A DNA stretch of 64,000 bases, taken from positions 3,100,001 through 3,164,000 of the forward strand of contig NZ_JAUTAY010000001.1 in NCBI RefSeq assembly GCF_030818795.1, in the 5' to 3' direction. Below the pieces are notes generated by a model. That model made no database searches and was not told the DNA's origin. It saw nothing but the letters and a program-made list of their open reading frames with translations. Both the position numbers and the translations under genes were made by a program. The DNA comes from Microbacterium sp. SORGH_AS_0862 (lineage in GTDB: Bacteria; Actinomycetota; Actinomycetes; Actinomycetales; Microbacteriaceae). Numbering within the stretch: position 1 is the first letter of the stretch; each line of letters opens with the position of its first letter. Positions 1 through 64,000 of this stretch are shown here, one piece after another.

Positions 1-833
1 ACCCGCTCGCGGACTACGCGCTCACCCCGTCGGTCGCCATCATCGACCCGACGCTGACCGCGGCGCTGCCGGCCTTCCTCGTGGCGGATGCGGGCTTCGA
101 CGCCCTCACCCACGCGACCGAGGCGTACGTGTCCGTCTACGCGAACGACTACACCGACGGACTCGCGCTGCACGCGATCAAGCTGATCTTCGAGAACATC
201 GTGCGTTCCACGCAGGCACCCGCGGGGTCCAAGGACGCCGCCGATCTGCAGGCTCGCGAGAAGATGCACAATGCCGCATCCATCGCCGGCATGGCGTTCG
301 GCAACGCGTTCCTCGGGATCGTGCACGCCATGGCACACGTGACCGGTTCGAAGTTCCACCTCGTGCACGGCCGCACCAACGCGATCTACCTGCCGCACGC
401 GATCCGCTACAACGGCCGCGTTCCCAGCAAGGTCACGAGCTGGCCGAAGTACGAGCGCTACATCGCGCCGGAGCGCTACCAGGAGATCGCCAAGCACCTG
501 GGCCTGAAGGCGGACACCCCGGAGCAGGGCGTCGAGAGCTACGCCCGCGCCGTCGAGAAGCTGCGCGACGCCGTCGGCATCGAGCGCTCGTTCCAGGCGC
601 AGGGTGTTGCGGAGGGCGACTTCATCGGCCGCCTCGACGAGCTGGCCATGGCCGCCTACGGGGACCAGTGCGCTCCGGCCAACCCACGTCTGCCGCTGCT
701 CGCGGACATGCGCACCCTCATGGAGGCGGCCTACTACGGCACCTCGTTCGACGAAGTGCGCGCTGCCCGTGCGCACGCCGAAGCTGCGGCGGATGCGGCG
801 ACTGAGCCCGCCCGTCCGACGCAGGACGCCTGA
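1..833 (+). CDS. adhE: Bifunctional acetaldehyde-CoA/alcohol dehydrogenase, C-terminal part (partial)
   Basis: Only the last 276 codons are present; the frame is open from base 3, so the gene starts upstream of the window. The visible part is the iron-dependent alcohol dehydrogenase half of AdhE, which reduces acetaldehyde to ethanol with NADH. It shows the metal-ligand segments of that family: the D-A-L-T-H-A-T-E-A-Y stretch near the beginning, then the G-I-V-H-A-M-A-H segment, then F-H-L-V-H-G-R-T-N. The long segment around K-Y-E-R-Y and the length of the C-terminal tail favour AdhE over a short stand-alone iron alcohol dehydrogenase, but the acetaldehyde dehydrogenase half cannot be seen. 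The alanine-rich last 25 residues look disordered. Confidence 0.88.
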   Translation, partial: PLADYALTPSVAIIDPTLTAALPAFLVADAGFDALTHATEAYVSVYANDYTDGLALHAIKLIFENIVRSTQAPAGSKDAADLQAREKMHNAASIAGMAFGNAFLGIVHAMAHVTGSKFHLVHGRTNAIYLPHAIRYNGRVPSKVTSWPKYERYIAPERYQEIAKHLGLKADTPEQGVESYARAVEKLRDAVGIERSFQAQGVAEGDFIGRLDELAMAAYGDQCAPANPRLPLLADMRTLMEAAYYGTSFDEVRAARAHAEAAADAATEPARPTQDA

Positions 834-852
834 ATCCCCTTCTCGGCGTCCG

Positions 853-884
853 GGCCCCGGGATCCTCGTGATCCCGGGGCCTTC
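853..884 (+). terminator. Rho-independent-type terminator after adhE
   Basis: A perfect 12-bp inverted repeat (GGCCCCGGGATC and its complement) flanks a 5-base loop, 20 bases after the adhE stop. There is a short T-containing tail but no long T run, as is common in high-GC actinobacteria. Confidence 0.7.
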
Positions 885-910
885 GCCGTGCCAGGAGGTA
901 GGGTCGAGGC

Positions 911-1390
911 ATGGTTTCGCGCGACGACGACGCTCTCAGCTGGGACGGTGACGACGACCCGACGCTCGCCCCGCAGGTGGCGCCCCGCCGGGCCCCGTCC
1001 GTCCCGGAGACGGCGCCGAAAGATGCTCCCGCGAGCCGGGCGAGCGTGGAGACGGATGCGGCACCCGCATCCGTCTCCGACGACGCCGAGTCCGCGCCGA
1101 TGAGCAATGCCGCGCTCGTGACGCTCGGCGTGTTCGGCGGGATCTATCTGCTGCTCGCCGTCGGGTGGTTCATCGGCGGGTCGCGCCTGCAGTTCGTCGC
1201 GCAGCTGTTCATCAATCCCGCAGCTCACATCGCGGCGTGGATCCTGGCGATCGCGGCCCCCGCGGTCTGGTTCACGACCACGATGGTGCTGACCCGCTCC
1301 CGGCCCATGTGGCTGCGGATCGTGGCGCTGGTCGTCGGCGCGGTGGTGCTGCTGCCCTGGCCGTTCCTCATGACGGGAGTCGGAGCATGA
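911..1390 (+). CDS. Small membrane protein of unknown function
   Basis: 159 residues. The first about 65 residues are acidic, proline/alanine-rich and probably disordered (D-D-D runs, several S/T-P-E segments). Three hydrophobic segments follow, at roughly residues 70-90, 105-123 and 133-152. The start is the ATG at 911; a good Shine-Dalgarno (AGGAGG, 893-898) runs into a TAGGGT -10-like box at 899-904, so either a leadered or a leaderless transcript is possible. The stop overlaps the start of the next gene by four bases (ATGA), so the two membrane proteins are probably translated together. I recognise no functional motif. Confidence 0.7.
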   Translation: MVSRDDDALSWDGDDDPTLAPQVAPRRAPSVPETAPKDAPASRASVETDAAPASVSDDAESAPMSNAALVTLGVFGGIYLLLAVGWFIGGSRLQFVAQLFINPAAHIAAWILAIAAPAVWFTTTMVLTRSRPMWLRIVALVVGAVVLLPWPFLMTGVGA

Positions 1391-1731
1391 GCGCCACGAC
1401 GCCCGCGCGCCGCGTCGCGTTGCCGGTCTGGCTGATCGTCACGATCGCCGGCTTCGCCGCCCTCTTCTTCGCGTTCGCGCTCTGGACGGCGCTCGGATTC
1501 CTGTTCCAGCAGGCCGGGGGAGACGCCGGCCTGACCGGGTACGGCTGGTTCGTGCTGCTGCTGCCCGTGCTGTTCCCGATCCTCGTGTTCGCCGGCTGCT
1601 TCGCCCTCGGCTGGCGGCGCAAGGCGGGGCCCTTCGCGCTTGTGCTCCTGCTCGGCCTGTGCCTGGTCACCGTCTTCTGGCTCGACATCTTCGCCTACGC
1701 GTCGGTCACCCCCGCGCTCTACAACGCCTGA
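1387..1731 (+). CDS. Small membrane protein of unknown function
   Basis: 114 residues with three predicted membrane helices (about residues 13-38, 53-72 and 80-100) and a short W-R-R-K basic loop. The start ATG at 1387 overlaps the previous stop (ATGA), which decides the start and indicates translational coupling. The pair is conserved-looking but has no recognisable enzymatic motif. It sits between adhE and serA without an obvious link to either. Confidence 0.7.
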   Translation: MSATTPARRVALPVWLIVTIAGFAALFFAFALWTALGFLFQQAGGDAGLTGYGWFVLLLPVLFPILVFAGCFALGWRRKAGPFALVLLLGLCLVTVFWLDIFAYASVTPALYNA

Positions 1732-1785
1732 GATCCGAAGGCCCAACGTCCCGTCACACGGTCGGGGACACCGCGACCGGGGCAG

Positions 1786-1791
1786 TAGGCT
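1786..1791 (+). promoter_or_regulatory. Probable -10 box for serA
   Basis: TAGGCT, the recurrent -10 hexamer of this window, lies 96 bases before the serA start, so serA would carry a leader of roughly 90 nt. I did not find a recognisable riboswitch in that leader. Confidence 0.4.
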
Positions 1792-1887
1792 GACAAGTGC
1801 GCGGCCGGCCAGTCCGCGACGCGCTTCCACCCGCCTCGCGCCGTCGTGCTCTGCACGCGGTCCCGCATGTGTCAAAGGACATCCGCT

Positions 1888-3492
1888 GTGACCAAGCCCG
1901 TCGTCCTCATCGCTGAAGAGCTCTCTCCCGCCACGATCGACGCCCTCGGGCCCGATTTCGACGTGCGCCACGTCGACGGAGCGGATCGCTCCGCACTGCT
2001 GCCCGCCCTCGCGGACGCGCACGCGGTGCTCGTGCGGTCGGCGACGCGGATGGATGCGGAGGCCATCGCCGCCGCGCCTGTGCTCAAGGTCATCGCCCGC
2101 GCCGGCGTCGGACTCGACAACGTCGACATCAAGGCCGCGACGACCGCCGGCGTCATGGTCGTCAACGCCCCGACCTCGAACATCATCTCTGCGGCGGAGC
2201 TCACCGTCGGCCACATCCTGAGCCTCGCGCGCCGCATCCCGGCCGCGCACGCATCCCTCTCTTCCGGTGCATGGAAGCGCAGCTCGTTCACCGGCACCGA
2301 GCTCTTCGAGAAGACCGTGGGCATCATCGGCCTCGGCCGCATCGGCGCGCTCATCGCCGCCCGGCTGCAGGCCTTCGACATGCGTGTCGTCGCCTACGAC
2401 CCCTACGTCACAAGCGCCCGCGCCCAGCAGCTGGGCGTCGAGCTCCTCACTCTCGACGAGCTGCTCGAGCAGAGCGACTTCATCACCATCCACATGCCCA
2501 AGACGCCCGAGACGACGGGCATGATCAGCACCGAGCAGCTGCGCCGCATGAAGCCGACCGCCTTCGTGGTCAACGTCGCCCGCGGCGGGCTGATCGACGA
2601 GGCAGCTCTCGCCGACGCCCTGATCTCGGGCGAGATCGCCGGCGCGGGTCTCGACGTGTTCTCGAGCGAGCCGCCCGCCGCCGACAGCGACGCCGCCCGA
2701 CTGCTGTCGCTGCCGAACGTGGTCGTCACCCCGCACCTCGGCGCATCGACCGACGAAGCGCAGGAGAAGGCCGGCGTCTCGGTCGCCAAGTCCGTGCGCC
2801 TGGCGCTGTCGGGTGAGCTCGTCCCGGATGCGGTCAACGTCGCCGGTGGCGTCATCGACCCCTACGTCCGCCCGGGCATCGCGCTCGTCGAGAAGCTCGG
2901 CCAGATCTTCTCCGCCCTCGCCGTCTCGCCCGTCACGAGCATCGACGTCGAGGTGCACGGCGAGCTCAAGGACTACGACGTCAGTGTGCTGAAGCTCGCA
3001 GCCCTCAAGGGGGTGTTCACGAACATCGTCAGCGAGTCGGTGTCCTACGTGAACGCGCCGCTGCTCGCCGACCAGCGCGGCATCGAGGTGCGGCTGATCG
3101 TCGACGGCGTGAGCGAGGAGTACCGCAACGTCATCACCGTCGCGGGCGCCCTGTCCGACGGTTCCCAGCTCTCCGTATCGGGCACGCTGACCGGTACGAA
3201 GCAGATCGAGAAGATCGTCGCCATCAACGGTCACGCTCTCGAGCTTCCGATCGAGAAGCACCACATCGTGATGCAGTACACCGACCGTCCCGGAATCGTC
3301 GCCGTCTACGGCCAGCGGTTCGGGGAGGCCGGCATCAACATCGCCGGGATGCAGATCGCCCGCCGTGCGGCAGGGGGACAGGCCCTCTCGGTACTGACGG
3401 TCGACTCGCCCGTGCCCGACGAGCTGCTCGCCGAGGTCGGCTCCGCCATCGAGGCCGACCTGTTCCGCCAGATCGAGATCACCGAGTCCTGA
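1888..3492 (+). CDS. serA: D-3-phosphoglycerate dehydrogenase
   Basis: 534 residues, the long SerA form usual in actinobacteria. It oxidises 3-phosphoglycerate with NAD+ as the first step of serine synthesis. The order is: N-terminal substrate-domain half, Rossmann domain with G-L-G-R-I-G near residue 145, catalytic R-A-G-V-G and E/H residues (P-H-L-G-A-S-T), an intervening domain, and a C-terminal ACT domain (H-H-I-V-M-Q-Y-T-D-R-P-G-I) that usually binds serine for feedback control. I chose the GTG at 1888 over the upstream ATG at 1846 because AAAGGA lies 8 bases before it and the protein then begins at the normal beta strand. A short GC hairpin (3498-3514) follows the stop. Confidence 0.95.
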   Translation: MTKPVVLIAEELSPATIDALGPDFDVRHVDGADRSALLPALADAHAVLVRSATRMDAEAIAAAPVLKVIARAGVGLDNVDIKAATTAGVMVVNAPTSNIISAAELTVGHILSLARRIPAAHASLSSGAWKRSSFTGTELFEKTVGIIGLGRIGALIAARLQAFDMRVVAYDPYVTSARAQQLGVELLTLDELLEQSDFITIHMPKTPETTGMISTEQLRRMKPTAFVVNVARGGLIDEAALADALISGEIAGAGLDVFSSEPPAADSDAARLLSLPNVVVTPHLGASTDEAQEKAGVSVAKSVRLALSGELVPDAVNVAGGVIDPYVRPGIALVEKLGQIFSALAVSPVTSIDVEVHGELKDYDVSVLKLAALKGVFTNIVSESVSYVNAPLLADQRGIEVRLIVDGVSEEYRNVITVAGALSDGSQLSVSGTLTGTKQIEKIVAINGHALELPIEKHHIVMQYTDRPGIVAVYGQRFGEAGINIAGMQIARRAAGGQALSVLTVDSPVPDELLAEVGSAIEADLFRQIEITES

Positions 3493-3618
3493 CTCGCGGC
3501 GCCGCCGCGGCGCCTCCCAGGGCCTCGACGCCGAGCGGGCATCGGTTCGCCGAATGAGCATCCGATCGGGTGCTCGCTCGATGAACGGATGCGCGTTCGA
3601 GGTTCGCGTTGGCGCGGG

Positions 3619-4164
3619 TCAGCCGCGGGCTGCGCGGGTGACGATCTCGATAAGGGCGTCCATCGCCGCGCCGGTCGGGGTGGGGCCGGCGACGCCGTCG
3701 CCCTCGAGGGCGTTGTTGAAGTACAGGCCGTCGCTCACGAGCATCACGAGGTCCAGGGCCGCCTCGCTCGCCACGTGCGACCGCAGCGCATCGGCCCAGC
3801 GGTCGCGGATGGTGCGCAGGGCGGCGCCCGCGGGGGCGTGCCCGCCCTGGGCGAGCCGTGAGACGGCGACCAGGGCCCGATCCAGCGCGTCATCGCTCAT
3901 CGCGGACGTGCGCACGAAGTAGGCGACGGGGCCTTCCGCCGACGCCGACATGCGATCCAGGTCCTCTTCGACCAGCACGTGGAGACGTTCGAGCAGACCG
4001 GTCTCCAGGGCGTCCTTCGACCCGAAGTGGTACAGCAGACCGCCCTTCGAAACCCCGGCAGCCCGGGCCGTGGCATCCATCGTCGCCGCGCGCTCGCCCT
4101 CGGTGACGAGAAGTCTCTCGAAGGCGTCGAGCACCAGCTCACGGGCGCGCGGGGGGCGACTCAT
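3619..4164 (-). CDS. TetR-family repressor of the adjacent efflux pump
   Basis: 181 residues. The N-terminal helix-turn-helix is clear (A-T-M-D-A-T-A-R-A-A-G-V-S-K-G-G-L-L-Y-H-F), followed by a helical ligand-binding half of TetR_C type. The start is taken as the ATG at 4164 (M-S-R-P-P-R); a longer reading to 4242 would run through the operator. It is divergent from the MFS gene at 4233, and the 68-base gap contains a symmetric operator, so the standard arrangement is repression of both genes until a toxic ligand binds. The inducer cannot be inferred. Confidence 0.88.
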   Translation of the reverse strand: MSRPPRARELVLDAFERLLVTEGERAATMDATARAAGVSKGGLLYHFGSKDALETGLLERLHVLVEEDLDRMSASAEGPVAYFVRTSAMSDDALDRALVAVSRLAQGGHAPAGAALRTIRDRWADALRSHVASEAALDLVMLVSDGLYFNNALEGDGVAGPTPTGAAMDALIEIVTRAARG

Positions 4165-4204
4165 GGTCTCGATGGTACTGACGAGGGACGTGTCATCTCT
4201 GTTA

Positions 4205-4226
4205 CTATACCAGCCGGACGGTATAG
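4205..4226. promoter_or_regulatory. TetR-type operator between divergent genes
   Basis: CTATACC-N8-GGTATAG with a CCGG centre, a near-symmetric 22-bp site. It overlaps -10-like hexamers on both strands (TATAGT reading left at 4209-4204, TACTAT reading right at 4203-4208), so a bound repressor would block both promoters. The MFS start codon is only 7 bases after the site. Confidence 0.72.
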
Positions 4227-4232
4227 AAACAC

Positions 4233-5780
4233 ATGAACACACTCACTCAAGACATCGCCATCGCCGAGGCCGAGGGCCGCCGCGTCGGATGGCGCGGCTG
4301 GGCGGCGCTCGTCGTCCTCATGCTCCCCGTGCTGCTGGTCGCGGTCGACAACACGGTGCTGAGCTTCGCGCTCCCGGAGATCGCGCTGCAGTTGCAGCCC
4401 ACCAGCACGCAGCAGCTCTGGATCATCGACGTGTATCCGCTCGTGCTTGCGGGATCCCTCGTGACGATGGGCACGCTCGGCGACCGTTTCGGACGTCGTC
4501 GGATGCTGCTGATCGGCGCAACGGGCTTCGCCGCCGTCTCCGCCCTCGGCGCGTTCGCCCCCAACGCCGAGCTGTTGATCGCCGCACGTGCCGTCATGGG
4601 CGTCTTCGGCGCGATGCTGATGCCCTCGACGTTGTCGCTGCTGCGGAGCATCTTCACCGACCGCAATCAGCGCAGGCTCGCGATCGCCGTCTGGGCGGCC
4701 ATGTTCTCGGCGGGGGCGGCGCTCGGTCCCGTCGTGGGCGGGTTCCTCCTCGAGCACTTCGCGTGGGGATCCGTGTTCCTGATGGCCGTGCCCGTGCTCA
4801 TCCCGCTGCTTGTGCTCGCGCCGATCCTGGTGCCGGAGAGCCGCGACCCGAACCCCGGTCGCGTGGATCCGGTGAGCATCGTGCTCTCGATGGCGACCAT
4901 GGTGCCGATCGTCTATGCGATCAAGGAGGCCGCCGCACACGGCCCGAGCCCGCTCGTCGCCGCGCTGCTCGTCGCTGGCGTCGGGTTCGGTGTGCTGTTC
5001 GTGCGCCGACAGCGTCGCTCCGAGACCCCGATGCTGGATGTCCGCCTGTTCGCGCGCGGCGCCTTCAGCGGCGCGCTGCTCGTCAATCTGCTGAGCGTGC
5101 TCGCGCTGGTCGGCTTCATCTACTTCGTCTCGCAGCATCTGCAGCTCATCGTCGGTCTCTCACCCATGACTGCGGGCCTGGCGCTCGTGCCCGGTCTCGC
5201 GCTCATGATCGTCGCGGGACTCGCGATCGTCCCGGTCGCCAAGCGCGTCTCGCCGCGGGTGGTCATCCCGGTGGCGCTGGTGTTCTCGTTCGCGGGATAC
5301 GTGATGGTCGCGCTGTCCACGGATCCGGGCTCGGTGGCACTGCTCGTGGTCGCCTTCATGGTGCTGGGTATCGGGATCGGCGCGGCCGAGACCGTCTCGA
5401 ACGAGCTCGTGCTCGCCAGCGCCCCGCCGGCGAAGGCGGGAGCGGCCAGCGCCGTCTCCGAGACGGCGTACGAGGTGGGCGCGGTGCTGGGAACGTCGCT
5501 GCTCGGAGGGCTGCTCACCGCGCTCTACCGCGCGAACCTCGTCGTGCCGCAGGGTGTTCCCGCGGACGTCGCGGATGCGGCGCGCGAGACGCTGGCGGGT
5601 GCGGTGAGCGCGGCGGACGGGCTCGCTCCCGAGACGGGAGCCGCGCTCCGGGATGCGGCCGCGCACGCCTTCGACGCCGGTGTCGGCGTCACCTCGCTCA
5701 TCGGCGCGGGTCTGGTCGTCGTGGCAGCGGTCATCGCCGCCACTACGCTGGGAGCATCCCGCAACTCGCCGCGGCGGTGA
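4233..5780 (+). CDS. DHA2-type (14-TM) MFS multidrug efflux transporter
   Basis: 515 residues with about 14 hydrophobic helices. MFS motif A is clear after helix 2 (G-T-L-G-D-R-F-G-R-R-R-M) and motif C in helix 5 (G-A-A-L-G-P-V-V-G-G), which marks a proton-driven drug exporter of the EmrB/QacA/SmvA group. The D-N-T-V-L motif in helix 1 also fits DHA2. There is no strong Shine-Dalgarno before the ATG, only about 18 bases of leader if the TACTAT box is used. The divergent TetR gene and operator suggest substrate-induced expression. Specific drugs cannot be read from the sequence. Confidence 0.88.
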   Translation: MNTLTQDIAIAEAEGRRVGWRGWAALVVLMLPVLLVAVDNTVLSFALPEIALQLQPTSTQQLWIIDVYPLVLAGSLVTMGTLGDRFGRRRMLLIGATGFAAVSALGAFAPNAELLIAARAVMGVFGAMLMPSTLSLLRSIFTDRNQRRLAIAVWAAMFSAGAALGPVVGGFLLEHFAWGSVFLMAVPVLIPLLVLAPILVPESRDPNPGRVDPVSIVLSMATMVPIVYAIKEAAAHGPSPLVAALLVAGVGFGVLFVRRQRRSETPMLDVRLFARGAFSGALLVNLLSVLALVGFIYFVSQHLQLIVGLSPMTAGLALVPGLALMIVAGLAIVPVAKRVSPRVVIPVALVFSFAGYVMVALSTDPGSVALLVVAFMVLGIGIGAAETVSNELVLASAPPAKAGAASAVSETAYEVGAVLGTSLLGGLLTALYRANLVVPQGVPADVADAARETLAGAVSAADGLAPETGAALRDAAAHAFDAGVGVTSLIGAGLVVVAAVIAATTLGASRNSPRR

Positions 5781-5809
5781 TGCCCGCGGCATCCTGAGAC
5801 AGGAGTCCC

Positions 5810-6856
5810 ATGTCGCGCGTCGTGAAGCTCGCCGTCATCCCCGGTGACGGAATCGGTCCGGAGGTCGTCGCCGAAGCCGACAAGGTGCTCGAAGCGGTTG
5901 CCGCCGGCACCGACGTGACGTTCGAGCGCACCTGGTTCTCGCTCGGTGCCGCGCGCTTTCTCGAGACCGGTGACACCCTCACCGACGACGATCTGGCGGC
6001 GATCGCCGCGCACGACGCCATCCTGCTCGGCGCCGTCGGGGGAGTGCCCGGCGACCCTCGCCTGAAGAACGCGAACATCGAGCGCGGCCTGCTGCTCAAG
6101 CTGCGCTTCGCGCTCGACCACTACGTGAACCTGCGCCCGTCCAAGCTGTACCCCGGCGCCAGCGGCCCCCTCGCCGACCCGGGCGAGATCGACTTCGTCG
6201 TGGTGCGCGAGGGGACCGAGGGTCCGTATGTCGGCAACGGGGGCGCGATCCGCGTGGGCACCCCGCACGAGGTGGCCAACGAGACCTCGGTGAACACGGC
6301 GTTCGGTGTCGAACGCGTCGTACGTTTCGCCTTCGCCGAGGCGGAGCGCCGCCGTAAGAAGCTCACCCTCGTGCACAAGACGAACGTCCTCGTCCACGCC
6401 GGGGGCATCTGGAAGCGGATCGTCGACGAGGTGGCGACGGAGCACCCCGACGTCGCCGTAGACTATCTGCACGTCGACGCGGCCACGATCTTCCTGGTCA
6501 CGAACCCCAGCCGCTTCGACGTGATCGTCACCGACAACCTCTTCGGTGACATCCTGACCGACCTGGCAGGTGCCGTCACCGGTGGCATCGGCCTCGCCGC
6601 ATCCGGGAACATCAATCCCGACGGCGACTTCCCGTCGATGTTCGAGCCCGTTCACGGTTCGGCTCCCGACATCGCGGGCCAGCAGAAGGCCGACCCCACG
6701 GCCGCGATCCTCTCGGTGGCTCTCCTGCTGAATCATCTGGGACTTCGCGATGACGCCGACCGCCTCACCCGCGCGGTCGAGGCCGACATCGCCGAGCGTT
6801 CCGATTCGGTCCGCACCACAGCACAGATCGGCGACGCGATCATCGCGCGGCTCTAG
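5810..6856 (+). CDS. leuB: 3-isopropylmalate dehydrogenase
   Basis: 348 residues. It oxidatively decarboxylates 3-isopropylmalate to 2-oxoisocaproate in leucine synthesis. Visible features are the N-terminal [11 protein letters not shown], the [10 protein letters not shown] active-site strand, the catalytic Y/K region (V-H-K-T-N-V-L), and the metal/NAD site ([12 protein letters not shown] and [12 protein letters not shown]). Length and motifs fit the actinobacterial LeuB branch. A GACAGGAG Shine-Dalgarno precedes the ATG. ilvE follows 67 bases later, so the last two steps of leucine formation are adjacent, while leuCD lie about 50 kb away at 56 kb. Confidence 0.95.
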
Positions 6857-6923
6857 GCGTAACCTGGAGCCCGCAGCCGTCGCCCGTGACCGCGCCGCCA
6901 GGCGCAGATGAAGCGAGATCCTC

Positions 6924-8031
6924 ATGACACTCCTCGACACCGATCCCGACCAGGGCCTCGCACCGCTCGAGTTCGCCGTCACCCGCAACCTCGCCGCCCG
7001 CGGCGCCGCGGAGCGCGAGCAGATCCTCGAGAACCCCGGCTTCGGCACCCGCGTTCACCGACCACATGGTCGACATCTGCTGGTCGTTGCGCGGCGGCTG
7101 GCACCGTCCGCGTGTGCAGCCCTACGGCCCGATCTCGTTGGACCCGGCCGCAGCCGTCCTGCACTACGGCCAAGAGATCTTCGAGGGCATCAAGGCCTAC
7201 CGTCACGCCGACGGCTCGATCCACACCTTCCGCCCCGACCAGAACGGCCGGCGTCTGCAGCGCTCGGCGCGGCGGCTCGCGCTGCCGGAACTGCCGGTGT
7301 CGTACTTCGTGCAGTCGCTCCGCGAGCTGATCAAGGTGGATGCTGCCTGGGTGCCCTCCGGCGCAGACCAGAGCCTGTACCTGCGTCCCTTCATGTTCGC
7401 CAAGGAGGCTTTCCTCGGCGTGCGTCCGGCGCAGAAGGTCGCGTACTACCTCATCGCGAGCCCCGCGGGCGCCTACTTCAAGGGCGGCGTGAAGCCGGTC
7501 TCGATCTGGCTGAGCGAGGACTACTCGCGCGCCGGCAAGGGCGGCACGGGCGCGGCGAAGACCGGCGGCAACTATGCCGCGAGCCTGCTGCCTCAGTCCG
7601 AGGCGTACGAGAACGAGTGCGACCAGGTCGTCTTCCTCGACCAGGACGGCAACGTCGAGGAGCTCGGCGGCATGAACATCGTGTTCGTCAAGAAGGACGG
7701 CACGCTCGTGACCCCGCAGTCCGACTCGATCCTCGAGGGCATCACGCGCGACTCGATCCTTCAGCTCGCGATCGACCGCGGCCACAAGGTCGAGGGGCGC
7801 GCCGTGTCGCTCGCCGAGTGGCGCGACGGCGTCGCCTCGGGCGACATCGTCGAGGTCTTCGCGTGCGGCACAGCCGCGGTGGTGACGCCGATCGGGCAGC
7901 TCAAGGGCAAGAACTTCTTCGACGAGCAGCCGACCGGCTCGCTCGCGCTGTCGCTGCGCGAGGAGCTGACCGACATCCAGTACGGCCGCCGCGAAGACAC
8001 GCACAACTGGCTCGTCCGACTCGACGCCTGA
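6924..8031 (+). pseudogene. ilvE: Branched-chain amino-acid aminotransferase, interrupted by a +1 frameshift
   Basis: Transaminates the branched-chain 2-oxo acids with glutamate. The first 43 codons (6924 to about 7052) read M-T-L-L-D-T-D-P and end G-F-G-T-R; the rest is in the next frame from [11 protein letters not shown] to the stop at 8031. Removing one base at about 7053 (the G in CGC-G-TTC) restores a continuous 368-residue IlvE. The PLP lysine region ([10 protein letters not shown]) and the F-E-G-I-K-A-Y segment are intact. An internal ATG at 7066 could start a protein lacking the N-terminus. Because leuB upstream is intact and the defect is one base, sequencing error is a serious possibility. 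Confidence 0.85.
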
Positions 8032-8053
8032 TCCCGCAGCGAGGCGTCCTGGA

Positions 8054-8068
8054 TAGGCTGAACGGGTG
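8054..8068 (+). promoter_or_regulatory. -10 box and leaderless start of the FAH gene
   Basis: TAGGCT at 8054-8059 is followed by six bases and then the GTG start at 8066. No room remains for a Shine-Dalgarno, so the transcript probably begins at or next to the start codon. Confidence 0.55.
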
Positions 8069-8833
8069 AAGATCGCTCGTTTCAGCCACCAGGACGCCAT
8101 CGCTTACGGAATCGTCGACGACGACGAACTCGTGCAGCTCGCCGGGGACCCGATGTTCGCCGGCTTCGAGCCCACGGGCAAGCGCATTCCGATCGCGGAT
8201 GTGGCGCTGCTGGCGCCGGTGATCCCGCGATCCAAGGTCGTGGCGATCGGACGCAACTACCGTGCCCACGCGGAGGAGCTCGGAAACGACGTCCCCGCCG
8301 AGCCGCTGATGTTCCTCAAGCCCAACACCGCGGTGATCGGTCCCGGCGACGTCATCGTGCGTCCCACGCAGTCCGAGCGCGTCGATTTCGAGGGCGAGCT
8401 GGTCGTGGTGATCGGCCGGATCGCTAAGAACGTGCCGGTCGAGAAGGCCCTCGACGTCGTGTTCGGCTACACGGTCGGCAACGACGTCACCGCCCGCGAC
8501 CTCCAGCGCAGCGACGGGCAGTGGTCGCGCGCCAAGGGCTTCGACACCTTCTGCCCGCTCGGGCCGGTCATCGAGACGGAGTTCGATCCCGCATCCGCCG
8601 CGCGCGTCGTGACCCGCGTCAACGGCGACGAGCGCCAGTCGGCGCCGCTCACCGATCTGATGTTCCCGATCGCCGAGCTGATCGCGTACGCGTCGTCGGT
8701 GTTCACGCTGCTTCCGGGCGACGTCATCATGACCGGAACCCCCGCCGGTGTCGGCCCCCTCGTGGCCGGCGACGAGGTCGAGGTCGAGGTCGAGGGGATC
8801 GGCGTGCTGCGCAACACCGTGCGCGATGCCTGA
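8066..8833 (+). CDS. Fumarylacetoacetate hydrolase-family protein
   Basis: 255 residues starting at a GTG. The C-terminal FAH fold is obvious: V-A-I-G-R-N-Y-R-A-H, the metal-ligand segment V-D-F-E-G-E-L-V-V-V-I-G, Y-T-V-G-N-D-V-T-A-R-D-L-Q, and the loop M-T-G-T-P-A-G-V-G-P. Members are Mg2+-dependent C-C hydrolases, oxaloacetate decarboxylases/tautomerases or acylpyruvases, and sequence alone does not separate these. Proofreading of oxaloacetate or acylpyruvate is possible. It overlaps the following MFS gene by 8 bases and so is probably co-transcribed with it. Confidence 0.88.
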   Translation: MKIARFSHQDAIAYGIVDDDELVQLAGDPMFAGFEPTGKRIPIADVALLAPVIPRSKVVAIGRNYRAHAEELGNDVPAEPLMFLKPNTAVIGPGDVIVRPTQSERVDFEGELVVVIGRIAKNVPVEKALDVVFGYTVGNDVTARDLQRSDGQWSRAKGFDTFCPLGPVIETEFDPASAARVVTRVNGDERQSAPLTDLMFPIAELIAYASSVFTLLPGDVIMTGTPAGVGPLVAGDEVEVEVEGIGVLRNTVRDA

Positions 8834-10073
8834 AGCTACTGGTCTGCTACCGGATGCGGCCGAACTGGCCCGCATCCGGCGTCGCACGCTGTGGCTGCTC
8901 TCATCCGGACAGATCCTCGGCGGCATCGCCTTCGGGGCGACGATCTCGCTCGGCGCGATCCTCGCCACCGAGCTGTCCGGTGACGAGGCGTTCTCGGGCT
9001 GGGCGACGGCGGCGGTGACGCTCGGCGCTGCCGCCTTCGCCATCCCCCTCGCGGCGCTCGCGCGTCGAAGCGGGCGCCGTCCTGCGCTCGCGGCGGGGCT
9101 CTCGGTGGCGCTTGTGGGCGTGCTCCTGGTCATCGGCGCGGTGGCTGCCGCATCCTTCCCGCTGTTGCTGGCGGGTGTCGTACTGATCGGTGCCGGGCAG
9201 GCGGCGAACCTGCAGTCGCGTTTCGCCGCGGCCGACCTCGCGACCGATTCGTCGCGCGGTCGCGACATCTCGGTCGTGGTCTGGGCGACGACGGTCGGAG
9301 CGGTTCTCGGCCCGAACCTCGTCGGACCGGGGCAGGTGCTCGGCGACCTCGTCGGCATGCCGCCGCTGACCGGCCCCTATCTGTTCACGATCGTCGCCCA
9401 AGTGCTGGCCGTCATCCTGTACATCGCTGCTCTGCGCCCGGATCCGCTGCTGCTGGCGCAGCGCCTCGTCGCCCGGGATGCGGCGGGTTCGGGCCCTCGG
9501 ATCGCACGCGCCGATCGGCCCGTGGCCGCGCGGTACGCGATCCTCGCGATCGCCGCCTCGCACGGCACGATGGTCGCGGTCATGGCCATGACGCCCGTGC
9601 ACCTCGTCCACCACGGGGCGAGCCTGACGATCGTCGGCCTCACCATCAGCCTGCACATCGCCGGGATGTACGCCCTCTCGCCGGTGTTCGGCATCCTCGC
9701 TGACCGGATCGGCCGGGTGACGACGGTTCTCGTCGGACAGGGACTGCTCGCCGCGTCGCTGCTGGTATCGGGACTGGGCCAGAGCTCGAACACCGCGGTC
9801 ACCATCGGCCTCGTGCTGTTGGGGCTCGGCTGGAGCGCCTCGACCGTGGCGGGCGCGGCGTTGCTCGTGGAGACCAGCAGCGAGACGATGCGCACCCGAC
9901 GGCAGGGCCGCAGCGACCTCGCGATGAACCTCGTGGGAGCTGCGGGCGCGATCCTCGCCGGCATCATCCTCGGCTGGATCGGATTCGGGGGCCTGGCGTT
10001 CGTGACGCTCGCGCTCGTCGTGCTCGTGGTGGCGGCGTCTCCGCTCGCGCGCTCGGGACGCGAAGGGGCTTAG
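8826..10073 (+). CDS. MFS transporter (12-TM)
   Basis: 415 residues. Alternating hydrophobic helices are separated by short basic loops (A-R-R-S-G-R-R-P after the second helix; A-D-R-I-G-R-V in the second half, the second copy of MFS motif A). The ATG at 8826 lies inside the end of the FAH gene, which decides the start. The repeated S-S-G/G-G-I and A-I-L-A-T-E elements fit the drug:H+ antiporter superfamily, but no substrate-specific motif is recognisable. Its 3' end overlaps the convergent class V aminotransferase gene by four bases. Confidence 0.8.
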   Translation: MPEATGLLPDAAELARIRRRTLWLLSSGQILGGIAFGATISLGAILATELSGDEAFSGWATAAVTLGAAAFAIPLAALARRSGRRPALAAGLSVALVGVLLVIGAVAAASFPLLLAGVVLIGAGQAANLQSRFAAADLATDSSRGRDISVVVWATTVGAVLGPNLVGPGQVLGDLVGMPPLTGPYLFTIVAQVLAVILYIAALRPDPLLLAQRLVARDAAGSGPRIARADRPVAARYAILAIAASHGTMVAVMAMTPVHLVHHGASLTIVGLTISLHIAGMYALSPVFGILADRIGRVTTVLVGQGLLAASLLVSGLGQSSNTAVTIGLVLLGLGWSASTVAGAALLVETSSETMRTRRQGRSDLAMNLVGAAGAILAGIILGWIGFGGLAFVTLALVVLVVAASPLARSGREGA

Positions 10074-11122
10074 CGCAAGGCGCGCAGCGCGCGGTCGACG
10101 TCGTCCTGGTCGTTGAAGACGTGGAACGCGAGACGCGCGCGACCCGCGCGGCCGGAGGCCGTGACGCCTGCTGCGCTCAGGCGCGCGAGGTCCGAGCCGT
10201 CCGCATCCGGCCAGGTCACGATCGCGCTCGGCGTGGCGGGTGAGGGAAGGCCCATTCCGGTGAGGAAGCGCTTCGCGAGATCCGTCGTGTGCCGGTGGAT
10301 CGCGGCCATGTCGGCGCTCGCGAAGAGTCCCAGTGAGGGTTCGGCCCCCACGAAGGCCTGCCAGGCGGGGGAGACGTCGAAGCGGCGGGCGTCTGAGGCC
10401 AGCGTGGCCGCGTCGCCGTAGCAGGACTGCCAGGGGTCCGCGCCTGCGTACCAGCCGGCGTGCAACGGTGTCAGGGTGGCGGCGAACTCCTCGCTGAGGG
10501 CGAGGAAGGCGACTCCTCGCGGGGCGCACAGCCACTTGTACGCATGGACGACGAACGCGTCGAAGGCCGAAGCGTCGACCGGGAGCCAGCCGACGGCCTG
10601 CGTACCGTCGCACAGCGTGCGGGCTCCGACCGCGCGGGCGGCGGCGGCGATCGCGGCGTGATCGGCGACCTCGCCGGATGCGGACTGCACGAGCGAGAAA
10701 GCCACGAGAGCCGTGTCGGGACGGACCGCGTCGGCGAGCTCTGTCAGCGGTGCGCAGCGCACACGGAGGCCGCCGCGGTGCACGAACGGGAGGACGAGGG
10801 AGGAGAAGTCGCCGTCCGGCACGAGCACCTCGCTGCCTTCCGGCAGAGATGCCGCGATGAGGCTCACCAGAACCGAGGTCTGCGACCCGATCGCGACGCG
10901 CTCGGGTGCGACCTGCAGAAGACCCGCGGCGTGCGCGCGCGTCTGCTCGACGACGACGGAGTAGGCCGCCGCATCCGCGCCGTGAGTGACCGAACGCATG
11001 AGGTCGGCGATCAGGGCGTCGCGACTCGCGCGCGGCGGCAGTCCGCCCGTGCACGCGGCGAGGTAGTCCCGGCCGCCGTCGAAGGCCGCGCGGACGGCGG
11101 TGAGATCCAGCGGTGCGGTCAT
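10070..11122 (-). CDS. Class V PLP-dependent aminotransferase/cysteine desulfurase-like enzyme
   Basis: 350 residues, fold type I. The PLP lysine is in V-V-H-A-Y-K-W-L-C-A-P-R-G, with upstream C-D-G-T-Q-A-V-G containing the Asp that pairs with the pyridine nitrogen. The family includes cysteine desulfurases, isopenicillin-N epimerase-like and kynureninase-like enzymes. The conserved catalytic Cys loop of IscS/SufS is not evident, so a desulfurase role is not supported. The ATG at 11122 has GGAG a few bases upstream and is preferred to the ATG at 11134. It is divergent from a LysR gene, with an 84-base shared control region, so LysR probably controls it. Confidence 0.8.
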   Translation of the reverse strand: MTAPLDLTAVRAAFDGGRDYLAACTGGLPPRASRDALIADLMRSVTHGADAAAYSVVVEQTRAHAAGLLQVAPERVAIGSQTSVLVSLIAASLPEGSEVLVPDGDFSSLVLPFVHRGGLRVRCAPLTELADAVRPDTALVAFSLVQSASGEVADHAAIAAAARAVGARTLCDGTQAVGWLPVDASAFDAFVVHAYKWLCAPRGVAFLALSEEFAATLTPLHAGWYAGADPWQSCYGDAATLASDARRFDVSPAWQAFVGAEPSLGLFASADMAAIHRHTTDLAKRFLTGMGLPSPATPSAIVTWPDADGSDLARLSAAGVTASGRAGRARLAFHVFNDQDDVDRALRALR

Positions 11123-11180
11123 GTTCTCCAGCATCGGGATGCGCGAGCTCGAGGTCTACGACAGAAGGGGCATCGCGTCC

Positions 11181-11195
11181 ATAAGCGGAGGTTAT
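11181..11195. promoter_or_regulatory. LysR-type operator (ATAA-N7-TTAT)
   Basis: An inverted repeat ATAA-N7-TTAT lies in the divergent region 12 bases before the LysR start. It fits the dyad arrangement of LysR-family sites and is the only AT-rich dyad in this gap. Confidence 0.5.
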
Positions 11196-11206
11196 ATATT
11201 CGGCGC

Positions 11207-12172
11207 ATGGCCGATCAGGATGAGGGCGAGCTCGCCGTTCAGGCGTTCCGCGTGATGCGCGCGATCGCCGAGACCGGATCCATCACCGCGGCCGCCGCGT
11301 CGCTCGGCTACAGCCAGCCCGCCGTCAGCCAGCAGGTGCGCCGCATCGAGAGTCGTGTCGGCATGCCGGTGGTCGAGCGCGTCGGGCGGCGGGTGCGTCT
11401 CACCGAGGCAGGCGCCGTGCTCGCGCGGCACGCGGATGCGGTCGCACGCTCCATCGACGCTGCCGCGGACGAGCTGGCGCAGCTGCGCGGGCTCGCCTCG
11501 GGCCGCGTACGTCTGACCGGGTTCCCGTCGGCGTCGCCCACGCTCGTGCCGCGGGTGCTCGCTGCGCTCTCCGACAAAGCTCCCGGGCTCGCGGTGACCT
11601 ACGTCGAGGCGGAGCCGCCGGAGGCGATGGCCGCGGTGCGCGAAGACCGCGCCGACATCGCGCTGACCTTCAGCTACCCGGGCGATGAGAACGATCCGCA
11701 CGGCGAGAGCGCGCGCGGCCTCGTCGTGCGCACGCTCGGCGCGGACCGCATGTTCGTCGTCGTACCCGACGGACATGAGCTGGTCGGCGCCTCCGTCGTC
11801 CAGCTCGGCGAGCTCGCCGACGCATCCTGGATCGCGGGCTGTCCGCGGTGCCGCGGTCACCTGCTCGAGCTCTGCGCCCGCGCGGGCTTCACACCGCGGA
11901 TCGCCTTTGAGACCGACAACATCGTCGCCGTCGAGAACCTCGTCGCTCGGGGCACGGGCGTGGCGACGCTGCCGGGACTCGCCCTCGATTCGTTCCCGTT
12001 GCTGCCGGGCGTGCAGGCGGTGCCGCTGCCGCCGGGGGAGCAGCGCACGCTGCATGTGGTGACGGCGGCCGACGCCCACCGCGTGCCCGCGCTTCGGCTC
12101 GCGCTGGCAGCGGTCGGCGAGGCGGCACAGGCCGCCGGGGTGGGCCGCGGCGCGACGGGACGACGCGGGTAG
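11207..12172 (+). CDS. LysR-family transcriptional regulator
   Basis: 321 residues. The N-terminal winged helix-turn-helix is typical ([25 protein letters not shown]), followed by a dimerisation helix and a two-lobed periplasmic-binding-like effector domain (S-G-R-V-R-L-T-G-F onward). A C-P-R-C-R-G motif in the effector domain is unusual and could be redox- or metal-sensitive, though this is inference. It is divergent from the class V PLP enzyme and probably controls that gene and itself. The start ATG at 11207 directly follows the operator-like dyad. Confidence 0.86.
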
Positions 12173-12175
12173 GCT
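12170..12175 (+). promoter_or_regulatory. -10 box of gltX
   Basis: TAGGCT overlaps the LysR stop and lies 8 bases before the gltX ATG at 12184, so gltX appears to have its own nearly leaderless transcript. Confidence 0.5.
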
Positions 12176-12183
12176 GGGAGCCT

Positions 12184-13698
12184 ATGGTTTCCGCACCCGA
12201 TCCCCGCACCACGACCGCAACCGGCTCCGACATCCGGGTGCGGTTCTGCCCCTCGCCCACGGGCCTGCCGCACGTCGGCCTCATCCGCACCGCGCTCTTC
12301 AACTGGGCCTACGCCCGGCACAACGGCGGCAAGCTCGTCTTCCGCATCGAAGACACGGATGCGGCCCGCGACAGCGAGGAGAGCTACCAGCAGCTGCTCG
12401 AGGCGCTGCGCTGGCTCGAGATCGACTGGGACGAGGGCGTCGAGGTCGGCGGGCCCCACGCGCCGTACCGGCAGTCGCAGCGGCATGAGCTCTACCGCGA
12501 GGTGCTCGACAAGCTGCTCGCCGCGGGCGTCGTGTACGAGAGCTACTCGACGGCCGAGGAGATCGACGCACGCAATGAGGCGAACGGCCGTGCCAAGCAG
12601 CTCGGGTACGACAACTACGACCGCACGCTCACCGAGGAGCAGAAGGCCGCGTTCCGCGCCGAGGGACGCGAGCCCGCCTACCGCCTGCGCGTGCCGGATG
12701 AAGACCTCACCTACGTCGACCTCATCCGGGGCGAGGTGACGTTCCCCGCCGGGTCCTTCCCCGACTTCGTCATCGTGCGCGCGGGCGGTGTACCGCTGTA
12801 CACCTTCGTGAACCCCGTCGACGACGCGCTCATGGGCATCACGCACGTGATCCGCGGCGAGGACCTCATGCCCTCGACCGCGCGTCAGCTCTCGCTCTAC
12901 CGTGCGCTCATCGAGGCCGGCGTCACCGACTTCGTGCCGCGCTTCGGTCACATGCCGCTGGTGCTGGGGGAGGAGGGCAACAAGAAGCTCTCCAAGCGCG
13001 ACCCCAAGGCCGATCTGTTCCTGCAGCGCGAGAAGGGCTTCATCCACGAGGGTCTGCTCAACTACCTCTCGCTTCTCGGCTGGTCGCTCGCCCCCGATCG
13101 CGACGTGTTCTCGCTCGACGAGCTCGTCGAGGCCTTCGACATCGCGGACGTGAACCCCAACCCGGCCCGCTTCGATCAGAAGAAGGCCGAGTCCATCAAC
13201 GGCGATCACATCCGGATGCTGGCACCCGAGGACTTCGCGACCCGCATCCTGCCGTACCTGCGCGACGCCGAGATCATCGGCGAGACGCTCGACGATCGCG
13301 AGCGGGCGCTCATCGCCGCCGCGGCACCGCTCGTGCAGGAGCGTGTGCAGCTGCTGGGCGATGTGCCGGGCCTCCTTGGCTTCCTGTTCCGCGAGGACGT
13401 GGAATACGCCGACGACGCCCTTGCATCGCTGCCGGCCAACGCGGGCGAGGTGCTCGTCGCCTCGGTGAACGCGCTCGAGCTCGTTCCGCACGCGGAGTTC
13501 GCCGCCGCATCCGTGCAGGAGGCGCTGCAGAAGGCGCTGATCGAAGAGCTCGGCCTGAAGCCGCGCGTCGCGTACGGTCCGCTCCGGGTCGCGGTCAGCG
13601 GTCGCCGGGTGTCGCCGCCGTTGTTCGAGTCGATGGAGCTGCTGGGCAAGAGCGAGAGCATCCGCCGGCTCGACGCCCTGGTGCAGAAGATCGGCTGA
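12184..13698 (+). CDS. gltX: Glutamyl-tRNA synthetase
   Basis: 504 residues, a class I aminoacyl-tRNA synthetase. The HIGH-equivalent is in [13 protein letters not shown] and the KMSKS-equivalent is [10 protein letters not shown]. The catalytic domain (about residues 15-330) is followed by the helical anticodon-binding domain. Actinobacteria normally use one non-discriminating GltX that also charges tRNA-Gln before GatCAB amidation; a tRNA-Gln lies 2 kb downstream, though they are not in one operon. The start ATG follows the -10 box at 12170. Confidence 0.96.
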
Positions 13699-13707
13699 CG
13701 CGGTCGC

Positions 13708-15615
13708 TCATCCTGCGGTGCAGGAGTAGAGCGTCGCGCCCGAGGGTGCATCGCTGACGAGGGTGCAGGTGGATGTCACCCAGGCGCTGATGTCTTTCGT
13801 GGAGGAGGACGCGGAGCGGGTACCTCCCGCGCCAGCGCCCGATGCGCCGGAGCCGAGCACGTACCTGACCTCGCCGTCGGCGACCATCTGCTGGAACGTG
13901 GCAAGGGTCGGCACATCGTCGCTGCCGTCGAATCCGCCGATGGGCAGCACGGAACCGCCGTGCGAGCCGAGGATGAGCTGCGCCGCCGACTGCGCGCCGA
14001 ACGTGGCGACGAGGTACTTCGCGTCGTCCTGACGCTCCGTGAGGTAGAGCAGCAGTGCCGCGTTCGAGGCGTTTTCGCCAGGCACGCCCGTGGGACGCAT
14101 CCCGCCGCGGGCGCCGGTCTGCGCGCCGCCGGCGGGGGGTTGCGGTCTCGTGCCGCTCGCTGATCCGCCGAATGCGGTACCTCCTGGGCGTGGTCCAGCG
14201 AAGCCACCTCCGCCACCGGGCATTTGGGAAACGCCCGCGGCCGTGGGATTGATCGAGCTCGGTGTGCTGATCGTCAGTGCCGACCAGGCCGCCGGCGTCA
14301 GCAGGAGGGCGATCACCGCGACGGTGGCGGTCACCCAGCGCAGCGCGTGTGCCCGGCGTTCGAGAACGAGGAGCAGAATCGCCGCCGCGGCGATCGCGGC
14401 CTGTACCCAGGCGATGACCGGGCTCGGTTCGGGGTACATCGCTGCGATCAGAACGGCCGTGAGCGCCGCGACGGCGATGAGCAGGATCTGCGGCCACAGC
14501 AGGCGTCGCGAGCGCGCGACGGCGAACGCCGTGGCCACGAGGAGGGCGACGGGGATCGCGAGCGCGGAGGTGTAGAACTGGTGCATCCCCGCGACGAGCG
14601 AGAACATCGCCACCTCGGTCGCGAACCACCCGCCGAGGAACACGACGATCGCGGGGCGCCACCGCAGGATGAACAGAACAACGATGGCAGCGAGAGTCGC
14701 GGGAAGCAGCCACGCGATTTGTCCGGCGAGTTCGGTGTTGAACAGGCGGAAGGGGCCGGGATCGCCAGAGAAAGACGGCGTGAACGAGCGGTAGGCGGCC
14801 GAGTCGGCAGTGGCGCTGAAGCGCCCGAGCCCGTTATAGCCGAACACCATCTCCCACGGATCGTTGCCGTTCGTTCCACCGACGTATGGGCGATCGGATG
14901 CGGGAACGAGCCAGACGACGGCGACCCAGGCGAGCGAGACCACGAGGCTCACGGCGCCCGCGAGGAGCGTGTGCCAGATGCGTCGCCACCACGGCTGGCG
15001 CGTGCACAAGTAGGCCGCCGCGAGCGCCGGCCAGACCGCCCACGCCTCGAGCATGTAGGTCTGGAAAGCCACGCCGACGAGCGCTCCGGCGAGCAGGTAC
15101 CAGCCGAGACTGCGCTGCTGGATCGCCCGCACCGCGGCCCACGCCACCATCGCGAGCGCGAGGACGAAGAACGTCTGCGGCTGATTGGACCGCGCGACCG
15201 CGACGAGGATCGGTGTGGTGGCGACGACCGCACCCGCGAGCAGACCACCCGTCGTCCCGACCAACCGACGTGCGGTGAACGCGGTGATGACGGCCGCCGC
15301 GGTGGCCGCGATGGCGTTGGGCAGGATGACGGCCGCCGGCGAGAAGCCGAACAGGCGCACGGCCAGGGCGGGGATCCAGAAGGAGCCCGGGATCTTGTCG
15401 AGCGACACCGTGCCGGCGGGGTCGAAGGCGCCGAAAAAGAGATTCGACCAGCTCTTGCTCATCGACATCGCCACGGCGCCGTAGTAGTCGCTCATCGATG
15501 CGGACACCTGCCATCCGGTCAAGACGGCGGCGGTGATGACGATCAGCACGAGCCCCACGGGCCACGCGGCACGGGACCGCCACGAACGGGCAGGGGGAGC
15601 GGAAACAGCGGTCAT
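13708..15615 (-). CDS. GT39/ArnT-like membrane glycosyltransferase (YkcB type)
   Basis: 635 residues. It has about 10-12 membrane helices and a first extracytoplasmic loop starting S-D-Y-Y-G-A-V-A-M-S-M-S-K-S-W, with D-K-I-P-G a little later, as in the PMT/ArnT superfamily that uses polyprenyl-phosphate sugars. The C-terminal ~190 residues begin with a Gly/Pro-rich linker and end in a small extracytoplasmic domain (A-L-L-L-Y-L-T-E-R-Q-D-D-A-K-Y-L onward, G-S-H-G-G-S-V-L-P-I-G-G-F-D-G), the usual C-terminal unit of YkcA/B-like proteins. It probably glycosylates an envelope polymer or protein. The GC-rich linker encodes runs of Gly and may be indel-prone. Confidence 0.82.
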   Translation of the reverse strand: MTAVSAPPARSWRSRAAWPVGLVLIVITAAVLTGWQVSASMSDYYGAVAMSMSKSWSNLFFGAFDPAGTVSLDKIPGSFWIPALAVRLFGFSPAAVILPNAIAATAAAVITAFTARRLVGTTGGLLAGAVVATTPILVAVARSNQPQTFFVLALAMVAWAAVRAIQQRSLGWYLLAGALVGVAFQTYMLEAWAVWPALAAAYLCTRQPWWRRIWHTLLAGAVSLVVSLAWVAVVWLVPASDRPYVGGTNGNDPWEMVFGYNGLGRFSATADSAAYRSFTPSFSGDPGPFRLFNTELAGQIAWLLPATLAAIVVLFILRWRPAIVVFLGGWFATEVAMFSLVAGMHQFYTSALAIPVALLVATAFAVARSRRLLWPQILLIAVAALTAVLIAAMYPEPSPVIAWVQAAIAAAAILLLVLERRAHALRWVTATVAVIALLLTPAAWSALTISTPSSINPTAAGVSQMPGGGGGFAGPRPGGTAFGGSASGTRPQPPAGGAQTGARGGMRPTGVPGENASNAALLLYLTERQDDAKYLVATFGAQSAAQLILGSHGGSVLPIGGFDGSDDVPTLATFQQMVADGEVRYVLGSGASGAGAGGTRSASSSTKDISAWVTSTCTLVSDAPSGATLYSCTAG

Positions 15616-15688
15616 GGCAGGACCGTAGGAGCGACAGTGAGGGATAGCAGATGAGCCGTCGATGGCGTCGCCGTGAGCCCGCCTCGGT

Positions 15689-15717
15689 TTGGGATTGCCG
15701 CGGGCGTGGGCTAAGCT
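15689..15717 (+). promoter_or_regulatory. Promoter of tRNA-Gln
   Basis: TTGGGA (15689-15694), a 17-base spacer and TAAGCT (15712-15717) form a good -35/-10 pair about 31 bases before the tRNA 5' end. Confidence 0.55.
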
Positions 15718-15748
15718 CTTCTCTTGGCGCTACTTCGGTAGAAGCCGG

Positions 15749-15820
15749 TGGGGTATGGTGTAATTGGCAACACGGCTGATTCTGGTTCAGTTGTTCTTGG
15801 TTCGAGTCCAGGTACCCCAG
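15749..15820 (+). tRNA. tRNA-Gln (anticodon CTG)
   Basis: Cloverleaf read by eye: acceptor TGGGGTA/TACCCCA, short D arm (GTG/CAC), anticodon stem GCTGA/TCAGT with loop TTCTGGT giving CTG at 15782-15784, and T arm containing GGTTCGAGTCC. The discriminator is G; CCA is only partly encoded (GCA). Confidence 0.95.
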
Positions 15821-15830
15821 CAAGACACAT

Positions 15831-15875
15831 AGCCCCGGAAATCCGCATCAGAGCGGACCGCCGGGGCTCTTGCTT
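15831..15875 (+). terminator. Terminator after tRNA-Gln
   Basis: AGCCCCGG pairs with CCGGGGCT 22 bases later, with an inner TCCGC/GCGGA stem, followed by CTTGCTTTG. It closes the single-tRNA transcript. Confidence 0.75.
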
Positions 15876-15949
15876 TGTGGGGGTGGTGCCATCGCTCCCG
15901 CTCCGTGAGCCTCGCCGTTTCCCGCAGCGGTGCCCGTTAGGCTGGCGGG

Positions 15950-15988
15950 GTGGCTGGCGTGACGAGGCGGACCGGGGGAGCGCGATGA
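15950..15988 (+). CDS. Possible 12-residue leaderless upstream ORF of gntR
   Basis: A GTG six bases after a TAGGCT -10 box (15938-15943) opens a reading frame for [12 protein letters not shown]. Its TGA overlaps the gntR ATG (ATGA). The promoter spacing matches other leaderless starts in the window, so ribosomes may enter here and reinitiate at gntR. It could equally be chance; no amino-acid codon run suggests a specific attenuator. Confidence 0.3.
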   Translation: MAGVTRRTGGAR

Positions 15989-16668
15989 GCTCGCCCGCTG
16001 TTGGCGCCCGCGCGGCGGACGGAGTCTTCGACGGTCTCCGCGAAGAGATCGTCACCGGCCGACTCGCCGTGGGAGAGAGGCTCCCCTCGGAAGCGGCCCT
16101 CGCCGAGCGCTACGGCGTGAGCCGTCCCAGTGTGCGCGAGGCCATCCGCTCGCTCCAGACGCTCGGCCTCACCCGCACTCGAACGGGCAGCGGCACCTAC
16201 GTGGTGTCGGACCGCCCGGCCCTCTCCCTCGGGTACGGCGACTTCTCGCCGCGCGACCTCAGCGAGGCTCGACCGCACATCGAGGTGCCGGCCGCGGGCC
16301 TCGCCGCCGAGCGACGCACCGACGAACAGCGCGCAGAGCTCGTGGCGCTGTGCGATCGCATGGACGCCACGACCGACCCGGAGGAGTGGGTCGAGCTCGA
16401 CTCGCGCTTCCACCTGCTCGTGGCCGAGGCGTCCGGCAACGCGGTGTTCGCCCGCGCCGTCGGCGACATCCGTGATGCCCTCAGCCACCAGTCCGGCGTC
16501 GTGAACCTCATCGCGGATCGTCGTGAGCCTTCCTCCCGCGAGCACAGGGCGATCGCCGAGGCGATCGGCATCGGATCGGCCATCGAGGCGCGCGAGGCGA
16601 TGCGCGCGCACCTCGGCGCGGTCGAACGCGTCGTCAGCCCGCTGTCGGAACCAGCTTCTCGGGACTGA
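15985..16668 (+). CDS. GntR/FadR-family (FCD) transcriptional regulator
   Basis: 227 residues. The N-terminal winged helix has the GntR signature ([23 protein letters not shown]), with the wing T-R-T-G-S-G-T-Y-V. The C-terminal FCD effector domain carries the metal-ligand pattern D..R-F-H and later R-E-H-R-A-I. I start at the ATG 15985, with GGGGGAG a few bases upstream. It sits next to aspA, ansP and ansA, so it is the natural candidate controller of asparagine/aspartate use; the repeated dyads upstream of aspA and ansP would be its sites. The last 35 bases overlap the convergent aspA gene. Confidence 0.87.
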
Positions 16669-18032
16669 GCGCCGCAGCCAGGACGTCCGCATCCAGCAGT
16701 CCACGTTCGAGCACGACTTCGGGCACCGAACGTCCCGACAGCAGGGCCTCCCCGGCGACCTCTGTCGCGGCGCGGTAGCCGATCAGCGGGTTGAGCGCGG
16801 TCGCCAGTCCGATCGAGTCGGTCACGCGGGCGGCCATCACCTCCGGACGAGCCTGGATGCCGCTCACGCACCGCTCGGCGAGCAGCCGGCACGCCGCGGT
16901 CAGGTGCGCGATGCTCTGCGACAGCGCGCGCACGATGACCGGCTCGAACGCATTCAACTGCAGCTGTCCGGCCTCGGCGGCCAGGGTGACAGCGAGATCG
17001 TCGGCGATGACGGTGTACGCGACCTGCGTGACCATCTCGGGGATGACGGGGGTTCACCTTGCCCGGCATGATGCTCGACCCCGCCTGCAGGGCGGGCAGG
17101 GTGATCTCGCCGAGCCCCGCGCGGGGCCCCGACGACAGCAGGCGCAGGTCGTTGCACGTCTTCGAGAGCTTCACGGCGATGCGCTTGAGCATGCCCGACA
17201 GGTGGACGAACGCGCCTGGATCCTGCGTGGCCTCGACGAGATCCGTCGCGGGCGTGAAAGGCCGACCCGTCAGCTCAGCGAGGTGCCGCACGGCCAGCGG
17301 GCCGTAGCCGGCAGGTGCGTTCAAGCCGGTGCCGATCGCCGTCGCGCCGAGGTTCACCTCGAGCAGCAGTCGCGCCGACTCGCGAAGTCGCTGCCGATCC
17401 TCGTCGAGCATGACCGCGAACGCGCCGAACTCCTGCCCGAGGGTCATCGGCACCGCATCCTGCAACTGCGTCCGCCCGATCTTCACGAAACCGGCGAAAT
17501 CTGCGGCCTTCGCGGCGAAGGCGTCGTGCAGGACGCCCATCGCCGCATCCAGTCCGTCGACGCCCTCGACGAGCGCGACGTCGATCGCCGTCGGGTAGGC
17601 GTCGTTGGTCGACTGGCTCAGGTTGACATGGTCGTTCGGGTGCAGGTGCGAGTACTCGCCCTTGGCGTGACCGAGGATCTGCAAGGCCCGGTTGGCGATG
17701 ACCTCGTTCGCGTTCATGTTGGTCGACGTGCCCGCTCCGCCCTGGATGACGTCGACGACGAACTGGTCCGCGAGCGCGCCGCGTCGGATCTCGCGGCAGG
17801 CAGCCGCGATGGCGTCGGCGCGCACCGGATCGAGCAGGCCGAGGTCGCGGTTGGCGAGGGCTGCAGCCTCCTTCACGAACGCGAGCCCGCGCAGGAGGAA
17901 CGGATACGTGCCGATCGGCACACCGGTCACCGGGAAGTTGTCCCGGGCGCGGGCCGTGTGGACACCCCAGTAGGCGTCGTGGGGGATCTCGGCGGGTCCG
18001 AGGAGGTCGTACTCGATGCGGGTCGTCGTCAT
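16634..18032 (-). pseudogene. aspA: Aspartate ammonia-lyase, interrupted by a +1 frameshift
   Basis: Deaminates L-aspartate to fumarate and ammonia. The first ~332 residues (from [10 protein letters not shown] at 18032) contain the fumarase/aspartase features, including [11 protein letters not shown], the S-Q-S-T-N-D segment, and the signature [11 protein letters not shown]. Immediately after it the frame shifts in a run of five G on the + strand (17048-17052); the downstream part [11 protein letters not shown] then runs to the stop at 16634. With one base removed the product is 465 residues, the normal family size. A homopolymer indel from sequencing is plausible. Divergent from ansP; aspartate from the asparaginase would be its substrate. 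Confidence 0.86.
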
Positions 18033-18069
18033 GTCGCTCTCTTCCTTGAGGTGGACGAACGGCGCCAAC

Positions 18070-18084
18070 CTATCAGACAGATTT
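18070..18084. promoter_or_regulatory. Candidate GntR operator near aspA promoter
   Basis: CTATC-AGACA-GATTT: left half-site CTATC and a partial right half. It shares the core TCAG(A/G)CAGAT with a second copy 75 bases away near ansP. It lies 38 bases upstream of the aspA start. Confidence 0.5.
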
Positions 18085-18144
18085 GACATCTTCACGGCCT
18101 GGACTTGACGATGATGCCCGTCCGGGTGTTCAGTGGTCCCCGAC

Positions 18145-18159
18145 CTGTCAGGCAGATAG
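18145..18159. promoter_or_regulatory. Candidate GntR operator near ansP promoter
   Basis: CTGTC-AGGCA-GATAG, a near-perfect dyad (CTATC/GATAG half-sites, one mismatch) 53 bases before the ansP start. The second copy near aspA suggests one regulator controls both divergent transcripts. Confidence 0.52.
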
Positions 18160-18212
18160 CACATCCTCCTCCTCGCGGCGACGGAGCCGACGAGACCAGA
18201 AAGCGAGAACCC

Positions 18213-19715
18213 ATGACAACGGAGTCGAGCACGTCGCGGACGGAGGCCGCGCTGCTGCGCACGGCCTCGATCGCCCAGGCCGAAGGCGCGGGCTTCCACA
18301 AGGGTCTGCGTCCACGCCAGATCCAGATGATCGCCATCGGCGGTGCAATCGGAACGGGCCTGTTCATGGGCGCCGGCGGCCGACTCGCGACGGCGGGACC
18401 GGCGCTCGTGCTCGTCTACGCGGTCTGCGCGGTGTTCGCCTTCCTCGTGATGCGCGCACTCGGTGAACTGATCGTGCACCGCCCCTCCACGGGCTCCTTC
18501 GTGTCGTACGCCCGTGAGTTCTACGGCGAGAAGATGGCGTTCGCCGCCGGCTGGATGTACTGGCTCAACTGGGCGATGACCTCGGTCGCCGACGTCACCG
18601 CCGTCGCGCTGTACATGAACTTCTTCAAGCAGTACGTCCCCGCGCTCGTCGGCATCCCGCAGTGGGTGTTCGCGCTCGTCGCGCTCGTGCTCGTGCTCAC
18701 GATGAACCTGCTCTCGGTGAAGGTCTTCGGCGAGCTCGAGTTCTGGTTCGCGATCATCAAGGTCGCCGCCCTCGTCACCTTCCTCGTCGTCGGCATCTTC
18801 TTCGTCGTCACCGGCACTCCCGTCGCGGGGAGCACCCCCGGCTTCCACCTGATCGTCGACAACGGGGGAGTCTTCCCGAACGGTATCCTCCCCGCCCTCA
18901 TCGTGGTGCAGGGCGTCGTGTTCGCCTACGCGTCGATCGAGCTCGTCGGCACCGCCGCGGGCGAGACCGAGAACGCGCGCAAGATCATGCCGAAGGCGAT
19001 CCGTGCCGTCGTGTTCCGCCTCGCCGTCTTCTACGTCGGCTCCGTCCTGCTGTTCGCGCTCCTCCTTCCGTTCTCCAGCTACAAGGCCGGTGAGAGCCCC
19101 TTCGTCACCTTCTTCGGGTCGATCGGCGTGCAGGGAGCCGACGTCATCATGAACCTCGTCGTGCTGACAGCAGTGGTCTCGTCCCTGAACGCCGGCCTGT
19201 ACTCCACCGGCCGCATCCTGCACTCGATGGCCGTCACGGGCTCCGCGCCGGCCCCTCTCAAGCGGATGAACCGGGCCGGCGTTCCCTACATGGGCATCGC
19301 GGTCACCGCGGTCGTCACCGCTCTCGGCGTCGTGCTCAACGCGCTCGTCCCGTCGCAGGCGTTCGAGATCGCCCTGAACGTCTCCGCCCTCGGCATCATC
19401 AGCGCCTGGGCGGTCATCATCCTCTGCCAGATCAAGCTCCAGCGCCTGTCGCGCACCGGCGTCATGGAACGCCCGTCCTTCCGGATGCCGGGAGCTCCCT
19501 ACACCGGCTGGGTCACCCTCGTGTTCCTCGCTGCGGTCATCGTCCTCATGGCGCTCGACTTCCCGATCGGCACCTTCACGGTCGGGTCGCTCGTCGTGAT
19601 CGTGCCTGCCCTCATCGGGGGCTGGTTCCTGCTGCGCGACCGCATCCGGATGCTGGCCGCCGAGCAGACCGGCACGATCGCCGCACTGCAGCGCACGGAC
19701 GAGGGCGGCGCGTGA
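18213..19715 (+). CDS. ansP: L-asparagine permease-type amino-acid transporter
   Basis: 500 residues with about 12 membrane helices, of the amino acid/polyamine/organocation superfamily, AAT branch. The opening [24 protein letters not shown] is the classic helix 1 substrate site, and [15 protein letters not shown] is the conserved helix 6-7 segment. The N-terminus (about 40 residues) is hydrophilic. Assignment as AnsP rests on overall resemblance plus four-base overlap with an asparaginase gene and the neighbouring aspartase. The start ATG at 18213 is the first downstream of the putative operator. Confidence 0.87.
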
Positions 19716-20674
19716 GCGAAGGTCACCTCGTCGTCATCGCGACCGGCGGCACCATCGCGAGCCGCCGGTCGCCGGACGGATCGAGCGCTCCCGTCCTCGT
19801 CGGGAGCGCTCTGCTCGACGGTCTCGTCGATGGGGACGACGTCCGTATCGTCGACGCGTTGGCGGCCGACTCGGCCACCTTCACGCTCGCCGACATGCAG
19901 TACATCGTCGACCAGGTCGCCCGCGCCGTCGACGACGAGGGCGTGCGCGGAGTGCTCGTCCTGCACGGGACGGACTCGCTCGAGGAGACCTCATTGCTGG
20001 CCGCGATTCAGGTCGGACGGCCACGGGTTCCCGTGGTCTTCACCGGTGCACAGTTCACGGCCGACCACCCGGACTCGGACGGGCCCGACAACATCCGCGA
20101 CGCCCTGGCTGCGACCCGCGCGGCGGACGCCGGCGTCTGGGTGGCGTTCGGAGGCCGCATCCTCTCGACGTGGGGTCTGTCGAAGTTCACCACCGACCGC
20201 GCCGATGCCTTCGGTCACGCGCGACAAGACGCCGCGGTCGTGCCGCGCCTGCCCGGCGACGTGTCTCGGTTCCGGGTCGACATCGTCGCGCTGCCTCCGG
20301 GCGCCGATGACCTGCACGTCCGCGCGAGTGTCGCGGCCGGAGCCGATGGGCTCGTCCTCGAGGCGCTCGGGTCGGGCAACACCACCCCGACGGTCGTCGC
20401 CGCGGTCCGCGACGCGGTGGCGGGCGGCATCCCCGTCGTCGTCTCGAGCCGTGTTCCGCGGGGTCTTGTCGTCGCCTCATACGGCGGAGGCGGAGGCGGC
20501 GCCGACCTCGCCGAGGCGGGCGCCCTGCATTCGCCGACCCTGCGCCCGGGGCAGGTCCGCATCCTGCTGGCTGCGCTGTTGGCGAGCGGTGCCGACCGCG
20601 ACCTCATCGCCGCCGCGGTCACGGGGCGTGCGCCGGTTCAGCCTTCGGACGCCAGCACCGCGTCCAGCGTCTGA
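19712..20674 (+). CDS. ansA: L-asparaginase
   Basis: 320 residues. It hydrolyses asparagine to aspartate and ammonia. Both threonine catalytic segments are visible: A-T-G-G-T-I-A near residue 10 and V-L-H-G-T-D-S near residue 86, and the third conserved G-S-G-N region ([11 protein letters not shown]). No signal peptide is present, so the enzyme acts in the cytoplasm on asparagine brought in by the permease. The GTG start overlaps the ansP stop (GTGA), so the two are translationally coupled. The 3' end overlaps the convergent ATPase gene by 37 bases. Confidence 0.92.
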
Positions 20675-21183
20675 AGACGCTGCGCCGGGGACCCGGTCAC
20701 CTCCACCACCCGTGTCTGGCCGACGATGTCGGGGTCATCGACCAGTTCGAGCAGGACGTCGTTCGTCGCCTCCCGCAGAGCGAGATGCTCGTCGATGGGC
20801 ACCTGGATCGCCTCCGTTGATGTGAGGGGCAGGACGACCAGGAGATTCACAGCGCTCAGCGCCTCGGCGGTACGGTCGGTGGCCAGCCTCAGGACGTCCT
20901 CGTCCACGGGATGCGCGGTGAGGTCCGCGAGTGCGAGCAGGTACGCAAGGAAGTCCAGCGGGCCGCGCTCGGCGATGACATCACGGGCAAGGCTGTCCGC
21001 AGTGAGTCGCTCTGCCGAGATCCGAAGCTGCGCGGCGAACATGCCCGCCCGCGGGGCGTCGTCCGACTCGTCCATCGACTCGAACGGGTCTGTCAGCACA
21101 GTGAAGTGCGGATGCCGCGCGGTGAAGTCCGAGATGAGGGTGCTCTTGCCACTGGCGTGAGTGCCGGACACGACGATGCGCAC
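20638..21183 (-). CDS. Small P-loop NTPase/kinase-like protein
   Basis: 181 residues. The Walker A motif is at the extreme N-terminus (V-V-S-G-T-H-A-S-G-K-S-T). It resembles the AAA_28/NadR-like kinase-fold NTPases, in which a later D/E-R-G-P-L-D-F segment (present here as A-E-R-G-P-L-D-F-L-A-Y) holds the catalytic residues. The substrate is unknown; nucleoside or cofactor phosphorylation is possible. It stands alone and converges on ansA. Confidence 0.75.
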   Translation of the reverse strand: MRIVVSGTHASGKSTLISDFTARHPHFTVLTDPFESMDESDDAPRAGMFAAQLRISAERLTADSLARDVIAERGPLDFLAYLLALADLTAHPVDEDVLRLATDRTAEALSAVNLLVVLPLTSTEAIQVPIDEHLALREATNDVLLELVDDPDIVGQTRVVEVTGSPAQRLQTLDAVLASEG

Positions 21184-21277
21184 GAGTCGAAGCTATCTCG
21201 CCCCGGGCACTTACCGGAGCACGGAGTCCTGTGGCAAGACGCGTGAGGCGATGCGAGCCGACGGTCAGAATGGCAGG

Positions 21278-22062
21278 GTGCGCAACAACACGCGTGAGGC
21301 ACTCGTCCGGGAACTGGACCTTCGCAAGGAGGCTTTTCGTGTGTCGGCAGGCAACACCGAGGTCGAGATGGCGGTGTGGGAGGCGGCGGCGAAGCTACCC
21401 GAGTGGTTCATCGTCAACCGTGGGACGCCCGAAGACCCGACGCCTGCGGATTTCAGTTCGACGGCGTCGGCACGCTCATTGGGGTCTACAGCACCGCGGA
21501 GCGCGCGGCGGAAGCGGCGGGAACAGACACAACGCTGCTCGCCGTCCCGCTGCTGCAGGCGCTCGACTGGCTCGCCTCCTTCGCGCAGGCCGGTGTCGCC
21601 GGGATCGTGCTGGACTCACCGGGACCGTGGACGTCGCTGGCGAACCAGCGCCTCTTCCAGCAGTGGATTCCGCAGAGACGTGATTCACCGGATGCGATCG
21701 TGATCGCTCCTCGCGTGCAGGCCGTGGCCGATGCCTGCACCGCAGCGCAAGACGACGCGACCTACGCCGCGGTCGTCCGAGAGATCGCGGACGCCGAGCT
21801 GTTCGTGGTTCTCGACCCGACGGGCGACGGCGCCAGGCCTGCCAGCATCGTGAACGGCCGGGGCGAGCGCGTCCTGTTGGCATTCACCGATTCGGAACGG
21901 GTCGACGCGATCTACGCGGGCAAGGAGATCACCGTGGTCCCGCGCTCCGGGCGCGAGATCCTGCGACTCCTCGGCGGGGCGTTCGACGTGCTGGTGCTCG
22001 ACCCGCAGCATCCGTCGTCGTTCGCGTTGACGCCCGAGCGGATCGGCGACGACGTCAGCTGA
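21278..22062 (+). pseudogene. SseB-family-like protein, interrupted by a -1 frameshift
   Basis: The first part (from GTG 21278, V-R-N-N-T-R-E-A-L-V) runs in one frame to E-W-F-I-V-N-R-G-T-P-E-D-P-T-P; the second part continues in another frame with G-F-Q-F-D-G-V-G-T-L-I-G-V-Y and ends at 22062. One missing base at about 21443-21448 explains both and gives roughly 261 residues. The N-terminal half resembles SseB-type domains (W-x-A-A-A-x-L-P and F-x-S-x-E/A-R-A), a fold of unknown function found in many actinobacteria. An upstream ATG at 21251 is an alternative start. No functional partner is nearby. Confidence 0.65.
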
Positions 22063-22148
22063 CAACCCGTCGGTCACCCTAGATGAGTGCTGTTCGCCTT
22101 CGCGGGCCCCTCGTCGTCGCGGAGACGGCTCCGGCGGTGCGGCGTCGA

Positions 22149-22655
22149 TCAATGGGTCGACGAGCGGCTGTATCGCCGCTCGGAGAGCTGGCGCTCCGCT
22201 GACCGGAGGAGCTCCGTCGTTGTCGCGAGGCGGTCGGCGTCCGCGGGAATGTCGGATAGCAGGCTCGCCCACGTGTGACGGACCCGGAGCAGGTTCTCGC
22301 TCGCTCTGGCGGTGGCGGTCACGCGTACGGTGCGCCGGTCCGCGGGATCGGGATCTCTGCGGATGAGCCCTTTTCGCTCCAGCTCTCGTAGCGCGGCGCT
22401 GGCATTGCTGCTCTTCAGTGACAGTTCGGCGGCGAACTCAGATGAGGTGAGGCCCGGGCGGCGGTCGATGTGCTGCATGGCCAATGCCTCGAGCGGCGTC
22501 AGGGGGATGGCATCCGACGCCTCGGACGTCTGCGCGTGGATCTTGCGCGCGACGCTCAGGACGACGTCGGCGAGGTCTGCGAGCGCGTTCTCTCTGCGCA
22601 CGTCGACCGCGGCGGAGCCGGCAGCCTGCGAATCGAGATCGGCCTGTGGGGTCAT
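22149..22655 (-). CDS. MarR-family transcriptional regulator
   Basis: 168 residues. The winged helix-turn-helix is recognisable (L-T-S-S-E-F-A-A-E-L-S-L-K-S-S-N-A-S-A-A-L-R-E-L) with the wing D-P-A-D-R-R-T-V-R-V-T, flanked by N- and C-terminal dimerisation helices. It is divergent from a Bcr/CflA-type efflux gene with a 73-base spacer holding an AT-rich palindrome, the classical MarR-repressor/efflux arrangement. The inducer is unknown. Confidence 0.87.
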   Translation of the reverse strand: MTPQADLDSQAAGSAAVDVRRENALADLADVVLSVARKIHAQTSEASDAIPLTPLEALAMQHIDRRPGLTSSEFAAELSLKSSNASAALRELERKGLIRRDPDPADRRTVRVTATARASENLLRVRHTWASLLSDIPADADRLATTTELLRSAERQLSERRYSRSSTH

Positions 22656-22698
22656 CGTTCGAACCTCCTTGTGATGCTGCTATCATTACATACCTATT

Positions 22699-22712
22699 GT
22701 TAGATAGCTAAC
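22699..22712. promoter_or_regulatory. MarR-type operator GTTAG-N4-CTAAC
   Basis: A perfect 5-bp inverted repeat with a 4-base centre, inside a wider dyad GCTATC...GATAGC (22679-22708). It lies between the divergent start codons, 17 bases before the efflux gene ATG, and is strikingly AT-rich against the local sequence. Confidence 0.65.
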
Positions 22713-22728
22713 TGATGAAGGGGCTCAC

Positions 22729-23976
22729 ATGGTGGCTGTGGCAGAACAAACGGGTACGGGATCGGTGCGGACAGCGGGCATGCGATCCGCGGTGCGCACG
22801 CCCCTGCTGCTCACGCTCGCGCTCCTGGCCGCCGTCGCGCCGTTCGGCACCGACCTCTATCTCTCTGCGTTCCCCGCGATGACCATCGACTTGGGGACCA
22901 CGGCCGCGGGCGTGCAGCTCTCCCTCACGGCCTTTCTGATCGGCGCCGGCGTGGGGCAGCTCGTCTTCGGGCCCCTCTCCGACCGCGTGGGGCGTTACGC
23001 GCCCCTTCTCGCAGGGCTTCTCATCTACGTCGCCGCGAGCGTCGCGGCGACGTTGGCTCCGACGATCGCCCTTCTCGTCATTGCTCGTTTCGTGCAGGGG
23101 CTCGCTGGCTCCGCCGGGATGGTCATCGGCCGCGCGATCATCGCCGACCTCGCAAAGGGAACGGAGGCCGCTCGAGCGATGGCACTCATGATGCTCGTGG
23201 GCGGTATCGCGCCGATCGTCGCGCCGTTCGCGGGAAGCGTTCTGGCCGCCCCGCTCGGGTGGCGTGGATTGCTCGGGATCGTGGCGGCCCTCGGGGTCGT
23301 CGCCCTTCCGCTCGTTCTCCTGTTCGTGCGGGAGACTCACCCCCGTGGCGTCCGTCATGCGATGCGAACGGATTCTTCCGCGCCGGCCGGACGCCTGCTG
23401 TCGCGCCGCTACATCGGCTATGCCTGCGCCTACGCCTTCGCATTCGCGACGATGATGGCGTACATCTCGGCCTCGCCCTTCGTCTATCAGACGATGATGG
23501 GATTCGACGAGGTACAGTACGGCCTCGCCTTCGCGGTCAATGCACTCGCTCTCACCGTATCCAGCGTCATCGGTAGTCGCCTCACCCATCGCATCCCTCT
23601 CCCGCGGCTGCTGCGGATCGGCCTGCTTTGGAACCTCGCTGCGATTCTCGTGCTGCTGATCCTCGTGGTCGTGGGCGTTCCCGCGATCTGGCTCGCCGCA
23701 CCGATCCTCGCCGCCGTGTGCTCGCTCGGCTTCGTGATGGGCAACGCCACGGCCCTCGCTCTGGAGGCCGCGCACGGGCGCGCCGGCTCCGGCTCCGCAG
23801 GGCTCGGCTTCCTCCAGTTCACTCTCGCCGGCCTCGTCTCACCGCTCGTCGGCATCGGCGGAGAAGAGAGCGCACTGCCCCTCGCGCTCACCATGCTCGT
23901 GGCGTCCGTGGTGGCGAACGCGGCATTCCTCATCGCACAGCGAGCGGATGCTGCGGGAGCAGCGGTGACGGTGTGA
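22729..23976 (+). CDS. Bcr/CflA-family drug efflux MFS transporter
   Basis: 415 residues, about 12 membrane helices. The family hallmarks are D-L-Y-L-S-A-F-P-A-M in the first periplasmic loop, motif A F-G-P-L-S-D-R-V-G-R after helix 2, and R-F-V-Q-G-L-A-G-S-A-G-M-V in helix 4. Bcr/CflA proteins export small drugs and, in some species, amino acids or peptides. Control by the divergent MarR gene through the intervening palindrome is likely. Confidence 0.88.
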   Translation: MVAVAEQTGTGSVRTAGMRSAVRTPLLLTLALLAAVAPFGTDLYLSAFPAMTIDLGTTAAGVQLSLTAFLIGAGVGQLVFGPLSDRVGRYAPLLAGLLIYVAASVAATLAPTIALLVIARFVQGLAGSAGMVIGRAIIADLAKGTEAARAMALMMLVGGIAPIVAPFAGSVLAAPLGWRGLLGIVAALGVVALPLVLLFVRETHPRGVRHAMRTDSSAPAGRLLSRRYIGYACAYAFAFATMMAYISASPFVYQTMMGFDEVQYGLAFAVNALALTVSSVIGSRLTHRIPLPRLLRIGLLWNLAAILVLLILVVVGVPAIWLAAPILAAVCSLGFVMGNATALALEAAHGRAGSGSAGLGFLQFTLAGLVSPLVGIGGEESALPLALTMLVASVVANAAFLIAQRADAAGAAVTV

Positions 23977-24056
23977 GGGCTGCGCGGCTGCGGGGCCCGT
24001 CGCCGGCCGCATCGGCCAGGTGACGCCGCGGAGCGCTCCCACCCGCATCCGTTCCG

Positions 24057-25511
24057 TCATTCTCCGCGGCTGCTCAATCCCCGCTTCCGATACGTCCCGG
24101 GAGGGCAGCCGTGCGCGCGCGTGAACGCGCGGCTGAAGGAGGCGGAGTCGGCGTAGCCGAGGCGTCGGGCGACCTGTGTCGCGTGTGCGCCCTCACGGAG
24201 CAGTTGCCGCGCCCAGGCCATTCGCATGCGTGAGCGCCAGGACGGCAGGTTCGTCCCTGTCAGCGCGTCGATCGCGCCGCGCAGATCCGCCGGCTCGATA
24301 CCCATGCGAGCTGCGAGCTGCTCGGTCGATGCGTCGTTCGAGGGCTCGTGGGAGAGCTCGTCGAGCAGCGCGTAAGTGGCGCGGGTCACATCACTGTGCG
24401 TGGCAGGCGCCTCCTGCAGTCCGAGCGCTGCCTCGAGCGCGCGCCGAGCGTCGCCGCCATCGTACGGAGTGACCTCGGTGTACGCCCACGCCGCCAGGCG
24501 GAGAAGCGGCGCCGTGGCGGACTCGTCCACGCGCGCGATGATGCCGCCTGCCATGGGGAGACCGCCCGGCAGCCATCCGAGTGGGATGACCGCGGACCCT
24601 TCCTGCGTGCAGTACTTCACCGAACGGCCCGCGGGCAGACACACGATGTCGCCGGCGGTCAGTACCACGGTCTCCTCGTCGATCGTGAGCTCGGCTCCGC
24701 CTGCGGCAACCCAGCAGACCACGTGATACCCGTTCCGCTGGGGGCCGAGCGCGTCCGTGCCGACAGGGACGTTTGCGCGGGGCGTCGGGGCGGGATCGAG
24801 TAGTCGGCTCGGGGGAAACCCCCATTCGCGCCGGAAGGCGCGAGCGAAGGCCTGGGGAGTTGTGTAGGCGGTCGCTGCCAGTCCCGCCGAGACTCGACCA
24901 GTGCGGCGGACCTGCTCAGCGGCTGCGGCGAGCGTGCGTCGTGCACGCCATCGCGTGGGCGTCCATCCCGTCTCCGACCGGAATCCTCGGGTCACGGCGC
25001 TTTCGCTGAGACCATGGTCGCCGGCGACCCGCGTGAGCGTGGCTGCGGGATCCGCGAGGAGGGCTTCGGCGACTCGGCGCAGCTCGCTCGATCGCGGCAT
25101 GCGCGGCGGTGCGAGATCGATGATCGGCCGGTCGAGAGCCTGCAGCAGCGTGGATGCCGGGACGTCGTCGCCATGGAGGAGACCCAGGCTCCGTGTGAAG
25201 AGCGAGAGGAGCAGTCGTCGCCCTGCGGAGGTGAGAGGAACAGTGAAGGGATGTGCCGGCCCGGCTGTCGGATCCGCGTTGTGCGCGCGTATGGGCAAGA
25301 TGCAGCCACCCTCCGTCCCGCGGACCGTTGCGCGCTCGTCGCCGGGGAGCCACAGCGCTTCACCGGCGAGGAGCCTGAAGTGAGACGCGGCGGTCGCAAT
25401 GTGCGCGCTTCCGGTTACGGCCCACACCACGACGGGTACACCTGCGTCGAGCACGGTTCGCGTCGGACCGGACGGAAGGGCGTCGAGATCGAGGGGGAGG
25501 AGGGAGGACAA
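24057..25511 (-). CDS. Tandem AraC-family regulator (two cupin/HTH units in one protein)
   Basis: 484 residues, about twice the usual AraC length. Unit 1 has a cupin-like N-terminal part (about residues 15-90) and an AraC helix-turn-helix pair at about 145-237 (T-L-T-R-V-A-G-D-H-G-L-S-E-S-A-V-T-R-G-F, then T-P-Q-A-F-A-R-A-F-R-R-E-W-G). Unit 2 repeats this: cupin at about 255-315 (A-E-L-T-I-D-E-E-T-V-V-L-T-A-G-D-I) and HTH pair at about 385-478 (Y-A-D-S-A-S-F-S-R-A-F-T-R-A-H-G). It is divergent from fepB with the iron box between them, so it probably controls siderophore uptake, perhaps sensing the ferric siderophore. I see no stop or frameshift between the units. Confidence 0.82.
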   Translation of the reverse strand: MSSLLPLDLDALPSGPTRTVLDAGVPVVVWAVTGSAHIATAASHFRLLAGEALWLPGDERATVRGTEGGCILPIRAHNADPTAGPAHPFTVPLTSAGRRLLLSLFTRSLGLLHGDDVPASTLLQALDRPIIDLAPPRMPRSSELRRVAEALLADPAATLTRVAGDHGLSESAVTRGFRSETGWTPTRWRARRTLAAAAEQVRRTGRVSAGLAATAYTTPQAFARAFRREWGFPPSRLLDPAPTPRANVPVGTDALGPQRNGYHVVCWVAAGGAELTIDEETVVLTAGDIVCLPAGRSVKYCTQEGSAVIPLGWLPGGLPMAGGIIARVDESATAPLLRLAAWAYTEVTPYDGGDARRALEAALGLQEAPATHSDVTRATYALLDELSHEPSNDASTEQLAARMGIEPADLRGAIDALTGTNLPSWRSRMRMAWARQLLREGAHATQVARRLGYADSASFSRAFTRAHGCPPGTYRKRGLSSRGE

Positions 25512-25542
25512 GAATCTGCCGATCTGGGTTCATCACGTCGAG

Positions 25543-25561
25543 TAAGGCAACCCTAACCTGA
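25543..25561. promoter_or_regulatory. Iron box (DtxR/IdeR-type operator)
   Basis: TAAGGCAACCCTAACCTGA agrees at about 13 of 19 positions, with the right half (CTAACCT) perfect, to the actinobacterial DtxR/IdeR consensus. It lies between the AraC regulator and fepB, about 90 bases before the fepB start, predicting iron repression of the uptake operon. Confidence 0.7.
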
Positions 25562-25652
25562 TGCGAGGAGCGCCCGAGCTCTCCGGCCTCCGGTGCCTCG
25601 CGCGGCGCCGTCCCGATCTCCCGCCGGCCATCCGGTCATCAGGAAGGAACCC

Positions 25653-26649
25653 ATGTCTTCACTCGCGTCCGCACGTCGCCTGGCGACATTGCCCATCGCT
25701 CTGGCGGCCACCGCCCTGATCGCTCTGACCGCGTGCGCCGCGGAACCGACAGCACCCCCGGCAGATGCCGACAGGGCGTCGCAGGCGAGCCAGTCCTGGC
25801 CCCGGGTGTTCGACAACGCCGACGGTTCCACGACCGAGATCCCCGAGCAGCCGCAGCGAGTGCTCTCGACCGCGGTCTCGGTGACAGGAACACTGCTGGC
25901 TATCGAAGCTCCTGTGGTGGCGAGCGGTTCGCAGGTGGGCGGCGTCTGGTTCGACCAATGGGCCGACATCGCCGAGGAGCGCGACGTCGAGAACCTCTGG
26001 AGCGTGGGCGAGTTCGACCTCGAGGCGGTGATGTCCGCCGCTCCCGACCTGATCGTCGTCGCGACAAGCGGGCGTGATGCGCTCACCGATCAGGTGAGTG
26101 ACCTGCAGTCGATCGCCCCGACCATCGTCGTCGACTACGGGGCGCAGACCTGGCAGGATCTCGCCGTCGAGCTGGGCGAGGCGACCGGTCTGGAGGAGGA
26201 GGCGGAAGCCGCGATCTCCGACTTCGACGATCTCGTCGACGACACAGCCGCATCCATCACGGTTCCCGAGGGGACGGCGAACGTGATCTCGTTCAACGGC
26301 CCGGGCCAGGACAACCCGGTCGCGAGGAAGGGCGGCTCCCACGCAGACCTGCTGGAGTCCCTCGGCTTCACGATCGAGGACCCGGATCCGTCCTGGCACA
26401 CGCAGGCGCAGGAGCGCGCGGATTTCGTGTGGGCGACCTACGAGAACCTCCTTCAGCTGACGAGCAGCACGACCTTCATCCTCTCGACGGACGACAACGG
26501 AGCGCAGGCATTCGCTGAGGACCCCGTGCTCGCGAATCTTCCGTCGGTTTGCCGCCGGCCGCGTGTTCGGCCTGGGGCTCAACTCCTTCCGCATGGACCC
26601 TTACAGCTCGCGAGAGATCGTCGAGCACGTGAAGGAACTGTTCTCCTGA
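25653..26649 (+). pseudogene. fepB: Ferric siderophore-binding lipoprotein, frameshifted near the 3' end
   Basis: Substrate-binding protein of an iron-siderophore ABC importer. The ATG at 25653 (after AAGGAAC) opens a lipoprotein signal with lipobox L-T-A-C. The mature part carries FepB-like features: F-D-N-A-D-G-S-T-T-E-I-P, then R-V-L-S-T-A-V-S-V-T-G-T-L-L-A-I, and the D-L-I-V-V-A segment. The frame is continuous to V-L-A-N-L-P-S-V; then one extra T in the run 26548-26550 shifts it. The correct continuation A-A-G-R-V-F-G-L-G-L-N-S-F-R-M-D-P-Y-S ends at TGA 26647-26649 (331 residues). Without the repair, translation reads on past 26700 with an unrelated tail. Confidence 0.86.
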
Positions 26650-26656
26650 AGCCGTT

Positions 26657-26688
26657 CGGTCGGCCTCGCTCCCGGGCGAGGCCGACCG
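26657..26688 (+). terminator. Strong hairpin between fepB and fepD
   Basis: A perfect 13-bp stem (26657-26669 with 26676-26688) and a 6-base loop, followed by a short T run. Such a hairpin after the binding-protein gene commonly lets that protein be made in excess over the permease subunits, by partial termination or by protecting the upstream mRNA. Confidence 0.7.
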
Positions 26689-26713
26689 GTTTCGACCTAC
26701 CGCGACACCCACC

Positions 26714-27754
26714 ATGACCACTGACATCCACTCCGCGCGCGCGCCCGGGCGCGCGACACCCCGACGCGCGGGCGCCGTCACGGTCGCCGTCCTCCTCGGC
26801 GTCCTCGTCCTGATCGCGCTCAGCTCGATCGTGGGCGTGCGCATGCTCGCACCGGGCGACCTCGTTGGAGCGGCGCTCGCCTTCGACCCCACGAACGATG
26901 CCCATCTCCTCCTGCTGAGCCGGCGGCTGCCCAGGGCAGCGCTCGCGGTGCTGGTGGGTGCCGCGCTGGGCGCGGCCGGCGTCGTGATGCAATCCCTGAC
27001 CCGCAATCCGATCGCCGAGCCCGGTCTGCTCGGAGTGAATGCCGGCGCGGCCGTCGCCGTAGCCGTGTCCATCGCGGTCGTGGGGATCGTCGCCCCCTTC
27101 GCGTACTTCGCCGCTGCGCTGGTGGGCGCCGCGCTCGCCGGCGCTCTGGTTATGCTGCTGGGCGGTGTGCGCCGAGGTTCTGATCCCGTCCGGCTCGTCC
27201 TCGCCGGAGCCGCTCTGTCCGTCGTTCTCGGTGCCCTCGCCCAGATCGTGATCGTCAACGGCGACGATCTGGTGTTCGACCGGTTCCGTGCCTGGGCGGT
27301 GGGTTCGTTGGCCGGGCGGGACGCGGACGTCCTGTGGCCCGCGATGATCCTGATCTGTGCGGGGCTGCTGGTGGCGCTTCTGCTGTCGCGGATGTTGGAC
27401 GCCGTCTCCCTCGGCACGGAGACGGCGCGTTCTCTAGGGGCTCGTCCGTCCCTCGTCTGGACCTGCTCGGGGCTCGCGATCGTCCTGCTCGCGGGCGGTG
27501 CGACGGCGGCGGCGGGGCCGATCGCCTTCGTCGGTCTCACCGCCCCTTACGTCGCTCGTCGGCTGGTGGGGTCGGAGCACCGACGAGTGCTGGCGCTCGC
27601 CATGCTGCTCGGTGCGGCGCTTGTTCTCTTCGCAGACATCCTGGGCAGGGTCGTGGCTCCCCCCGGTGAGGTAGGGGTCGGCATCATGGTCGCGATCCTC
27701 GGCGGGCCCTTCTTCGTCGCGCTCGTGCGGCGCCGTCGACTGGCTCCGCTATGA
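26714..27754 (+). CDS. fepD: Iron-siderophore ABC transporter permease (FepD/FecCD family)
   Basis: 346 residues with about nine membrane helices. FecCD hallmarks are R-L-P-R-A-A-L-A-V-L-V-G-A-A-L-G-A-A-G, Q-S-L-T-R-N-P-I-A-E-P-G-L-L-G-V and the coupling region G-P-I-A-F-V-G-L-T-A-P-Y-V-A-R-R. It forms the channel with FepG. Its stop overlaps the fepG start (ATGA). Confidence 0.9.
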   Translation: MTTDIHSARAPGRATPRRAGAVTVAVLLGVLVLIALSSIVGVRMLAPGDLVGAALAFDPTNDAHLLLLSRRLPRAALAVLVGAALGAAGVVMQSLTRNPIAEPGLLGVNAGAAVAVAVSIAVVGIVAPFAYFAAALVGAALAGALVMLLGGVRRGSDPVRLVLAGAALSVVLGALAQIVIVNGDDLVFDRFRAWAVGSLAGRDADVLWPAMILICAGLLVALLLSRMLDAVSLGTETARSLGARPSLVWTCSGLAIVLLAGGATAAAGPIAFVGLTAPYVARRLVGSEHRRVLALAMLLGAALVLFADILGRVVAPPGEVGVGIMVAILGGPFFVALVRRRRLAPL

Positions 27755-28830
27755 GAGAGGTCACCGCGCTCCGGGCGCCGGGAGGGCGCCACGTCGTCAG
27801 GTTTGGGCGGTGGGCACTCCTCGTGCGTCCGCGCACCGTCCTCGTCACGTCTTCGCTTGTGGTCATCGCACTGTTCGCCGCGGCATTCGCCATGACGGTG
27901 GGGCGCTTCCCCGTTCCGTGGGATGCGGTTCTGCCCGCCGTCTTCGGCATCGGCGAGGACCCGGTGGCCGTACGCGCCGTGCAGGGCGTCCGGCTGCCGC
28001 GTGTGGTCAGCGCCATCGCAGCGGGCGCCGCGCTGGGCGTCTCCGGCGCCCTCTTCCAGTCGCTCGCGCGCAACGCGCTCGGGTCGCCCGATGTCATCGG
28101 ATTCACCACCGGCGCGGCGACGGGAGCGCTCGTTCAGATCGTTCTGTTCGGCGCACAGCCGAGCCAGGTCGCGATCGGGACAGTCATCGGAGGCGCGGTG
28201 ACGGCCGGACTGGTGCTCGTCCTGGCGCGGCGAGGGGGCGGCGTGACGGGGCGTCAGCTCATCCTCGTCGGCATCGGGATCGGTGCGATCGCGTCGGCTG
28301 TGAACGGTCTGCTCCTCGTGCGCGGCACGATCGACGCATCCAGCCAGGCCAACCTGTGGCTGTCCGGCTCGCTCGATGCTCGTCAATGGAGCCATGCGCT
28401 GCCCGTGCTCGGTGCGGTGGCGATCCTGCTCCCGATCGTCGTCGTGCTCGCACGCCGAGCCGGTCTCATGGAGCTGGGCGATGACATCGCCGCTCAGCTC
28501 GGCGTGCACGTCGAGCGGACACGCTTCGCGCTCATCGTCTGCGCTGTCGCCCTCGCCGCTGCGGCGACGGCGGCGGTCGGTCCGATCGCGTTCATCGCGT
28601 TGTCCGCACCGCAACTGGCGCGGCGGCTGCTGCGCGCCGATGCGCCTCCGATCGTTGCGGCCGCAGCGATGGGGGCGGTGCTGCTGCTTTGCGCAGACCT
28701 CGTCACTCAACTGATGCCGGTGGGCTTCGCCGTGCCGGTCGGACGGATGACGGGCGTCGTGGGCGGCGTGTATCTGCTTTGGCTGTTGCTGCCCCGTCGC
28801 GGGGCCGCTCAAGGGAGGGGATGGCGTTGA
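27751..28830 (+). CDS. fepG: Iron-siderophore ABC transporter permease, second subunit
   Basis: 359 residues, FecCD family. Equivalent motifs are R-L-P-R-V-V-S-A-I-A-A-G-A-A-L-G-V-S-G, Q-S-L-A-R-N-A-L-G-S-P-D-V-I-G-F and G-P-I-A-F-I-A-L-S-A-P-Q-L-A-R-R. An N-terminal cytoplasmic extension of ~30 residues precedes helix 1. The gene overlaps both neighbours (4 bases with fepD, 10 with fepC), so all are one operon. Confidence 0.9.
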   Translation: MREVTALRAPGGRHVVRFGRWALLVRPRTVLVTSSLVVIALFAAAFAMTVGRFPVPWDAVLPAVFGIGEDPVAVRAVQGVRLPRVVSAIAAGAALGVSGALFQSLARNALGSPDVIGFTTGAATGALVQIVLFGAQPSQVAIGTVIGGAVTAGLVLVLARRGGGVTGRQLILVGIGIGAIASAVNGLLLVRGTIDASSQANLWLSGSLDARQWSHALPVLGAVAILLPIVVVLARRAGLMELGDDIAAQLGVHVERTRFALIVCAVALAAAATAAVGPIAFIALSAPQLARRLLRADAPPIVAAAAMGAVLLLCADLVTQLMPVGFAVPVGRMTGVVGGVYLLWLLLPRRGAAQGRGWR

Positions 28831-29642
28831 CGCAGAACTCGCTGGAAGCGCGAGAACTCACGCTCGGCTACCACGAACACACGATCATCGAAGCGCTCGA
28901 CGTCCTCATTCCGGAGGGCCGCGTGACGGTGATCGTCGGAGCGAATGCCTGCGGCAAATCGACGCTGCTGCGCGGTCTCGCACGCCTGCTCGTTCCGGCA
29001 TCGGGGCGGGTCCTGCTCGGCGGCGAGGACGTTCGTCGCATGCCGCCGAAGGTGCTCGCGCGGAGGGTGGGCTTCTTGCCCCAGACCGCATCCGCGCCCG
29101 ATGGCGTCACCGTCGCCGAGCTCGTCGCACGCGGACGCTTTCCGCATCAGCGTCTGCTCCAGCAGTGGTCGCCGGAGGACGCGGCGGCGGTGAACGCCGC
29201 CATGCGTGCCACGGGTGTGAGCGGGTTGCGTGAGCGCGCGGTCGATGAACTGTCGGGGGGACAGCGCCAGCGGGTATGGATCGCGATGCTCTTGGCGCAG
29301 CAGACACCGGTCATGCTGCTGGATGAACCGACCACGTACCTCGATATCGCGCACCAGATGGAGGTGCTGGAACTCTGCCGTCGGCTCAACCGCGACGAAG
29401 CGCGGACCGTCGTCCTGGTGCTGCACGATCTCGATCAGGCATGCCGCTACGCCGACCACCTGATCGTGATGCGTGAGGGGCGGATCCTCAGCAGCGGCTC
29501 TCCCGCGGATGTGATGACCGAACAGGTGCTCGCGGAGGCTTTCGGGCTCCGCGCGCTCGTGCAGCCCCATCCCGTCACGGGGACACCGATGGTGGTGCCG
29601 ATCGCTCCGCTGGACTCGACGGAACGGGAGAGTGTCGCATGA
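28821..29642 (+). CDS. fepC: Iron-siderophore ABC transporter ATP-binding protein
   Basis: 273 residues. Walker A is G-A-N-A-C-G-K-S-T-L-L, the signature is L-S-G-G-Q-R-Q-R-V, Walker B is V-M-L-L-D-E-P-T-T-Y-L-D, and the H-loop is V-L-H-D-L-D-Q-A. The ATG at 28821 follows GGGAGGGG and overlaps the fepG end, which decides the start over an upstream in-frame ATG at 28689. Closely resembles FepC of enterobactin-type systems. Confidence 0.93.
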   Translation: MALTQNSLEARELTLGYHEHTIIEALDVLIPEGRVTVIVGANACGKSTLLRGLARLLVPASGRVLLGGEDVRRMPPKVLARRVGFLPQTASAPDGVTVAELVARGRFPHQRLLQQWSPEDAAAVNAAMRATGVSGLRERAVDELSGGQRQRVWIAMLLAQQTPVMLLDEPTTYLDIAHQMEVLELCRRLNRDEARTVVLVLHDLDQACRYADHLIVMREGRILSSGSPADVMTEQVLAEAFGLRALVQPHPVTGTPMVVPIAPLDSTERESVA

Positions 29643-30760
29643 GCCTGTTCACGGGATTCTCGGCGGCGCCGACCTGGATGCGCGGTGAGGCGTGGCGCCG
29701 GCCCGACTCACGAGTGGAAGAGCTCTTCTCGGGCGCTCCGATCGTCGATGCCGTGGTGATGGCGGAGGCGGCGGGTTTCGACGTCGCGTTCCGACCGGAC
29801 GCTCTGACCCTCCCCGTGGACAGCGTCGGGCGCGACCCCGCCCACTTGGGGCTGGACCCGATCGTGCAGATGGCGCAGCTGGCGATAGCGACGCGAACGA
29901 TCGGATTGATCGCAACGGTCTCGGCGACGTTCGCCGAGCCGTATGCGGTCGCGCGCCAGCTGGTCTCCCTCGAGCACCTCGCACCGGGGCGGATCGGTTG
30001 GAACGTCGTCACCTCGCGAAGCGGCGATACGCAGTTCTCAGCGTCGAGGCCACCGAGCTCATCGGAGCGATGGCGACGTGCCGAGGAGTTCATCGACGTC
30101 GTCGAGTCGCTGCGGCGCGGATTCCCCGCGGACGCCTTCGTCGCGGATCGTGACGCGTCGTTGCTGGTGGACATCGAGCGAGTGCGACCCAGCGATCACG
30201 TCGGTGCGCACTTCCGCGTGGCAGGACCGTTGCCGCTGCCGGTGCCGTCCGAGCAAGCCCTGCCGCTCATGGTGGCAGGCGGGGGAGAAGCGACGGTGTC
30301 ATTGGCGGGGCGGCGGGCCGATGCGTTCTTCGCCGCGGCGATCGAAGCCGTGGACGCCGCGACGCAGCGCGCCGCGATCCAGGACGCGGCGGTCGCAGCG
30401 GGTCGGACAGAGCGTCCGCGCCTGCTCCCCGGCCTCAGCCTTCTGCTCGCCGACACGCGCGAGGAAGCCGCCGCGATCGAGCGCGCCACGTACCCGTCGG
30501 ATGGCCGGCGACGCGCGGTCGGGCCGCATTGGTCCGTGGTGGGAACCGCCTCGGATGCCGTCGCCGCGATCGCCGCGCGAGCCCGTGCGGGCGTCATCGA
30601 CGGCTTCATCGCCTTCCCGGTGGGTTCGTGGCGTTCCGTCGAACTGCTGTGCGCATCCGTCATGCCACGGCTTCGCGAACTCGGGCTCGTGGCCGTCACG
30701 CCCACCGCGCACTTTCGTCCACACGAGGTGCGCTCCTCGCGCACAGAAGGAACAGAATGA
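29639..30760 (+). CDS. LLM-class flavin-dependent monooxygenase in the iron operon
   Basis: 373 residues, bacterial-luciferase-like TIM barrel of the NtaA/SnaA/DszA type: G-F-D-V-A-F-R-P-D, G-L-I-A-T-V-S-A-T-F-A-E-P-Y, R-I-G-W-N-V-V-T-S and E-R-W-R-R-A-E-E-F. These enzymes use FMNH2 from a separate reductase to oxygenate small molecules. The ATG overlaps the fepC stop (ATGA), and the gene overlaps the next by four bases. Its place between importer and reductase genes suggests a task in handling the imported siderophore or ligand, but this is inference. Confidence 0.83.
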   Translation: MSLFTGFSAAPTWMRGEAWRRPDSRVEELFSGAPIVDAVVMAEAAGFDVAFRPDALTLPVDSVGRDPAHLGLDPIVQMAQLAIATRTIGLIATVSATFAEPYAVARQLVSLEHLAPGRIGWNVVTSRSGDTQFSASRPPSSSERWRRAEEFIDVVESLRRGFPADAFVADRDASLLVDIERVRPSDHVGAHFRVAGPLPLPVPSEQALPLMVAGGGEATVSLAGRRADAFFAAAIEAVDAATQRAAIQDAAVAAGRTERPRLLPGLSLLLADTREEAAAIERATYPSDGRRRAVGPHWSVVGTASDAVAAIAARARAGVIDGFIAFPVGSWRSVELLCASVMPRLRELGLVAVTPTAHFRPHEVRSSRTEGTE

Positions 30761-31638
30761 GCAGAGCGTCAGGCGAAGAGGATGCGGAACGTGACCTGCG
30801 GGGTACACGGATCGAGGTGGTGCCCACACTCGGTCGGCGTCTGCTCCGTGTGGTGAGCGCGCGCCATCTCGCTCCCCGTTATCGCCGGATCACCTTCCGG
30901 GCGGAGGATCTGCACGACGGCTTTCCCTTCCGCGCCTTCGCGCCGACCGACCACGTCAAGCTGTTCTTCCCCGATCCGGCGAGCGGTCGGCTCGCCGTTC
31001 CGGTGGTCACGGACCGCGGATGGCACGTACCGCCGGAGCTCGGCACGCCGATCTTCCGTGACTACACGGTGCGCGGATACGAGCGGGAGGCGGGAGAGCT
31101 CACGATCGATTTCGTCGTGCACCCGCACGGCATCGCAGGCTCGTGGGCCGCGCGTGCGCGACCCGGGGACGAGATCGGCCAGCTCGGGCCGCGCGGGAAC
31201 ATCCTCTTTCCCACGGATTACCCGCACTATCTGGCGGCGGGAGATGAAACCGCGCTGCCGGCGATCATGCGTGTCCTCGAGGAGGCGCCGATCGGCTCTC
31301 GGGTCACCGCAGTGGTGGAGGTGGACGGTGCCGCTGACGAACAGCCGCTGGACGTCCGGGACGGGGTCGACGCGGACATCCGCTGGGTGCACCGTCACGG
31401 GGCGCGCGCCGTCGGCGGAGCCTGGTCGCCGCTCGAAGCCGCCATCAGATCCGTGCCCCTGCCCGACTCGGAACCCGCGTTCGTCTTCGTCGCGGGCGAA
31501 GCGACGGTGCTGACACCCATACGCCGTTACCTGCGGCGAGAGTTGGGCCTGGCGAAGGAACGCGTGGACGTCGACGGGTACTGGAAGCAGGGGGTCACCA
31601 ATCTGGATCATCACGCTGAGATCGACGACGACTCGTAA
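30757..31638 (+). CDS. Siderophore-interacting protein (ferric-siderophore reductase)
   Basis: 293 residues, SIP/ViuB family. An FAD-binding domain (R-R-I-T-F-R-A-E-D, F-A-P-T-D-H-V-K-L-F-F-P and R-D-Y-T-V-R) precedes the SIP C-terminal NAD(P)H domain (F-V-A-G-E-A-T-V-L-T-P-I-R-R-Y-L and W-K-Q-G). It reduces iron in the imported ferric siderophore to release Fe2+ in the cytoplasm. The ATG at 30757 overlaps the LLM stop (ATGA). Last gene of the operon. Confidence 0.9.
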   Translation: MSRASGEEDAERDLRGTRIEVVPTLGRRLLRVVSARHLAPRYRRITFRAEDLHDGFPFRAFAPTDHVKLFFPDPASGRLAVPVVTDRGWHVPPELGTPIFRDYTVRGYEREAGELTIDFVVHPHGIAGSWAARARPGDEIGQLGPRGNILFPTDYPHYLAAGDETALPAIMRVLEEAPIGSRVTAVVEVDGAADEQPLDVRDGVDADIRWVHRHGARAVGGAWSPLEAAIRSVPLPDSEPAFVFVAGEATVLTPIRRYLRRELGLAKERVDVDGYWKQGVTNLDHHAEIDDDS

Positions 31639-31698
31639 GTCGGCGGACGCATCGCCGACGCACGGCCAACGCATACGCGATCCTGGAACGATCCGCCC

Positions 31699-33084
31699 GT
31701 GCGGAACCGATTCGTCGCCATGGGCACACTGCTCGCTCTTCTGGCGCTCAGCGGGTGTGCCGGTCCGGCCGGGATCTCATCGGCCGGACAGCTCGCCTCG
31801 GGGGACCGGCGCCAGGTCTCCGAACCCGTCGCGCCCGTCCGAACCTGTGCGACGGTGTCAGCTCAACGCTCCCTGACCGGCGGTGCCGGCGACGACGCCG
31901 ACGAGGCTGCACCGCCCGACACCTCACGTATCCAGCAGGCGCTCGACGATTGCGCCAGGACCGACGACTCGGTCGTGGCGGTCCGGCTGGCCGCATCCGA
32001 CACACTGACCGACTTCCTGAGCGGTCCGTTGACCGTGCGCCAGGGTGAGGTGCTCCTCCTCGATCCGACGGTGACGCTCTACGCCTCGCGCAACCCCGCC
32101 GATTACCAGATCGCGGGTCGGGAGGCCTGCGGCACCGTCGGCCGGAGCGGCGGGGGGTGCGCTCCGTTGCTCACGCTCTCCGGCGCGCACACCGGGCTGG
32201 CCTCCGCACCCGATGGGGCAGGCCGCCAGGGCCGTATCGACGGACGCGGAGGGGCGACGATGCTCGGCACGCAGCAGAGCTGGTGGGACCTCGCTCAGTC
32301 GGCGAAGGGCCACGGGGTCCAGAACGTGCCACGTCTCGTGCAGGCGACGAAGGCCGATGACGTCACCGTGCACGATATCGATCTCATCGACGCCCCCGGC
32401 ATCCACGTCTCTTTCCAGAACGCCGACGGACTCACCGTGTGGGGCGTGCGCATCCAGACGCCCGCCACCGCACGGAACACGGACGGCATCGACCCGGCCG
32501 GCGCGACGGACGTCACGATCGCGGACTCGTGGATCATGGACGGCGATGAGGGCATCGCCATCAAGGCCGGCTCGCAGCCGTCGGCGCACATCTCGATCCT
32601 CGGGAACCACCTCTTCGGGACCCACGGGATCTCGATCGGCAGCGAGACGACGGCCGGCGTGAGCGATGTGCTCGTCGCAGACGACACTGTCAGCGGCACC
32701 GACGCGCTCGGCACCGTCAGCGCGTCATCGACCGGCATCCGGATCAAGAGCTCGCCCAAGGTCGGCGGCATCGTGCAGCGGGTGACCTACCGAGACATCT
32801 GCGTCGACGCGGTCAAGGCACCGATCGACTTCGATCCGTTCTACGGCGGCTCGAACGGTCCGAACGTGCCGCGGTTCCAGGACATCGTCGTGCAGGGTCT
32901 GCGCGCGACGCACTCTCCGCACGGAGCGACCTCGGTGCTGAAGGGGGCCGACGTCGCGCATCCGCTGCGCCTGCGACTCGAGAACGTCGATGTGGACGCG
33001 CCAGCGGTGCAGGCCTCGGACGCGGACATCACCGCATCCGGGGTCGCTTTTCGGGGGAGAAGCACTGGACTCGAGCGGTTCTGA
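31699..33084 (+). CDS. GH28-type (polygalacturonase-like) lipoprotein
   Basis: 461 residues starting at a GTG. A lipoprotein signal ends A-L-S-G-C (Cys20), so the protein is probably anchored outside the membrane. The right-handed beta-helix of glycoside hydrolase family 28 follows, with recognisable active-site blocks: N-T-D-G (260-263), D-G-D-E-G-I-A-I-K (281-289), G-T-H-G-I-S-I-G-S (307-315) and R-I-K (348-350). In polygalacturonases the second block is D-D; here the second Asp is Glu284. Substrate may be a pectin-like or another uronic-acid polymer. A 60-base gap separates it from the iron operon, and it has no sugar-uptake partner nearby. Confidence 0.8.
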   Translation: MRNRFVAMGTLLALLALSGCAGPAGISSAGQLASGDRRQVSEPVAPVRTCATVSAQRSLTGGAGDDADEAAPPDTSRIQQALDDCARTDDSVVAVRLAASDTLTDFLSGPLTVRQGEVLLLDPTVTLYASRNPADYQIAGREACGTVGRSGGGCAPLLTLSGAHTGLASAPDGAGRQGRIDGRGGATMLGTQQSWWDLAQSAKGHGVQNVPRLVQATKADDVTVHDIDLIDAPGIHVSFQNADGLTVWGVRIQTPATARNTDGIDPAGATDVTIADSWIMDGDEGIAIKAGSQPSAHISILGNHLFGTHGISIGSETTAGVSDVLVADDTVSGTDALGTVSASSTGIRIKSSPKVGGIVQRVTYRDICVDAVKAPIDFDPFYGGSNGPNVPRFQDIVVQGLRATHSPHGATSVLKGADVAHPLRLRLENVDVDAPAVQASDADITASGVAFRGRSTGLERF

Positions 33085-33176
33085 CGTGCATGTCTCGGAT
33101 GCGGACGCGCCCAGCCCTACCGACGCGACATCATGCGTCTTCCCCGACTACCCGTCGCTGTGACGGGCGGGCGAGT

Positions 33177-34760
33177 TCATTCCTTGGGCGGTGCGACGAT
33201 CCGCGGTGTGGCGGGGTTCAGGAAGTCGCCGGTGCCGACGCGCGCGTGCCGCCGGGAGTAGGCGGAATAGATCGCGACGCCGAGGGCGAGCCAGATGAGG
33301 AAGCGCAGCCAGGTCTCGACCGAGAGGTTCAGCATGAGGTAGGTGCAGATCAGCGCCGAAAGGATGGGGAGCACGGGACTCCAGGGCACACGGAACCCGC
33401 GTTTCAGATCGGGACGTGTGCGACGAAGAACCACGACACCCACCGAGACCAGCACGAAGGCCGACAGCGTGCCGATGTTGACCATCTGCTCGAGGACGCC
33501 AACCGGGGTGACACCCGCGACGACGGCGACGACGATCGTCACCACGATCGAGATCACCCACGGGGTGCGCCAGCGCGGGTGCACGCGCGCCAGCTTCTGA
33601 GGGAGCAGACCGTCGCGCGACATCGCGAAGATGATGCGCGTCGCACCGATCAGCAGCGTCAGCACGACGGTGGTCAGGCCGGCGACCGCGCCGGCCGAGA
33701 TGACCGTCGCCATCCATGACTGGCCGTGGTAGGCGAACGCGTTGGCAAGGGCCGCCGCGGGGTCGAGATCGCGGTAGGAGACCATGCCGGTGACCACGAG
33801 CGCCACGGCGCAATACAGGATGGTGCAGATGATGAGCGAGGCGATGATGCCGATCGGCATGTCACGCTGCGGACGCCGCGTCTCTTCGGCCGTCGTCGCG
33901 ACGACGTCGAACCCGATGTAGGCGAAGAACACGAGGGCCGCACCGGCGAGGATGCCGCCGACGCCGAACGTGGCCGGCTCGATGCCGGACAGGAACTGCA
34001 GCAGCGGCTGCGTGAGTCCGGAGGTGGATGCGGTCGCCTCGGACGGTGGGACGAACGGTGCGTAGTTCGCGGGGTTCACGAACATGAGTCCGGCGACGAT
34101 GACGAACAGCACGATGAAGAGCTTGACCGCGACGAGGACGAGATTGACGCGCAACGACTCCTTGATGCCGATCGTCATGAGTGCGCCGAGCACGAGGACG
34201 AGCAGGATCGCGGGGACGTCTACCGCGCCGCCGTACGACAGTTGCTCCGGCAGCACGATGCCGAGCTGCTCGAGGAAGGCACCGAGGTAGGCGCTCCATC
34301 CCTGCGCGACGACGCTCGCGCCGAGGAACATCTCGAGGATGAGGTCCCACCCGATGATCCAGGCGAAGAACTCGCCGAGCGACGCGTAGGAGAACGTGTA
34401 GGCCGAACCTGATACCGGCACCGTCGAGGCGAACTCGGCATAGCACATGGCCGCGAGGCCGCACGCGATCGCCGCGATCACGAAGCTGATGACGATGGAC
34501 GGACCGGCGACCTCGTGCGCGGCGCGCCCCGTGAGCGTGAAGATTCCGGCGCCGATCACGACTCCCACGCCGAACACTGTGAGATCGAGCGCGCTGAGCG
34601 ACTTCTTGAGGCGGAACTCCGGTTCCTCGGTATCGGCGATGGACTGCTCGACCGATTTCGTGCGGAGAAGACTCGGGACACACCGAATCGTCCTGCGGCG
34701 CGCGCGCTCGCGACGGGTATCCCGCAGGCGCGGCTCGTGTTCGTCGAGGGTGGGGGCCAT
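33177..34760 (-). CDS. APC-family (cationic) amino-acid permease with an aberrant N-terminus
   Basis: 527 residues as read from the ATG at 34760. From residue 30 it matches the cationic amino-acid transporter group: S-L-L-R-T-K-S-V-E-Q-S-I-A-D-T-E, then L-T-V-F-G-V-G-V-V-I-G-A-G-I-F helix 1, and the conserved F-F-A-Y-I-G-F-D-V-V-A-T-T-A-E-E. About 12-14 membrane helices follow. Residues 1-29 are Arg/Glu-rich and are encoded antisense to an alpha/beta-hydrolase remnant, so they are not native. The expected start just before S-L-L-R-T-K is missing (the codon there is GTC). The gene has therefore probably lost its start and promoter, and may be weakly or not expressed. Confidence 0.75.
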   Translation of the reverse strand: MAPTLDEHEPRLRDTRRERARRRTIRCVPSLLRTKSVEQSIADTEEPEFRLKKSLSALDLTVFGVGVVIGAGIFTLTGRAAHEVAGPSIVISFVIAAIACGLAAMCYAEFASTVPVSGSAYTFSYASLGEFFAWIIGWDLILEMFLGASVVAQGWSAYLGAFLEQLGIVLPEQLSYGGAVDVPAILLVLVLGALMTIGIKESLRVNLVLVAVKLFIVLFVIVAGLMFVNPANYAPFVPPSEATASTSGLTQPLLQFLSGIEPATFGVGGILAGAALVFFAYIGFDVVATTAEETRRPQRDMPIGIIASLIICTILYCAVALVVTGMVSYRDLDPAAALANAFAYHGQSWMATVISAGAVAGLTTVVLTLLIGATRIIFAMSRDGLLPQKLARVHPRWRTPWVISIVVTIVVAVVAGVTPVGVLEQMVNIGTLSAFVLVSVGVVVLRRTRPDLKRGFRVPWSPVLPILSALICTYLMLNLSVETWLRFLIWLALGVAIYSAYSRRHARVGTGDFLNPATPRIVAPPKE

Positions 34761-34829
34761 GAGCTCAACATTCAGCGCCCGGACGAGTTCGCCGCCGCGC
34801 TCAACGCCTTCCTTCTCGAGTCGCGCTGA
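34680..34829 (+). pseudogene. C-terminal remnant of an alpha/beta hydrolase
   Basis: About 49 codons in frame read R-A-L-A-T-G-I-P-Q-A-R-L-V-F-V-E-G-G-G-H-E-L-N-I-Q-R-P-D-E-F and stop at 34829. This is the last strand and helix of an alpha/beta hydrolase, with the catalytic His in G-G-G-H. The nucleophile Ser and acid Asp regions are absent: directly upstream (about 34676-34686) the sequence becomes the antisense of the APC permease. It is a truncated gene left by a deletion or rearrangement. Confidence 0.75.
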
Positions 34830-34839
34830 TCGCTGACCC

Positions 34840-34910
34840 CGCGAGACTGCACATACGGCACGAGATCACTGTCATTACCCGTGACCTCGTGAGGGAGATG
34901 CAGTTTCGCG
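34840..34910. repeat. 71-nt palindromic intergenic element
   Basis: An outer 12-bp stem (34840-34851 with 34899-34910, 11 matches) and an inner 11-bp stem (34859-34869 with 34881-34891, 10 matches) enclose an 11-base loop. It starts 11 bases after the hydrolase remnant. The size and mismatched two-step stem look like a REP/MITE-type repeat rather than a plain terminator, but no second copy was seen in this window. Confidence 0.6.
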
Positions 34911-34935
34911 AGAAGTGCGCGTGGTGAGGGCGACA

Positions 34936-34950
34936 TAGGCTGGCGGGATG
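34936..34950 (+). promoter_or_regulatory. -10 box and leaderless start of the FGE-like gene
   Basis: TAGGCT (34936-34941), six bases, then ATG at 34948: the same arrangement as at 8054 and 62901. Confidence 0.52.
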
Positions 34951-35601
34951 GTCGATATCGAGATGCGGGCGCTCGATGGCGGGACGGTCGTCCTCGGCGA
35001 CCCGCGCGGGCGATCCCGGCGGACCGTCGAGGTCGAGGCCTTCGAGATCGGCGTGTACCCCGTGACGGAGGAGGTGCTGGCGGAGCTTCTCGGCATTGAG
35101 GTGCGCCGTCTCCATGTGCCGGCCACCCACCTCAGCTGGTTGCGGGCGGTTCGTCTGTGCAACGCCGCATCCGAGTGGGAGGGACTCGATCCCGCCTATG
35201 GCTTCGACGGAGCGGAGGTCACCTGGCACCGGGACGCCGACGGGTACCGCCTGGCGACCGAGGCGGAGTGGGAGTACGCCTGCCGCGCCGGATCCACAGG
35301 TGCGCACTACGGCCCGCTGGCGGAGGTCGCGTGGACAGCGGCGGACGGAGTGGCTCGTGCTCAGCCGGTGGGCGGCAAGATGCCGAACCTCAACGGCCTC
35401 TTCGACACGCTCGGCAACGTGTGGGAGTGGTGCTGGGATCTGCTCGACCCCTCGGGAGAGGATGATCGTCGGGTGATCCGCGGCGGCAGCTTCGCGAGTG
35501 ATGCGTTCAGTGCCCGAGCATCCACGCGTCGCGGCGCCCTGCCGGATGCGGGCGGAGACGACATCGGCATGCGTCTGGCCCGCGGTCCACAAGAGGCGTA
35601 G
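34948..35601 (+). CDS. FGE-sulfatase/SUMF1-domain protein, probably not a formylglycine-generating enzyme
   Basis: 217 residues, a compact version of the C-type-lectin-like FGE domain. Features are I-G-V-Y-P-V-T near the start, Y-R-L-A-T-E-A-E-W-E-Y-A-C-R-A-G, N-L-N-G-L-F-D-T-L-G-N-V-W-E-W-C-W-D-L and I-R-G-G-S-F. The C-terminal part, where true FGEs carry the copper-binding Cys pair, reads S-T-R-R-G-A-L-P-D-A-G without Cys. It is therefore more likely a related binding or EgtB/PvdO-like protein of unknown role. No sulfatase gene is nearby. It appears to start a leaderless transcript. Confidence 0.8.
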   Translation: MVDIEMRALDGGTVVLGDPRGRSRRTVEVEAFEIGVYPVTEEVLAELLGIEVRRLHVPATHLSWLRAVRLCNAASEWEGLDPAYGFDGAEVTWHRDADGYRLATEAEWEYACRAGSTGAHYGPLAEVAWTAADGVARAQPVGGKMPNLNGLFDTLGNVWEWCWDLLDPSGEDDRRVIRGGSFASDAFSARASTRRGALPDAGGDDIGMRLARGPQEA

Positions 35602-35620
35602 CGCGCCCTCCGCGACCCCC

Positions 35621-35626
35621 TACGCT
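35621..35626 (+). promoter_or_regulatory. -10 box of the DUF2207 gene
   Basis: TACGCT lies seven bases before the ATG at 35634, leaving no Shine-Dalgarno; a leaderless start is likely. Confidence 0.48.
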
Positions 35627-35633
35627 GGGTCGG

Positions 35634-38600
35634 ATGAGCGGCGAGGGGGACCCGGGGGAGCTCGCCCCGCGCGCGGACGGCGAAGAGCGATTCCCCGATG
35701 ACCGTCCCCGGCCGACCCCGCTATGGGCGCTGCTGTCGCGGTGGCTGGTGCGGTGGGAGGGGTGGCTCCGCTCTCACGGCGGTCGGCCGCTTCGCATGGC
35801 GATCGGTGGCTTCTGGCTCGCGGTCACGGCGGTCGCCGCTTTCCTTCTGGTGGGGCCGGTCATCAACCCGCCGGTCGGGCTGGAGGAGATCACAGACTCC
35901 GCCAAGAACGCCACCGACACCTGGATCGCGCGGGACTTCGACGTCGACTACACGTTGACGCGCGACGATGAGGGCCGGCTGCAGGCGGAGGTCGTCGAGA
36001 CGATCACGGCCTTCTTCCCCGATGACGTGGATGAGTCGGGCATCCGGCGCGTGCTGTCGACGCAGTACCAGGGACACGACCTCGGGCCGCGTGACGTCAC
36101 GGCGTCGATCGACGGCGTCACGGTCGAGCCCCGCCTGCGGGAGCGAGGGGACCGGCTCACGTTCGTGCTCGACACCGGCGAACGGCTGAGCGGCGATCAC
36201 GAGTTCGTGCTGCGCTACCGCATCCAGGACCTCGCCTACACCTCGACCGATGACGTCACGGACGACCCCGTCGATCTGCTGGAGTGGAGCGTGTTCGGGC
36301 CGGACTGGCCGCAGGGATTCGCGGCGCTCGACGTCAGTGTCACGGTGCCTGACGAGCTCGACGCGCTGCTCGTTCGTCAACCCTCCGGCGGTGTCGCGTG
36401 GACGCTCGTGAGCGGCACGGACTGGCTGGAGCCCGAGGAGAACTCGCCGCCGGGCCAGAAGGTGTACGGATTCACCGTGGACCAGAACGTCCCCCCGCAC
36501 GCGGCCGCGTGGTTCCTGATGCTCTTCCCCGAGGGCACCTTCGCCATGCCGCCGCCCACCGGGCTGTTCCTGGTGCAGACCTTCGGTCCCCTCCTGCCGC
36601 TGGCGATCCTGCTGCTCACGCTGCCGTTCGCCATCGCCGCCCGCGCTGTGGCGTGGAGCGATGCCCGCGGTCGCCCCTGGTATGTCGCGCAGGACGACCC
36701 GCCCAAGGGTGTTTCCGTCGCACAGGCCGTCCAGATCGTGCGTCGGCCGCGCACCCGGGAGCTCGCGCTCGCCGTGGATGCGGTGAGCGGCACGCGGCGC
36801 TCCGCCCGACGCACGGCTCTGATCGCCGCGGGACGCGCGGCGCGGCGGACCGGTCGGGTGGGCGACCGGTTCCGGGCGCGCGCGGGGTACCTGCTCGACC
36901 GAGCCAGATCGCGACAGATCGCGGAGGGGTTCCGACGCATTCCGAGCGGCTTCGTCCGCGACTGGTTCATTGCAGCGCCGCTCGCGCTGACGGTCGTGCA
37001 GCTCGCCATCATCCGTCAGCTCTCGTACCAGGAGACGCTCGCCGTGATCTGGTGGCCCGGTGTGTTCGTCCTCGTGTCGCTCGCGGTGTCTGCCGTCGTG
37101 CTGTGGCTCGCCGTCTCCGCCCGCCCGCTGACCCGAAAGGGCGCTCTCGCGCGTCAGCATCTTGCGGGGATCGACGTCTACGCCCGACGCACGTCGATGC
37201 TGGAGCGCACCACGATCGACGACGCGTTGCTGCCTTACGCCGTCGTCGTCGCCGACCCTCGGGAGGCGGGGCGCCGTGTCTCGGCGCTCGTCGAGCGCGA
37301 GCTCGGCGGCGACGCAGAGCTGCGCTCATGGCGCACGACGGACTTCCTGTCGTGGCCCCGTCTGCTCGTGCGCGCCGCGGCTCTCGTGGTCGTCGCGGGT
37401 GCGGTCGTGCTCGTCGCCGTGCTGCCCAATCCCTACCTTCGACTCACGACGTACGACCGCTGGGACTTCGACGACCCGGGCACGCTTTACACGCGGGTCA
37501 CCAGCGTGTCCGTCGAGGCGCGCCTCAGCGCTGACGGCGACAAGCCGCGTCTCGACGTGGTGCAGACCACCGTCGTCGACTTCGACGACGAATTCGGCCG
37601 CGTGCCGCAGTTCGCGACCCCGGTCCTCACCTCGGTCGAGGGGCAGGCTCTCGGTCTGGAGGTCGACGAGGTACGCGTCGACGACGAAGCGGTTCCTTTC
37701 CACCTGTCGATCCGTGACGACGCCGGCACCATCACGACAGCGATGACCGATGTGCGCAGCGGCCGGGCCCAGGTCGAGGTGCGCTACACGTACACCTCAC
37801 CGGCCGTCGCGGGGGAGGCCTCGCGGGCGTCAGGCCGAGAAGGGGAGTCGGTCGACCGCATCCGGTGGGCGGCGCTGGTCGACGGGTGGGAGAGCGGATG
37901 GACGTACCCGTCCGAGCCCGATCCGGTCACGGTCTCGGTGCGCGTCGACGACGACGTGGCGCGGCAGGCCATCTCGGCCGGCTGGTTACGCGAGGACCCT
38001 GAGACATCCGAGAATGCGCGCGACTGGAGGGACTCGTCGTACGCTTTCGGCGCGCTCGAGAGCGAACTCGAACCGTCACCCAGCTCGGGGGAGAAAGCAG
38101 GAACGATCACGGAGTCGGACGATGCGTGGCCGGCCGGGCGCGTGCACTCCTTCGAGGTCACCCGCGGTGAGTACGGCTACCCGACGGACAGCCTCTACTC
38201 GGATCTGGGGGTGCTCATGGAGTTCCCCGCCGGAACGTGGGCGGGTCCCGATCCCGCCGCGCGTGACGCCAAGCAGTTCGCGTGGGCGCTTCCCACGATC
38301 ATCGTGCTCTCGACGGCCTCCGTCGCGGTGATCCTGGGCCTGGCCGCGGTACTCGTCTGGCGCGTACGGGGAACCCGCCAGATGACACCCGGACTCGCCC
38401 GCGATGCCTTCTGGTGGCTCACTCCGGCGACTGCTCTGGGCGCCATCATCGTGGGTGTGTGGGCTACCGCCGACATCCCCGCCGATTGGCCCGAGGTCGC
38501 CCTGCAACTCCCCGCGTGCGGCCTTGCTCTGGTCGCCGCGATCGCCGCTGTCATCGCGGTGCGGCCCGTCGCGGCTCCCAAGCGACCCGACAACCGTGCC

Positions 38601-38636
38601 TGGATGCGGGCGCGCGACCCGCAGCGAGACGCCTGA
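35634..38636 (+). CDS. Large DUF2207-type membrane protein with two extracytoplasmic domains
   Basis: 1000 residues. A hydrophilic cytoplasmic N-terminus precedes helix 1 (about 58-80), then a beta-rich extracytoplasmic domain (about 95-300, D-V-D-Y-T-L-T-R-D-D-E-G-R-L, the usual DUF2207 opening). A helix pair and basic loops follow, and then a second, related domain (about 625-880, V-S-V-E-A-R-L-S-A-D-G onward), with helices at the end (about 885-980). The two extracytoplasmic domains look like a duplication. The function of DUF2207 is unknown; an envelope role is inferred only from topology. It is followed by the convergent GmrSD gene. Confidence 0.78.
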   Translation: MSGEGDPGELAPRADGEERFPDDRPRPTPLWALLSRWLVRWEGWLRSHGGRPLRMAIGGFWLAVTAVAAFLLVGPVINPPVGLEEITDSAKNATDTWIARDFDVDYTLTRDDEGRLQAEVVETITAFFPDDVDESGIRRVLSTQYQGHDLGPRDVTASIDGVTVEPRLRERGDRLTFVLDTGERLSGDHEFVLRYRIQDLAYTSTDDVTDDPVDLLEWSVFGPDWPQGFAALDVSVTVPDELDALLVRQPSGGVAWTLVSGTDWLEPEENSPPGQKVYGFTVDQNVPPHAAAWFLMLFPEGTFAMPPPTGLFLVQTFGPLLPLAILLLTLPFAIAARAVAWSDARGRPWYVAQDDPPKGVSVAQAVQIVRRPRTRELALAVDAVSGTRRSARRTALIAAGRAARRTGRVGDRFRARAGYLLDRARSRQIAEGFRRIPSGFVRDWFIAAPLALTVVQLAIIRQLSYQETLAVIWWPGVFVLVSLAVSAVVLWLAVSARPLTRKGALARQHLAGIDVYARRTSMLERTTIDDALLPYAVVVADPREAGRRVSALVERELGGDAELRSWRTTDFLSWPRLLVRAAALVVVAGAVVLVAVLPNPYLRLTTYDRWDFDDPGTLYTRVTSVSVEARLSADGDKPRLDVVQTTVVDFDDEFGRVPQFATPVLTSVEGQALGLEVDEVRVDDEAVPFHLSIRDDAGTITTAMTDVRSGRAQVEVRYTYTSPAVAGEASRASGREGESVDRIRWAALVDGWESGWTYPSEPDPVTVSVRVDDDVARQAISAGWLREDPETSENARDWRDSSYAFGALESELEPSPSSGEKAGTITESDDAWPAGRVHSFEVTRGEYGYPTDSLYSDLGVLMEFPAGTWAGPDPAARDAKQFAWALPTIIVLSTASVAVILGLAAVLVWRVRGTRQMTPGLARDAFWWLTPATALGAIIVGVWATADIPADWPEVALQLPACGLALVAAIAAVIAVRPVAAPKRPDNRAWMRARDPQRDA

Positions 38637-38646
38637 GCTCTGCGGC

Positions 38647-40659
38647 TCAGTCGCGCATCGCGTTGCCGATGTAGGAGTACTTCACGAAGACCTCCGCGGC
38701 GATCCCGGCCTCCTCGAGCACGCCCTGTACGGCAGCGAGCATGTAACGCGAGTCCCAGCCCATGTAGAGGAAGGCGCCGTCGCCGAGCTCGTCCCACTGC
38801 CCGTTCCAGGCGCGGGTCTCGTACACCGGGCCGCCGCGTCGGGCGCTGAACGACAGGAGATCCTGGCGGGCGTCCGCCCAGAGCCTCTTGAAGACGCGGT
38901 TGAACAAAGACGCGATGTCGTAGATCTCCCAGTGCTCGCCGCGGTACTCCACGTACGACCACTCCTGCTGCCAGCCCGGTGGGAAGCCGCGGCGCTTCTT
39001 CGCATCGAGGATGGGGGTCAGATCATCGTCGTCGATGAGCACATCGGCTCGGCGGCGCCAGACGGTGAGGAACCGCTCGATGAGCTCGACGGTGCGCCGG
39101 GAGATCGCGGCCGTGTTCCATGCCTCGAGGTCGGCGACGGATGCGGTCAGCTCGATGGCGCTGCGGCGGTACAGGCCGCGCTTGTCCGGGAACGAACGGT
39201 CGAGCGCCCGCTCCGCGAGCGGCTCCTCGAGCAGGGTGAGGTTGCCCAGTGTCGTCGCGAGTGCGCGGTGACTGTTCTGCTCGTCCTCCGAGAACTCGCT
39301 CCAGGTGCGGACGCCGTCGCCGCTCCATCCGTCGCCCGGTGCGAGCGGAACGATGTGCTCGACGTCGAGATCCGCCGCGGAGTCGAGTCCCGCGAGGCGT
39401 GCCAGCACGTACGCCGGATGCGGCAGGGGAGTGAACTTGAGGGCGATCCGCATCCGCTCGTCGGAGGGCGTGATGCGCCCGAAGGCGTGGCTCAGCGCCT
39501 CGACCCCCTCGGCTCGTGCGCGGCAGAGGCGTGCGACGAGCCGGTCATTGGTGAGCCCGGCGACCAGTCGACGCAGCAGCAGCGCCTGCAGATCCTCCAG
39601 CGTGTCGATCAGTGCGTCGCGGTCGATGAAGCCCTGCTCGTGGTCACGGTACGCAGCCATGACGAGTGGGAAGGTGCCACGCCCGAACGTGCCGAGGAAG
39701 CGAAGCTGCGCGGCAACGCCTTCGTCGGGGGCGTGCGCGGGTTCGAGGAGCACGCGGTAGATCTCCGAGTACGCCTTCCACTCGCCCGCATCCCTCTCCA
39801 GTGTCTCGGCCGCGAGCACCGGGAACTCGCCGCGGAACGCGTCGTAGACGGCGCGCGTCGTGCCCCCCGTGAGCTCGCGTCCCGTGCGCATCACCAGGTA
39901 ATGGCGCCAGAAGTCCGCGATGGCGTCGCCCGTGTTCTGCTCGATCGGCAGCCAGAACCGCTCTTCGATGTCGGTCTGCTCCGCGTGCGTGAGACCCATG
40001 AGGATGTAGTTGTGGATCAGCTCGTGATCCCGCAGGGGCTCACCCGTCGAGTTCAGGCTCTCGAAGATCTGCTGCGCGTTGGCATCGGCACCGAGCGCGA
40101 TGGCGACGTGCTCGAGGCGCTGGAGCCCCCGCCAGATACGGGAGGCCTCCTCCGGGCGGATCTGGCTCCGGAAGAACGCATAGTTGTCGTCGAAGCGCGA
40201 TGTGCGATCCGCGGCGTCGACTTCCCGTCGGTCGAGCACCACGCTCTCGAAGACATCCGCCCATGCCCGGTGGGGGCGCAGCTTCGTGCGGTGGGTCTCG
40301 CCGCCGCGCACGAGTACATTATGCAGGCGCTCTGCCAGCGCGGGGTCGGTGTCGCGCACGGTGTGCTCGAGAGCGGCGACCAGCAGCATGAGGGTCGTGA
40401 TGCGCTGCTGGCCGTCGATCAGCACGAGCTCGACGTCGTCGGAGTCCCCGCCTCGAGACGACAGGATGGAGGCCAGGAAGTGGGTGTGCCCGGCCGGGAG
40501 ATCGGCGACCTGGCGGACGTCGGCCAGCAGTTGCTCGCATCCGCCGATGTCCCAGCGGTACTGCCGTTGGTACACGGGCACGACGATGGCGAGGTCGGGA
40601 TCGCTGAGCCAGGCGATCGTGTTGACGGCGGTCGCATCGACGTTGGTAGCGGTGGCCAT
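38647..40659 (-). CDS. GmrSD-type DUF262/DUF1524 nuclease (putative type IV restriction system)
   Basis: 670 residues. The N-terminal DUF262 (ParB-like NTPase) unit shows V-P-V-Y-Q-R-Q-Y-R-W (27-36), the signature D-G-Q-Q-R-I-T-T-L (82-90) and F-E-S-L-N-S-T-G (199-206). The DUF1524 HNH-type nuclease unit has D-V-E-H-I-V-P-L (432-439) and L-G-N-L-T-L-L (471-477). About 110 C-terminal residues (560-670) do not match a domain I know. GmrSD, SspE and BrxU proteins with this layout cut DNA with modified bases or phosphorothioate, or defend against phage. I start at ATG 40659; reading further upstream is not supported. No dnd/ssp modification genes are in the window, so it would act alone. Confidence 0.83.
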   Translation of the reverse strand: MATATNVDATAVNTIAWLSDPDLAIVVPVYQRQYRWDIGGCEQLLADVRQVADLPAGHTHFLASILSSRGGDSDDVELVLIDGQQRITTLMLLVAALEHTVRDTDPALAERLHNVLVRGGETHRTKLRPHRAWADVFESVVLDRREVDAADRTSRFDDNYAFFRSQIRPEEASRIWRGLQRLEHVAIALGADANAQQIFESLNSTGEPLRDHELIHNYILMGLTHAEQTDIEERFWLPIEQNTGDAIADFWRHYLVMRTGRELTGGTTRAVYDAFRGEFPVLAAETLERDAGEWKAYSEIYRVLLEPAHAPDEGVAAQLRFLGTFGRGTFPLVMAAYRDHEQGFIDRDALIDTLEDLQALLLRRLVAGLTNDRLVARLCRARAEGVEALSHAFGRITPSDERMRIALKFTPLPHPAYVLARLAGLDSAADLDVEHIVPLAPGDGWSGDGVRTWSEFSEDEQNSHRALATTLGNLTLLEEPLAERALDRSFPDKRGLYRRSAIELTASVADLEAWNTAAISRRTVELIERFLTVWRRRADVLIDDDDLTPILDAKKRRGFPPGWQQEWSYVEYRGEHWEIYDIASLFNRVFKRLWADARQDLLSFSARRGGPVYETRAWNGQWDELGDGAFLYMGWDSRYMLAAVQGVLEEAGIAAEVFVKYSYIGNAMRD

Positions 40660-40757
40660 GATCCTCGATCTCGTTGCGGGCTGAGCGCGTCGCGCGGGGC
40701 GACCAGACCACTCTAGGCCGGGGTCTCGGACCTCCCGGGTATTGCCGGGGAGCCCGA

Positions 40758-40776
40758 GTAGGCTGACCTTACCTGG
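40758..40776. promoter_or_regulatory. Possible weak iron box
   Basis: GTAGGCTGACCTTACCTGG matches the DtxR/IdeR consensus at about 11 of 19 positions, with TAGG and ACCT ends conserved. It overlaps a -10-like TAGGCT and is about 46 bases before the oxygenase start. Much weaker than the fepB site. Confidence 0.35.
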
Positions 40777-40821
40777 GCCAGTAAAAACGCGCTGACCCCC
40801 CACCGAAAGGCATGATTCGTC

Positions 40822-41595
40822 ATGGGTTACATCAAGTCCGCCGCTCTCGAGGAGACCGGCTACGTCGTCCTCGACAGCTACAACCAGGAGCTCGATCCCA
40901 AAGAGTGGCTCGACATCGAGTACAACGACTGGAAGTCCTCGGGCGACACCCGGTTCGCTCCTCTTGCCAGCGCCTTCGGCGAGATCGAGTGCAACGGATT
41001 CTGGAACCACAAGCCGCCGCGCACCGACAAGGACGGCGTCTGGATCGACTCGCAGGTCGAGAAGGCCCCGAACCTCGTGCGCCGCGCGCAGGAGCCCGGC
41101 GCGAACGTCGGCCGCTGCCGTGTCATCGAACTGCAGCCCACGCCCTACGGCGACTGCCTCTACAACCTGCACCAGGACGACAACAACCGCCTGAACCCGG
41201 ACGGGACCGGCTGGGTCGTGCGCGGATTCTTCAACCTGACGGACGACAAGGACAGCTACTTCGTCCTGCGTGAGAACCGCACGGACCCCCGCGGCGAGGT
41301 GCGTATCGCGCTCCCTGCCGGCGCGCAGCTGATCATCGACACACAGCGCCTCTGGCACGCGGCCACCCACAACGGCACCGACCCGCGTTACTGCCTCATC
41401 ACCTCGTGGACGTCGGGCCCCGAGCTCGACGCCTACATCGAGAAGTACCACGGTGTGAACCATGTCGAGAGCGTCGAGGTCCCGCAGGACGTGCTCGAGC
41501 ACGGCTACGCCGAGCAGGCGCGCAAGGATGCGGCCCGCGCCGCCTACTACGCGGCGAAGGGGCAGGCGGCCGTCCAGGCCATGAGCGAGGCCTGA
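40822..41595 (+). CDS. Putative Fe(II)/2-oxoglutarate-dependent oxygenase-like protein
   Basis: 257 residues. The facial-triad pattern of double-stranded beta-helix oxygenases is present: H117-Q-D119 in N-L-H-Q-D-D-N-N, a distal His179 in T-Q-R-L-W-H-A-A-T-H, and Arg189 ten residues later as a possible 2-oxoglutarate anchor. The rest (F-N-L-T-D-D-K-D-S-Y-F-V-L-R, A-G-A-Q-L-I-I-D) fits the beta-strands between. I do not recognise the substrate. The last 40 residues are helical and alanine-rich. AAAGGC serves as Shine-Dalgarno; an upstream ATG at 40812 is out of frame. A perfect terminator follows. Confidence 0.65.
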   Translation: MGYIKSAALEETGYVVLDSYNQELDPKEWLDIEYNDWKSSGDTRFAPLASAFGEIECNGFWNHKPPRTDKDGVWIDSQVEKAPNLVRRAQEPGANVGRCRVIELQPTPYGDCLYNLHQDDNNRLNPDGTGWVVRGFFNLTDDKDSYFVLRENRTDPRGEVRIALPAGAQLIIDTQRLWHAATHNGTDPRYCLITSWTSGPELDAYIEKYHGVNHVESVEVPQDVLEHGYAEQARKDAARAAYYAAKGQAAVQAMSEA

Positions 41596-41609
41596 GACTC
41601 TTCCTCACA

Positions 41610-41649
41610 ACGGTGGCCCGGTCCGCACGGCGGATCGGGCCACCGTTTC
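41610..41649 (+). terminator. Terminator after the oxygenase gene
   Basis: ACGGTGGCCCG pairs perfectly with CGGGCCACCGT across a 15-base loop and is followed by TTTC. Confidence 0.78.
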
Positions 41650-41704
41650 GCGTGCCGACCGCCGCGCGTCAAGAGGCGGTGCCCACAGGGGACGATCGCG
41701 CAGG

Positions 41705-42160
41705 ATGAAGCGGAACGAGGGGGAGGGTATGCAATCGAGCGAGGTGGTCATCGACGCGCCCAGAGCGCGGGCGATGCGGAAGTGGATGATCGTCATGGTC
41801 GCCTGCGTGATCTTCGGCGGAGGTGCGTTGATCGTGGCGGCGATCCTGGCGCTGATGATCTCGTCCGCGGGACTGGGGGTGGTGCCTGCCGCGCTCATTC
41901 TTGCCTTCGGAGGCTTTCTGCTCTTCGTCGTCGCGATTGTGGCGTCGTTCGTGCGCGTCGACCTGCACTCGACCGACACGAAGGCGATCGAGTTCGCCGT
42001 CGCGAGTGCGGGGTACGGACAGGTCGATGCGCGACGTGTTCTGCGCGGAGACACCGTCGTCACCTCTTCCGGGCACTGGGCGCGGATGCGGTGCACATCG
42101 GACGGACAGCGCAGTTGGATGATCGTCACTCTGACGCCTGCAGGACCGCAGCTCATGTGA
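41705..42160 (+). CDS. Small membrane protein of unknown function
   Basis: 151 residues with two long membrane helices (about 28-52 and 56-80) and a C-terminal cytoplasmic or extracytoplasmic domain of about 65 residues beginning R-V-D-L-H-S-T-D-T-K. A second ATG at 41729 (M-Q-S-S-E-V) is an alternative start; GGGGGAGGG before it is a better Shine-Dalgarno. No known motif and no operon partner. Confidence 0.6.
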   Translation: MKRNEGEGMQSSEVVIDAPRARAMRKWMIVMVACVIFGGGALIVAAILALMISSAGLGVVPAALILAFGGFLLFVVAIVASFVRVDLHSTDTKAIEFAVASAGYGQVDARRVLRGDTVVTSSGHWARMRCTSDGQRSWMIVTLTPAGPQLM

Positions 42161-42198
42161 CCGCATCGCGTGTGGTTTTTACCCGGCGCAACCGTTTC

Positions 42199-42227
42199 TT
42201 TGTGTGGCTTTGTGTTGTAATGTGTTG
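42199..42227. promoter_or_regulatory. Three phased TGTGT repeats upstream of fruR
   Basis: TGTGT occurs at 42201, 42211 and 42221, exactly 10 bases apart, in the context TTTGTGTGGC, TTTGTGTTGT and AATGTGTTGA. One helical turn between repeats places them on one DNA face, as expected for an oligomeric DeoR-family repressor acting on the fru operon 18 bases downstream. Confidence 0.55.
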
Positions 42228-42244
42228 ATCCTTCGAGGAGGATC

Positions 42245-43030
42245 ATGTACGCAACGGAGCGCCAAGCGGCGATCGAGCGAATCTTGGACGCCGAGGGACG
42301 GCTGGTCGTCGTCGACCTCGCGGAGCGCTTCGACGTCACGACAGAGACCGTGCGACGCGACCTCGCGGCCCTGGAGCAGCGCGGCGTTCTGCAGCGTGTG
42401 CACGGCGGCGCCGTCGCTCAGGGCCGCTCCAGCACCCGCGAGACGTCGATCAGCGAACGTATCCAAGAACGCAGCGACGCGAAGGGTCGGATCGCCCGCG
42501 CAGCACTGAACCTGCTCGGAGACCGCTTCAGCGGATCCGTGCTGCTGGATGCCGGCTCCACGGTCGGCGCGCTCGCGCAGGAACTGCCGTCGCATCTGGC
42601 GACGCGGGGAGGTCGAGCGGATGTGGTCACCCACTCCTTCGCCCACGCACCTCTGCTGGCGGAACAGGACGGCATCGACCTCACGCTCGTGGGCGGTCGC
42701 GTGCGTCGCGTGACTGGAGCTGCGGTCGGGGCGACGACCGTCGCCGCCATCCAGAACCTGCGTCCCGACATCGCCTTCCTCGGGACCAACGGACTCTCCG
42801 CCGCGTTCGGCCTCAGCACCCCCGACCCGGAGGAGGCTGCGGTCAAACGCGCCGCCGTCGCGGCGGCACGCCGCATCGTCGTCCTCTGCGACGCGCAGAA
42901 GTTCGACCTCGAGCTCCTCGTGTCGTTCGCACCGCTCTCGGCTCTCGACGTGCTCGTGACCGATGCGGCTCCGCCCGCCGCGCTGGCGGAAGCGCTGGAG
43001 CGCGCCGACATCGAGGTGGTGCAGGCATGA
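42245..43030 (+). CDS. fruR: DeoR-family repressor of the fructose operon
   Basis: 261 residues. The N-terminal HTH has the DeoR signature (V-D-L-A-E-R-F-D-V-T-T-E-T-V-R-R-D-L-A-A-L-E) and the C-terminal sugar-phosphate sensor domain (L-D-A-G-S-T-V, G-G-x-V-R, and D-x-x-F-L-G-T-N-G). It overlaps fruK by four bases and precedes fruA, so fructose 1-phosphate or a related ester is the likely inducer. GGAGGATC before the ATG is a good Shine-Dalgarno. Confidence 0.88.
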   Translation: MYATERQAAIERILDAEGRLVVVDLAERFDVTTETVRRDLAALEQRGVLQRVHGGAVAQGRSSTRETSISERIQERSDAKGRIARAALNLLGDRFSGSVLLDAGSTVGALAQELPSHLATRGGRADVVTHSFAHAPLLAEQDGIDLTLVGGRVRRVTGAAVGATTVAAIQNLRPDIAFLGTNGLSAAFGLSTPDPEEAAVKRAAVAAARRIVVLCDAQKFDLELLVSFAPLSALDVLVTDAAPPAALAEALERADIEVVQA

Positions 43031-43971
43031 TCGTCACCGTCACCGCCAATCCCTCTTTCGACCGCGCGGTCTCGCTCGCCGGGCCGCTCGAGGTCGGCGA
43101 GGTGCAGAGCGCGCGCGGCGTCCGCGAGGATGCCGGCGGCAAGGGCGTGAACGTCTCCCGCGTCGTCGCCGCCGCGGGAGCGGCGACGCTCGCCGTGCTT
43201 CCGCTGGCCGACCAAGACCCGTACGCAGCGGCGCTCGCCCACACGGGCATCCCCGTCCGGTCCGTGCCCGTGCGCGGCCACGCCCGCGCGAACCTCACAC
43301 TGGCCGACCCGTACGGCACGACGACGAAGATCAACCTGCCCGGCGCCGAGCTCGACGCGGCGGATGCGGACGCGCTCATCGACACGATCGTCGCGGCCAC
43401 CGCGGGTGCCGACTGGCTCGTGCTCGCGGGATCCCTCCCGCCGGGGGCGGGCGACGACTTCTACGTGCGCGTGATCCTCGCCGTCCGTGCCGCCCATGGC
43501 GACGCGACGCCGCGCATCGCCGTCGACACCTCGGGCGCCGCACTCGCGGCGGCCGTGGCCGGGGCGCGCCCGGACCTCATCAAGCCCAACGAGCATGAAC
43601 TCGCCGAGCTGACCGGTGCGCCCGCCGACACCCGCGACATCGACGGCATCATCGCGCTCGCGCAGGACCTCGTCGGGCCGCGCGTCGGCGCAGCGCTGGT
43701 GACGCTCGGTGCGGCGGGTGCCCTGCTGGTCACCGAGGACGGCGTCTGGGTGGGAACAGCTCCGCGCATCACGGCCGTCAGCACGGTGGGTGCGGGTGAC
43801 AGCTCCCTCGCCGGATACCTGCTCGCCGATGTCGCCGGCGCCGAGCCCGACGAACGTCTGCGCATGGGGATGCGGTACGGCGCAGCCGCCGCATCCCTTC
43901 CCGGAACCCAACCCCCGACCCCGGCGGATCTTGTGACCGCCGAGATTCCCGTGCAGCGGATCATCCGCTGA
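43027..43971 (+). CDS. fruK: 1-phosphofructokinase
   Basis: 314 residues, PfkB family. It phosphorylates fructose 1-phosphate to fructose 1,6-bisphosphate. The family signatures are D-A-G-G-K-G-V-N-V-S-R near the start and V-G-A-G-D-S-S-L-A-G-Y near residue 258 with the catalytic Asp; K-P-N-E-H-E-L lies between. The ATG overlaps the fruR stop (ATGA). Directly followed by fruA. Confidence 0.93.
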   Translation: MIVTVTANPSFDRAVSLAGPLEVGEVQSARGVREDAGGKGVNVSRVVAAAGAATLAVLPLADQDPYAAALAHTGIPVRSVPVRGHARANLTLADPYGTTTKINLPGAELDAADADALIDTIVAATAGADWLVLAGSLPPGAGDDFYVRVILAVRAAHGDATPRIAVDTSGAALAAAVAGARPDLIKPNEHELAELTGAPADTRDIDGIIALAQDLVGPRVGAALVTLGAAGALLVTEDGVWVGTAPRITAVSTVGAGDSSLAGYLLADVAGAEPDERLRMGMRYGAAAASLPGTQPPTPADLVTAEIPVQRIIR

Positions 43972-43995
43972 CGAACCCGACCACTGGAGGTCATC

Positions 43996-46056
43996 GTGTC
44001 CGACACCATCACACCGGAGCTCGTCGTCCTCGACGAGGATCTCGGCGCCGACAAGGCCGCCGTCATCCGGGCCCTTGCCGCGCGCGTGGTCGCCGCGGGT
44101 CGGGCCACGGATGCCGAGGCTCTCTTCGCCGACGCCTGGGCGCGCGAGGAGAAAGATGAGACCGGCCTGCCCGGCGGCATCGCGATCCCGCACGCGAAGA
44201 GCCCCGCCGTCTCGCAGGCCTCTCTCGCCTTCGCCAGGCTGAAGCCCGCGGTCGCGTTCGGCGCCGCCGACGGTCCGGCGGATCTCGTCTTCCTCATCGC
44301 TGCCCCCGCAGACGCCGCCGAGGAGCACCTCGCCGTGCTGTCCCGTCTGGCGCGAAGCCTCATGCAGGAGTCGTTCACGAGCGATCTGCGGCAGGCCGCC
44401 GATGCGGCCGCCGTCGTGTCCACCGTGCGTCAGGCGATCGGAGAGGAGCAGGCTGCAGCGCCCGCGGCGGCACCGACGGCGCCCGCCGCATCCGTCTCCA
44501 CCGCGCTCGAGGTCGACGGCCGCCCCGCGCGTATCGTCGCCGTCACCGCCTGCGCGACCGGTATCGCGCACACCTTCATGGCCGCCGACGCGCTGACCGC
44601 GGCAGGCAAGGAGCAGGGGGTCGACCTCATCGTGGAGCCTCAGGGCTCCAGTGGCTACAAGGCACTCCCGCAGAGCGTGATCGACGACGCCGACGCGGTG
44701 ATCTTCGCCGTCGACGTGGATGTGCGCGAGCCGCAGCGGTTCGCCGGCAAGCCGGTCGTGCGTTCGGGTGTGAAGCGCGGTATCGAACAGCCCGTCGCGC
44801 TCATCACCGAGGCGCTCGCGGCGGCGAAGGACCCGAGCGGTGCACGCGTCCCGGCTGCGTCCGGCGGCGCCTCTGCGGCGAGCAACGCTCCCGCACGGAA
44901 CGAGCGATGGGGCGCCAAGATCCAGCGCATCCTCCTCACGGGTGTGAGCTACATGATCCCGTTCGTCGCCGGCGGCGGTCTGCTGATCGCGCTCGGCTTC
45001 CTCCTGGGCGGCTACCAGGTGACAGCCGACGCGGGCAAGGTGATCATCGACAACTCGCTGTGGAACCTGCCGACGGAGAACATCACGTCGCCGCTGGGCC
45101 CCATCGGTCAGTACCTCGGCTCCGTCGCCTTCATGATCGGTGCGACGTCGATGGGCTTCCTGGTATCGGCTCTGGCCGGCTACATCGCGTTCGCGATCGC
45201 GGACCGCCCCGGCATCGCACCCGGTTTCGTCGCGGGCGCGGTGGCGGTGCTCATGAACGCCGGCTTCATCGGTGGCATCATCGGCGGTCTGCTCGCCGGT
45301 TTCATCGCCTGGTGGCTCGGTCGCCTCAACCCGCCGCGCTGGCTGCGGGGTCTCATGCCGGTCGTGATCATCCCGCTGGTCGGCTCGATCATCGCCTCGG
45401 GGCTGATGATCCTCTTCCTGGGTCGCCCGATCGCGGCTCTCATGGACGCGCTGAACGTCGGGCTGACCGACCTCGCGGGCACCGGAGCGATCGTCGTCGT
45501 CGGCATCATCCTCGGCCTCATGATGTGCTTCGACCTCGGCGGCCCCGTCAACAAGGTCGCCTACGCCTTCGCCACGGCCGGTCTCGCCAGTGCGTCGACC
45601 GCCGACATCCACGCCGTGCCGTTCCTCATCATGGCGGCGGTCATGGCCGCGGGCATGGTCCCGCCGCTGGCGATGGCGCTGGCATCGACCGTCCTCGCTC
45701 GCGGCCTGTTCACGCCCGTGGAGAAGGAGAACGGCAAGGCGGCCTGGTTGCTGGGTGCCGCCTTCATCAGCGAGGGTGCCATCCCGTTCGCTGCGGCTGA
45801 CCCGCTGCGTGTCATCCCCGCCAACCTCATCGGGGGCGCCGTCACCGGCGGACTGAGCATGGCGCTCGGGGTCTCGTCCCTGGCTCCCCACGGCGGCATC
45901 TTCGTGTTCTTCGCCATCGACCCGATCTGGGGCTTCCTGGTCGCGCTCGTCGCGGGGACCCTGGTGACCGCGCTGGCGGTCGTCGCGCTGAAGAAGTGGG
46001 TCGGACGCAAGGAACTCGCTCAGGCGCAAGCGGCTGCAGCACCCGTCGCGGCCTGA
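43996..46056 (+). CDS. fruA: Fructose-specific PTS enzyme IIABC
   Basis: 686 residues from a GTG preceded by GGAGG. EIIA (1-150) has the phospho-His66 in G-I-A-I-P-H-A-K-S; an Ala-rich linker follows; EIIB (178-275) has phospho-Cys186 in V-T-A-C-A-T-G-I-A-H; EIIC (about 315-675) has the membrane channel with G-F-I-G-G-I-I-G-G and G-G-P-V-N-K. It imports fructose as fructose 1-phosphate, the substrate of FruK. Last in the fruRKA operon, with ptsH 33 bases after. Confidence 0.95.
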   Translation: MSDTITPELVVLDEDLGADKAAVIRALAARVVAAGRATDAEALFADAWAREEKDETGLPGGIAIPHAKSPAVSQASLAFARLKPAVAFGAADGPADLVFLIAAPADAAEEHLAVLSRLARSLMQESFTSDLRQAADAAAVVSTVRQAIGEEQAAAPAAAPTAPAASVSTALEVDGRPARIVAVTACATGIAHTFMAADALTAAGKEQGVDLIVEPQGSSGYKALPQSVIDDADAVIFAVDVDVREPQRFAGKPVVRSGVKRGIEQPVALITEALAAAKDPSGARVPAASGGASAASNAPARNERWGAKIQRILLTGVSYMIPFVAGGGLLIALGFLLGGYQVTADAGKVIIDNSLWNLPTENITSPLGPIGQYLGSVAFMIGATSMGFLVSALAGYIAFAIADRPGIAPGFVAGAVAVLMNAGFIGGIIGGLLAGFIAWWLGRLNPPRWLRGLMPVVIIPLVGSIIASGLMILFLGRPIAALMDALNVGLTDLAGTGAIVVVGIILGLMMCFDLGGPVNKVAYAFATAGLASASTADIHAVPFLIMAAVMAAGMVPPLAMALASTVLARGLFTPVEKENGKAAWLLGAAFISEGAIPFAAADPLRVIPANLIGGAVTGGLSMALGVSSLAPHGGIFVFFAIDPIWGFLVALVAGTLVTALAVVALKKWVGRKELAQAQAAAAPVAA

Positions 46057-46089
46057 GAGCATAGAAGGGTAAGACGAGAGGAATCACTC

Positions 46090-46359
46090 ATGGCAGAACG
46101 TCAGGCGACAATCGCCAGCAGCTCGGGCCTTCACGCCCGCCCCGCCAAGCTCTTCGTGCAGGCGGTGCAGGAGAAGAAGCTCCCCGTCACGATCGCCCTC
46201 GAGGGCGGCCCCGACCTGAACGCGGGAAGCATCCTGTCGATCATCGGTCTCGGTGCCTCGCACGGCAGTGTCGTGACCCTGAAGGCGGAGGGCGAGGGGG
46301 CCGAGCAGGCCCTCGACGAGCTCGTCACGCTGCTCGAGACGGACCTCGACGCCGAGTAA
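46090..46359 (+). CDS. ptsH: Phosphocarrier protein HPr
   Basis: 89 residues. The phosphate-accepting His15 is in S-S-G-L-H-A-R-P-A-K. The regulatory Ser region reads A-G-S-I-L-S-I-I-G-L-G; there is no HPr kinase gene nearby, as usual in actinobacteria. It passes phosphate from enzyme I to FruA. GAGAGGA precedes the ATG, and a bidirectional terminator follows. Confidence 0.95.
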   Translation: MAERQATIASSSGLHARPAKLFVQAVQEKKLPVTIALEGGPDLNAGSILSIIGLGASHGSVVTLKAEGEGAEQALDELVTLLETDLDAE

Positions 46360-46371
46360 GGCGCCCTTCCG

Positions 46372-46422
46372 ACGACGAAGGCGGATGCGGACACCCACGG
46401 GTGCCGCATCCGCCTTCGTCGT
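46372..46422. terminator. Bidirectional terminator between ptsH and the MBL gene
   Basis: A perfect 19-bp stem (46372-46390 with 46404-46422) and 13-base loop between convergent genes, with short T-rich flanks both ways. Confidence 0.85.
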
Positions 46423-46428
46423 TCGTGC

Positions 46429-47067
46429 TCAGAGGTCGAGAGTGTCGCCCGGCTCGAGCACCACGAGGTCGCCGCCGTGCTGCTCTGCGGACCACTTCAG
46501 GCGGGCTCGCCCCATGTCCTTACCGGCGACCGAGAGGGTCATGTCGTGCGTGGCGAACACCTGGCGCGGCTTCACGGCGAGCACGAAGTCCATGGCGTCG
46601 CCGATCTTCAACCAAGGCGCGCCGACGGGGGCAGCGAGCACCGCCACGTCGTGGCCCTTGGGCAGCGCGTACGAGTCGCCCGGGTAGTAGAACGTGTCAT
46701 CGACCAGGACGCCCACGTTGTCGATCACCGGGATGCTCTCGTGGATGATGGCGTGGCGCCCTCCGAAGAAACGGAGATGGAACGGCTCCACCTCGACCGT
46801 GTCACCGGGCGCGACGACGGTGATGTCGTACCCCGGCGCGGCGTTCTTCACGCCCTCGGGTGCGTAGATGGGCAGTTCGGGATTGGCGGCGAGGAGCCGG
46901 TCGATGTGATCCGCCGTCCAATGATCGGGATGCTCGTGGGTGATCACGAGTGCGGCGACGTTCGCGGTGTCGGGCAGGGGAGTCGTGAACGAACCGGGGT
47001 CGATGATGAGTTTGCGGCCCTGCTTCTCGAGGGTGAGGGCGGCATGCTCGTGCTTGGTGATTCGCAT
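46429..47067 (-). CDS. Metallo-beta-lactamase-fold hydrolase (UlaG/UPF0173-like)
   Basis: 212 residues. The metal-binding motif T-H-E-H-P-D-H-W near residue 56 is intact, followed by a later His (G-G-R-H-A-I-I-H-E) and Y-Y-P-G-D-S-Y. These proteins hydrolyse various phosphodiesters or esters; the substrate cannot be deduced. ATG at 47067 (M-R-I-T-K-H-E-H) is the conserved start; the longer reading to 47184 would run into the tRNA-Glu gene. Confidence 0.85.
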   Translation of the reverse strand: MRITKHEHAALTLEKQGRKLIIDPGSFTTPLPDTANVAALVITHEHPDHWTADHIDRLLAANPELPIYAPEGVKNAAPGYDITVVAPGDTVEVEPFHLRFFGGRHAIIHESIPVIDNVGVLVDDTFYYPGDSYALPKGHDVAVLAAPVGAPWLKIGDAMDFVLAVKPRQVFATHDMTLSVAGKDMGRARLKWSAEQHGGDLVVLEPGDTLDL

Positions 47068-47126
47068 GACGCGAGTCAACTCTTCGGGGGTCGTCGAGGC
47101 AACCCGACACGGATCCCGGCCTCGAT

Positions 47127-47156
47127 TTGGCGCAACGCGAAACCGCATGGCATACT
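47127..47156 (+). promoter_or_regulatory. Promoter of tRNA-Glu
   Basis: TTGGCG (47127-47132), an 18-base spacer and CATACT (47151-47156) precede the tRNA by 20 bases. Confidence 0.55.
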
Positions 47157-47176
47157 TGAACGGTTGCCACGGCAGC

Positions 47177-47252
47177 GGCCCCATCGTATAGCGGCCTAGT
47201 ACGCCGCCCTCTCACGGCGGTAACGCGGGTTCGAATCCCGCTGGGGTCACCA
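47177..47252 (+). tRNA. tRNA-Glu (anticodon CTC)
   Basis: Acceptor GGCCCCA/TGGGGTC, anticodon stem CCGCC/GGCGG with loop CTCTCAC giving CTC at 47211-47213, T arm GCGGGTTCGAATCCCGC, and encoded 3' ACCA. 76 nt including CCA. Confidence 0.97.
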
Positions 47253-47255
47253 ACA

Positions 47256-47287
47256 GAAAACCCCCGGTCATTCCGGGGGTTTTCTTG
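47256..47287 (+). terminator. Terminator after tRNA-Glu
   Basis: A perfect 12-bp stem GAAAACCCCCGG/CCGGGGGTTTTC with a 5-base loop, followed by TTG; a textbook intrinsic terminator, unusually T-rich for this genome. Confidence 0.92.
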
Positions 47288-47419
47288 TTCCCTGGATGGC
47301 TCCCGCTTCGGTGATCTCCCTCTCGTGTAGTGCGCGCGGGTCACCGAAGCAATCCCCTCAGGTCGCGTCCGGTCACGGCGTACGGTGCCGACGTCCGAGA
47401 CGATCGAGGGGAGCAGGAT

Positions 47420-47899
47420 GTGGACGTGACCGAGAAGATCGGTGAGCTGGCGACGGCCGCGAGCATCCGCGTCGCGGCGGCAGAGTCGCTGACCGGCGGG
47501 CAGGTGTGCACGGCTCTCGGGGCGACGCCGGGCGCATCCGACTGGTTCGCCGGAGGGGTCGTCGCCTACACGATCGAGACGAAGAATCTCGTGCTCGGGG
47601 TGCCCGAAGACATCGACCCGTGTTCGGCGGAGTGCGCGCGGACGATGGCTGCGGGGGTGCGCGATGCGCTGGAGGTGGATGCGGCCGTCGCGACGACGGG
47701 CGTGGGCGGGCCCGATCCGCAGGACGGGCACGCGCCCGGAACCGTCTTCATCGGCTGGGCGCGGGGGCCGCATGCCGGAGCGCGCGAGTTCTCCTTCGAG
47801 GGGGACGACCCGGAGCGGATCGTCGAGGCGACCACGCACGCGGCGCTCGAGATGCTCGCCGAGGTACTGGAGGGCGCGTCAGACGTCGACGACAGCTGA
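47420..47899 (+). CDS. pncC: CinA C-terminal domain/nicotinamide-nucleotide amidohydrolase
   Basis: 159 residues, the stand-alone CinA C-terminal domain. It deamidates NMN to nicotinate mononucleotide in pyridine salvage. Conserved blocks are A-A-E-S-L-T-G-G-Q-V, G-A-S-D-W-F-A-G-G-V-V-A-Y, and T-G-V-G-G-P-D. The start is a GTG at 47420 with GGGGAG upstream; a second GTG at 47426 (V-T-E-K) is equally possible. Converges on the next gene. Confidence 0.87.
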   Translation: MDVTEKIGELATAASIRVAAAESLTGGQVCTALGATPGASDWFAGGVVAYTIETKNLVLGVPEDIDPCSAECARTMAAGVRDALEVDAAVATTGVGGPDPQDGHAPGTVFIGWARGPHAGAREFSFEGDDPERIVEATTHAALEMLAEVLEGASDVDDS

Positions 47900-47903
47900 C
47901 GGC

Positions 47904-48440
47904 TCAGTGGTGCGGCACGACGGGGACGGTCCCGTCATCGCGCAGCAGGATCCCGTCCTGCACGGCACCGAGGGCCGGGGTCACCAGCACCGCGATGAGC
48001 GCGGCGGCGGCGAGCAGCTGGCCGACCCGCAGATGCTGCGCGGGGACGTTGCGACGCGTGGCTGCTGCCGCACAGGCTCCGAGCGCCACGCTGAGCGCGA
48101 CGCACACCGCGACCCCCACGATGCTCGTGTGTGCGGGCTCGCTCGCCAGCAGCGACGTGGCGACGAGCACCGCGAGGAGGGTCCCCGCCGTGATCCAACG
48201 AGGAGCGAGGAGACGGCCGGCTCGGAGTGTCGCGATGCCCCATCCGAGTCCGCCGAGCCCGAGCGCAGCCGCACCGACGCCGAGGACTCGATTCGCCGAC
48301 GTGGCGTCCGGGAGGACGACGGCGCCTGCACCGAGGGCTGCGAGCACGAGCGCTGCGCCCCACGCGAGCGCGGCCGGCCACGGGCCGGCGAGCAGTGCTG
48401 CCCGCCGGCCCGGAGCCTCGCTCGTGTGCTGAACGCTCAT
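47904..48440 (-). CDS. Membrane protein of unknown function
   Basis: 178 residues, about five membrane helices, with a short basic loop A-A-T-R-R-N-V-P. The ATG at 48440 overlaps the end of the DUF4383 gene by four bases, so it is the second gene of that pair. No functional motif. Confidence 0.68.
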   Translation of the reverse strand: MSVQHTSEAPGRRAALLAGPWPAALAWGAALVLAALGAGAVVLPDATSANRVLGVGAAALGLGGLGWGIATLRAGRLLAPRWITAGTLLAVLVATSLLASEPAHTSIVGVAVCVALSVALGACAAAATRRNVPAQHLRVGQLLAAAALIAVLVTPALGAVQDGILLRDDGTVPVVPHH

Positions 48441-48844
48441 GCCGTGGCGACGCGGGCGCCGCGGTCGGCACCGACGCCGATGGCCAGCAGCACGACGGCG
48501 CTGCCGAGGTGCAGGAAGTGGTCGGGGACGTTGAGCGCCAAGATGTTGGCGGCGGTGCCCACGAGGAAGAACCCGGCCACGCCGAGGAGCAGGTAGGCCG
48601 CGCCGACGACGGTGTTCACCGTCTTGGCCGCCCGGACGTTCGCGAGACCCGCGACGAGCAGTGCCCCACCGATGAGGAGGTGGGCGACGTTGTGCAGCGG
48701 GTTCACGGCGAAGATTCCGAGGAGAAGCCCGCCCTCGGTGGCGAGGAACCCGACGCCACCGGTGACGGCGAAGCCGAGGAGGCCGACGAGGAGATAGATC
48801 GCGCCGAAGACGGTCGCGACGATGCGGTTCGGGGAAGAGCTCAT
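48437..48844 (-). CDS. DUF4383 membrane protein
   Basis: 135 residues with four membrane helices. The DUF4383 hallmark H-N-V-A-H-L-L-I-G sits after helix 2, preceded by I-F-A-V-N-P-L, and D-H-F-L-H-L-G lies after helix 3. I start at ATG 48844 (M-S-S-S-P-N-R-I-V) with GGAGG upstream on the minus strand. Function unknown; common in actinobacteria. Forms a pair with the downstream membrane protein. Confidence 0.85.
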   Translation of the reverse strand: MSSSPNRIVATVFGAIYLLVGLLGFAVTGGVGFLATEGGLLLGIFAVNPLHNVAHLLIGGALLVAGLANVRAAKTVNTVVGAAYLLLGVAGFFLVGTAANILALNVPDHFLHLGSAVVLLAIGVGADRGARVATA

Positions 48845-48992
48845 GATGACCTCCGGTCTAGGGAGGACGCGACCGTGTGCCGCATCCATCACTTGTTCGT
48901 GACGGGGGCGAGAACGGATGGGAGCACTTTCAGGCTGCTCACAGAGATGGGGCGCCGCTCCAGAAGGAACGACGCTCCGAACTCGACCTGCG

Positions 48993-49730
48993 TCAGGTCG
49001 TGATGGCGAACATCGCATCCGTGGTGGGCAGACCGCTCGGCGACCCACCCGCGGCCTCCACGGTGACGGCGATCACGTCGCCGGGCTGGAACGCGCCGTC
49101 GAGCTCCGAGACGGCGTCGTCAGCCGAGAAGGTGCCGGCCGGAAGCGGGGCGCCGTCGCGGATGAACCACATCTCGAACGTCTTGTCCTCATCGAGCGTC
49201 GGCATCCCGTCCGTGACGAGCACCGCCCGTCCCGTGGATGCGGACCAATGCGCGGTTGCGGACGCGCCATCGTCGAGCGTGACGCTCGCCGACTGCGCGT
49301 CGGGGGCGTCCTGGATCTGCTCCAGGGCGACCTGAGCGCCGTCCTCGGGGGTCAGCAGTCGCCCGAGCGAGAGGCCGCCGATGCCGAGCGCGAGGATGAA
49401 AGCGAGAGAGGCCGCGAGCGCGAACCACATCCGTGAGCGGGGACGGCGCGGCGCCGGAGCGGGACGTGGCGCGGCGGGAGCGGTCGATCGAGGCGGGTCC
49501 TGCGGAAGCGCGGCGATCCGCGACAGCAATGCGTCGCGCACCTGCGGACGGGGTACCACGTCGCCCACGCCCTCGGCAAGAGCCGCTGCGGTGTCGAGTT
49601 CGGTGGCTACGATCGTGTCCCAGGCAGGATGGGCTGCGAGCAGCTCCTGGAAGCGCATCTCGTCTTCGGCGGCAAGAGCGTTCAGTGCATGGCCGGCCGC
49701 GAGGTCGCGGAACTCTTCTTCTTCGTCCAT
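48993..49730 (-). CDS. rskA: RskA-type anti-sigma factor
   Basis: 245 residues. The cytoplasmic N-terminal anti-sigma domain (D-L-A-A-G-H-A-L-N-A-L, and E-L-D-T-A-A-A-L-A-E-G-V) is followed by one membrane helix (about 100-122) and the extracytoplasmic RskA domain (F-E-M-W-F-I-R-D-G-A-P-L-P-A-G and G-D-V-I-A-V-T-V-E-A-A-G-G-S). It should hold SigK until regulated proteolysis releases it. The ATG at 49730 overlaps the sigK stop (TGATG); a GTG at 49733 is an alternative. Confidence 0.9.
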   Translation of the reverse strand: MDEEEEFRDLAAGHALNALAAEDEMRFQELLAAHPAWDTIVATELDTAAALAEGVGDVVPRPQVRDALLSRIAALPQDPPRSTAPAAPRPAPAPRRPRSRMWFALAASLAFILALGIGGLSLGRLLTPEDGAQVALEQIQDAPDAQSASVTLDDGASATAHWSASTGRAVLVTDGMPTLDEDKTFEMWFIRDGAPLPAGTFSADDAVSELDGAFQPGDVIAVTVEAAGGSPSGLPTTDAMFAITT

Positions 49731-50329
49731 CACTGCACCCCCATCCTGGTTCGCAATCTGCTCAGTCCATCACGCATGCGTGTCTTCACGGTTCCCAGTG
49801 GCGCCCCGACGAGCGCGGCGATCTCGGTCTGAGAGTAACCGCCGTAGTAGGCGAGGACGATCGTCTCGCGCTGCGCTTCGGGTAGCCCGGCGAGCGCCTC
49901 GGAGACGCGCCCGCCCTCGATCTTCAGTTCCACCGTCTCGGCGACGCCGTCATATGCGACGTCGAGATCGCGAAGGCCGACGCGTGTATCACGATCAGCG
50001 CTGGCCTGCGACGCCCGCACGCGGTCGACGGCTCGGCGGTGCGCGATGGTGAGAACCCACGACCTTCCTTGTCCTCTGTTCGGAGCGAAGCGCGAAGCGG
50101 ATTGCCAGATCTCGAGAAAGACCTCCTGCAGCACCTCCTCGCTCTGCGAAGGGTCGACGAGGACGCGACGGATGAGGCCGAACGCGCGCGGCGACAACAT
50201 GTCGTACAGCTGCGCGAAGGCGTTCTGATCGCCCCCGGCGATCGCGGTCAGCAGCATCGCCACATGATCGATTCCCCCCGAGCCGTCCTCGGGAACCTCG
50301 ACGCCGTCGATCACCACAGTCACCAGCAT
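49730..50329 (-). CDS. sigK: ECF sigma factor SigK
   Basis: 199 residues. Region 2 (A-F-A-Q-L-Y-D-M-L-S-P-R-A-F-G-L, then E-E-V-L-Q-E-V-F-L-E-I-W) and region 4 (Y-Y-G-G-Y-S-Q-T-E-I-A-A-L-V-G-A-P-L-G-T-V-K-T-R) are complete. With the RskA gene overlapping at its end, this is the standard SigK-RskA operon. It controls redox/envelope genes in mycobacteria; targets here are unknown. The first ~20 residues are poorly conserved, so a later start is possible. Confidence 0.9.
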   Translation of the reverse strand: MLVTVVIDGVEVPEDGSGGIDHVAMLLTAIAGGDQNAFAQLYDMLSPRAFGLIRRVLVDPSQSEEVLQEVFLEIWQSASRFAPNRGQGRSWVLTIAHRRAVDRVRASQASADRDTRVGLRDLDVAYDGVAETVELKIEGGRVSEALAGLPEAQRETIVLAYYGGYSQTEIAALVGAPLGTVKTRMRDGLSRLRTRMGVQ

Positions 50330-50390
50330 GCCTCATCGGGCACCATGACCCCGGGGGCGCGCGGTGAAGAGCGCTGCGTGATAGAGCTGC

Positions 50391-51482
50391 TCAGCCTGCC
50401 TCAGGCGGGTCCGTCGGTTGCAGTGGGACCGACGCGACGGGCTGGGCTCGGCGCGTGCGCCGGCGACGAACCACACGCCGCACGGCCCACACGACGACGC
50501 CGGCGACGGCGAGCACGGCGAGCCACGGCAGAAGAAAACCGAAACCGATGACGATCCCGTTCACGGTCGCGACAAGTCCCGCCCACCCGGCGGCGATTCC
50601 GTCGCCGAGGCCGGCAGGATCTGCGTGCGGCGCAGCGTCCCTCGGAGCGAGGCTGACGGTCAACGTCGACATCGCGACCTCATCCTCCAGCATCTTCAGC
50701 TGCTGTCGGTCCGCCTCCAACGCGGCCTGACGATCGGCGAGCGCGGACTCGGCGGCAATGAGGTCCGAGACGGAGCCCGACTGCGCGAGCAGTTCGGTGA
50801 GGCGCGCCACGGAGGTCTCCTGCGCTGCGATCCGTGCGCGCAGGTCGACAGCCTGATCGGTGACGTCGATGCGGTCCACGGATGACGCCGACACGGTTCC
50901 CAAGGCGCTGACCTGGTCGATCACGTCTTGCAGGCGCTCCGCGGGAACCCGCACCGTGATGGAACTCTGCGCGGGCACGGGGTACGCGATATCCGTTGCG
51001 GCCGGCGAGTCCGCCATGTTCGATGACGAGACATAGCCCTGCAGGCCCGTCACGATCGCGGTGATCTGCTGTTGGGTGTCCTTCGGGTCGTCGACCGTCA
51101 TCTGCAGCCACCCCGTGGCGGACACCTCGCGACCCGCATCCGTCGCTGCGGACCGGCCGCCATCAGCGCCGGCGATGTCCTGCGCCGCGATGGCACCCTC
51201 CTGGGTCTGGACCCCGAGAGGTGGCGAGTCGGAGAGCGACACCGCGCTCGACACCTCCGATCCGCGTCCACCGAGGACGACGGGGGAGACGAGTGCCGCC
51301 AGCGCGACGACCGCGACACCTGCGGCGGCGACGGCCCACCCGCCGCGCCGTCGCGCCCGTCGGCGCATCCGGTCGAATTCGAGATCGCGATCGATGCCGC
51401 GCTCGATCCGGTCGATCTGCTCTGCGGTAGGTCCCTCCGGCAAGGAGCGTTCCTGCCCCCGGTCCCGGTCGTCGATCGTCAT
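50391..51482 (-). CDS. DUF4349 membrane protein, possible regulator of the upstream sigma factor
   Basis: 363 residues. The N-terminal 45 residues are charged and cytoplasmic (E-Q-I-D-R-I-E-R-G-I-D-R-D-L-E-F). A membrane helix (about 48-70) leads to an extracytoplasmic DUF4349 domain (about 120-290) containing V-T-G-L-Q-G-Y-V-S-S-S-N, V-R-V-P-A-E-R-L and a coiled coil (about 205-275). A C-terminal helix (about 308-332) and a basic tail R-R-V-V-R-R-R-R-T follow. The ATG overlaps the sigma gene stop (ATGA), so the two are coupled, an arrangement typical of anti-sigma factors; this role is inference. Confidence 0.78.
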   Translation of the reverse strand: MTIDDRDRGQERSLPEGPTAEQIDRIERGIDRDLEFDRMRRRARRRGGWAVAAAGVAVVALAALVSPVVLGGRGSEVSSAVSLSDSPPLGVQTQEGAIAAQDIAGADGGRSAATDAGREVSATGWLQMTVDDPKDTQQQITAIVTGLQGYVSSSNMADSPAATDIAYPVPAQSSITVRVPAERLQDVIDQVSALGTVSASSVDRIDVTDQAVDLRARIAAQETSVARLTELLAQSGSVSDLIAAESALADRQAALEADRQQLKMLEDEVAMSTLTVSLAPRDAAPHADPAGLGDGIAAGWAGLVATVNGIVIGFGFLLPWLAVLAVAGVVVWAVRRVVRRRRTRRAQPVASVPLQPTDPPEAG

Positions 51483-52027
51483 GATGCGTTCCCCTCCTGG
51501 ACGGTGCCGCGCAGGCGGCTGCGGATGCGGGAGAGACGGTTACGGACGGCGCCGTGGGTGAGGCCCAGCTCGGTGGCCGCGGCCTCGTAGGCGTACCCGT
51601 GCGCGGTGCACAGGACGAAGAGCTCGCGATCGAGATCGTCGAGTCTTGCCACCTCTCGAGCGACGCGATCGGCCAGCTCGGAGTCGATGACCGCCTGTTC
51701 CACGTCGATCGGGGACGGCATGCGCTCGTCGAGCGTCGCGCCCACGTGGTCGCGTTCGCGGCGCAGCGCCCGCAGGCGGTTCGCGCACACCAGACGACAG
51801 ATCGTCGCGAACCAGGGGAGAGCCGAGGCTCCCTCCAGCCGGAAGCCGCGAAGCTTCCGCCAGGCGGTCACGAATGTCTCCTGTGCCGCGTCCTCGGCGT
51901 CCGCGGTCGTCGGCAGCAGGATCGCCGCGATGCGGTAGACCGCGTCGATGTTGCCGCGATACAGCGCGCGGAAGGCCTCCTGGTCTCCGTGCGACGCGCG
52001 CGCGATCAGCTCCCCATCGCTGGTCAT
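51479..52027 (-). CDS. ECF RNA polymerase sigma factor
   Basis: 182 residues. Region 2 (A-F-R-A-L-Y-R-G-N-I-D-A-V-Y-R-I, D-A-E-D-A-A-Q-E-T-F-V-T-A-W-R-K-L) and region 4 (H-G-Y-A-Y-E-A-A-A-T-E-L-G-L-T-H-G-A-V-R-N-R-L-S-R-I-R) are both complete. It overlaps the DUF4349 gene by four bases and is divergent from terC. Distinct from SigK 1.7 kb away. Confidence 0.88.
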   Translation of the reverse strand: MTSDGELIARASHGDQEAFRALYRGNIDAVYRIAAILLPTTADAEDAAQETFVTAWRKLRGFRLEGASALPWFATICRLVCANRLRALRRERDHVGATLDERMPSPIDVEQAVIDSELADRVAREVARLDDLDRELFVLCTAHGYAYEAAATELGLTHGAVRNRLSRIRSRLRGTVQEGNAS

Positions 52028-52113
52028 CGTGCCCCAATCCCTCAGCGCCGGACGCGCCGACGTCTTCTCTCACCCTCAGGTGTCCTCGGCCGCCCGATCG
52101 TCTCAGATCCGCA

Positions 52114-52119
52114 TAAACT
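52114..52119 (+). promoter_or_regulatory. -10 box of terC
   Basis: TAAACT lies about 30 bases before the terC ATG at 52149, in a 121-base divergent region shared with the ECF sigma gene. Confidence 0.4.
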
Positions 52120-52148
52120 GTGGCGTCCGCCGATTCCGAAAGGCTCTC

Positions 52149-53147
52149 ATGGGCTTCGAGATCCCGGTGTGGTTCCAGATCGTCGCGCTGATCGCGCTCG
52201 TTCTGATCCTGGCCGCCGACCTTCTCCTCATCCTCCGTCGACCCCACCTCCCCTCCGCCCGTGAGGCGACGCTGTGGGTCGTGTTCTACGTGTCGCTCGC
52301 GCTCGTCTTCGCCCTCATCCTGTTGTGGGTCTCCGGCAGTGCGGATGCGGCGGGGCAATTCGTGGCCGGGTGGTTGACGGAGTACAGCCTCTCGGTCGAC
52401 AACCTGTTCGTCTTCGTCCTGCTCATGGGGCAGTTCGCCGTCCCGCGCAAGTACCAGCAGGAGGTGCTGATGGTGGGGATCATCATCGCCCTCGTGCTGC
52501 GAGGCATCTTCATCGCGTTCGGTGCCGTTCTGATCGACAACCTCTCGTGGATCTTCTACGTCTTCGGGCTCTTCCTGGTCTGGACGGCCTGGCGTCAGGC
52601 TTTCCCCGGCGACGACGAGCACGGCGAGCAGCGCGAGAACGCCGTCGTGCGGATGCTGCGGCGCTTCGTCCAGATCAGCGACCAGTACGAGGGGTCGAAG
52701 CTGCGCACGGTTGTCGGCGGCAAGAAGGTCTTCACCCCGATGCTGCTCGTGTTCGTGGCGATCGGCTTCACCGACCTCGTCTTCGCGATCGACTCGATCC
52801 CCGCGATCTTCGGCATCACGCAGAGCGCCTTCATCGTCTTCACCGCGAACATCTTCGCCCTCATGGGGCTGCGCCAGCTCTACTTCCTGCTCGGTGGACT
52901 GCTCGACCGTCTGCGTTACCTCCACTACGGGATCGCGTTCATCCTCGCCTTCATCGGCGTGAAGCTCTTCCTCCACGCGCTGCACGAGAACGAGCTGCCC
53001 TTCATCAACGGCGGTCACGGCGTCGAATGGGCGCCCGACATCTCCGCGTGGGTCTCGCTCATCGTGATCGTGGTCGCGATGGCGACCGCAACCATCGCGA
53101 GTCTCGTGGCCGCGCGCCGCGAGGCCGCATCCGTCGACGAGGGCTGA
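52149..53147 (+). CDS. TerC-family integral membrane protein
   Basis: 332 residues with about 8-9 membrane helices. The TerC hallmarks are Y-S-L-S-V-D-N-L-F-V-F in one half and G-F-T-D-L-V-F-A-I-D-S-I-P-A-I in the other, with acidic residues in the membrane that probably bind metal. TerC/Alx proteins handle metal ions (Mn2+ export in several bacteria) or tellurite stress. I start at ATG 52149. Ends 10 bases before the convergent LLM gene. Confidence 0.9.
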   Translation: MGFEIPVWFQIVALIALVLILAADLLLILRRPHLPSAREATLWVVFYVSLALVFALILLWVSGSADAAGQFVAGWLTEYSLSVDNLFVFVLLMGQFAVPRKYQQEVLMVGIIIALVLRGIFIAFGAVLIDNLSWIFYVFGLFLVWTAWRQAFPGDDEHGEQRENAVVRMLRRFVQISDQYEGSKLRTVVGGKKVFTPMLLVFVAIGFTDLVFAIDSIPAIFGITQSAFIVFTANIFALMGLRQLYFLLGGLLDRLRYLHYGIAFILAFIGVKLFLHALHENELPFINGGHGVEWAPDISAWVSLIVIVVAMATATIASLVAARREAASVDEG

Positions 53148-53156
53148 GCCGCCCGA

Positions 53157-54473
53157 TCAGAACGAGCGCAGATTCGCGCCGAGGCCGGCGTCGCCGTACT
53201 CGCGGCGCAGGATGCCGCGGCGGCGGAGGAGCGGCACCAGCTCGTCCAGCATGCGGTGCACGGTGACCGGATGCACATCGCCCCACAGCAGAACGCCGTC
53301 GTTGCCCCAGTCGCCCAACTGCTCGATGCGATCCGCGAGCTCGCCCGCCGTCCCCACCCACCCGGTGCCGTCCGAGATGCGGCCGAGGCGCGCGTGCGCG
53401 GCGAGGATCTCCCGCAGCGGCGTCTCGCGCGCGTCATGGTCGCCGACGAGCCGGCGGATGCTGCCGTGCGACACGTGTCCGGCGAACAGCCCGTCGGGCA
53501 GCGGTCGGTCGAGATCGAGCGCGGTGAGGTCGGTCTCCAGATCCGAGGACTGGCGCCGGGCGATCGCGCGCAGCGCGGATTCGTCGGGCGTGCGGGACGC
53601 GGCCACGAGCCGGTCCGCCTCCTCGGCGGAAGAGACGAGCACGGGCTGGATCGCGAACAGCACCTTCACGTCCGACGGGTTGCGGCCGCGCTCGCGCGCG
53701 GCCCGATGGATGCGCTCCCGGTAGGCGCGCACGCTCGCCTCGTCCAGAGGGGCGAGCGCGAGTTGCACGTCGGAGTGCGCTCCGGCGAACGCAAGGCCCC
53801 GTTCCGACCCGCCCGGTGACACGATCGCGGGTTCACCGTCGCTGAACGGCAGTGCGTTCAGTGGGCCGTCGAATCCGAAATGCTCGCCGCGATGGCGGAC
53901 GGCCCGCATCCGCGTCCCGTCCGCATAGCGGTCGTCGTCGCGGTCGAGGATCAGTGCGCCCTCGTCCCAGCTCCGCCACAGCGAGCGGATGCCGTCCAGC
54001 CACTCCTCGGCGCGGTCGTAGGCGGCATCGTGCCCGAGCGGCGCGTCGGTCCCGAAGTGACGGGCACTGCCGGTGTCGGTCACCACGTTCAGTCCCAGCC
54101 GGTGGCCGCTCAGGTGCTGCAGCGACGCGAACTGCCGGGCGGCCGTGTAGGGCAGGTACGCCGCGGGATTCACGGTGGGGACGACTCCCAGGTGCCGGGT
54201 CGCCGCGAACAGATACGGGGCCAGCACGAAGGGATCGTGTTTGGGGCCGCCGAAGGCGTGCCGCACCCGCAGATCGATCGTCTCCGCGGATCCGAGCGAG
54301 GGCGCATCCTCGATGATCAGCAGATCGAACCCTGCCTGCTCCAAGGTGCGCGCGGACTCCTGGTAGAGGTGCGGAGCCGTCCAGTCGTAGTCCCAGTCCA
54401 GGCTGGGCAGTCCCCAGCCGTGCGGACCGAACCCGCGGGCCAGGAACCAGCCGAAGTGCTGCGGACGGCTCAC
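53157..54473 (-). CDS. LLM-class flavin-dependent monooxygenase (NtaA/DmoA type)
   Basis: 438 residues. Luciferase-like barrel with long insertions: Q-H-F-G-W-F near the start, A-G-F-D-L-L-I-I-E-D, G-V-V-P-T-V-N, R-L-G-L-N-V-V-T and Y-D-R-A-E-E-W-L-D. Members release sulfite or amines from organosulfur compounds or chelators using reduced flavin. The GTG start at 54473 overlaps the stop of the MetY-like gene (GTGA), so they act together, probably in assimilating an organic sulfur source; this is inference. 4-base coupling decides the start. Confidence 0.85.
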   Translation of the reverse strand: MSRPQHFGWFLARGFGPHGWGLPSLDWDYDWTAPHLYQESARTLEQAGFDLLIIEDAPSLGSAETIDLRVRHAFGGPKHDPFVLAPYLFAATRHLGVVPTVNPAAYLPYTAARQFASLQHLSGHRLGLNVVTDTGSARHFGTDAPLGHDAAYDRAEEWLDGIRSLWRSWDEGALILDRDDDRYADGTRMRAVRHRGEHFGFDGPLNALPFSDGEPAIVSPGGSERGLAFAGAHSDVQLALAPLDEASVRAYRERIHRAARERGRNPSDVKVLFAIQPVLVSSAEEADRLVAASRTPDESALRAIARRQSSDLETDLTALDLDRPLPDGLFAGHVSHGSIRRLVGDHDARETPLREILAAHARLGRISDGTGWVGTAGELADRIEQLGDWGNDGVLLWGDVHPVTVHRMLDELVPLLRRRGILRREYGDAGLGANLRSF

Positions 54474-55789
54474 CCGATGACCTCGATCGTGCGTGCGGAT
54501 GCCGCGAGGGCGGCGGCCTTGAGCGCCCGCTCGAGATCGGCGATGAGGTCGTCGGCGTCCTCGATACCGATCGACAGCCGCAGCGTTCCCGGATACACGC
54601 CGAGCGCGGCGCGCGCATCGTCGGTGTGCTGCGCGTGACTCGTCGTGGCCGGATGCAGCACGAGTGAGCGGACGTCGCCGAGATGGGTCATGTGGGTCAC
54701 GACCTGTACCGCCTCGACGAAGGCGCGTGCCGCCGTCTCGCCGCCGTGCAGCGTGAAGGTGAACACCGACCCGGCGCCGCGGGGGAGAAGGCGCTCGGCG
54801 AGGGCGTGATGCGGATGGCTCGCGAGTCCCACGTAGTCGACCGACGCCACCTCGTCGCGGCTCTCGAGCCACGCCGCGATCCGTGCTGCATTCGCCGACT
54901 GCTCTCGCACCCGAAGATGCAGCGTCTCGATGCCCTGCGAGACGAGGAAGGCGTTCAGCGGCGAGGGCGTGGGGCCCAGCCGCGGGGCGACGGACTCTCG
55001 CACATAGGCCAGACGCGCGCGGGCGCCGTGGCGTTCCCACACGCTCGGCGCGCCGTCGTGGCGCGCGTTCACCAGCTGGGGGAAGAGCGCCCCCGAGCGG
55101 GCGGCGTCGAAGCGGCCGTCGTCGACGATCACGCCGCCGAGGGCCGCACCGTGGCCGGCGAGGAACTTGCTCGCCGAATGGACGACGACCGCCGCGCCCA
55201 GCTCGATCGGTCGCACGAGGTAGGGGGTCGCGAACGTGTTGTCGACGACGAGCGGGATGCCGAGGCCGTCCGCCACGGCGGCGATGGCGGGCACGTCCAG
55301 CAGATCGTTGCGCGCATTGCCGATGGACTCCGCGAACAGGGCACGGGTCTCGGGCCGGATCGCGTCCTGCCACGCGCGCGGGTCCGCGATGTCGTCGACA
55401 TAGGTGACCGTCACCCCGAACCGGGAGAGCAGGTCGTTCACCAGCCCGCGCGTTCCCTCGTAGATGTGGGTGGAACTGACCAGGTGATCACCGGCCGAGA
55501 GCAGCGACAGCAGCGCGACGGAGACGGCCGCCTGGCCGCTGCCGACGAACACCGCGCCGGCGCCGCCCTCCAGTTCGGCGAGGCGGCGCTCGAGGGCGTC
55601 GACGGTCGGGTTGCCGGTGCGCGTGTAGCCGTAGCCGTCGCCCGTCGCGAAGTGCGCGGCCGCGTGGTCGAAGTCGTCGAAGCGGAAGCCGGCGGTCATG
55701 TAGACCGGGACGGTGCGCGATGCCGCATCCGTCCAATCGGTGCCGCTGTGCACCTGTCGCGTGGCGAATCCGTGGGTGGGTTCGGTCAT
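54470..55789 (-). CDS. O-acetylhomoserine sulfhydrylase-like PLP enzyme
   Basis: 439 residues, Cys/Met-metabolism PLP family. F-A-T-R-Q-V-H-S-G at the start, T-G-N-P-T active-site loop, F-V-G-S-G-Q-A-A, D-N-T-F-A-T-P-Y, and the PLP lysine in H-S-A-S-K-F-L-A-G-H-G. Length and the A-R-H-D-G-A-P-S insertion fit MetY-type enzymes that make homocysteine from O-acetylhomoserine and sulfide. Paired with an LLM oxygenase gene downstream, suggesting organosulfur scavenging. A TAGGCT -10-like box lies about 30 bases upstream. Confidence 0.86.
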   Translation of the reverse strand: MTEPTHGFATRQVHSGTDWTDAASRTVPVYMTAGFRFDDFDHAAAHFATGDGYGYTRTGNPTVDALERRLAELEGGAGAVFVGSGQAAVSVALLSLLSAGDHLVSSTHIYEGTRGLVNDLLSRFGVTVTYVDDIADPRAWQDAIRPETRALFAESIGNARNDLLDVPAIAAVADGLGIPLVVDNTFATPYLVRPIELGAAVVVHSASKFLAGHGAALGGVIVDDGRFDAARSGALFPQLVNARHDGAPSVWERHGARARLAYVRESVAPRLGPTPSPLNAFLVSQGIETLHLRVREQSANAARIAAWLESRDEVASVDYVGLASHPHHALAERLLPRGAGSVFTFTLHGGETAARAFVEAVQVVTHMTHLGDVRSLVLHPATTSHAQHTDDARAALGVYPGTLRLSIGIEDADDLIADLERALKAAALAASARTIEVIG

Positions 55790-55911
55790 GAGGGTCCTGC
55801 CGTCTCGGGTCGCAGCAGCCTAAGAGCGCAGACCGCTCGCGGGCGAGTGCGCCGACACACAACGTCACCTGGGCGCCCGTGCGGGTGGGCCGCGGCCCCG
55901 GAGCTCGGTGG

Positions 55912-55917
55912 TAGCCT
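55912..55917 (+). promoter_or_regulatory. -10 box of the leuL-leuC transcript
   Basis: TAGCCT is six bases before the GTG of the leader peptide ORF, the same geometry as the other leaderless starts here. Confidence 0.55.
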
Positions 55918-55923
55918 GTGCGG

Positions 55924-55968
55924 GTGCGGATCGCTCGCCTTCTCCTTCGCAGCCGCGACGAGTCCTAG
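55924..55968 (+). CDS. leuL: Leucine-rich leader peptide of the leuCD operon
   Basis: A 14-residue [17 protein letters not shown], starts at a GTG six bases after a -10 box and ends at TAG 55966-55968. Three consecutive Leu codons (CTT CTC CTT) lie at its centre. Directly overlapping its end is a perfect 10-bp stem (55953-55962 with 55981-55990). Leu codons in a short ORF before leu genes are the classical design of ribosome-mediated attenuation: stalling for lack of leucyl-tRNA would alter this hairpin. There is no T run after the hairpin, so the control may be on translation or Rho access rather than intrinsic termination. Confidence 0.7.
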
Positions 55969-55990
55969 ACCCAGGCCTCCCTCGTCGCGG
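55953..55990 (+). promoter_or_regulatory. Attenuator hairpin of leuCD
   Basis: CCGCGACGAG and CTCGTCGCGG form a perfect 10-bp stem with an 18-base loop that begins inside the leader ORF and ends 46 bases before leuC. No T run follows, unlike a simple terminator. Confidence 0.6.
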
Positions 55991-56036
55991 AGTTCGTTGC
56001 GGGCTTGATCCACCGTCATCTCAGGAGAACGACAGC

Positions 56037-57506
56037 ATGAGCAATCCCGATCACTCCGCGGCGTCCGCGCCGCGCACCCTGGCCGAGAAGGTCTGGGACA
56101 ACCACCTGGTGGTCAAGGGCGAGGACGGCCAGCCCGACCTCATCTACATCGACCTGCACCTCGTGCACGAGGTCACGAGTCCGCAGGCCTTCGACGGTCT
56201 CCGCGCCGAAGGGCGGGGTCTGCGGCGCCTCGACCTGACGATCGCGACCGAGGATCACAACACCCCGACGCTCGCGATCGACAAGCCGATCGCAGACCCG
56301 ACCAGCCGCCTGCAGATCGAGACGCTGCGCCGCAACGCCGCCGAGTTCGGTGTGCGCATCCACTCGCTGGGCGACGCCGAGCAGGGCATCGTGCACGTCG
56401 TCGGTCCACAGCTGGGGCTGACCATGCCGGGCATCACGGTCGTGTGCGGCGACTCGCACACCTCCACCCACGGCGCCTTCGGGGCGATGGCCTTCGGCAT
56501 CGGCACGAGCGAGGTCGAGCACGTCATGGCTACACAGACCCTGCCGCTGAAGCCGTTCAAGACCATGGCCATCACGGTCGAGGGAACGCTGCGCCCGGGC
56601 GTCACCGCGAAGGACATCATCCTCGCCGTCATCGCGAAGATCGGAACCAATGGCGGGCAGGGCTACGTGCTCGAGTTCCGCGGCAGCGCCATCCGCGCCC
56701 TCTCGATGGAGGGGCGTATGACGATGTGCAACATGTCGATCGAGGCGGGCGCGCGCGCCGGCATGGTCGCCCCGGACGAGACCACGTTCGCGTATCTGAA
56801 GGGCCGTCCGCACGCCCCGAAGGGGCAGGACTGGGAGGATGCGGTCGCTTACTGGCGCACGCTCCCGAGCGACGAGGGCGCCGTCTACGACGCGGAGGTC
56901 TTCCTCGACGCGGACGAGCTCGAGCCCTTCGTGACCTGGGGCACGAACCCCGGTCAAGGGGTGTCGCTGAACGACGTCGTACCGACGCCGTCCGAGATCG
57001 CGGACCCGAACGAGCGCGTGGCCGCCGAACGCGCGCTGCAGTACATGGATCTCGTCCCCGGCACGAAGCTGAAGGACGTCCCCGTGGATGCGGTCTTCAT
57101 GGGCTCGTGCACCAACAGTCGCATCGAGGACCTGCGCGCATTCGCGTCTATCGTCAAGGGCCGCAAGAAGGCCGAAGGCGTGCGGGTCATGGTCGTGCCC
57201 GGCTCCGCCCGCGTCCGGCTGGAAGCGGAAGCCGAGGGACTGCACCGCATCTTCGAGGAGTTCGGGGCGGAGTGGCGTTTCGCCGGATGCTCGATGTGCC
57301 TGGGCATGAACCCCGATCAGCTCGCTCCGGGCGAGCGGTGCGCATCCACGTCGAACCGCAACTTCGAGGGTCGGCAGGGCAAGGGCGGGCGTACGCACCT
57401 GGTGTCGCCGCTCGTCGCTGCGGCGACCGCGGTGCGCGGAACGCTGTCCAGTCCGGGGGATCTCGATCCCGTCGAAGAGCCGGCGATCGTCGGGGCGGGG
57501 GTCTGA
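56037..57506 (+). CDS. leuC: 3-isopropylmalate dehydratase large subunit
   Basis: 489 residues. It isomerises 2- and 3-isopropylmalate with LeuD. The 4Fe-4S ligands are in G-S-C-T-N-S-R and C-S-M-C-L-G; other blocks are [15 protein letters not shown] and [12 protein letters not shown]. The ATG at 56037 with AGGAGA upstream is used; the longer frame would overlap leuL. leuD begins one base after the stop. Confidence 0.96.
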
Positions 57507-57507
57507 C

Positions 57508-58113
57508 ATGGAGAAGTTCAGCGTTCACACCGGTGTCGCCGCCGCCCTCAAGCGTTCCGCCGTCGACACGGACCAGATCATCCCCGCGGTCTACCTGAAG
57601 CGGGTGACCAAGACGGGCTTCGAGGATGCGCTGTTCGCCAACTGGCGCCAGGATCCCGACTTCGTGCTGAACCAGCCGATCTTCGCTCAGAGCTCGATCC
57701 TCGTCGCCGGGCCCGACTTCGGCACCGGCTCGAGCCGTGAGCACGCGGTCTGGGCCCTGCGCGACTACGGATTCAAGGTCGTGCTGAGCCCCAAGTTCGC
57801 CGACATCTTCCGCGGCAACGCGGGCAAGCAGGGACTCGTGACGGGTGTCGTGACCGAGGCCGACATCGAAGCTCTCTGGGCGGCGATCGACGCGCAGCCC
57901 GGCATGGAGATGACGGTTGATCTGACGGCACGCGAGGTCGTCGCGGGCGAACTCCGAGTCCCGTTCGAGATCGACGATTACACTAGATGGCGGTTGCTGG
58001 AGGGTCTCGACGACATCGGGCTCACGCTCCGCAACGAAGACAAGATCGCCGCCTACGAAGCGCGACGCGAATCCTGGAAGCCGCGGACACTCCCGCCCCT
58101 TCCCGCACAGTGA
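57508..58113 (+). CDS. leuD: 3-isopropylmalate dehydratase small subunit
   Basis: 201 residues, aconitase swivel domain. N-terminal [13 protein letters not shown] and the conserved [17 protein letters not shown]. Pairs with LeuC. murA follows 10 bases later, so the leucine and murein genes may share a transcript. Confidence 0.95.
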
Positions 58114-58123
58114 GGCACCGCAT

Positions 58124-59488
58124 ATGACACTTCTCGGGCAGACCACCGAGTCCTCCAGCCCTCTCGCGGAGGAGGCGGAGATCCTCGAGATCCGCGGCGG
58201 ACGACCTCTTCGGGGCACCGTTGAGGTCAAGGGTGCGAAGAACCTCGTGACCAAGGCGATGGTCGCTGCCCTGCTGGGTGAGAGCCCGAGCCTGCTGCGC
58301 GATGTGCCCATGATCAGCGACGTCGCCGTGGTGCGTTCGTTGCTCGAGGTGCACGGCGTGCGCGTGGCCGAGGGCGACGAGCCCGACTCGCTCGTGCTCG
58401 ACCCGCGCGACGTCGAGAGCGCCCACATGGAGGAGATCGACGCGCACGCGGGTGCGTCCCGCATCCCGATCCTCTTCTGCGGGCCTCTGCTGCACCGGCT
58501 CGGGCAGGCGTTCATCCCCGACCTCGGCGGATGCCGCATCGGCGACCGTCCGATCGACTTCCACCTCGATGCGCTCCGCAAGTTCGGCGCGATCGTGGAA
58601 AAGCTCCCGAGCGGCATCCGCCTGTCCGCCCCGCGGGGTCTGCACGGCGCCAACATCCACCTGCCCTACCCGAGCGTCGGGGCCACGGAGCAGGTGCTGC
58701 TGACCGCCGTGCGTGCGCAGGGCGTCACGGAACTGCGCAACGCCGCGATCGAGCCCGAGATCATGGATCTGATCGCGCTGCTGCAGAAGATGGGCGCGAT
58801 CATCTCCTACGAGCCCAACCGGGTCATCCTCATCGAGGGCGTCCCGAAGCTCAACGGCTACGACCACCGTGCCATCTTCGATCGCAACGAGGCCGCCAGC
58901 TGGGCCAGCGCGGCCATCGCGACGGACGGCGAGATCTTCGTCGCCGGCGCGCGGCAGCAGGAGATGCTGACCTTCCTCAACGTGCTCCGCAAGATCGGTG
59001 CGCACTTCGAGGTGCGGGAGGACGGCATCCTGTTCGCCCGCGGCGACGCGCTGCAGCCCGTCACGGTCGAGACCGACGTGCACCCCGGCTTCATGACGGA
59101 CTGGCAGCAGCCGCTCATCGTCGCCCTGACGCAGGCGACCGGACGCTCGGTCGTGCACGAGACGGTGTATGAGAATCGCTTCGGCTTCACCCAGGCCCTG
59201 GTCAAGATGGGCGCCGACATCACGGTGTACCCGCACGGTCTGCAGGAGGGACCGCGTCGCGTGCCGCGCCGCTCGCTCGAGCAGGCCGCGGTCATCACCG
59301 GACCGACCCCGCTGCACGGCGCCGACATCACGGTTCCGGACCTGCGCGGCGGATACAGCCACGTCATCGCGGCGCTGGCCGCGGAAGGCACCTCGACGGT
59401 GCGCAACATCGGGATCATCCGCCGCGGTTACGCGGACTTCCTCGCGAAGCTGACCGCGCTCGGCGCCGACTTCGACGTCATCGGCTGA
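58124..59488 (+). CDS. murA: UDP-N-acetylglucosamine 1-carboxyvinyltransferase
   Basis: 454 residues. It transfers enolpyruvate to UDP-GlcNAc as the first committed step of peptidoglycan synthesis. K-G-A-K-N near the start and the active-site cysteine C137 in D-L-G-G-C-R-I-G-D-R-P are present; Cys is the fosfomycin target (some actinobacteria such as Mycobacterium tuberculosis have Asp). The last base pair overlaps the plsC start (TGATG). Confidence 0.94.
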   Translation: MTLLGQTTESSSPLAEEAEILEIRGGRPLRGTVEVKGAKNLVTKAMVAALLGESPSLLRDVPMISDVAVVRSLLEVHGVRVAEGDEPDSLVLDPRDVESAHMEEIDAHAGASRIPILFCGPLLHRLGQAFIPDLGGCRIGDRPIDFHLDALRKFGAIVEKLPSGIRLSAPRGLHGANIHLPYPSVGATEQVLLTAVRAQGVTELRNAAIEPEIMDLIALLQKMGAIISYEPNRVILIEGVPKLNGYDHRAIFDRNEAASWASAAIATDGEIFVAGARQQEMLTFLNVLRKIGAHFEVREDGILFARGDALQPVTVETDVHPGFMTDWQQPLIVALTQATGRSVVHETVYENRFGFTQALVKMGADITVYPHGLQEGPRRVPRRSLEQAAVITGPTPLHGADITVPDLRGGYSHVIAALAAEGTSTVRNIGIIRRGYADFLAKLTALGADFDVIG

Positions 59489-60258
59489 TGGCGCCGGAGA
59501 CGCACCGTCGGCGGCGCGCGTCGACGGAGAAGACACGGCCGAGCGTCTTCTGGCTGCTCGGTGGGATCGTCGTGCCGTTCGTCGGCCTGATCGCCAAGAT
59601 CGAGATCGAGGGCGAGGAGAACCTGCCCGAAGAGGGCCCGTTCGTGCTGGCCCCCAACCACCACAGCGAGATCGACCCGCTTCTCGTGGCCGTCGCCGTC
59701 TGGCGGATGGGTCGCGCCCCGCGGTTCATGGCGAAGGAGAGCCTGTTCCGGGTTCCCGTGCTCGGCTGGGCGCTGCGCGCGACCGGAATGATCCCGGTGG
59801 CTCGCGCCTCCAGCGCCGCCGCTGCGAAGCAGTCGCTCGATACGGCGCGTCACCTGGCGGAGCGTCGCGCCGGCGTCATCGTCTATCCCGAAGGCACCCT
59901 CACGCGCGATCCCGATCTGTGGCCCATGCGCGGAAAGACCGGGGCGGCGCGCTTGGCGCTGGCCGGCGACATCCCCCTCATCCCGATGGCCCAGTGGGGT
60001 GCGCAGCAGATCATGCCGCGCTACGGCAAGTTCCGGTTGTGGCCGCTGCGCAAGCGGGTGCGTGTGCTGGTCGGTCCGTCGATCGCCCTGGAGGAGTACC
60101 GCGACCGTGCCGCCCACCCCGCGGCACAGGCGGAGCTCACGACGCGCGTCATGGACGAGATCGCCGGGCTGCTGTCTGAGCTCCGCGGCGAACCCGCTCC
60201 GGCGGCGCGCTGGGAGCCCGGAGCTCACGGACAGAGCGAGACGGGCCGTCTTGAGTAG
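59488..60258 (+). CDS. plsC: 1-acylglycerol-3-phosphate acyltransferase
   Basis: 256 residues. The acyltransferase motif H-X4-D is H-H-S-E-I-D-P, and the glycerol-phosphate site is V-Y-P-E-G-T-L-T-R. One N-terminal membrane helix (about 20-38). It makes phosphatidic acid at the inner membrane. Coupled to murA by TGATG and followed by gpsA, whose product supplies glycerol 3-phosphate, so the three support envelope synthesis. Confidence 0.88.
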   Translation: MAPETHRRRRASTEKTRPSVFWLLGGIVVPFVGLIAKIEIEGEENLPEEGPFVLAPNHHSEIDPLLVAVAVWRMGRAPRFMAKESLFRVPVLGWALRATGMIPVARASSAAAAKQSLDTARHLAERRAGVIVYPEGTLTRDPDLWPMRGKTGAARLALAGDIPLIPMAQWGAQQIMPRYGKFRLWPLRKRVRVLVGPSIALEEYRDRAAHPAAQAELTTRVMDEIAGLLSELRGEPAPAARWEPGAHGQSETGRLE

Positions 60259-61381
60259 GCGCACCTCGACCCCCGTGACGCGCGTCGCCGTCCTCGGCGC
60301 GGGCAGTTGGGGCACCACCTTCGGCAAGATCCTTGCGGACGGTGGTGCGAATGTGGTCATGTGGGCGCGCCGCCCCGAGCTCGCGAACGAGATCCACACC
60401 GGCAAGCGCAACACCAAGTACCTTCCCGGAATCAATCTGCCGCGCACGATGACCGCGACCTCGCACCTCGCGGAGGCGCTCGAGGGCGCCGATCAGGTCT
60501 ACCTGTCGATGCCGAGTCAGGCGCTCCGAGAGAACCTCGCGGGGGTCCGGCCCCTGCTCGAGGGAAGCTCCGTGCCCGTCGTCTCCCTCATGAAGGGCGT
60601 CGAGAAGCGCACCGGGCTCCGGATGAGCCAGGTCATCGAGCAGGCACTCGGGTGCGATCCGGCGCGCATCGCGGTGGCGTCCGGCCCGAACCTCGCGCTC
60701 GAGATCGCCCAGGAGCAGCCCACCGCCGCGGTCATCTCCTCGATCAGCCCCGAGACCGCGGAGATCGTGGCCCGCGCGGCGCGTAACCGCTACTTCCGGT
60801 CGTTCGTCAACACGGACGTGATCGGCACAGAGTTCGGCGGCGTGCTGAAGAACCTGATCGCGGTCGCGATCGGGATCGTCGACGGGGTCGGCTACGGCGA
60901 GAACACGAAGGCGTCGATCATCACCCGCGGTCTGGTCGAGATGACGGATTTCGCCGTCGCCCAGGGCGCCCAGCCCGAGACGTTGCAGGGGCTTGCCGGG
61001 CTCGGCGACCTGATCGCCACGTGCCAATCGCCCCTCAGCCGGAACAACACCGCCGGCAGGCTTCTGGGGCAGGGGTACAAGTTCCAGGACGTCGTGGCGC
61101 AGATGCAGCAGACCGCGGAGGGACTCGCATCCGTCGCTCCGATCCTCCAGCTGGCCAAGGCGAGCGGCGTGCAGATGCCGATCGTCGAGCAGGTCAAGCG
61201 CGTGCTGGACGGCACGATGAACCCGCGTGAGATCGCCCCCCACCTGACCACCGACGACGACACCCCGCAGGGGGAGAGGACCCAGCATGGACAAGCCGGT
61301 AGTGGTGGTGCTCTTTGGCGGTCGCTCCAGCGAGCATTCGATCAGTTCCGCCACGGCGGGCGGGGTTCTGGGCTCGCTTGA
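60251..61381 (+). CDS. gpsA: Glycerol-3-phosphate dehydrogenase (NAD(P)+)
   Basis: 376 residues from a TTG overlapping the plsC end; a GTG at 60275 (V-T-R-V-A-V-L-G) is an alternative start. The Rossmann motif V-L-G-A-G-S-W-G-T-T-F, the catalytic Lys region G-G-V-L-K-N-L-I-A-V-A and G-L-A-G-L-G-D-L-I-A-T-C are intact. It makes glycerol 3-phosphate from dihydroxyacetone phosphate. The normal C-terminus would be around D-D-D-T-P-Q-G-E; the frame instead stays open to 61381, giving ~30 extra residues and a 95-base overlap with ddl. This could be natural or a small indel. Confidence 0.9.
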   Translation: MSRRTSTPVTRVAVLGAGSWGTTFGKILADGGANVVMWARRPELANEIHTGKRNTKYLPGINLPRTMTATSHLAEALEGADQVYLSMPSQALRENLAGVRPLLEGSSVPVVSLMKGVEKRTGLRMSQVIEQALGCDPARIAVASGPNLALEIAQEQPTAAVISSISPETAEIVARAARNRYFRSFVNTDVIGTEFGGVLKNLIAVAIGIVDGVGYGENTKASIITRGLVEMTDFAVAQGAQPETLQGLAGLGDLIATCQSPLSRNNTAGRLLGQGYKFQDVVAQMQQTAEGLASVAPILQLAKASGVQMPIVEQVKRVLDGTMNPREIAPHLTTDDDTPQGERTQHGQAGSGGALWRSLQRAFDQFRHGGRGSGLA

Positions 61382-62372
61382 CCGCGAGCGCTACCGGGTG
61401 ATCCCGGTCGGCCTCACCCGCGAGGGCGCGTTCGTGCTCGAAGACGACGATCCTGACAAGTTCGCGCTCATCGCCGGTCGCCTGCCCGCCGTGGTCGACA
61501 ACGGCACGCGCATCATCTGGCCCGAGGCCGTGGGCGACAGGCAGCTGCGTGTCCGCGACGCGGACGGCGCCGTGCGCGAGTTGGGTGCGGTGGACGCGGT
61601 GCTGCCGATCCTGCACGGCTCGCACGGTGAGGACGGCACCATCCAGGGCTTCTTCGACACGCTCGAGCTGGCCTACGCCGGCGGCGGAGTGATCGACTCC
61701 GCCCTGTGCATGGACAAGCACTTCATGAAGGTCGCGCTGCAAGCGGACGGCATCCCGGTCTCACCCGGGGTGACGGTGCGCCGTGCCGATTGGAACGATG
61801 ACACGGATGCGGTACGTCCGCGCCTCGCGCACCTCGAGCTTCCCTGGTTCGTCAAGCCGGCTCGCGCGGGCTCCAGCGTGGGTGTTTCGAAGGTGCATTC
61901 CGTCGACGAGCTCGACGCGGCCCTGCGGATCGCCTTCGGAGAAGACGACAAGGTGCTCGTCGAGCAGGGCATCGTCGGACGCGAGGTCGAGGTGGGTGTC
62001 CTCGAGGGCCGCGACGGCGTCGTGCGCGCCTCTCTTCCGGGCGAGATCGTCTTGAGCTCCCGCGAGTTCTACGACTTCGAGGGCAAGTACCTCGGCGGCG
62101 ACGGGGTGGATGTGGTGTGCCCCGCGGACATGACCGATACCGAGATCGAAGCGGTTCGCGCCATGGCGTTGCGCGCCTTCGCGGCCGTCGACGGCCGCGG
62201 GCTCGCACGCGTCGACTTCTTCCTGACCGCCGACGGTCCGATCGTCAACGAGTTGAACACGATGCCCGGCTTCACGCCGATCTCGATGTTCCCGAAGTGC
62301 TGGATCGCGTCCGGCCTCAGCTACTCGGAGCTGCTCTCGGAACTCATCGAGACGGCGCTTGCGCGGCGCTGA
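61287..62372 (+). CDS. ddl: D-alanine-D-alanine ligase
   Basis: 361 residues, ATP-grasp. V-L-F-G-G-R-S-S-E-H at the start, H-G-S-H-G-E-D-G-T-I-Q-G, the ATP-grasp P-W-F-V-K-P-A-R-A-G-S-S-V-G-V-S and the metal/catalytic R-V-D-F-F and N-E-L-N-T-M-P-G-F. It forms the D-Ala-D-Ala end of the murein stem peptide. A GGGGGAGAGG Shine-Dalgarno precedes the ATG, inside the gpsA frame. Confidence 0.94.
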   Translation: MDKPVVVVLFGGRSSEHSISSATAGGVLGSLDRERYRVIPVGLTREGAFVLEDDDPDKFALIAGRLPAVVDNGTRIIWPEAVGDRQLRVRDADGAVRELGAVDAVLPILHGSHGEDGTIQGFFDTLELAYAGGGVIDSALCMDKHFMKVALQADGIPVSPGVTVRRADWNDDTDAVRPRLAHLELPWFVKPARAGSSVGVSKVHSVDELDAALRIAFGEDDKVLVEQGIVGREVEVGVLEGRDGVVRASLPGEIVLSSREFYDFEGKYLGGDGVDVVCPADMTDTEIEAVRAMALRAFAAVDGRGLARVDFFLTADGPIVNELNTMPGFTPISMFPKCWIASGLSYSELLSELIETALARR

Positions 62373-62375
62373 CGC

Positions 62376-62843
62376 CTACGAGGTGCCGGGGCGTGCGGTG
62401 CACTCCCCGTCCTTGGGCAGCTTCGCGACCAGCGAGGAGAGACTGTCGAGCACGTCGACGCTGGAGACCACGTCGTTGTCGAGGTAGATTTCCACGGCGG
62501 GCGTGCGCCCGAAGCTCGTGAGGCGATACCTGGGCGCGTCGCTGTCGTCGACGAGCCAGTCCACGCCCGACACCGTCTGACAGACGAGGGTCGAGGGTCC
62601 CGGCGGTGTCACGCCGCAGGTCAGGATCACGGCGGCCGGGTCGCCCCACGCCCCTGTCGCCTGCGCGTCCGTCCACCGACGGTCCTGGCCCGCCACATTC
62701 TGGGGCAGGTAGGCCGTCACATCCGCGCAGCGCGGGTCGTTCGCGGCCGGCGCGGGTTCGAGCGCGACCGTGCTGCTGCAGCCGGTGAGGGCGAGCAGCA
62801 CGAGGGCGACGGCTGCCAGGCGGCCGAGTCGGGGGCGGATCAC
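62376..62843 (-). CDS. DUF3515 lipoprotein
   Basis: 155 residues. A lipoprotein signal with A-L-T-G-C (Cys22) precedes a DUF3515 domain (D-P-R-C-A-D-V-T-A-Y-L-P, W-G-D-P-A-A-V-I-L-T-C-G-V, C-Q-T-V-S-G-V-D-W-L). Two or three extracytoplasmic Cys may form disulfides. It is regularly found next to ddl and thiL in actinobacteria; function unknown. Converges on ddl. Confidence 0.85.
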   Translation of the reverse strand: MIRPRLGRLAAVALVLLALTGCSSTVALEPAPAANDPRCADVTAYLPQNVAGQDRRWTDAQATGAWGDPAAVILTCGVTPPGPSTLVCQTVSGVDWLVDDSDAPRYRLTSFGRTPAVEIYLDNDVVSSVDVLDSLSSLVAKLPKDGECTARPGTS

Positions 62844-62900
62844 CCTCCCAGGCTAACCCCGGGCGCGGCCGCATCCGTCTCGGGTGAGCGACGCGGAAGG

Positions 62901-62906
62901 TAGCGT
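62901..62906 (+). promoter_or_regulatory. -10 box of thiL
   Basis: TAGCGT lies six bases before the GTG start of thiL at 62913, indicating a leaderless transcript. Confidence 0.48.
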
Positions 62907-62912
62907 GGCGGG

Positions 62913-63899
62913 GTGGACGAGCGCACCGAGACGACTGTGGCAGAGCTCAGCGAGCGGGAGATCCTGCGCCGCATCCTGGCACGTGTCGGGACGGGCTCCG
63001 CCGTCGTCGGACCCGGCGACGACGCGGCGGTGCTGGCGCCTGCAGGGCAGATCGTCGCGACCGTGGACACCCTGGTACACGGCCCGGACTTCCGGCTCGC
63101 GTGGACCGGAGGTTTCGACCTCGGCTGGAAGGCCGCCGCCGTGAACCTCGCGGATGTGGCCGCCATGGGTGCGCGTCCCACCGCATTGCTCGTCGCGCTC
63201 GCGATGCCGGAGGACACGACGATCGGTTTCGTCGAGGCCGTGGCGGACGGCCTGCGGGCGGCGTGCGACGAGCTCGCCCCCGGGTGCGCCGTGGAGGGCG
63301 GTGACCTGACGGTCTCCGACACGCTCACCGTCGCCGTCACCGCGTTGGGGGAGCTCGACGGTCCCGCGGTGCTTCGATCCGGCGCGCGGGAGGGCGACAC
63401 CGTCGCGGTCGCGGGGGATCTGGGCGGCGCGGCGCGCGGATTGCGACTCCTGTTCACCCGCTTCCGCGACGCCGACGCGCGCCCCGTGCCGGTCGATCCG
63501 CAGGCGCTCACGGATGCGGAGCGCGAGGACATCGCGGCGCAGTTGCGCCCGCATCCGCCGATCGCCCTCGGGTCACGGGCGGCGGCGGCGGGCGCGCGCG
63601 CCATGATGGACGTGTCCGACGGTCTCGTGCTGGACGCGACGCGCCTGGCAGACGCCTCGGGCGTCACGATTGCGCTCGACACCGCAGCGCTCGGTCCGGA
63701 TGCGGAGATCGCGCTCAGCGGCGGAGAGGATCACGCGCTCTTGGCGGCCTTCCCCGCGTACCTGGATCTTCCCGACGGCTTCCGTCGGATCGGCACCGTG
63801 CGTGCGCGCGGCGAGCATCCGGTCACGGTGGACGGCGCGAGTCCCGCCGATCGCGGTGGATGGGATCCCTACGCCGACTGGGATGCCGGGCGCGGCTGA
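62913..63899 (+). CDS. thiL: Thiamine-monophosphate kinase
   Basis: 328 residues from a GTG. It phosphorylates thiamine monophosphate to the diphosphate cofactor. AIR-synthase-like fold: G-P-G-D-D-A-A-V-L near residue 30 (Mg-ATP aspartates), G-W-K-A-A-A-V-N-L-A-D-V-A-A-M-G-A-R-P, G-G-D-L-T and M-D-V-S-D-G-L. Its 3' end overlaps the convergent rsmD gene by 31 bases. Confidence 0.93.
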   Translation: MDERTETTVAELSEREILRRILARVGTGSAVVGPGDDAAVLAPAGQIVATVDTLVHGPDFRLAWTGGFDLGWKAAAVNLADVAAMGARPTALLVALAMPEDTTIGFVEAVADGLRAACDELAPGCAVEGGDLTVSDTLTVAVTALGELDGPAVLRSGAREGDTVAVAGDLGGAARGLRLLFTRFRDADARPVPVDPQALTDAEREDIAAQLRPHPPIALGSRAAAAGARAMMDVSDGLVLDATRLADASGVTIALDTAALGPDAEIALSGGEDHALLAAFPAYLDLPDGFRRIGTVRARGEHPVTVDGASPADRGGWDPYADWDAGRG

Positions 63900-64000
63900 G
63901 CCCACCACAGCGCGGTGTCGCCGTGACGGCGCTCGCGCACCTGCTCCAGGTCCGCGAGATCCCAGTCGGGCTCGGTGGAACGCTTGGCCCGCTCGACGAC
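63869..64000 (-). CDS. rsmD: C-terminal end of RsmD-like 16S rRNA methyltransferase (partial)
   Basis: 43 codons on the minus strand run from the window edge to TAG at 63871-63869 and read E-R-A-K-R-S-T-E-P-D-W, then V-R-E-R-R-H-G-D-T-A-L-W-W-A. This resembles the last strand of RsmD (m2G966 methyltransferase), and the thiL-rsmD neighbourhood is common in actinobacteria. The catalytic D-P-P-Y motif lies outside, so the assignment is tentative. Confidence 0.55.
   Translation of the reverse strand, partial: VVERAKRSTEPDWDLADLEQVRERRHGDTALWWAQPRPASQSA

Follow-up and report, generated by a model that had tools for sequence, protein, structure and literature searches.

The stretch of Microbacterium sp. 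SORGH_AS_0862 DNA that was analysed, 64,000 nucleotides in length and referred to here as the window, contains leuC and leuD in tandem, and the leader upstream of leuC separates them from a divergent O-acetylhomoserine sulfhydrylase-like gene (Table 1). The leader contains a small upstream open reading frame (uORF) of 14 codons running from GTG to TAG (GTG CGG ATC GCT CGC CTT CTC CTT CGC AGC CGC GAC GAG TCC TAG), followed at a distance of 68 nt by the ATG of leuC. A stem of ten perfect pairs (P2) begins inside the uORF: its 5' arm consists entirely of uORF coding sequence, and the stop codon of the uORF lies within the loop. The 14-residue uORF with three Leu codons and the perfect 10-bp hairpin starting within it, both of which had been described in the original prediction, are thus present as stated.

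Table 1. Positions, in the window, of the features of the leuC leader and of the neighbouring genes.
Feature	Position	Strand	Basis
-10-like box TAGCCT	55912-55917	+	Sequence; spacing fits a leaderless uORF transcript
Leaderless-type uORF, 14-residue leader peptide	55924-55968	+	Sequence; conserved before leuC and leuA
P1 5' strand GGATC-GCTCGC	55928-55938	+	Permutation test and fixed-register pairing
Leu codons CTT CTC CTT	55939-55947	+	Codon bias, modelled pairing with the Shine-Dalgarno sequence
P3 5' strand (antisense to the leuC Shine-Dalgarno sequence)	55940-55946	+	Modelled pairing probability with the Shine-Dalgarno sequence, 0.98
P2 hairpin 5' strand CCGCGACGAG	55953-55962	+	In 51 sequences, 99.8% of cells are paired and two pairs show compensatory changes
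P4 loop strand CAGGCCT, which may form a pseudoknot with 56001-56007	55972-55978	+	Fixed-register pairing, permutation
P2 hairpin 3' strand CTCGTCGCGG	55981-55990	+	Same pairing evidence as the P2 5' strand
P1 3' strand GCGGGC-TT-GATCC	55999-56011	+	P1 pairing tests
P4 3' strand GGGCTTG	56001-56007	+	Lies inside the P1 3' strand
leuC Shine-Dalgarno sequence AGGAGAA (P3 3' strand)	56023-56029	+	Sequence, folding
leuC, 3-isopropylmalate dehydratase large subunit	56037-57506	+	TIGR00170 above cut-off
leuD, small subunit	57508-58113	+	TIGR00171 above cut-off
Divergent neighbour, O-acetylhomoserine sulfhydrylase-like	54470-55789	-	Best models below curated cut-offs

The GTG of the uORF is the seventh base after the hexamer TAGCCT, so that the start codon coincides with the expected transcription start site and ribosomes would translate the uORF on a leaderless transcript; a consensus sigma-70 scan of the leader returned no -35/-10 pair. 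By inspection of the sequence no T-run follows the P2 hairpin, and an intrinsic-terminator attenuator was rejected on this ground; the sole terminator-like site in 55780-56100 spans 55920-55938, at the 5' end of the uORF and before P2. Attenuation of a kind other than intrinsic termination, as had been proposed, fits both the missing T-run and the complementarity of the Leu run to the leuC Shine-Dalgarno (SD) sequence described below. The Rfam covariance models gave no match in 55700-56200 at E values up to 1. In folding of the leader RNA, which had been suggested as a check, the energy of the single-sequence fold is unremarkable (-44.7 kcal/mol, z -0.71, with 47 of 200 shuffles equally good or better) and was set aside as not significant; the pairing of the Leu run with the SD sequence was modelled at a high probability. 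The case for the leader is one of conservation and covariation, from which folding energy is excluded. The gene leuB (5810-6856), a 3-isopropylmalate dehydrogenase according to NCBIfam, starts 12 or 29 bases past the open frame ahead of it, according to which of two frames is taken as the gene, and, as had been anticipated, no comparable leader was found before it in the window.

Conservation was examined at leuC loci comprising the 30 best from 199 sampled Microbacteriaceae genomes and the 80 best found among public genome contigs. Removal of three duplicate entries from 111 (the loci L012/L083 and L024/L095 are duplicates) left 108 distinct loci from related species, mostly Microbacterium. 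A uORF was scored where a frame 6-35 codons long and containing two or more consecutive Leu codons stood upstream of leuC; in this mechanical test 97 of the 111 entries scored, and a uORF with a Leu run is present in 92 of the 108 distinct loci, the spurious uORFs of L007 and L108 being scored as misses. The promoter spacing also recurs: in 89 of these 92 distinct leaders the uORF start is preceded, at 6-7 nt, by a TANNNT box. Among the 16 distinct loci lacking the uORF are those of Frigoribacterium, Curtobacterium and several relatives with small genomes; at one of them, L017, a model match lies upstream of leuC by coordinates. The ORF, the Leu codons and the stem are therefore conserved in relatives and not lost, the latter being the outcome that the original prediction had named against itself when it called for this alignment. 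From 53 representative leaders, 50 were used in the pairing, folding and permutation tests, after L008 and L009 (uncertain uORF start) and L033 (shortened SD region) had been dropped, and the alignments A1 and A2 hold 51 leaders each, without L008 and L009. A Microbacterium-type leuC with the leader is also found on a contig titled Stenotrophomonas maltophilia (L074, JACEFY010000038.1), a record that is probably contaminated or mislabelled. Microbacterium sp. BR1 has a second leuC without such a uORF (L094, NZ_NMUN01000002.1), its other leuC (L057) carrying the leader.

The P2 hairpin occurs in all 51 aligned leaders, with 99.8% of cells paired; six of its ten pairs are invariant and two have changed on both sides, from A-U to G-C. 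RNAalifold on A1 returned the P2 stem alone, with little covariation credit, and P3, the pairing of the Leu run with the SD sequence, appeared under RIBOSUM scoring of a separate alignment of 53 leaders. In P1, codons 2-5 of the uORF pair with a segment 3' of the hairpin at -11.1 kcal/mol, compared with -9.9 +/- 0.3 kcal/mol for swapped partners; this was matched by 2 of 5000 permutations, and 54% of cells are paired at one fixed register. In P4, the P2 loop pairs with a segment 3' of the hairpin, with 74% of cells paired at the fixed register and 28 of 5000 permutations as good. P2 and P4 together reach 90%, compared with 33-50% when slid. Two of the five counts for P2/P4 do not exceed those of shuffles: pairs changed on both sides were as numerous in 130 of 500 shuffles and further pair types in 150 of 500, the former count for P1 being equalled in 324 of 500. 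Support for P1 and P4, either of which would make a pseudoknot, is moderate. Since the 3' strand of P1 overlaps that of P4, the two are mutually exclusive, an arrangement that would suit a switch.

The Leu runs of the 88 distinct leaders hold 156 CTT, 112 CTC and 8 CTG codons, so that CTT accounts for 57% of leader Leu codons, compared with 1.9% CTT, 49% CTC and 47% CTG in the leuC genes of the same loci. Such pyrimidine-rich CTT/CTC runs are complementary to purine-rich SD sequences; in the window, TTCTCCT within the run pairs with the SD sequence AGGAGAA over seven bases. In permutation tests, which like the Wilcoxon tests used here ignore relatedness among leaders, the pairing score of 88 leaders with their own SD sequences was 15.1, compared with 14.4 +/- 0.2 with the SD sequences of other species (0 of 5000), and the pairing energy of 50 leaders was -9.66 kcal/mol, compared with -8.92 kcal/mol for swapped SD sequences (15 of 5000). 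After synonymous recoding according to gene codon usage the mean energy between run and SD sequence changed from -9.66 to -8.14, and none of 200 null sets was as good; when CTT and CTC were drawn equally, 3 of 200 null sets matched the pairing.

Ensemble folding gave a probability of 0.98 for pairing of the SD sequence with the Leu run in the window, and the modelled openness of the SD sequence was 0.02 in the free RNA and 0.62 with the Leu codons covered. Over 50 leaders, SD openness rises in 44 when the Leu codons alone are covered; when the assumed ribosome footprint reaches 12 nt past the Leu run the number falls to 39. In 46 of the 50 the SD sequence is more open when the leader is recoded. 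The median probability of pairing is 0.76; it falls below 0.1 in 11 of the 50, and in the leuA leader of this genome P3 is not predicted (probability 0.03; for two of the 25 leuA loci in this folding no start was found), and both of these results, like the smaller number obtained with the larger footprint, count against the attenuation model set out below.

A covariance model, R1, was built solely from 51 leuC leaders and was searched against the genome itself, where it found the leuC leader (E 2.9e-17) and a site before leuA (E 2.0e-14), the next match being at 0.27. The leuA leader of this genome encodes the peptide MRAAVLLLSRRDETSI and contains the same hairpin. Because R1, which contains no leuA sequence, recovers the leader of leuA, the leuC leader is, judged from sequence, the LEU element described by Seliverstov (2005) for actinobacterial leuA, represented in S. 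lividans by leuL1, here placed before leuC. Of the traits of the LEU element, the leuC leader shows the uORF with a Leu run and homology with leuA leaders; it precedes leuC and not leuA, before which a separate copy stands. As for the pseudoknot or alternative hairpin, compared here with the published text, P2 is firm, and P4 and P1 are supported yet overlapping. The original prediction mentioned neither the leuA counterpart in this genome, nor the LEU identity, nor the pairing of the Leu run with the SD sequence.

R1 matched 156 of 198 genomes of the order and 222 of 246 of the class (E <= 0.01, stricter filters), the genes downstream of the matches being checked for a subset. All 16 matches outside Microbacteriaceae that were given loci in the order search lie before leuA, as do 19 of 20 further outside regions, the remaining one being a contig end of 213 bases. 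Within Microbacteriaceae, 191 of 199 genomes have a match, 127 of them at least two and 64 one, the second matches being candidate leuC leaders. Outside this family, where a genome has a second match, it is followed by a second leuA-like gene or by leuB, or is a chance match; L164, L180 and L193 were placed in none of these classes, and the model matches L168, L169 and L171 looked like chance and were discarded. LEU elements precede second leuA-like genes, with approximately 55% identity to LeuA of the window genome, at L156, L158, L166 and L170.

The leaders of leuA and leuC were compared in 25 of 29 genomes, L122, L123, L130 and L157 having been dropped as no leuA uORF was found. Identity was 0.81 among leuA leaders, 0.78 among leuC leaders, and 0.797 between the leuA and leuC leaders of the same genome, compared with 0.783 between genomes. 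The own leuC leader is the best leuC match for 2 of the 25 leuA leaders, and the two leader peptides are identical in a single genome of the 25 (G011). Recent duplication or concerted evolution was rejected on these values; since identity within a genome is barely above that between genomes, the duplication looks old and not repeated.

In four other families (f18, f2, f45 and f38), LEU-like leaders with mixed Ile/Val/Leu codons and the same kind of hairpin are followed by leuB. There are 11 such loci (L159-L163, L165, L182, L184, L186, L188 and L192, the last with few such codons), and L189 has the same leuB-type leader by eye. These leaders may be a related element that senses branched-chain amino acids more broadly. 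Between leader and leuB lies a tiny conserved frame of approximately 20-45 codons (...ALQESLDLRD... or a variant, by eye) in L159-L165 and L182-L188. In families f32 and f29 no genome listed in the class search has an R1 match, although in f32 7 of 9 genomes, and in f29 1 of 3, have a strong leuC match (E <= 1e-200).

The search was extended to the sequence upstream of leuC in 40 genomes representing 35 other families. The LEU element was found before leuC in none of these 40 regions with R1 and filters off (best E 0.19), and 33 of 39 mechanically chosen divergent open frames beside leuC matched the IclR helix-turn-helix. A tblastn search with five of these divergent proteins as queries, their source regions included, found an NdgR/LtbR-like gene at no less than 57% identity in 37 of the 40 regions; the name rests on the IclR domain, the place beside leuC and PMC4340878, NCBIfam giving weak matches to other IclR families. 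At the 110 leuC loci from Microbacteriaceae, 108 of them distinct, no such gene was detected at E <= 1e-3 in flanks of up to 1.5 kb. Genome-wide, one of these queries gave a match at E <= 1e-30 in 178 of the 184 genomes that belong to other families of the order and in 0 of the 14 that belong to Microbacteriaceae. Among 199 Microbacteriaceae genomes, seven have any match at 1e-15 (best 1.3e-20), at 36-43% identity, as would be expected of other IclR proteins. In the window, the O-acetylhomoserine sulfhydrylase-like gene stands where most of the sampled outside actinobacteria have the NdgR/LtbR-like gene. Within Microbacteriaceae the leader thus appears to have been gained and the NdgR/LtbR-like regulator is, in these searches, absent; some members lack both the leuC leader and a nearby gene for the regulator.

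Taken together, we assign a probability of roughly 0.62 to the reading that the leuC leader is a copy of the LEU element before leuCD that most likely acts by translational attenuation. When leucine is plentiful, the ribosome would complete the uORF, whose stop codon lies in the loop of P2, and the segment containing the Leu codons would be exposed again and pair with the SD sequence, so that leuC would be poorly translated. When charged tRNA-Leu is scarce, the ribosome would pause on the Leu codons and keep them off the SD sequence, and leuC would be translated. P3 would accordingly sequester the SD sequence and a stalled ribosome would free it.

Transcriptional attenuation that dispenses with an intrinsic terminator, in which fast translation clears the 3' part of the leader of ribosomes and either Rho or a pause at P2 ends transcription ahead of leuC, unless a stalled ribosome prevents it, is a rather unlikely alternative. 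It agrees with the missing T-run and with the place of the sole terminator-like site ahead of P2, and Rho has been proposed for terminator-less actinobacterial cys leaders in the available text of PMC1262725; it leaves unexplained that the Leu codons are antisense to the SD sequence and biased towards CTT, and no more than 68 nt lie between the uORF and leuC. It is improbable that the leader is the binding site of a trans-acting protein, as in the helicase-like protein proposed by Seliverstov, in the part of that work consulted, for the LEU element of leuA, with the uORF incidental or secondary. The near invariance of the hairpin, beyond the needs of pairing, speaks for such a site, although the 5' arm of P2 is uORF coding sequence, which could explain part of this invariance; the retention of the Leu-run uORF with its promoter box at fixed spacing speaks against it, and the mixed codons of the leuB leaders in other families suggest that codon content matters. 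The available text of PMC1262725 also cites S. coelicolor leuA leader mutants in which changes of the Leu codons had effects inconsistent with classical attenuation, which has been taken to favour a protein site. Under translational attenuation such mutations would alter stalling and SD pairing together, so that mixed results would be expected, a reading made after the fact.

A constitutive role, in which the uORF merely tunes the translation of leuC or the stability of its mRNA and leucine is not sensed, is very improbable in view of a run of rare Leu codons in the leader of a leucine-pathway operon, common to leuA, and of the Ile/Val/Leu codons held by leuB leaders elsewhere. It is scarcely credible that the inverted repeat acts in DNA, as the operator of a transcription factor, and not as an RNA hairpin. 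The length of the repeat and its place between divergent genes would suit an operator, but this reading was rejected as the spacer between the arms varies between species, unlike that of a dyad operator; the occurrence of the same element with its uORF before leuA at unrelated loci and the RNA pairing with the SD sequence also speak against it.

The LEU copy of Microbacteriaceae may have taken over the leucine control of leuCD from a lost IclR-type NdgR/LtbR regulator. It seems that an RNA leader replaced a protein regulator at leuCD, although we infer this and the two events could be independent. We lean slightly towards a history in which, at or near the origin of Microbacteriaceae, NdgR/LtbR was lost, the LEU element of leuA was duplicated and placed ahead of leuC, and its rare CTT codons came to serve both as starvation sensor and as anti-SD sequence. 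If so, one kind of translation-sensing RNA would stand before both leuA and leuCD, and CTT codons with a dual role would also explain the puzzling Leu-codon mutants of Streptomyces leuA. Microbacteriaceae may clearly exemplify how control of a gene passes from a transcription factor to an RNA leader, with the presence or absence of both scored in approximately 200 genomes of this one family. The mechanism of the LEU element was left open in 2005 in the available text of PMC1262725, and no later solution was found in the open-access literature; the 88 distinct natural variants present a codon choice with a possible double role, stalling and anti-SD pairing, that is separable by mutation.

In conclusion, this study reports a LEU element, itself an already known kind of element, at a position that appears to be new, together with a codon/SD logic traced over many variants and a coincidence with the absence of an NdgR-like regulator, both of which also appear to be new. 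A search of the open-access literature by title and abstract returned no leuC leader in Actinobacteria. The leader occupies the regulatory position beside leuCD that is held elsewhere by NdgR, LtbR and AreB; in the available text of PMC4340878, NdgR and its orthologues, C. glutamicum LtbR being named, adjoin leuCD and regulate leucine synthesis. Unlike the leader, these are DNA-binding IclR-type proteins, and the searches gave no match of ortholog strength for them in Microbacteriaceae. The ilvB-II motif and ilvBNC attenuators of Corynebacterium share with it a uORF with branched-chain amino acid codons before a pathway operon, but are described, in the available text of PMC10272879, with terminator and antiterminator stems and as acting by transcription attenuation. 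The leuL1 leader of S. lividans TK24 offers a precedent: it encodes a comparable peptide (MRFGLLLLSCRGEGL), was shown by RNA-seq to be leaderless and has no intrinsic terminator (available text of PMC8079986); unlike the present leader it precedes leuA, and none of the eight leaders named in that text belongs to leuC. The LEU element of leuA, for which the available text of PMC1262725 describes a leader peptide with a Leu run, pairing of the run with the SD sequence and a possible pseudoknot, and in whose main text the words leuC, leuCD and leuB are absent, agrees with the present leader in the Leu-run uORF and the pairing between run and SD sequence, may also share with it a pseudoknot-capable region, and differs in that the present copy stands before leuC.
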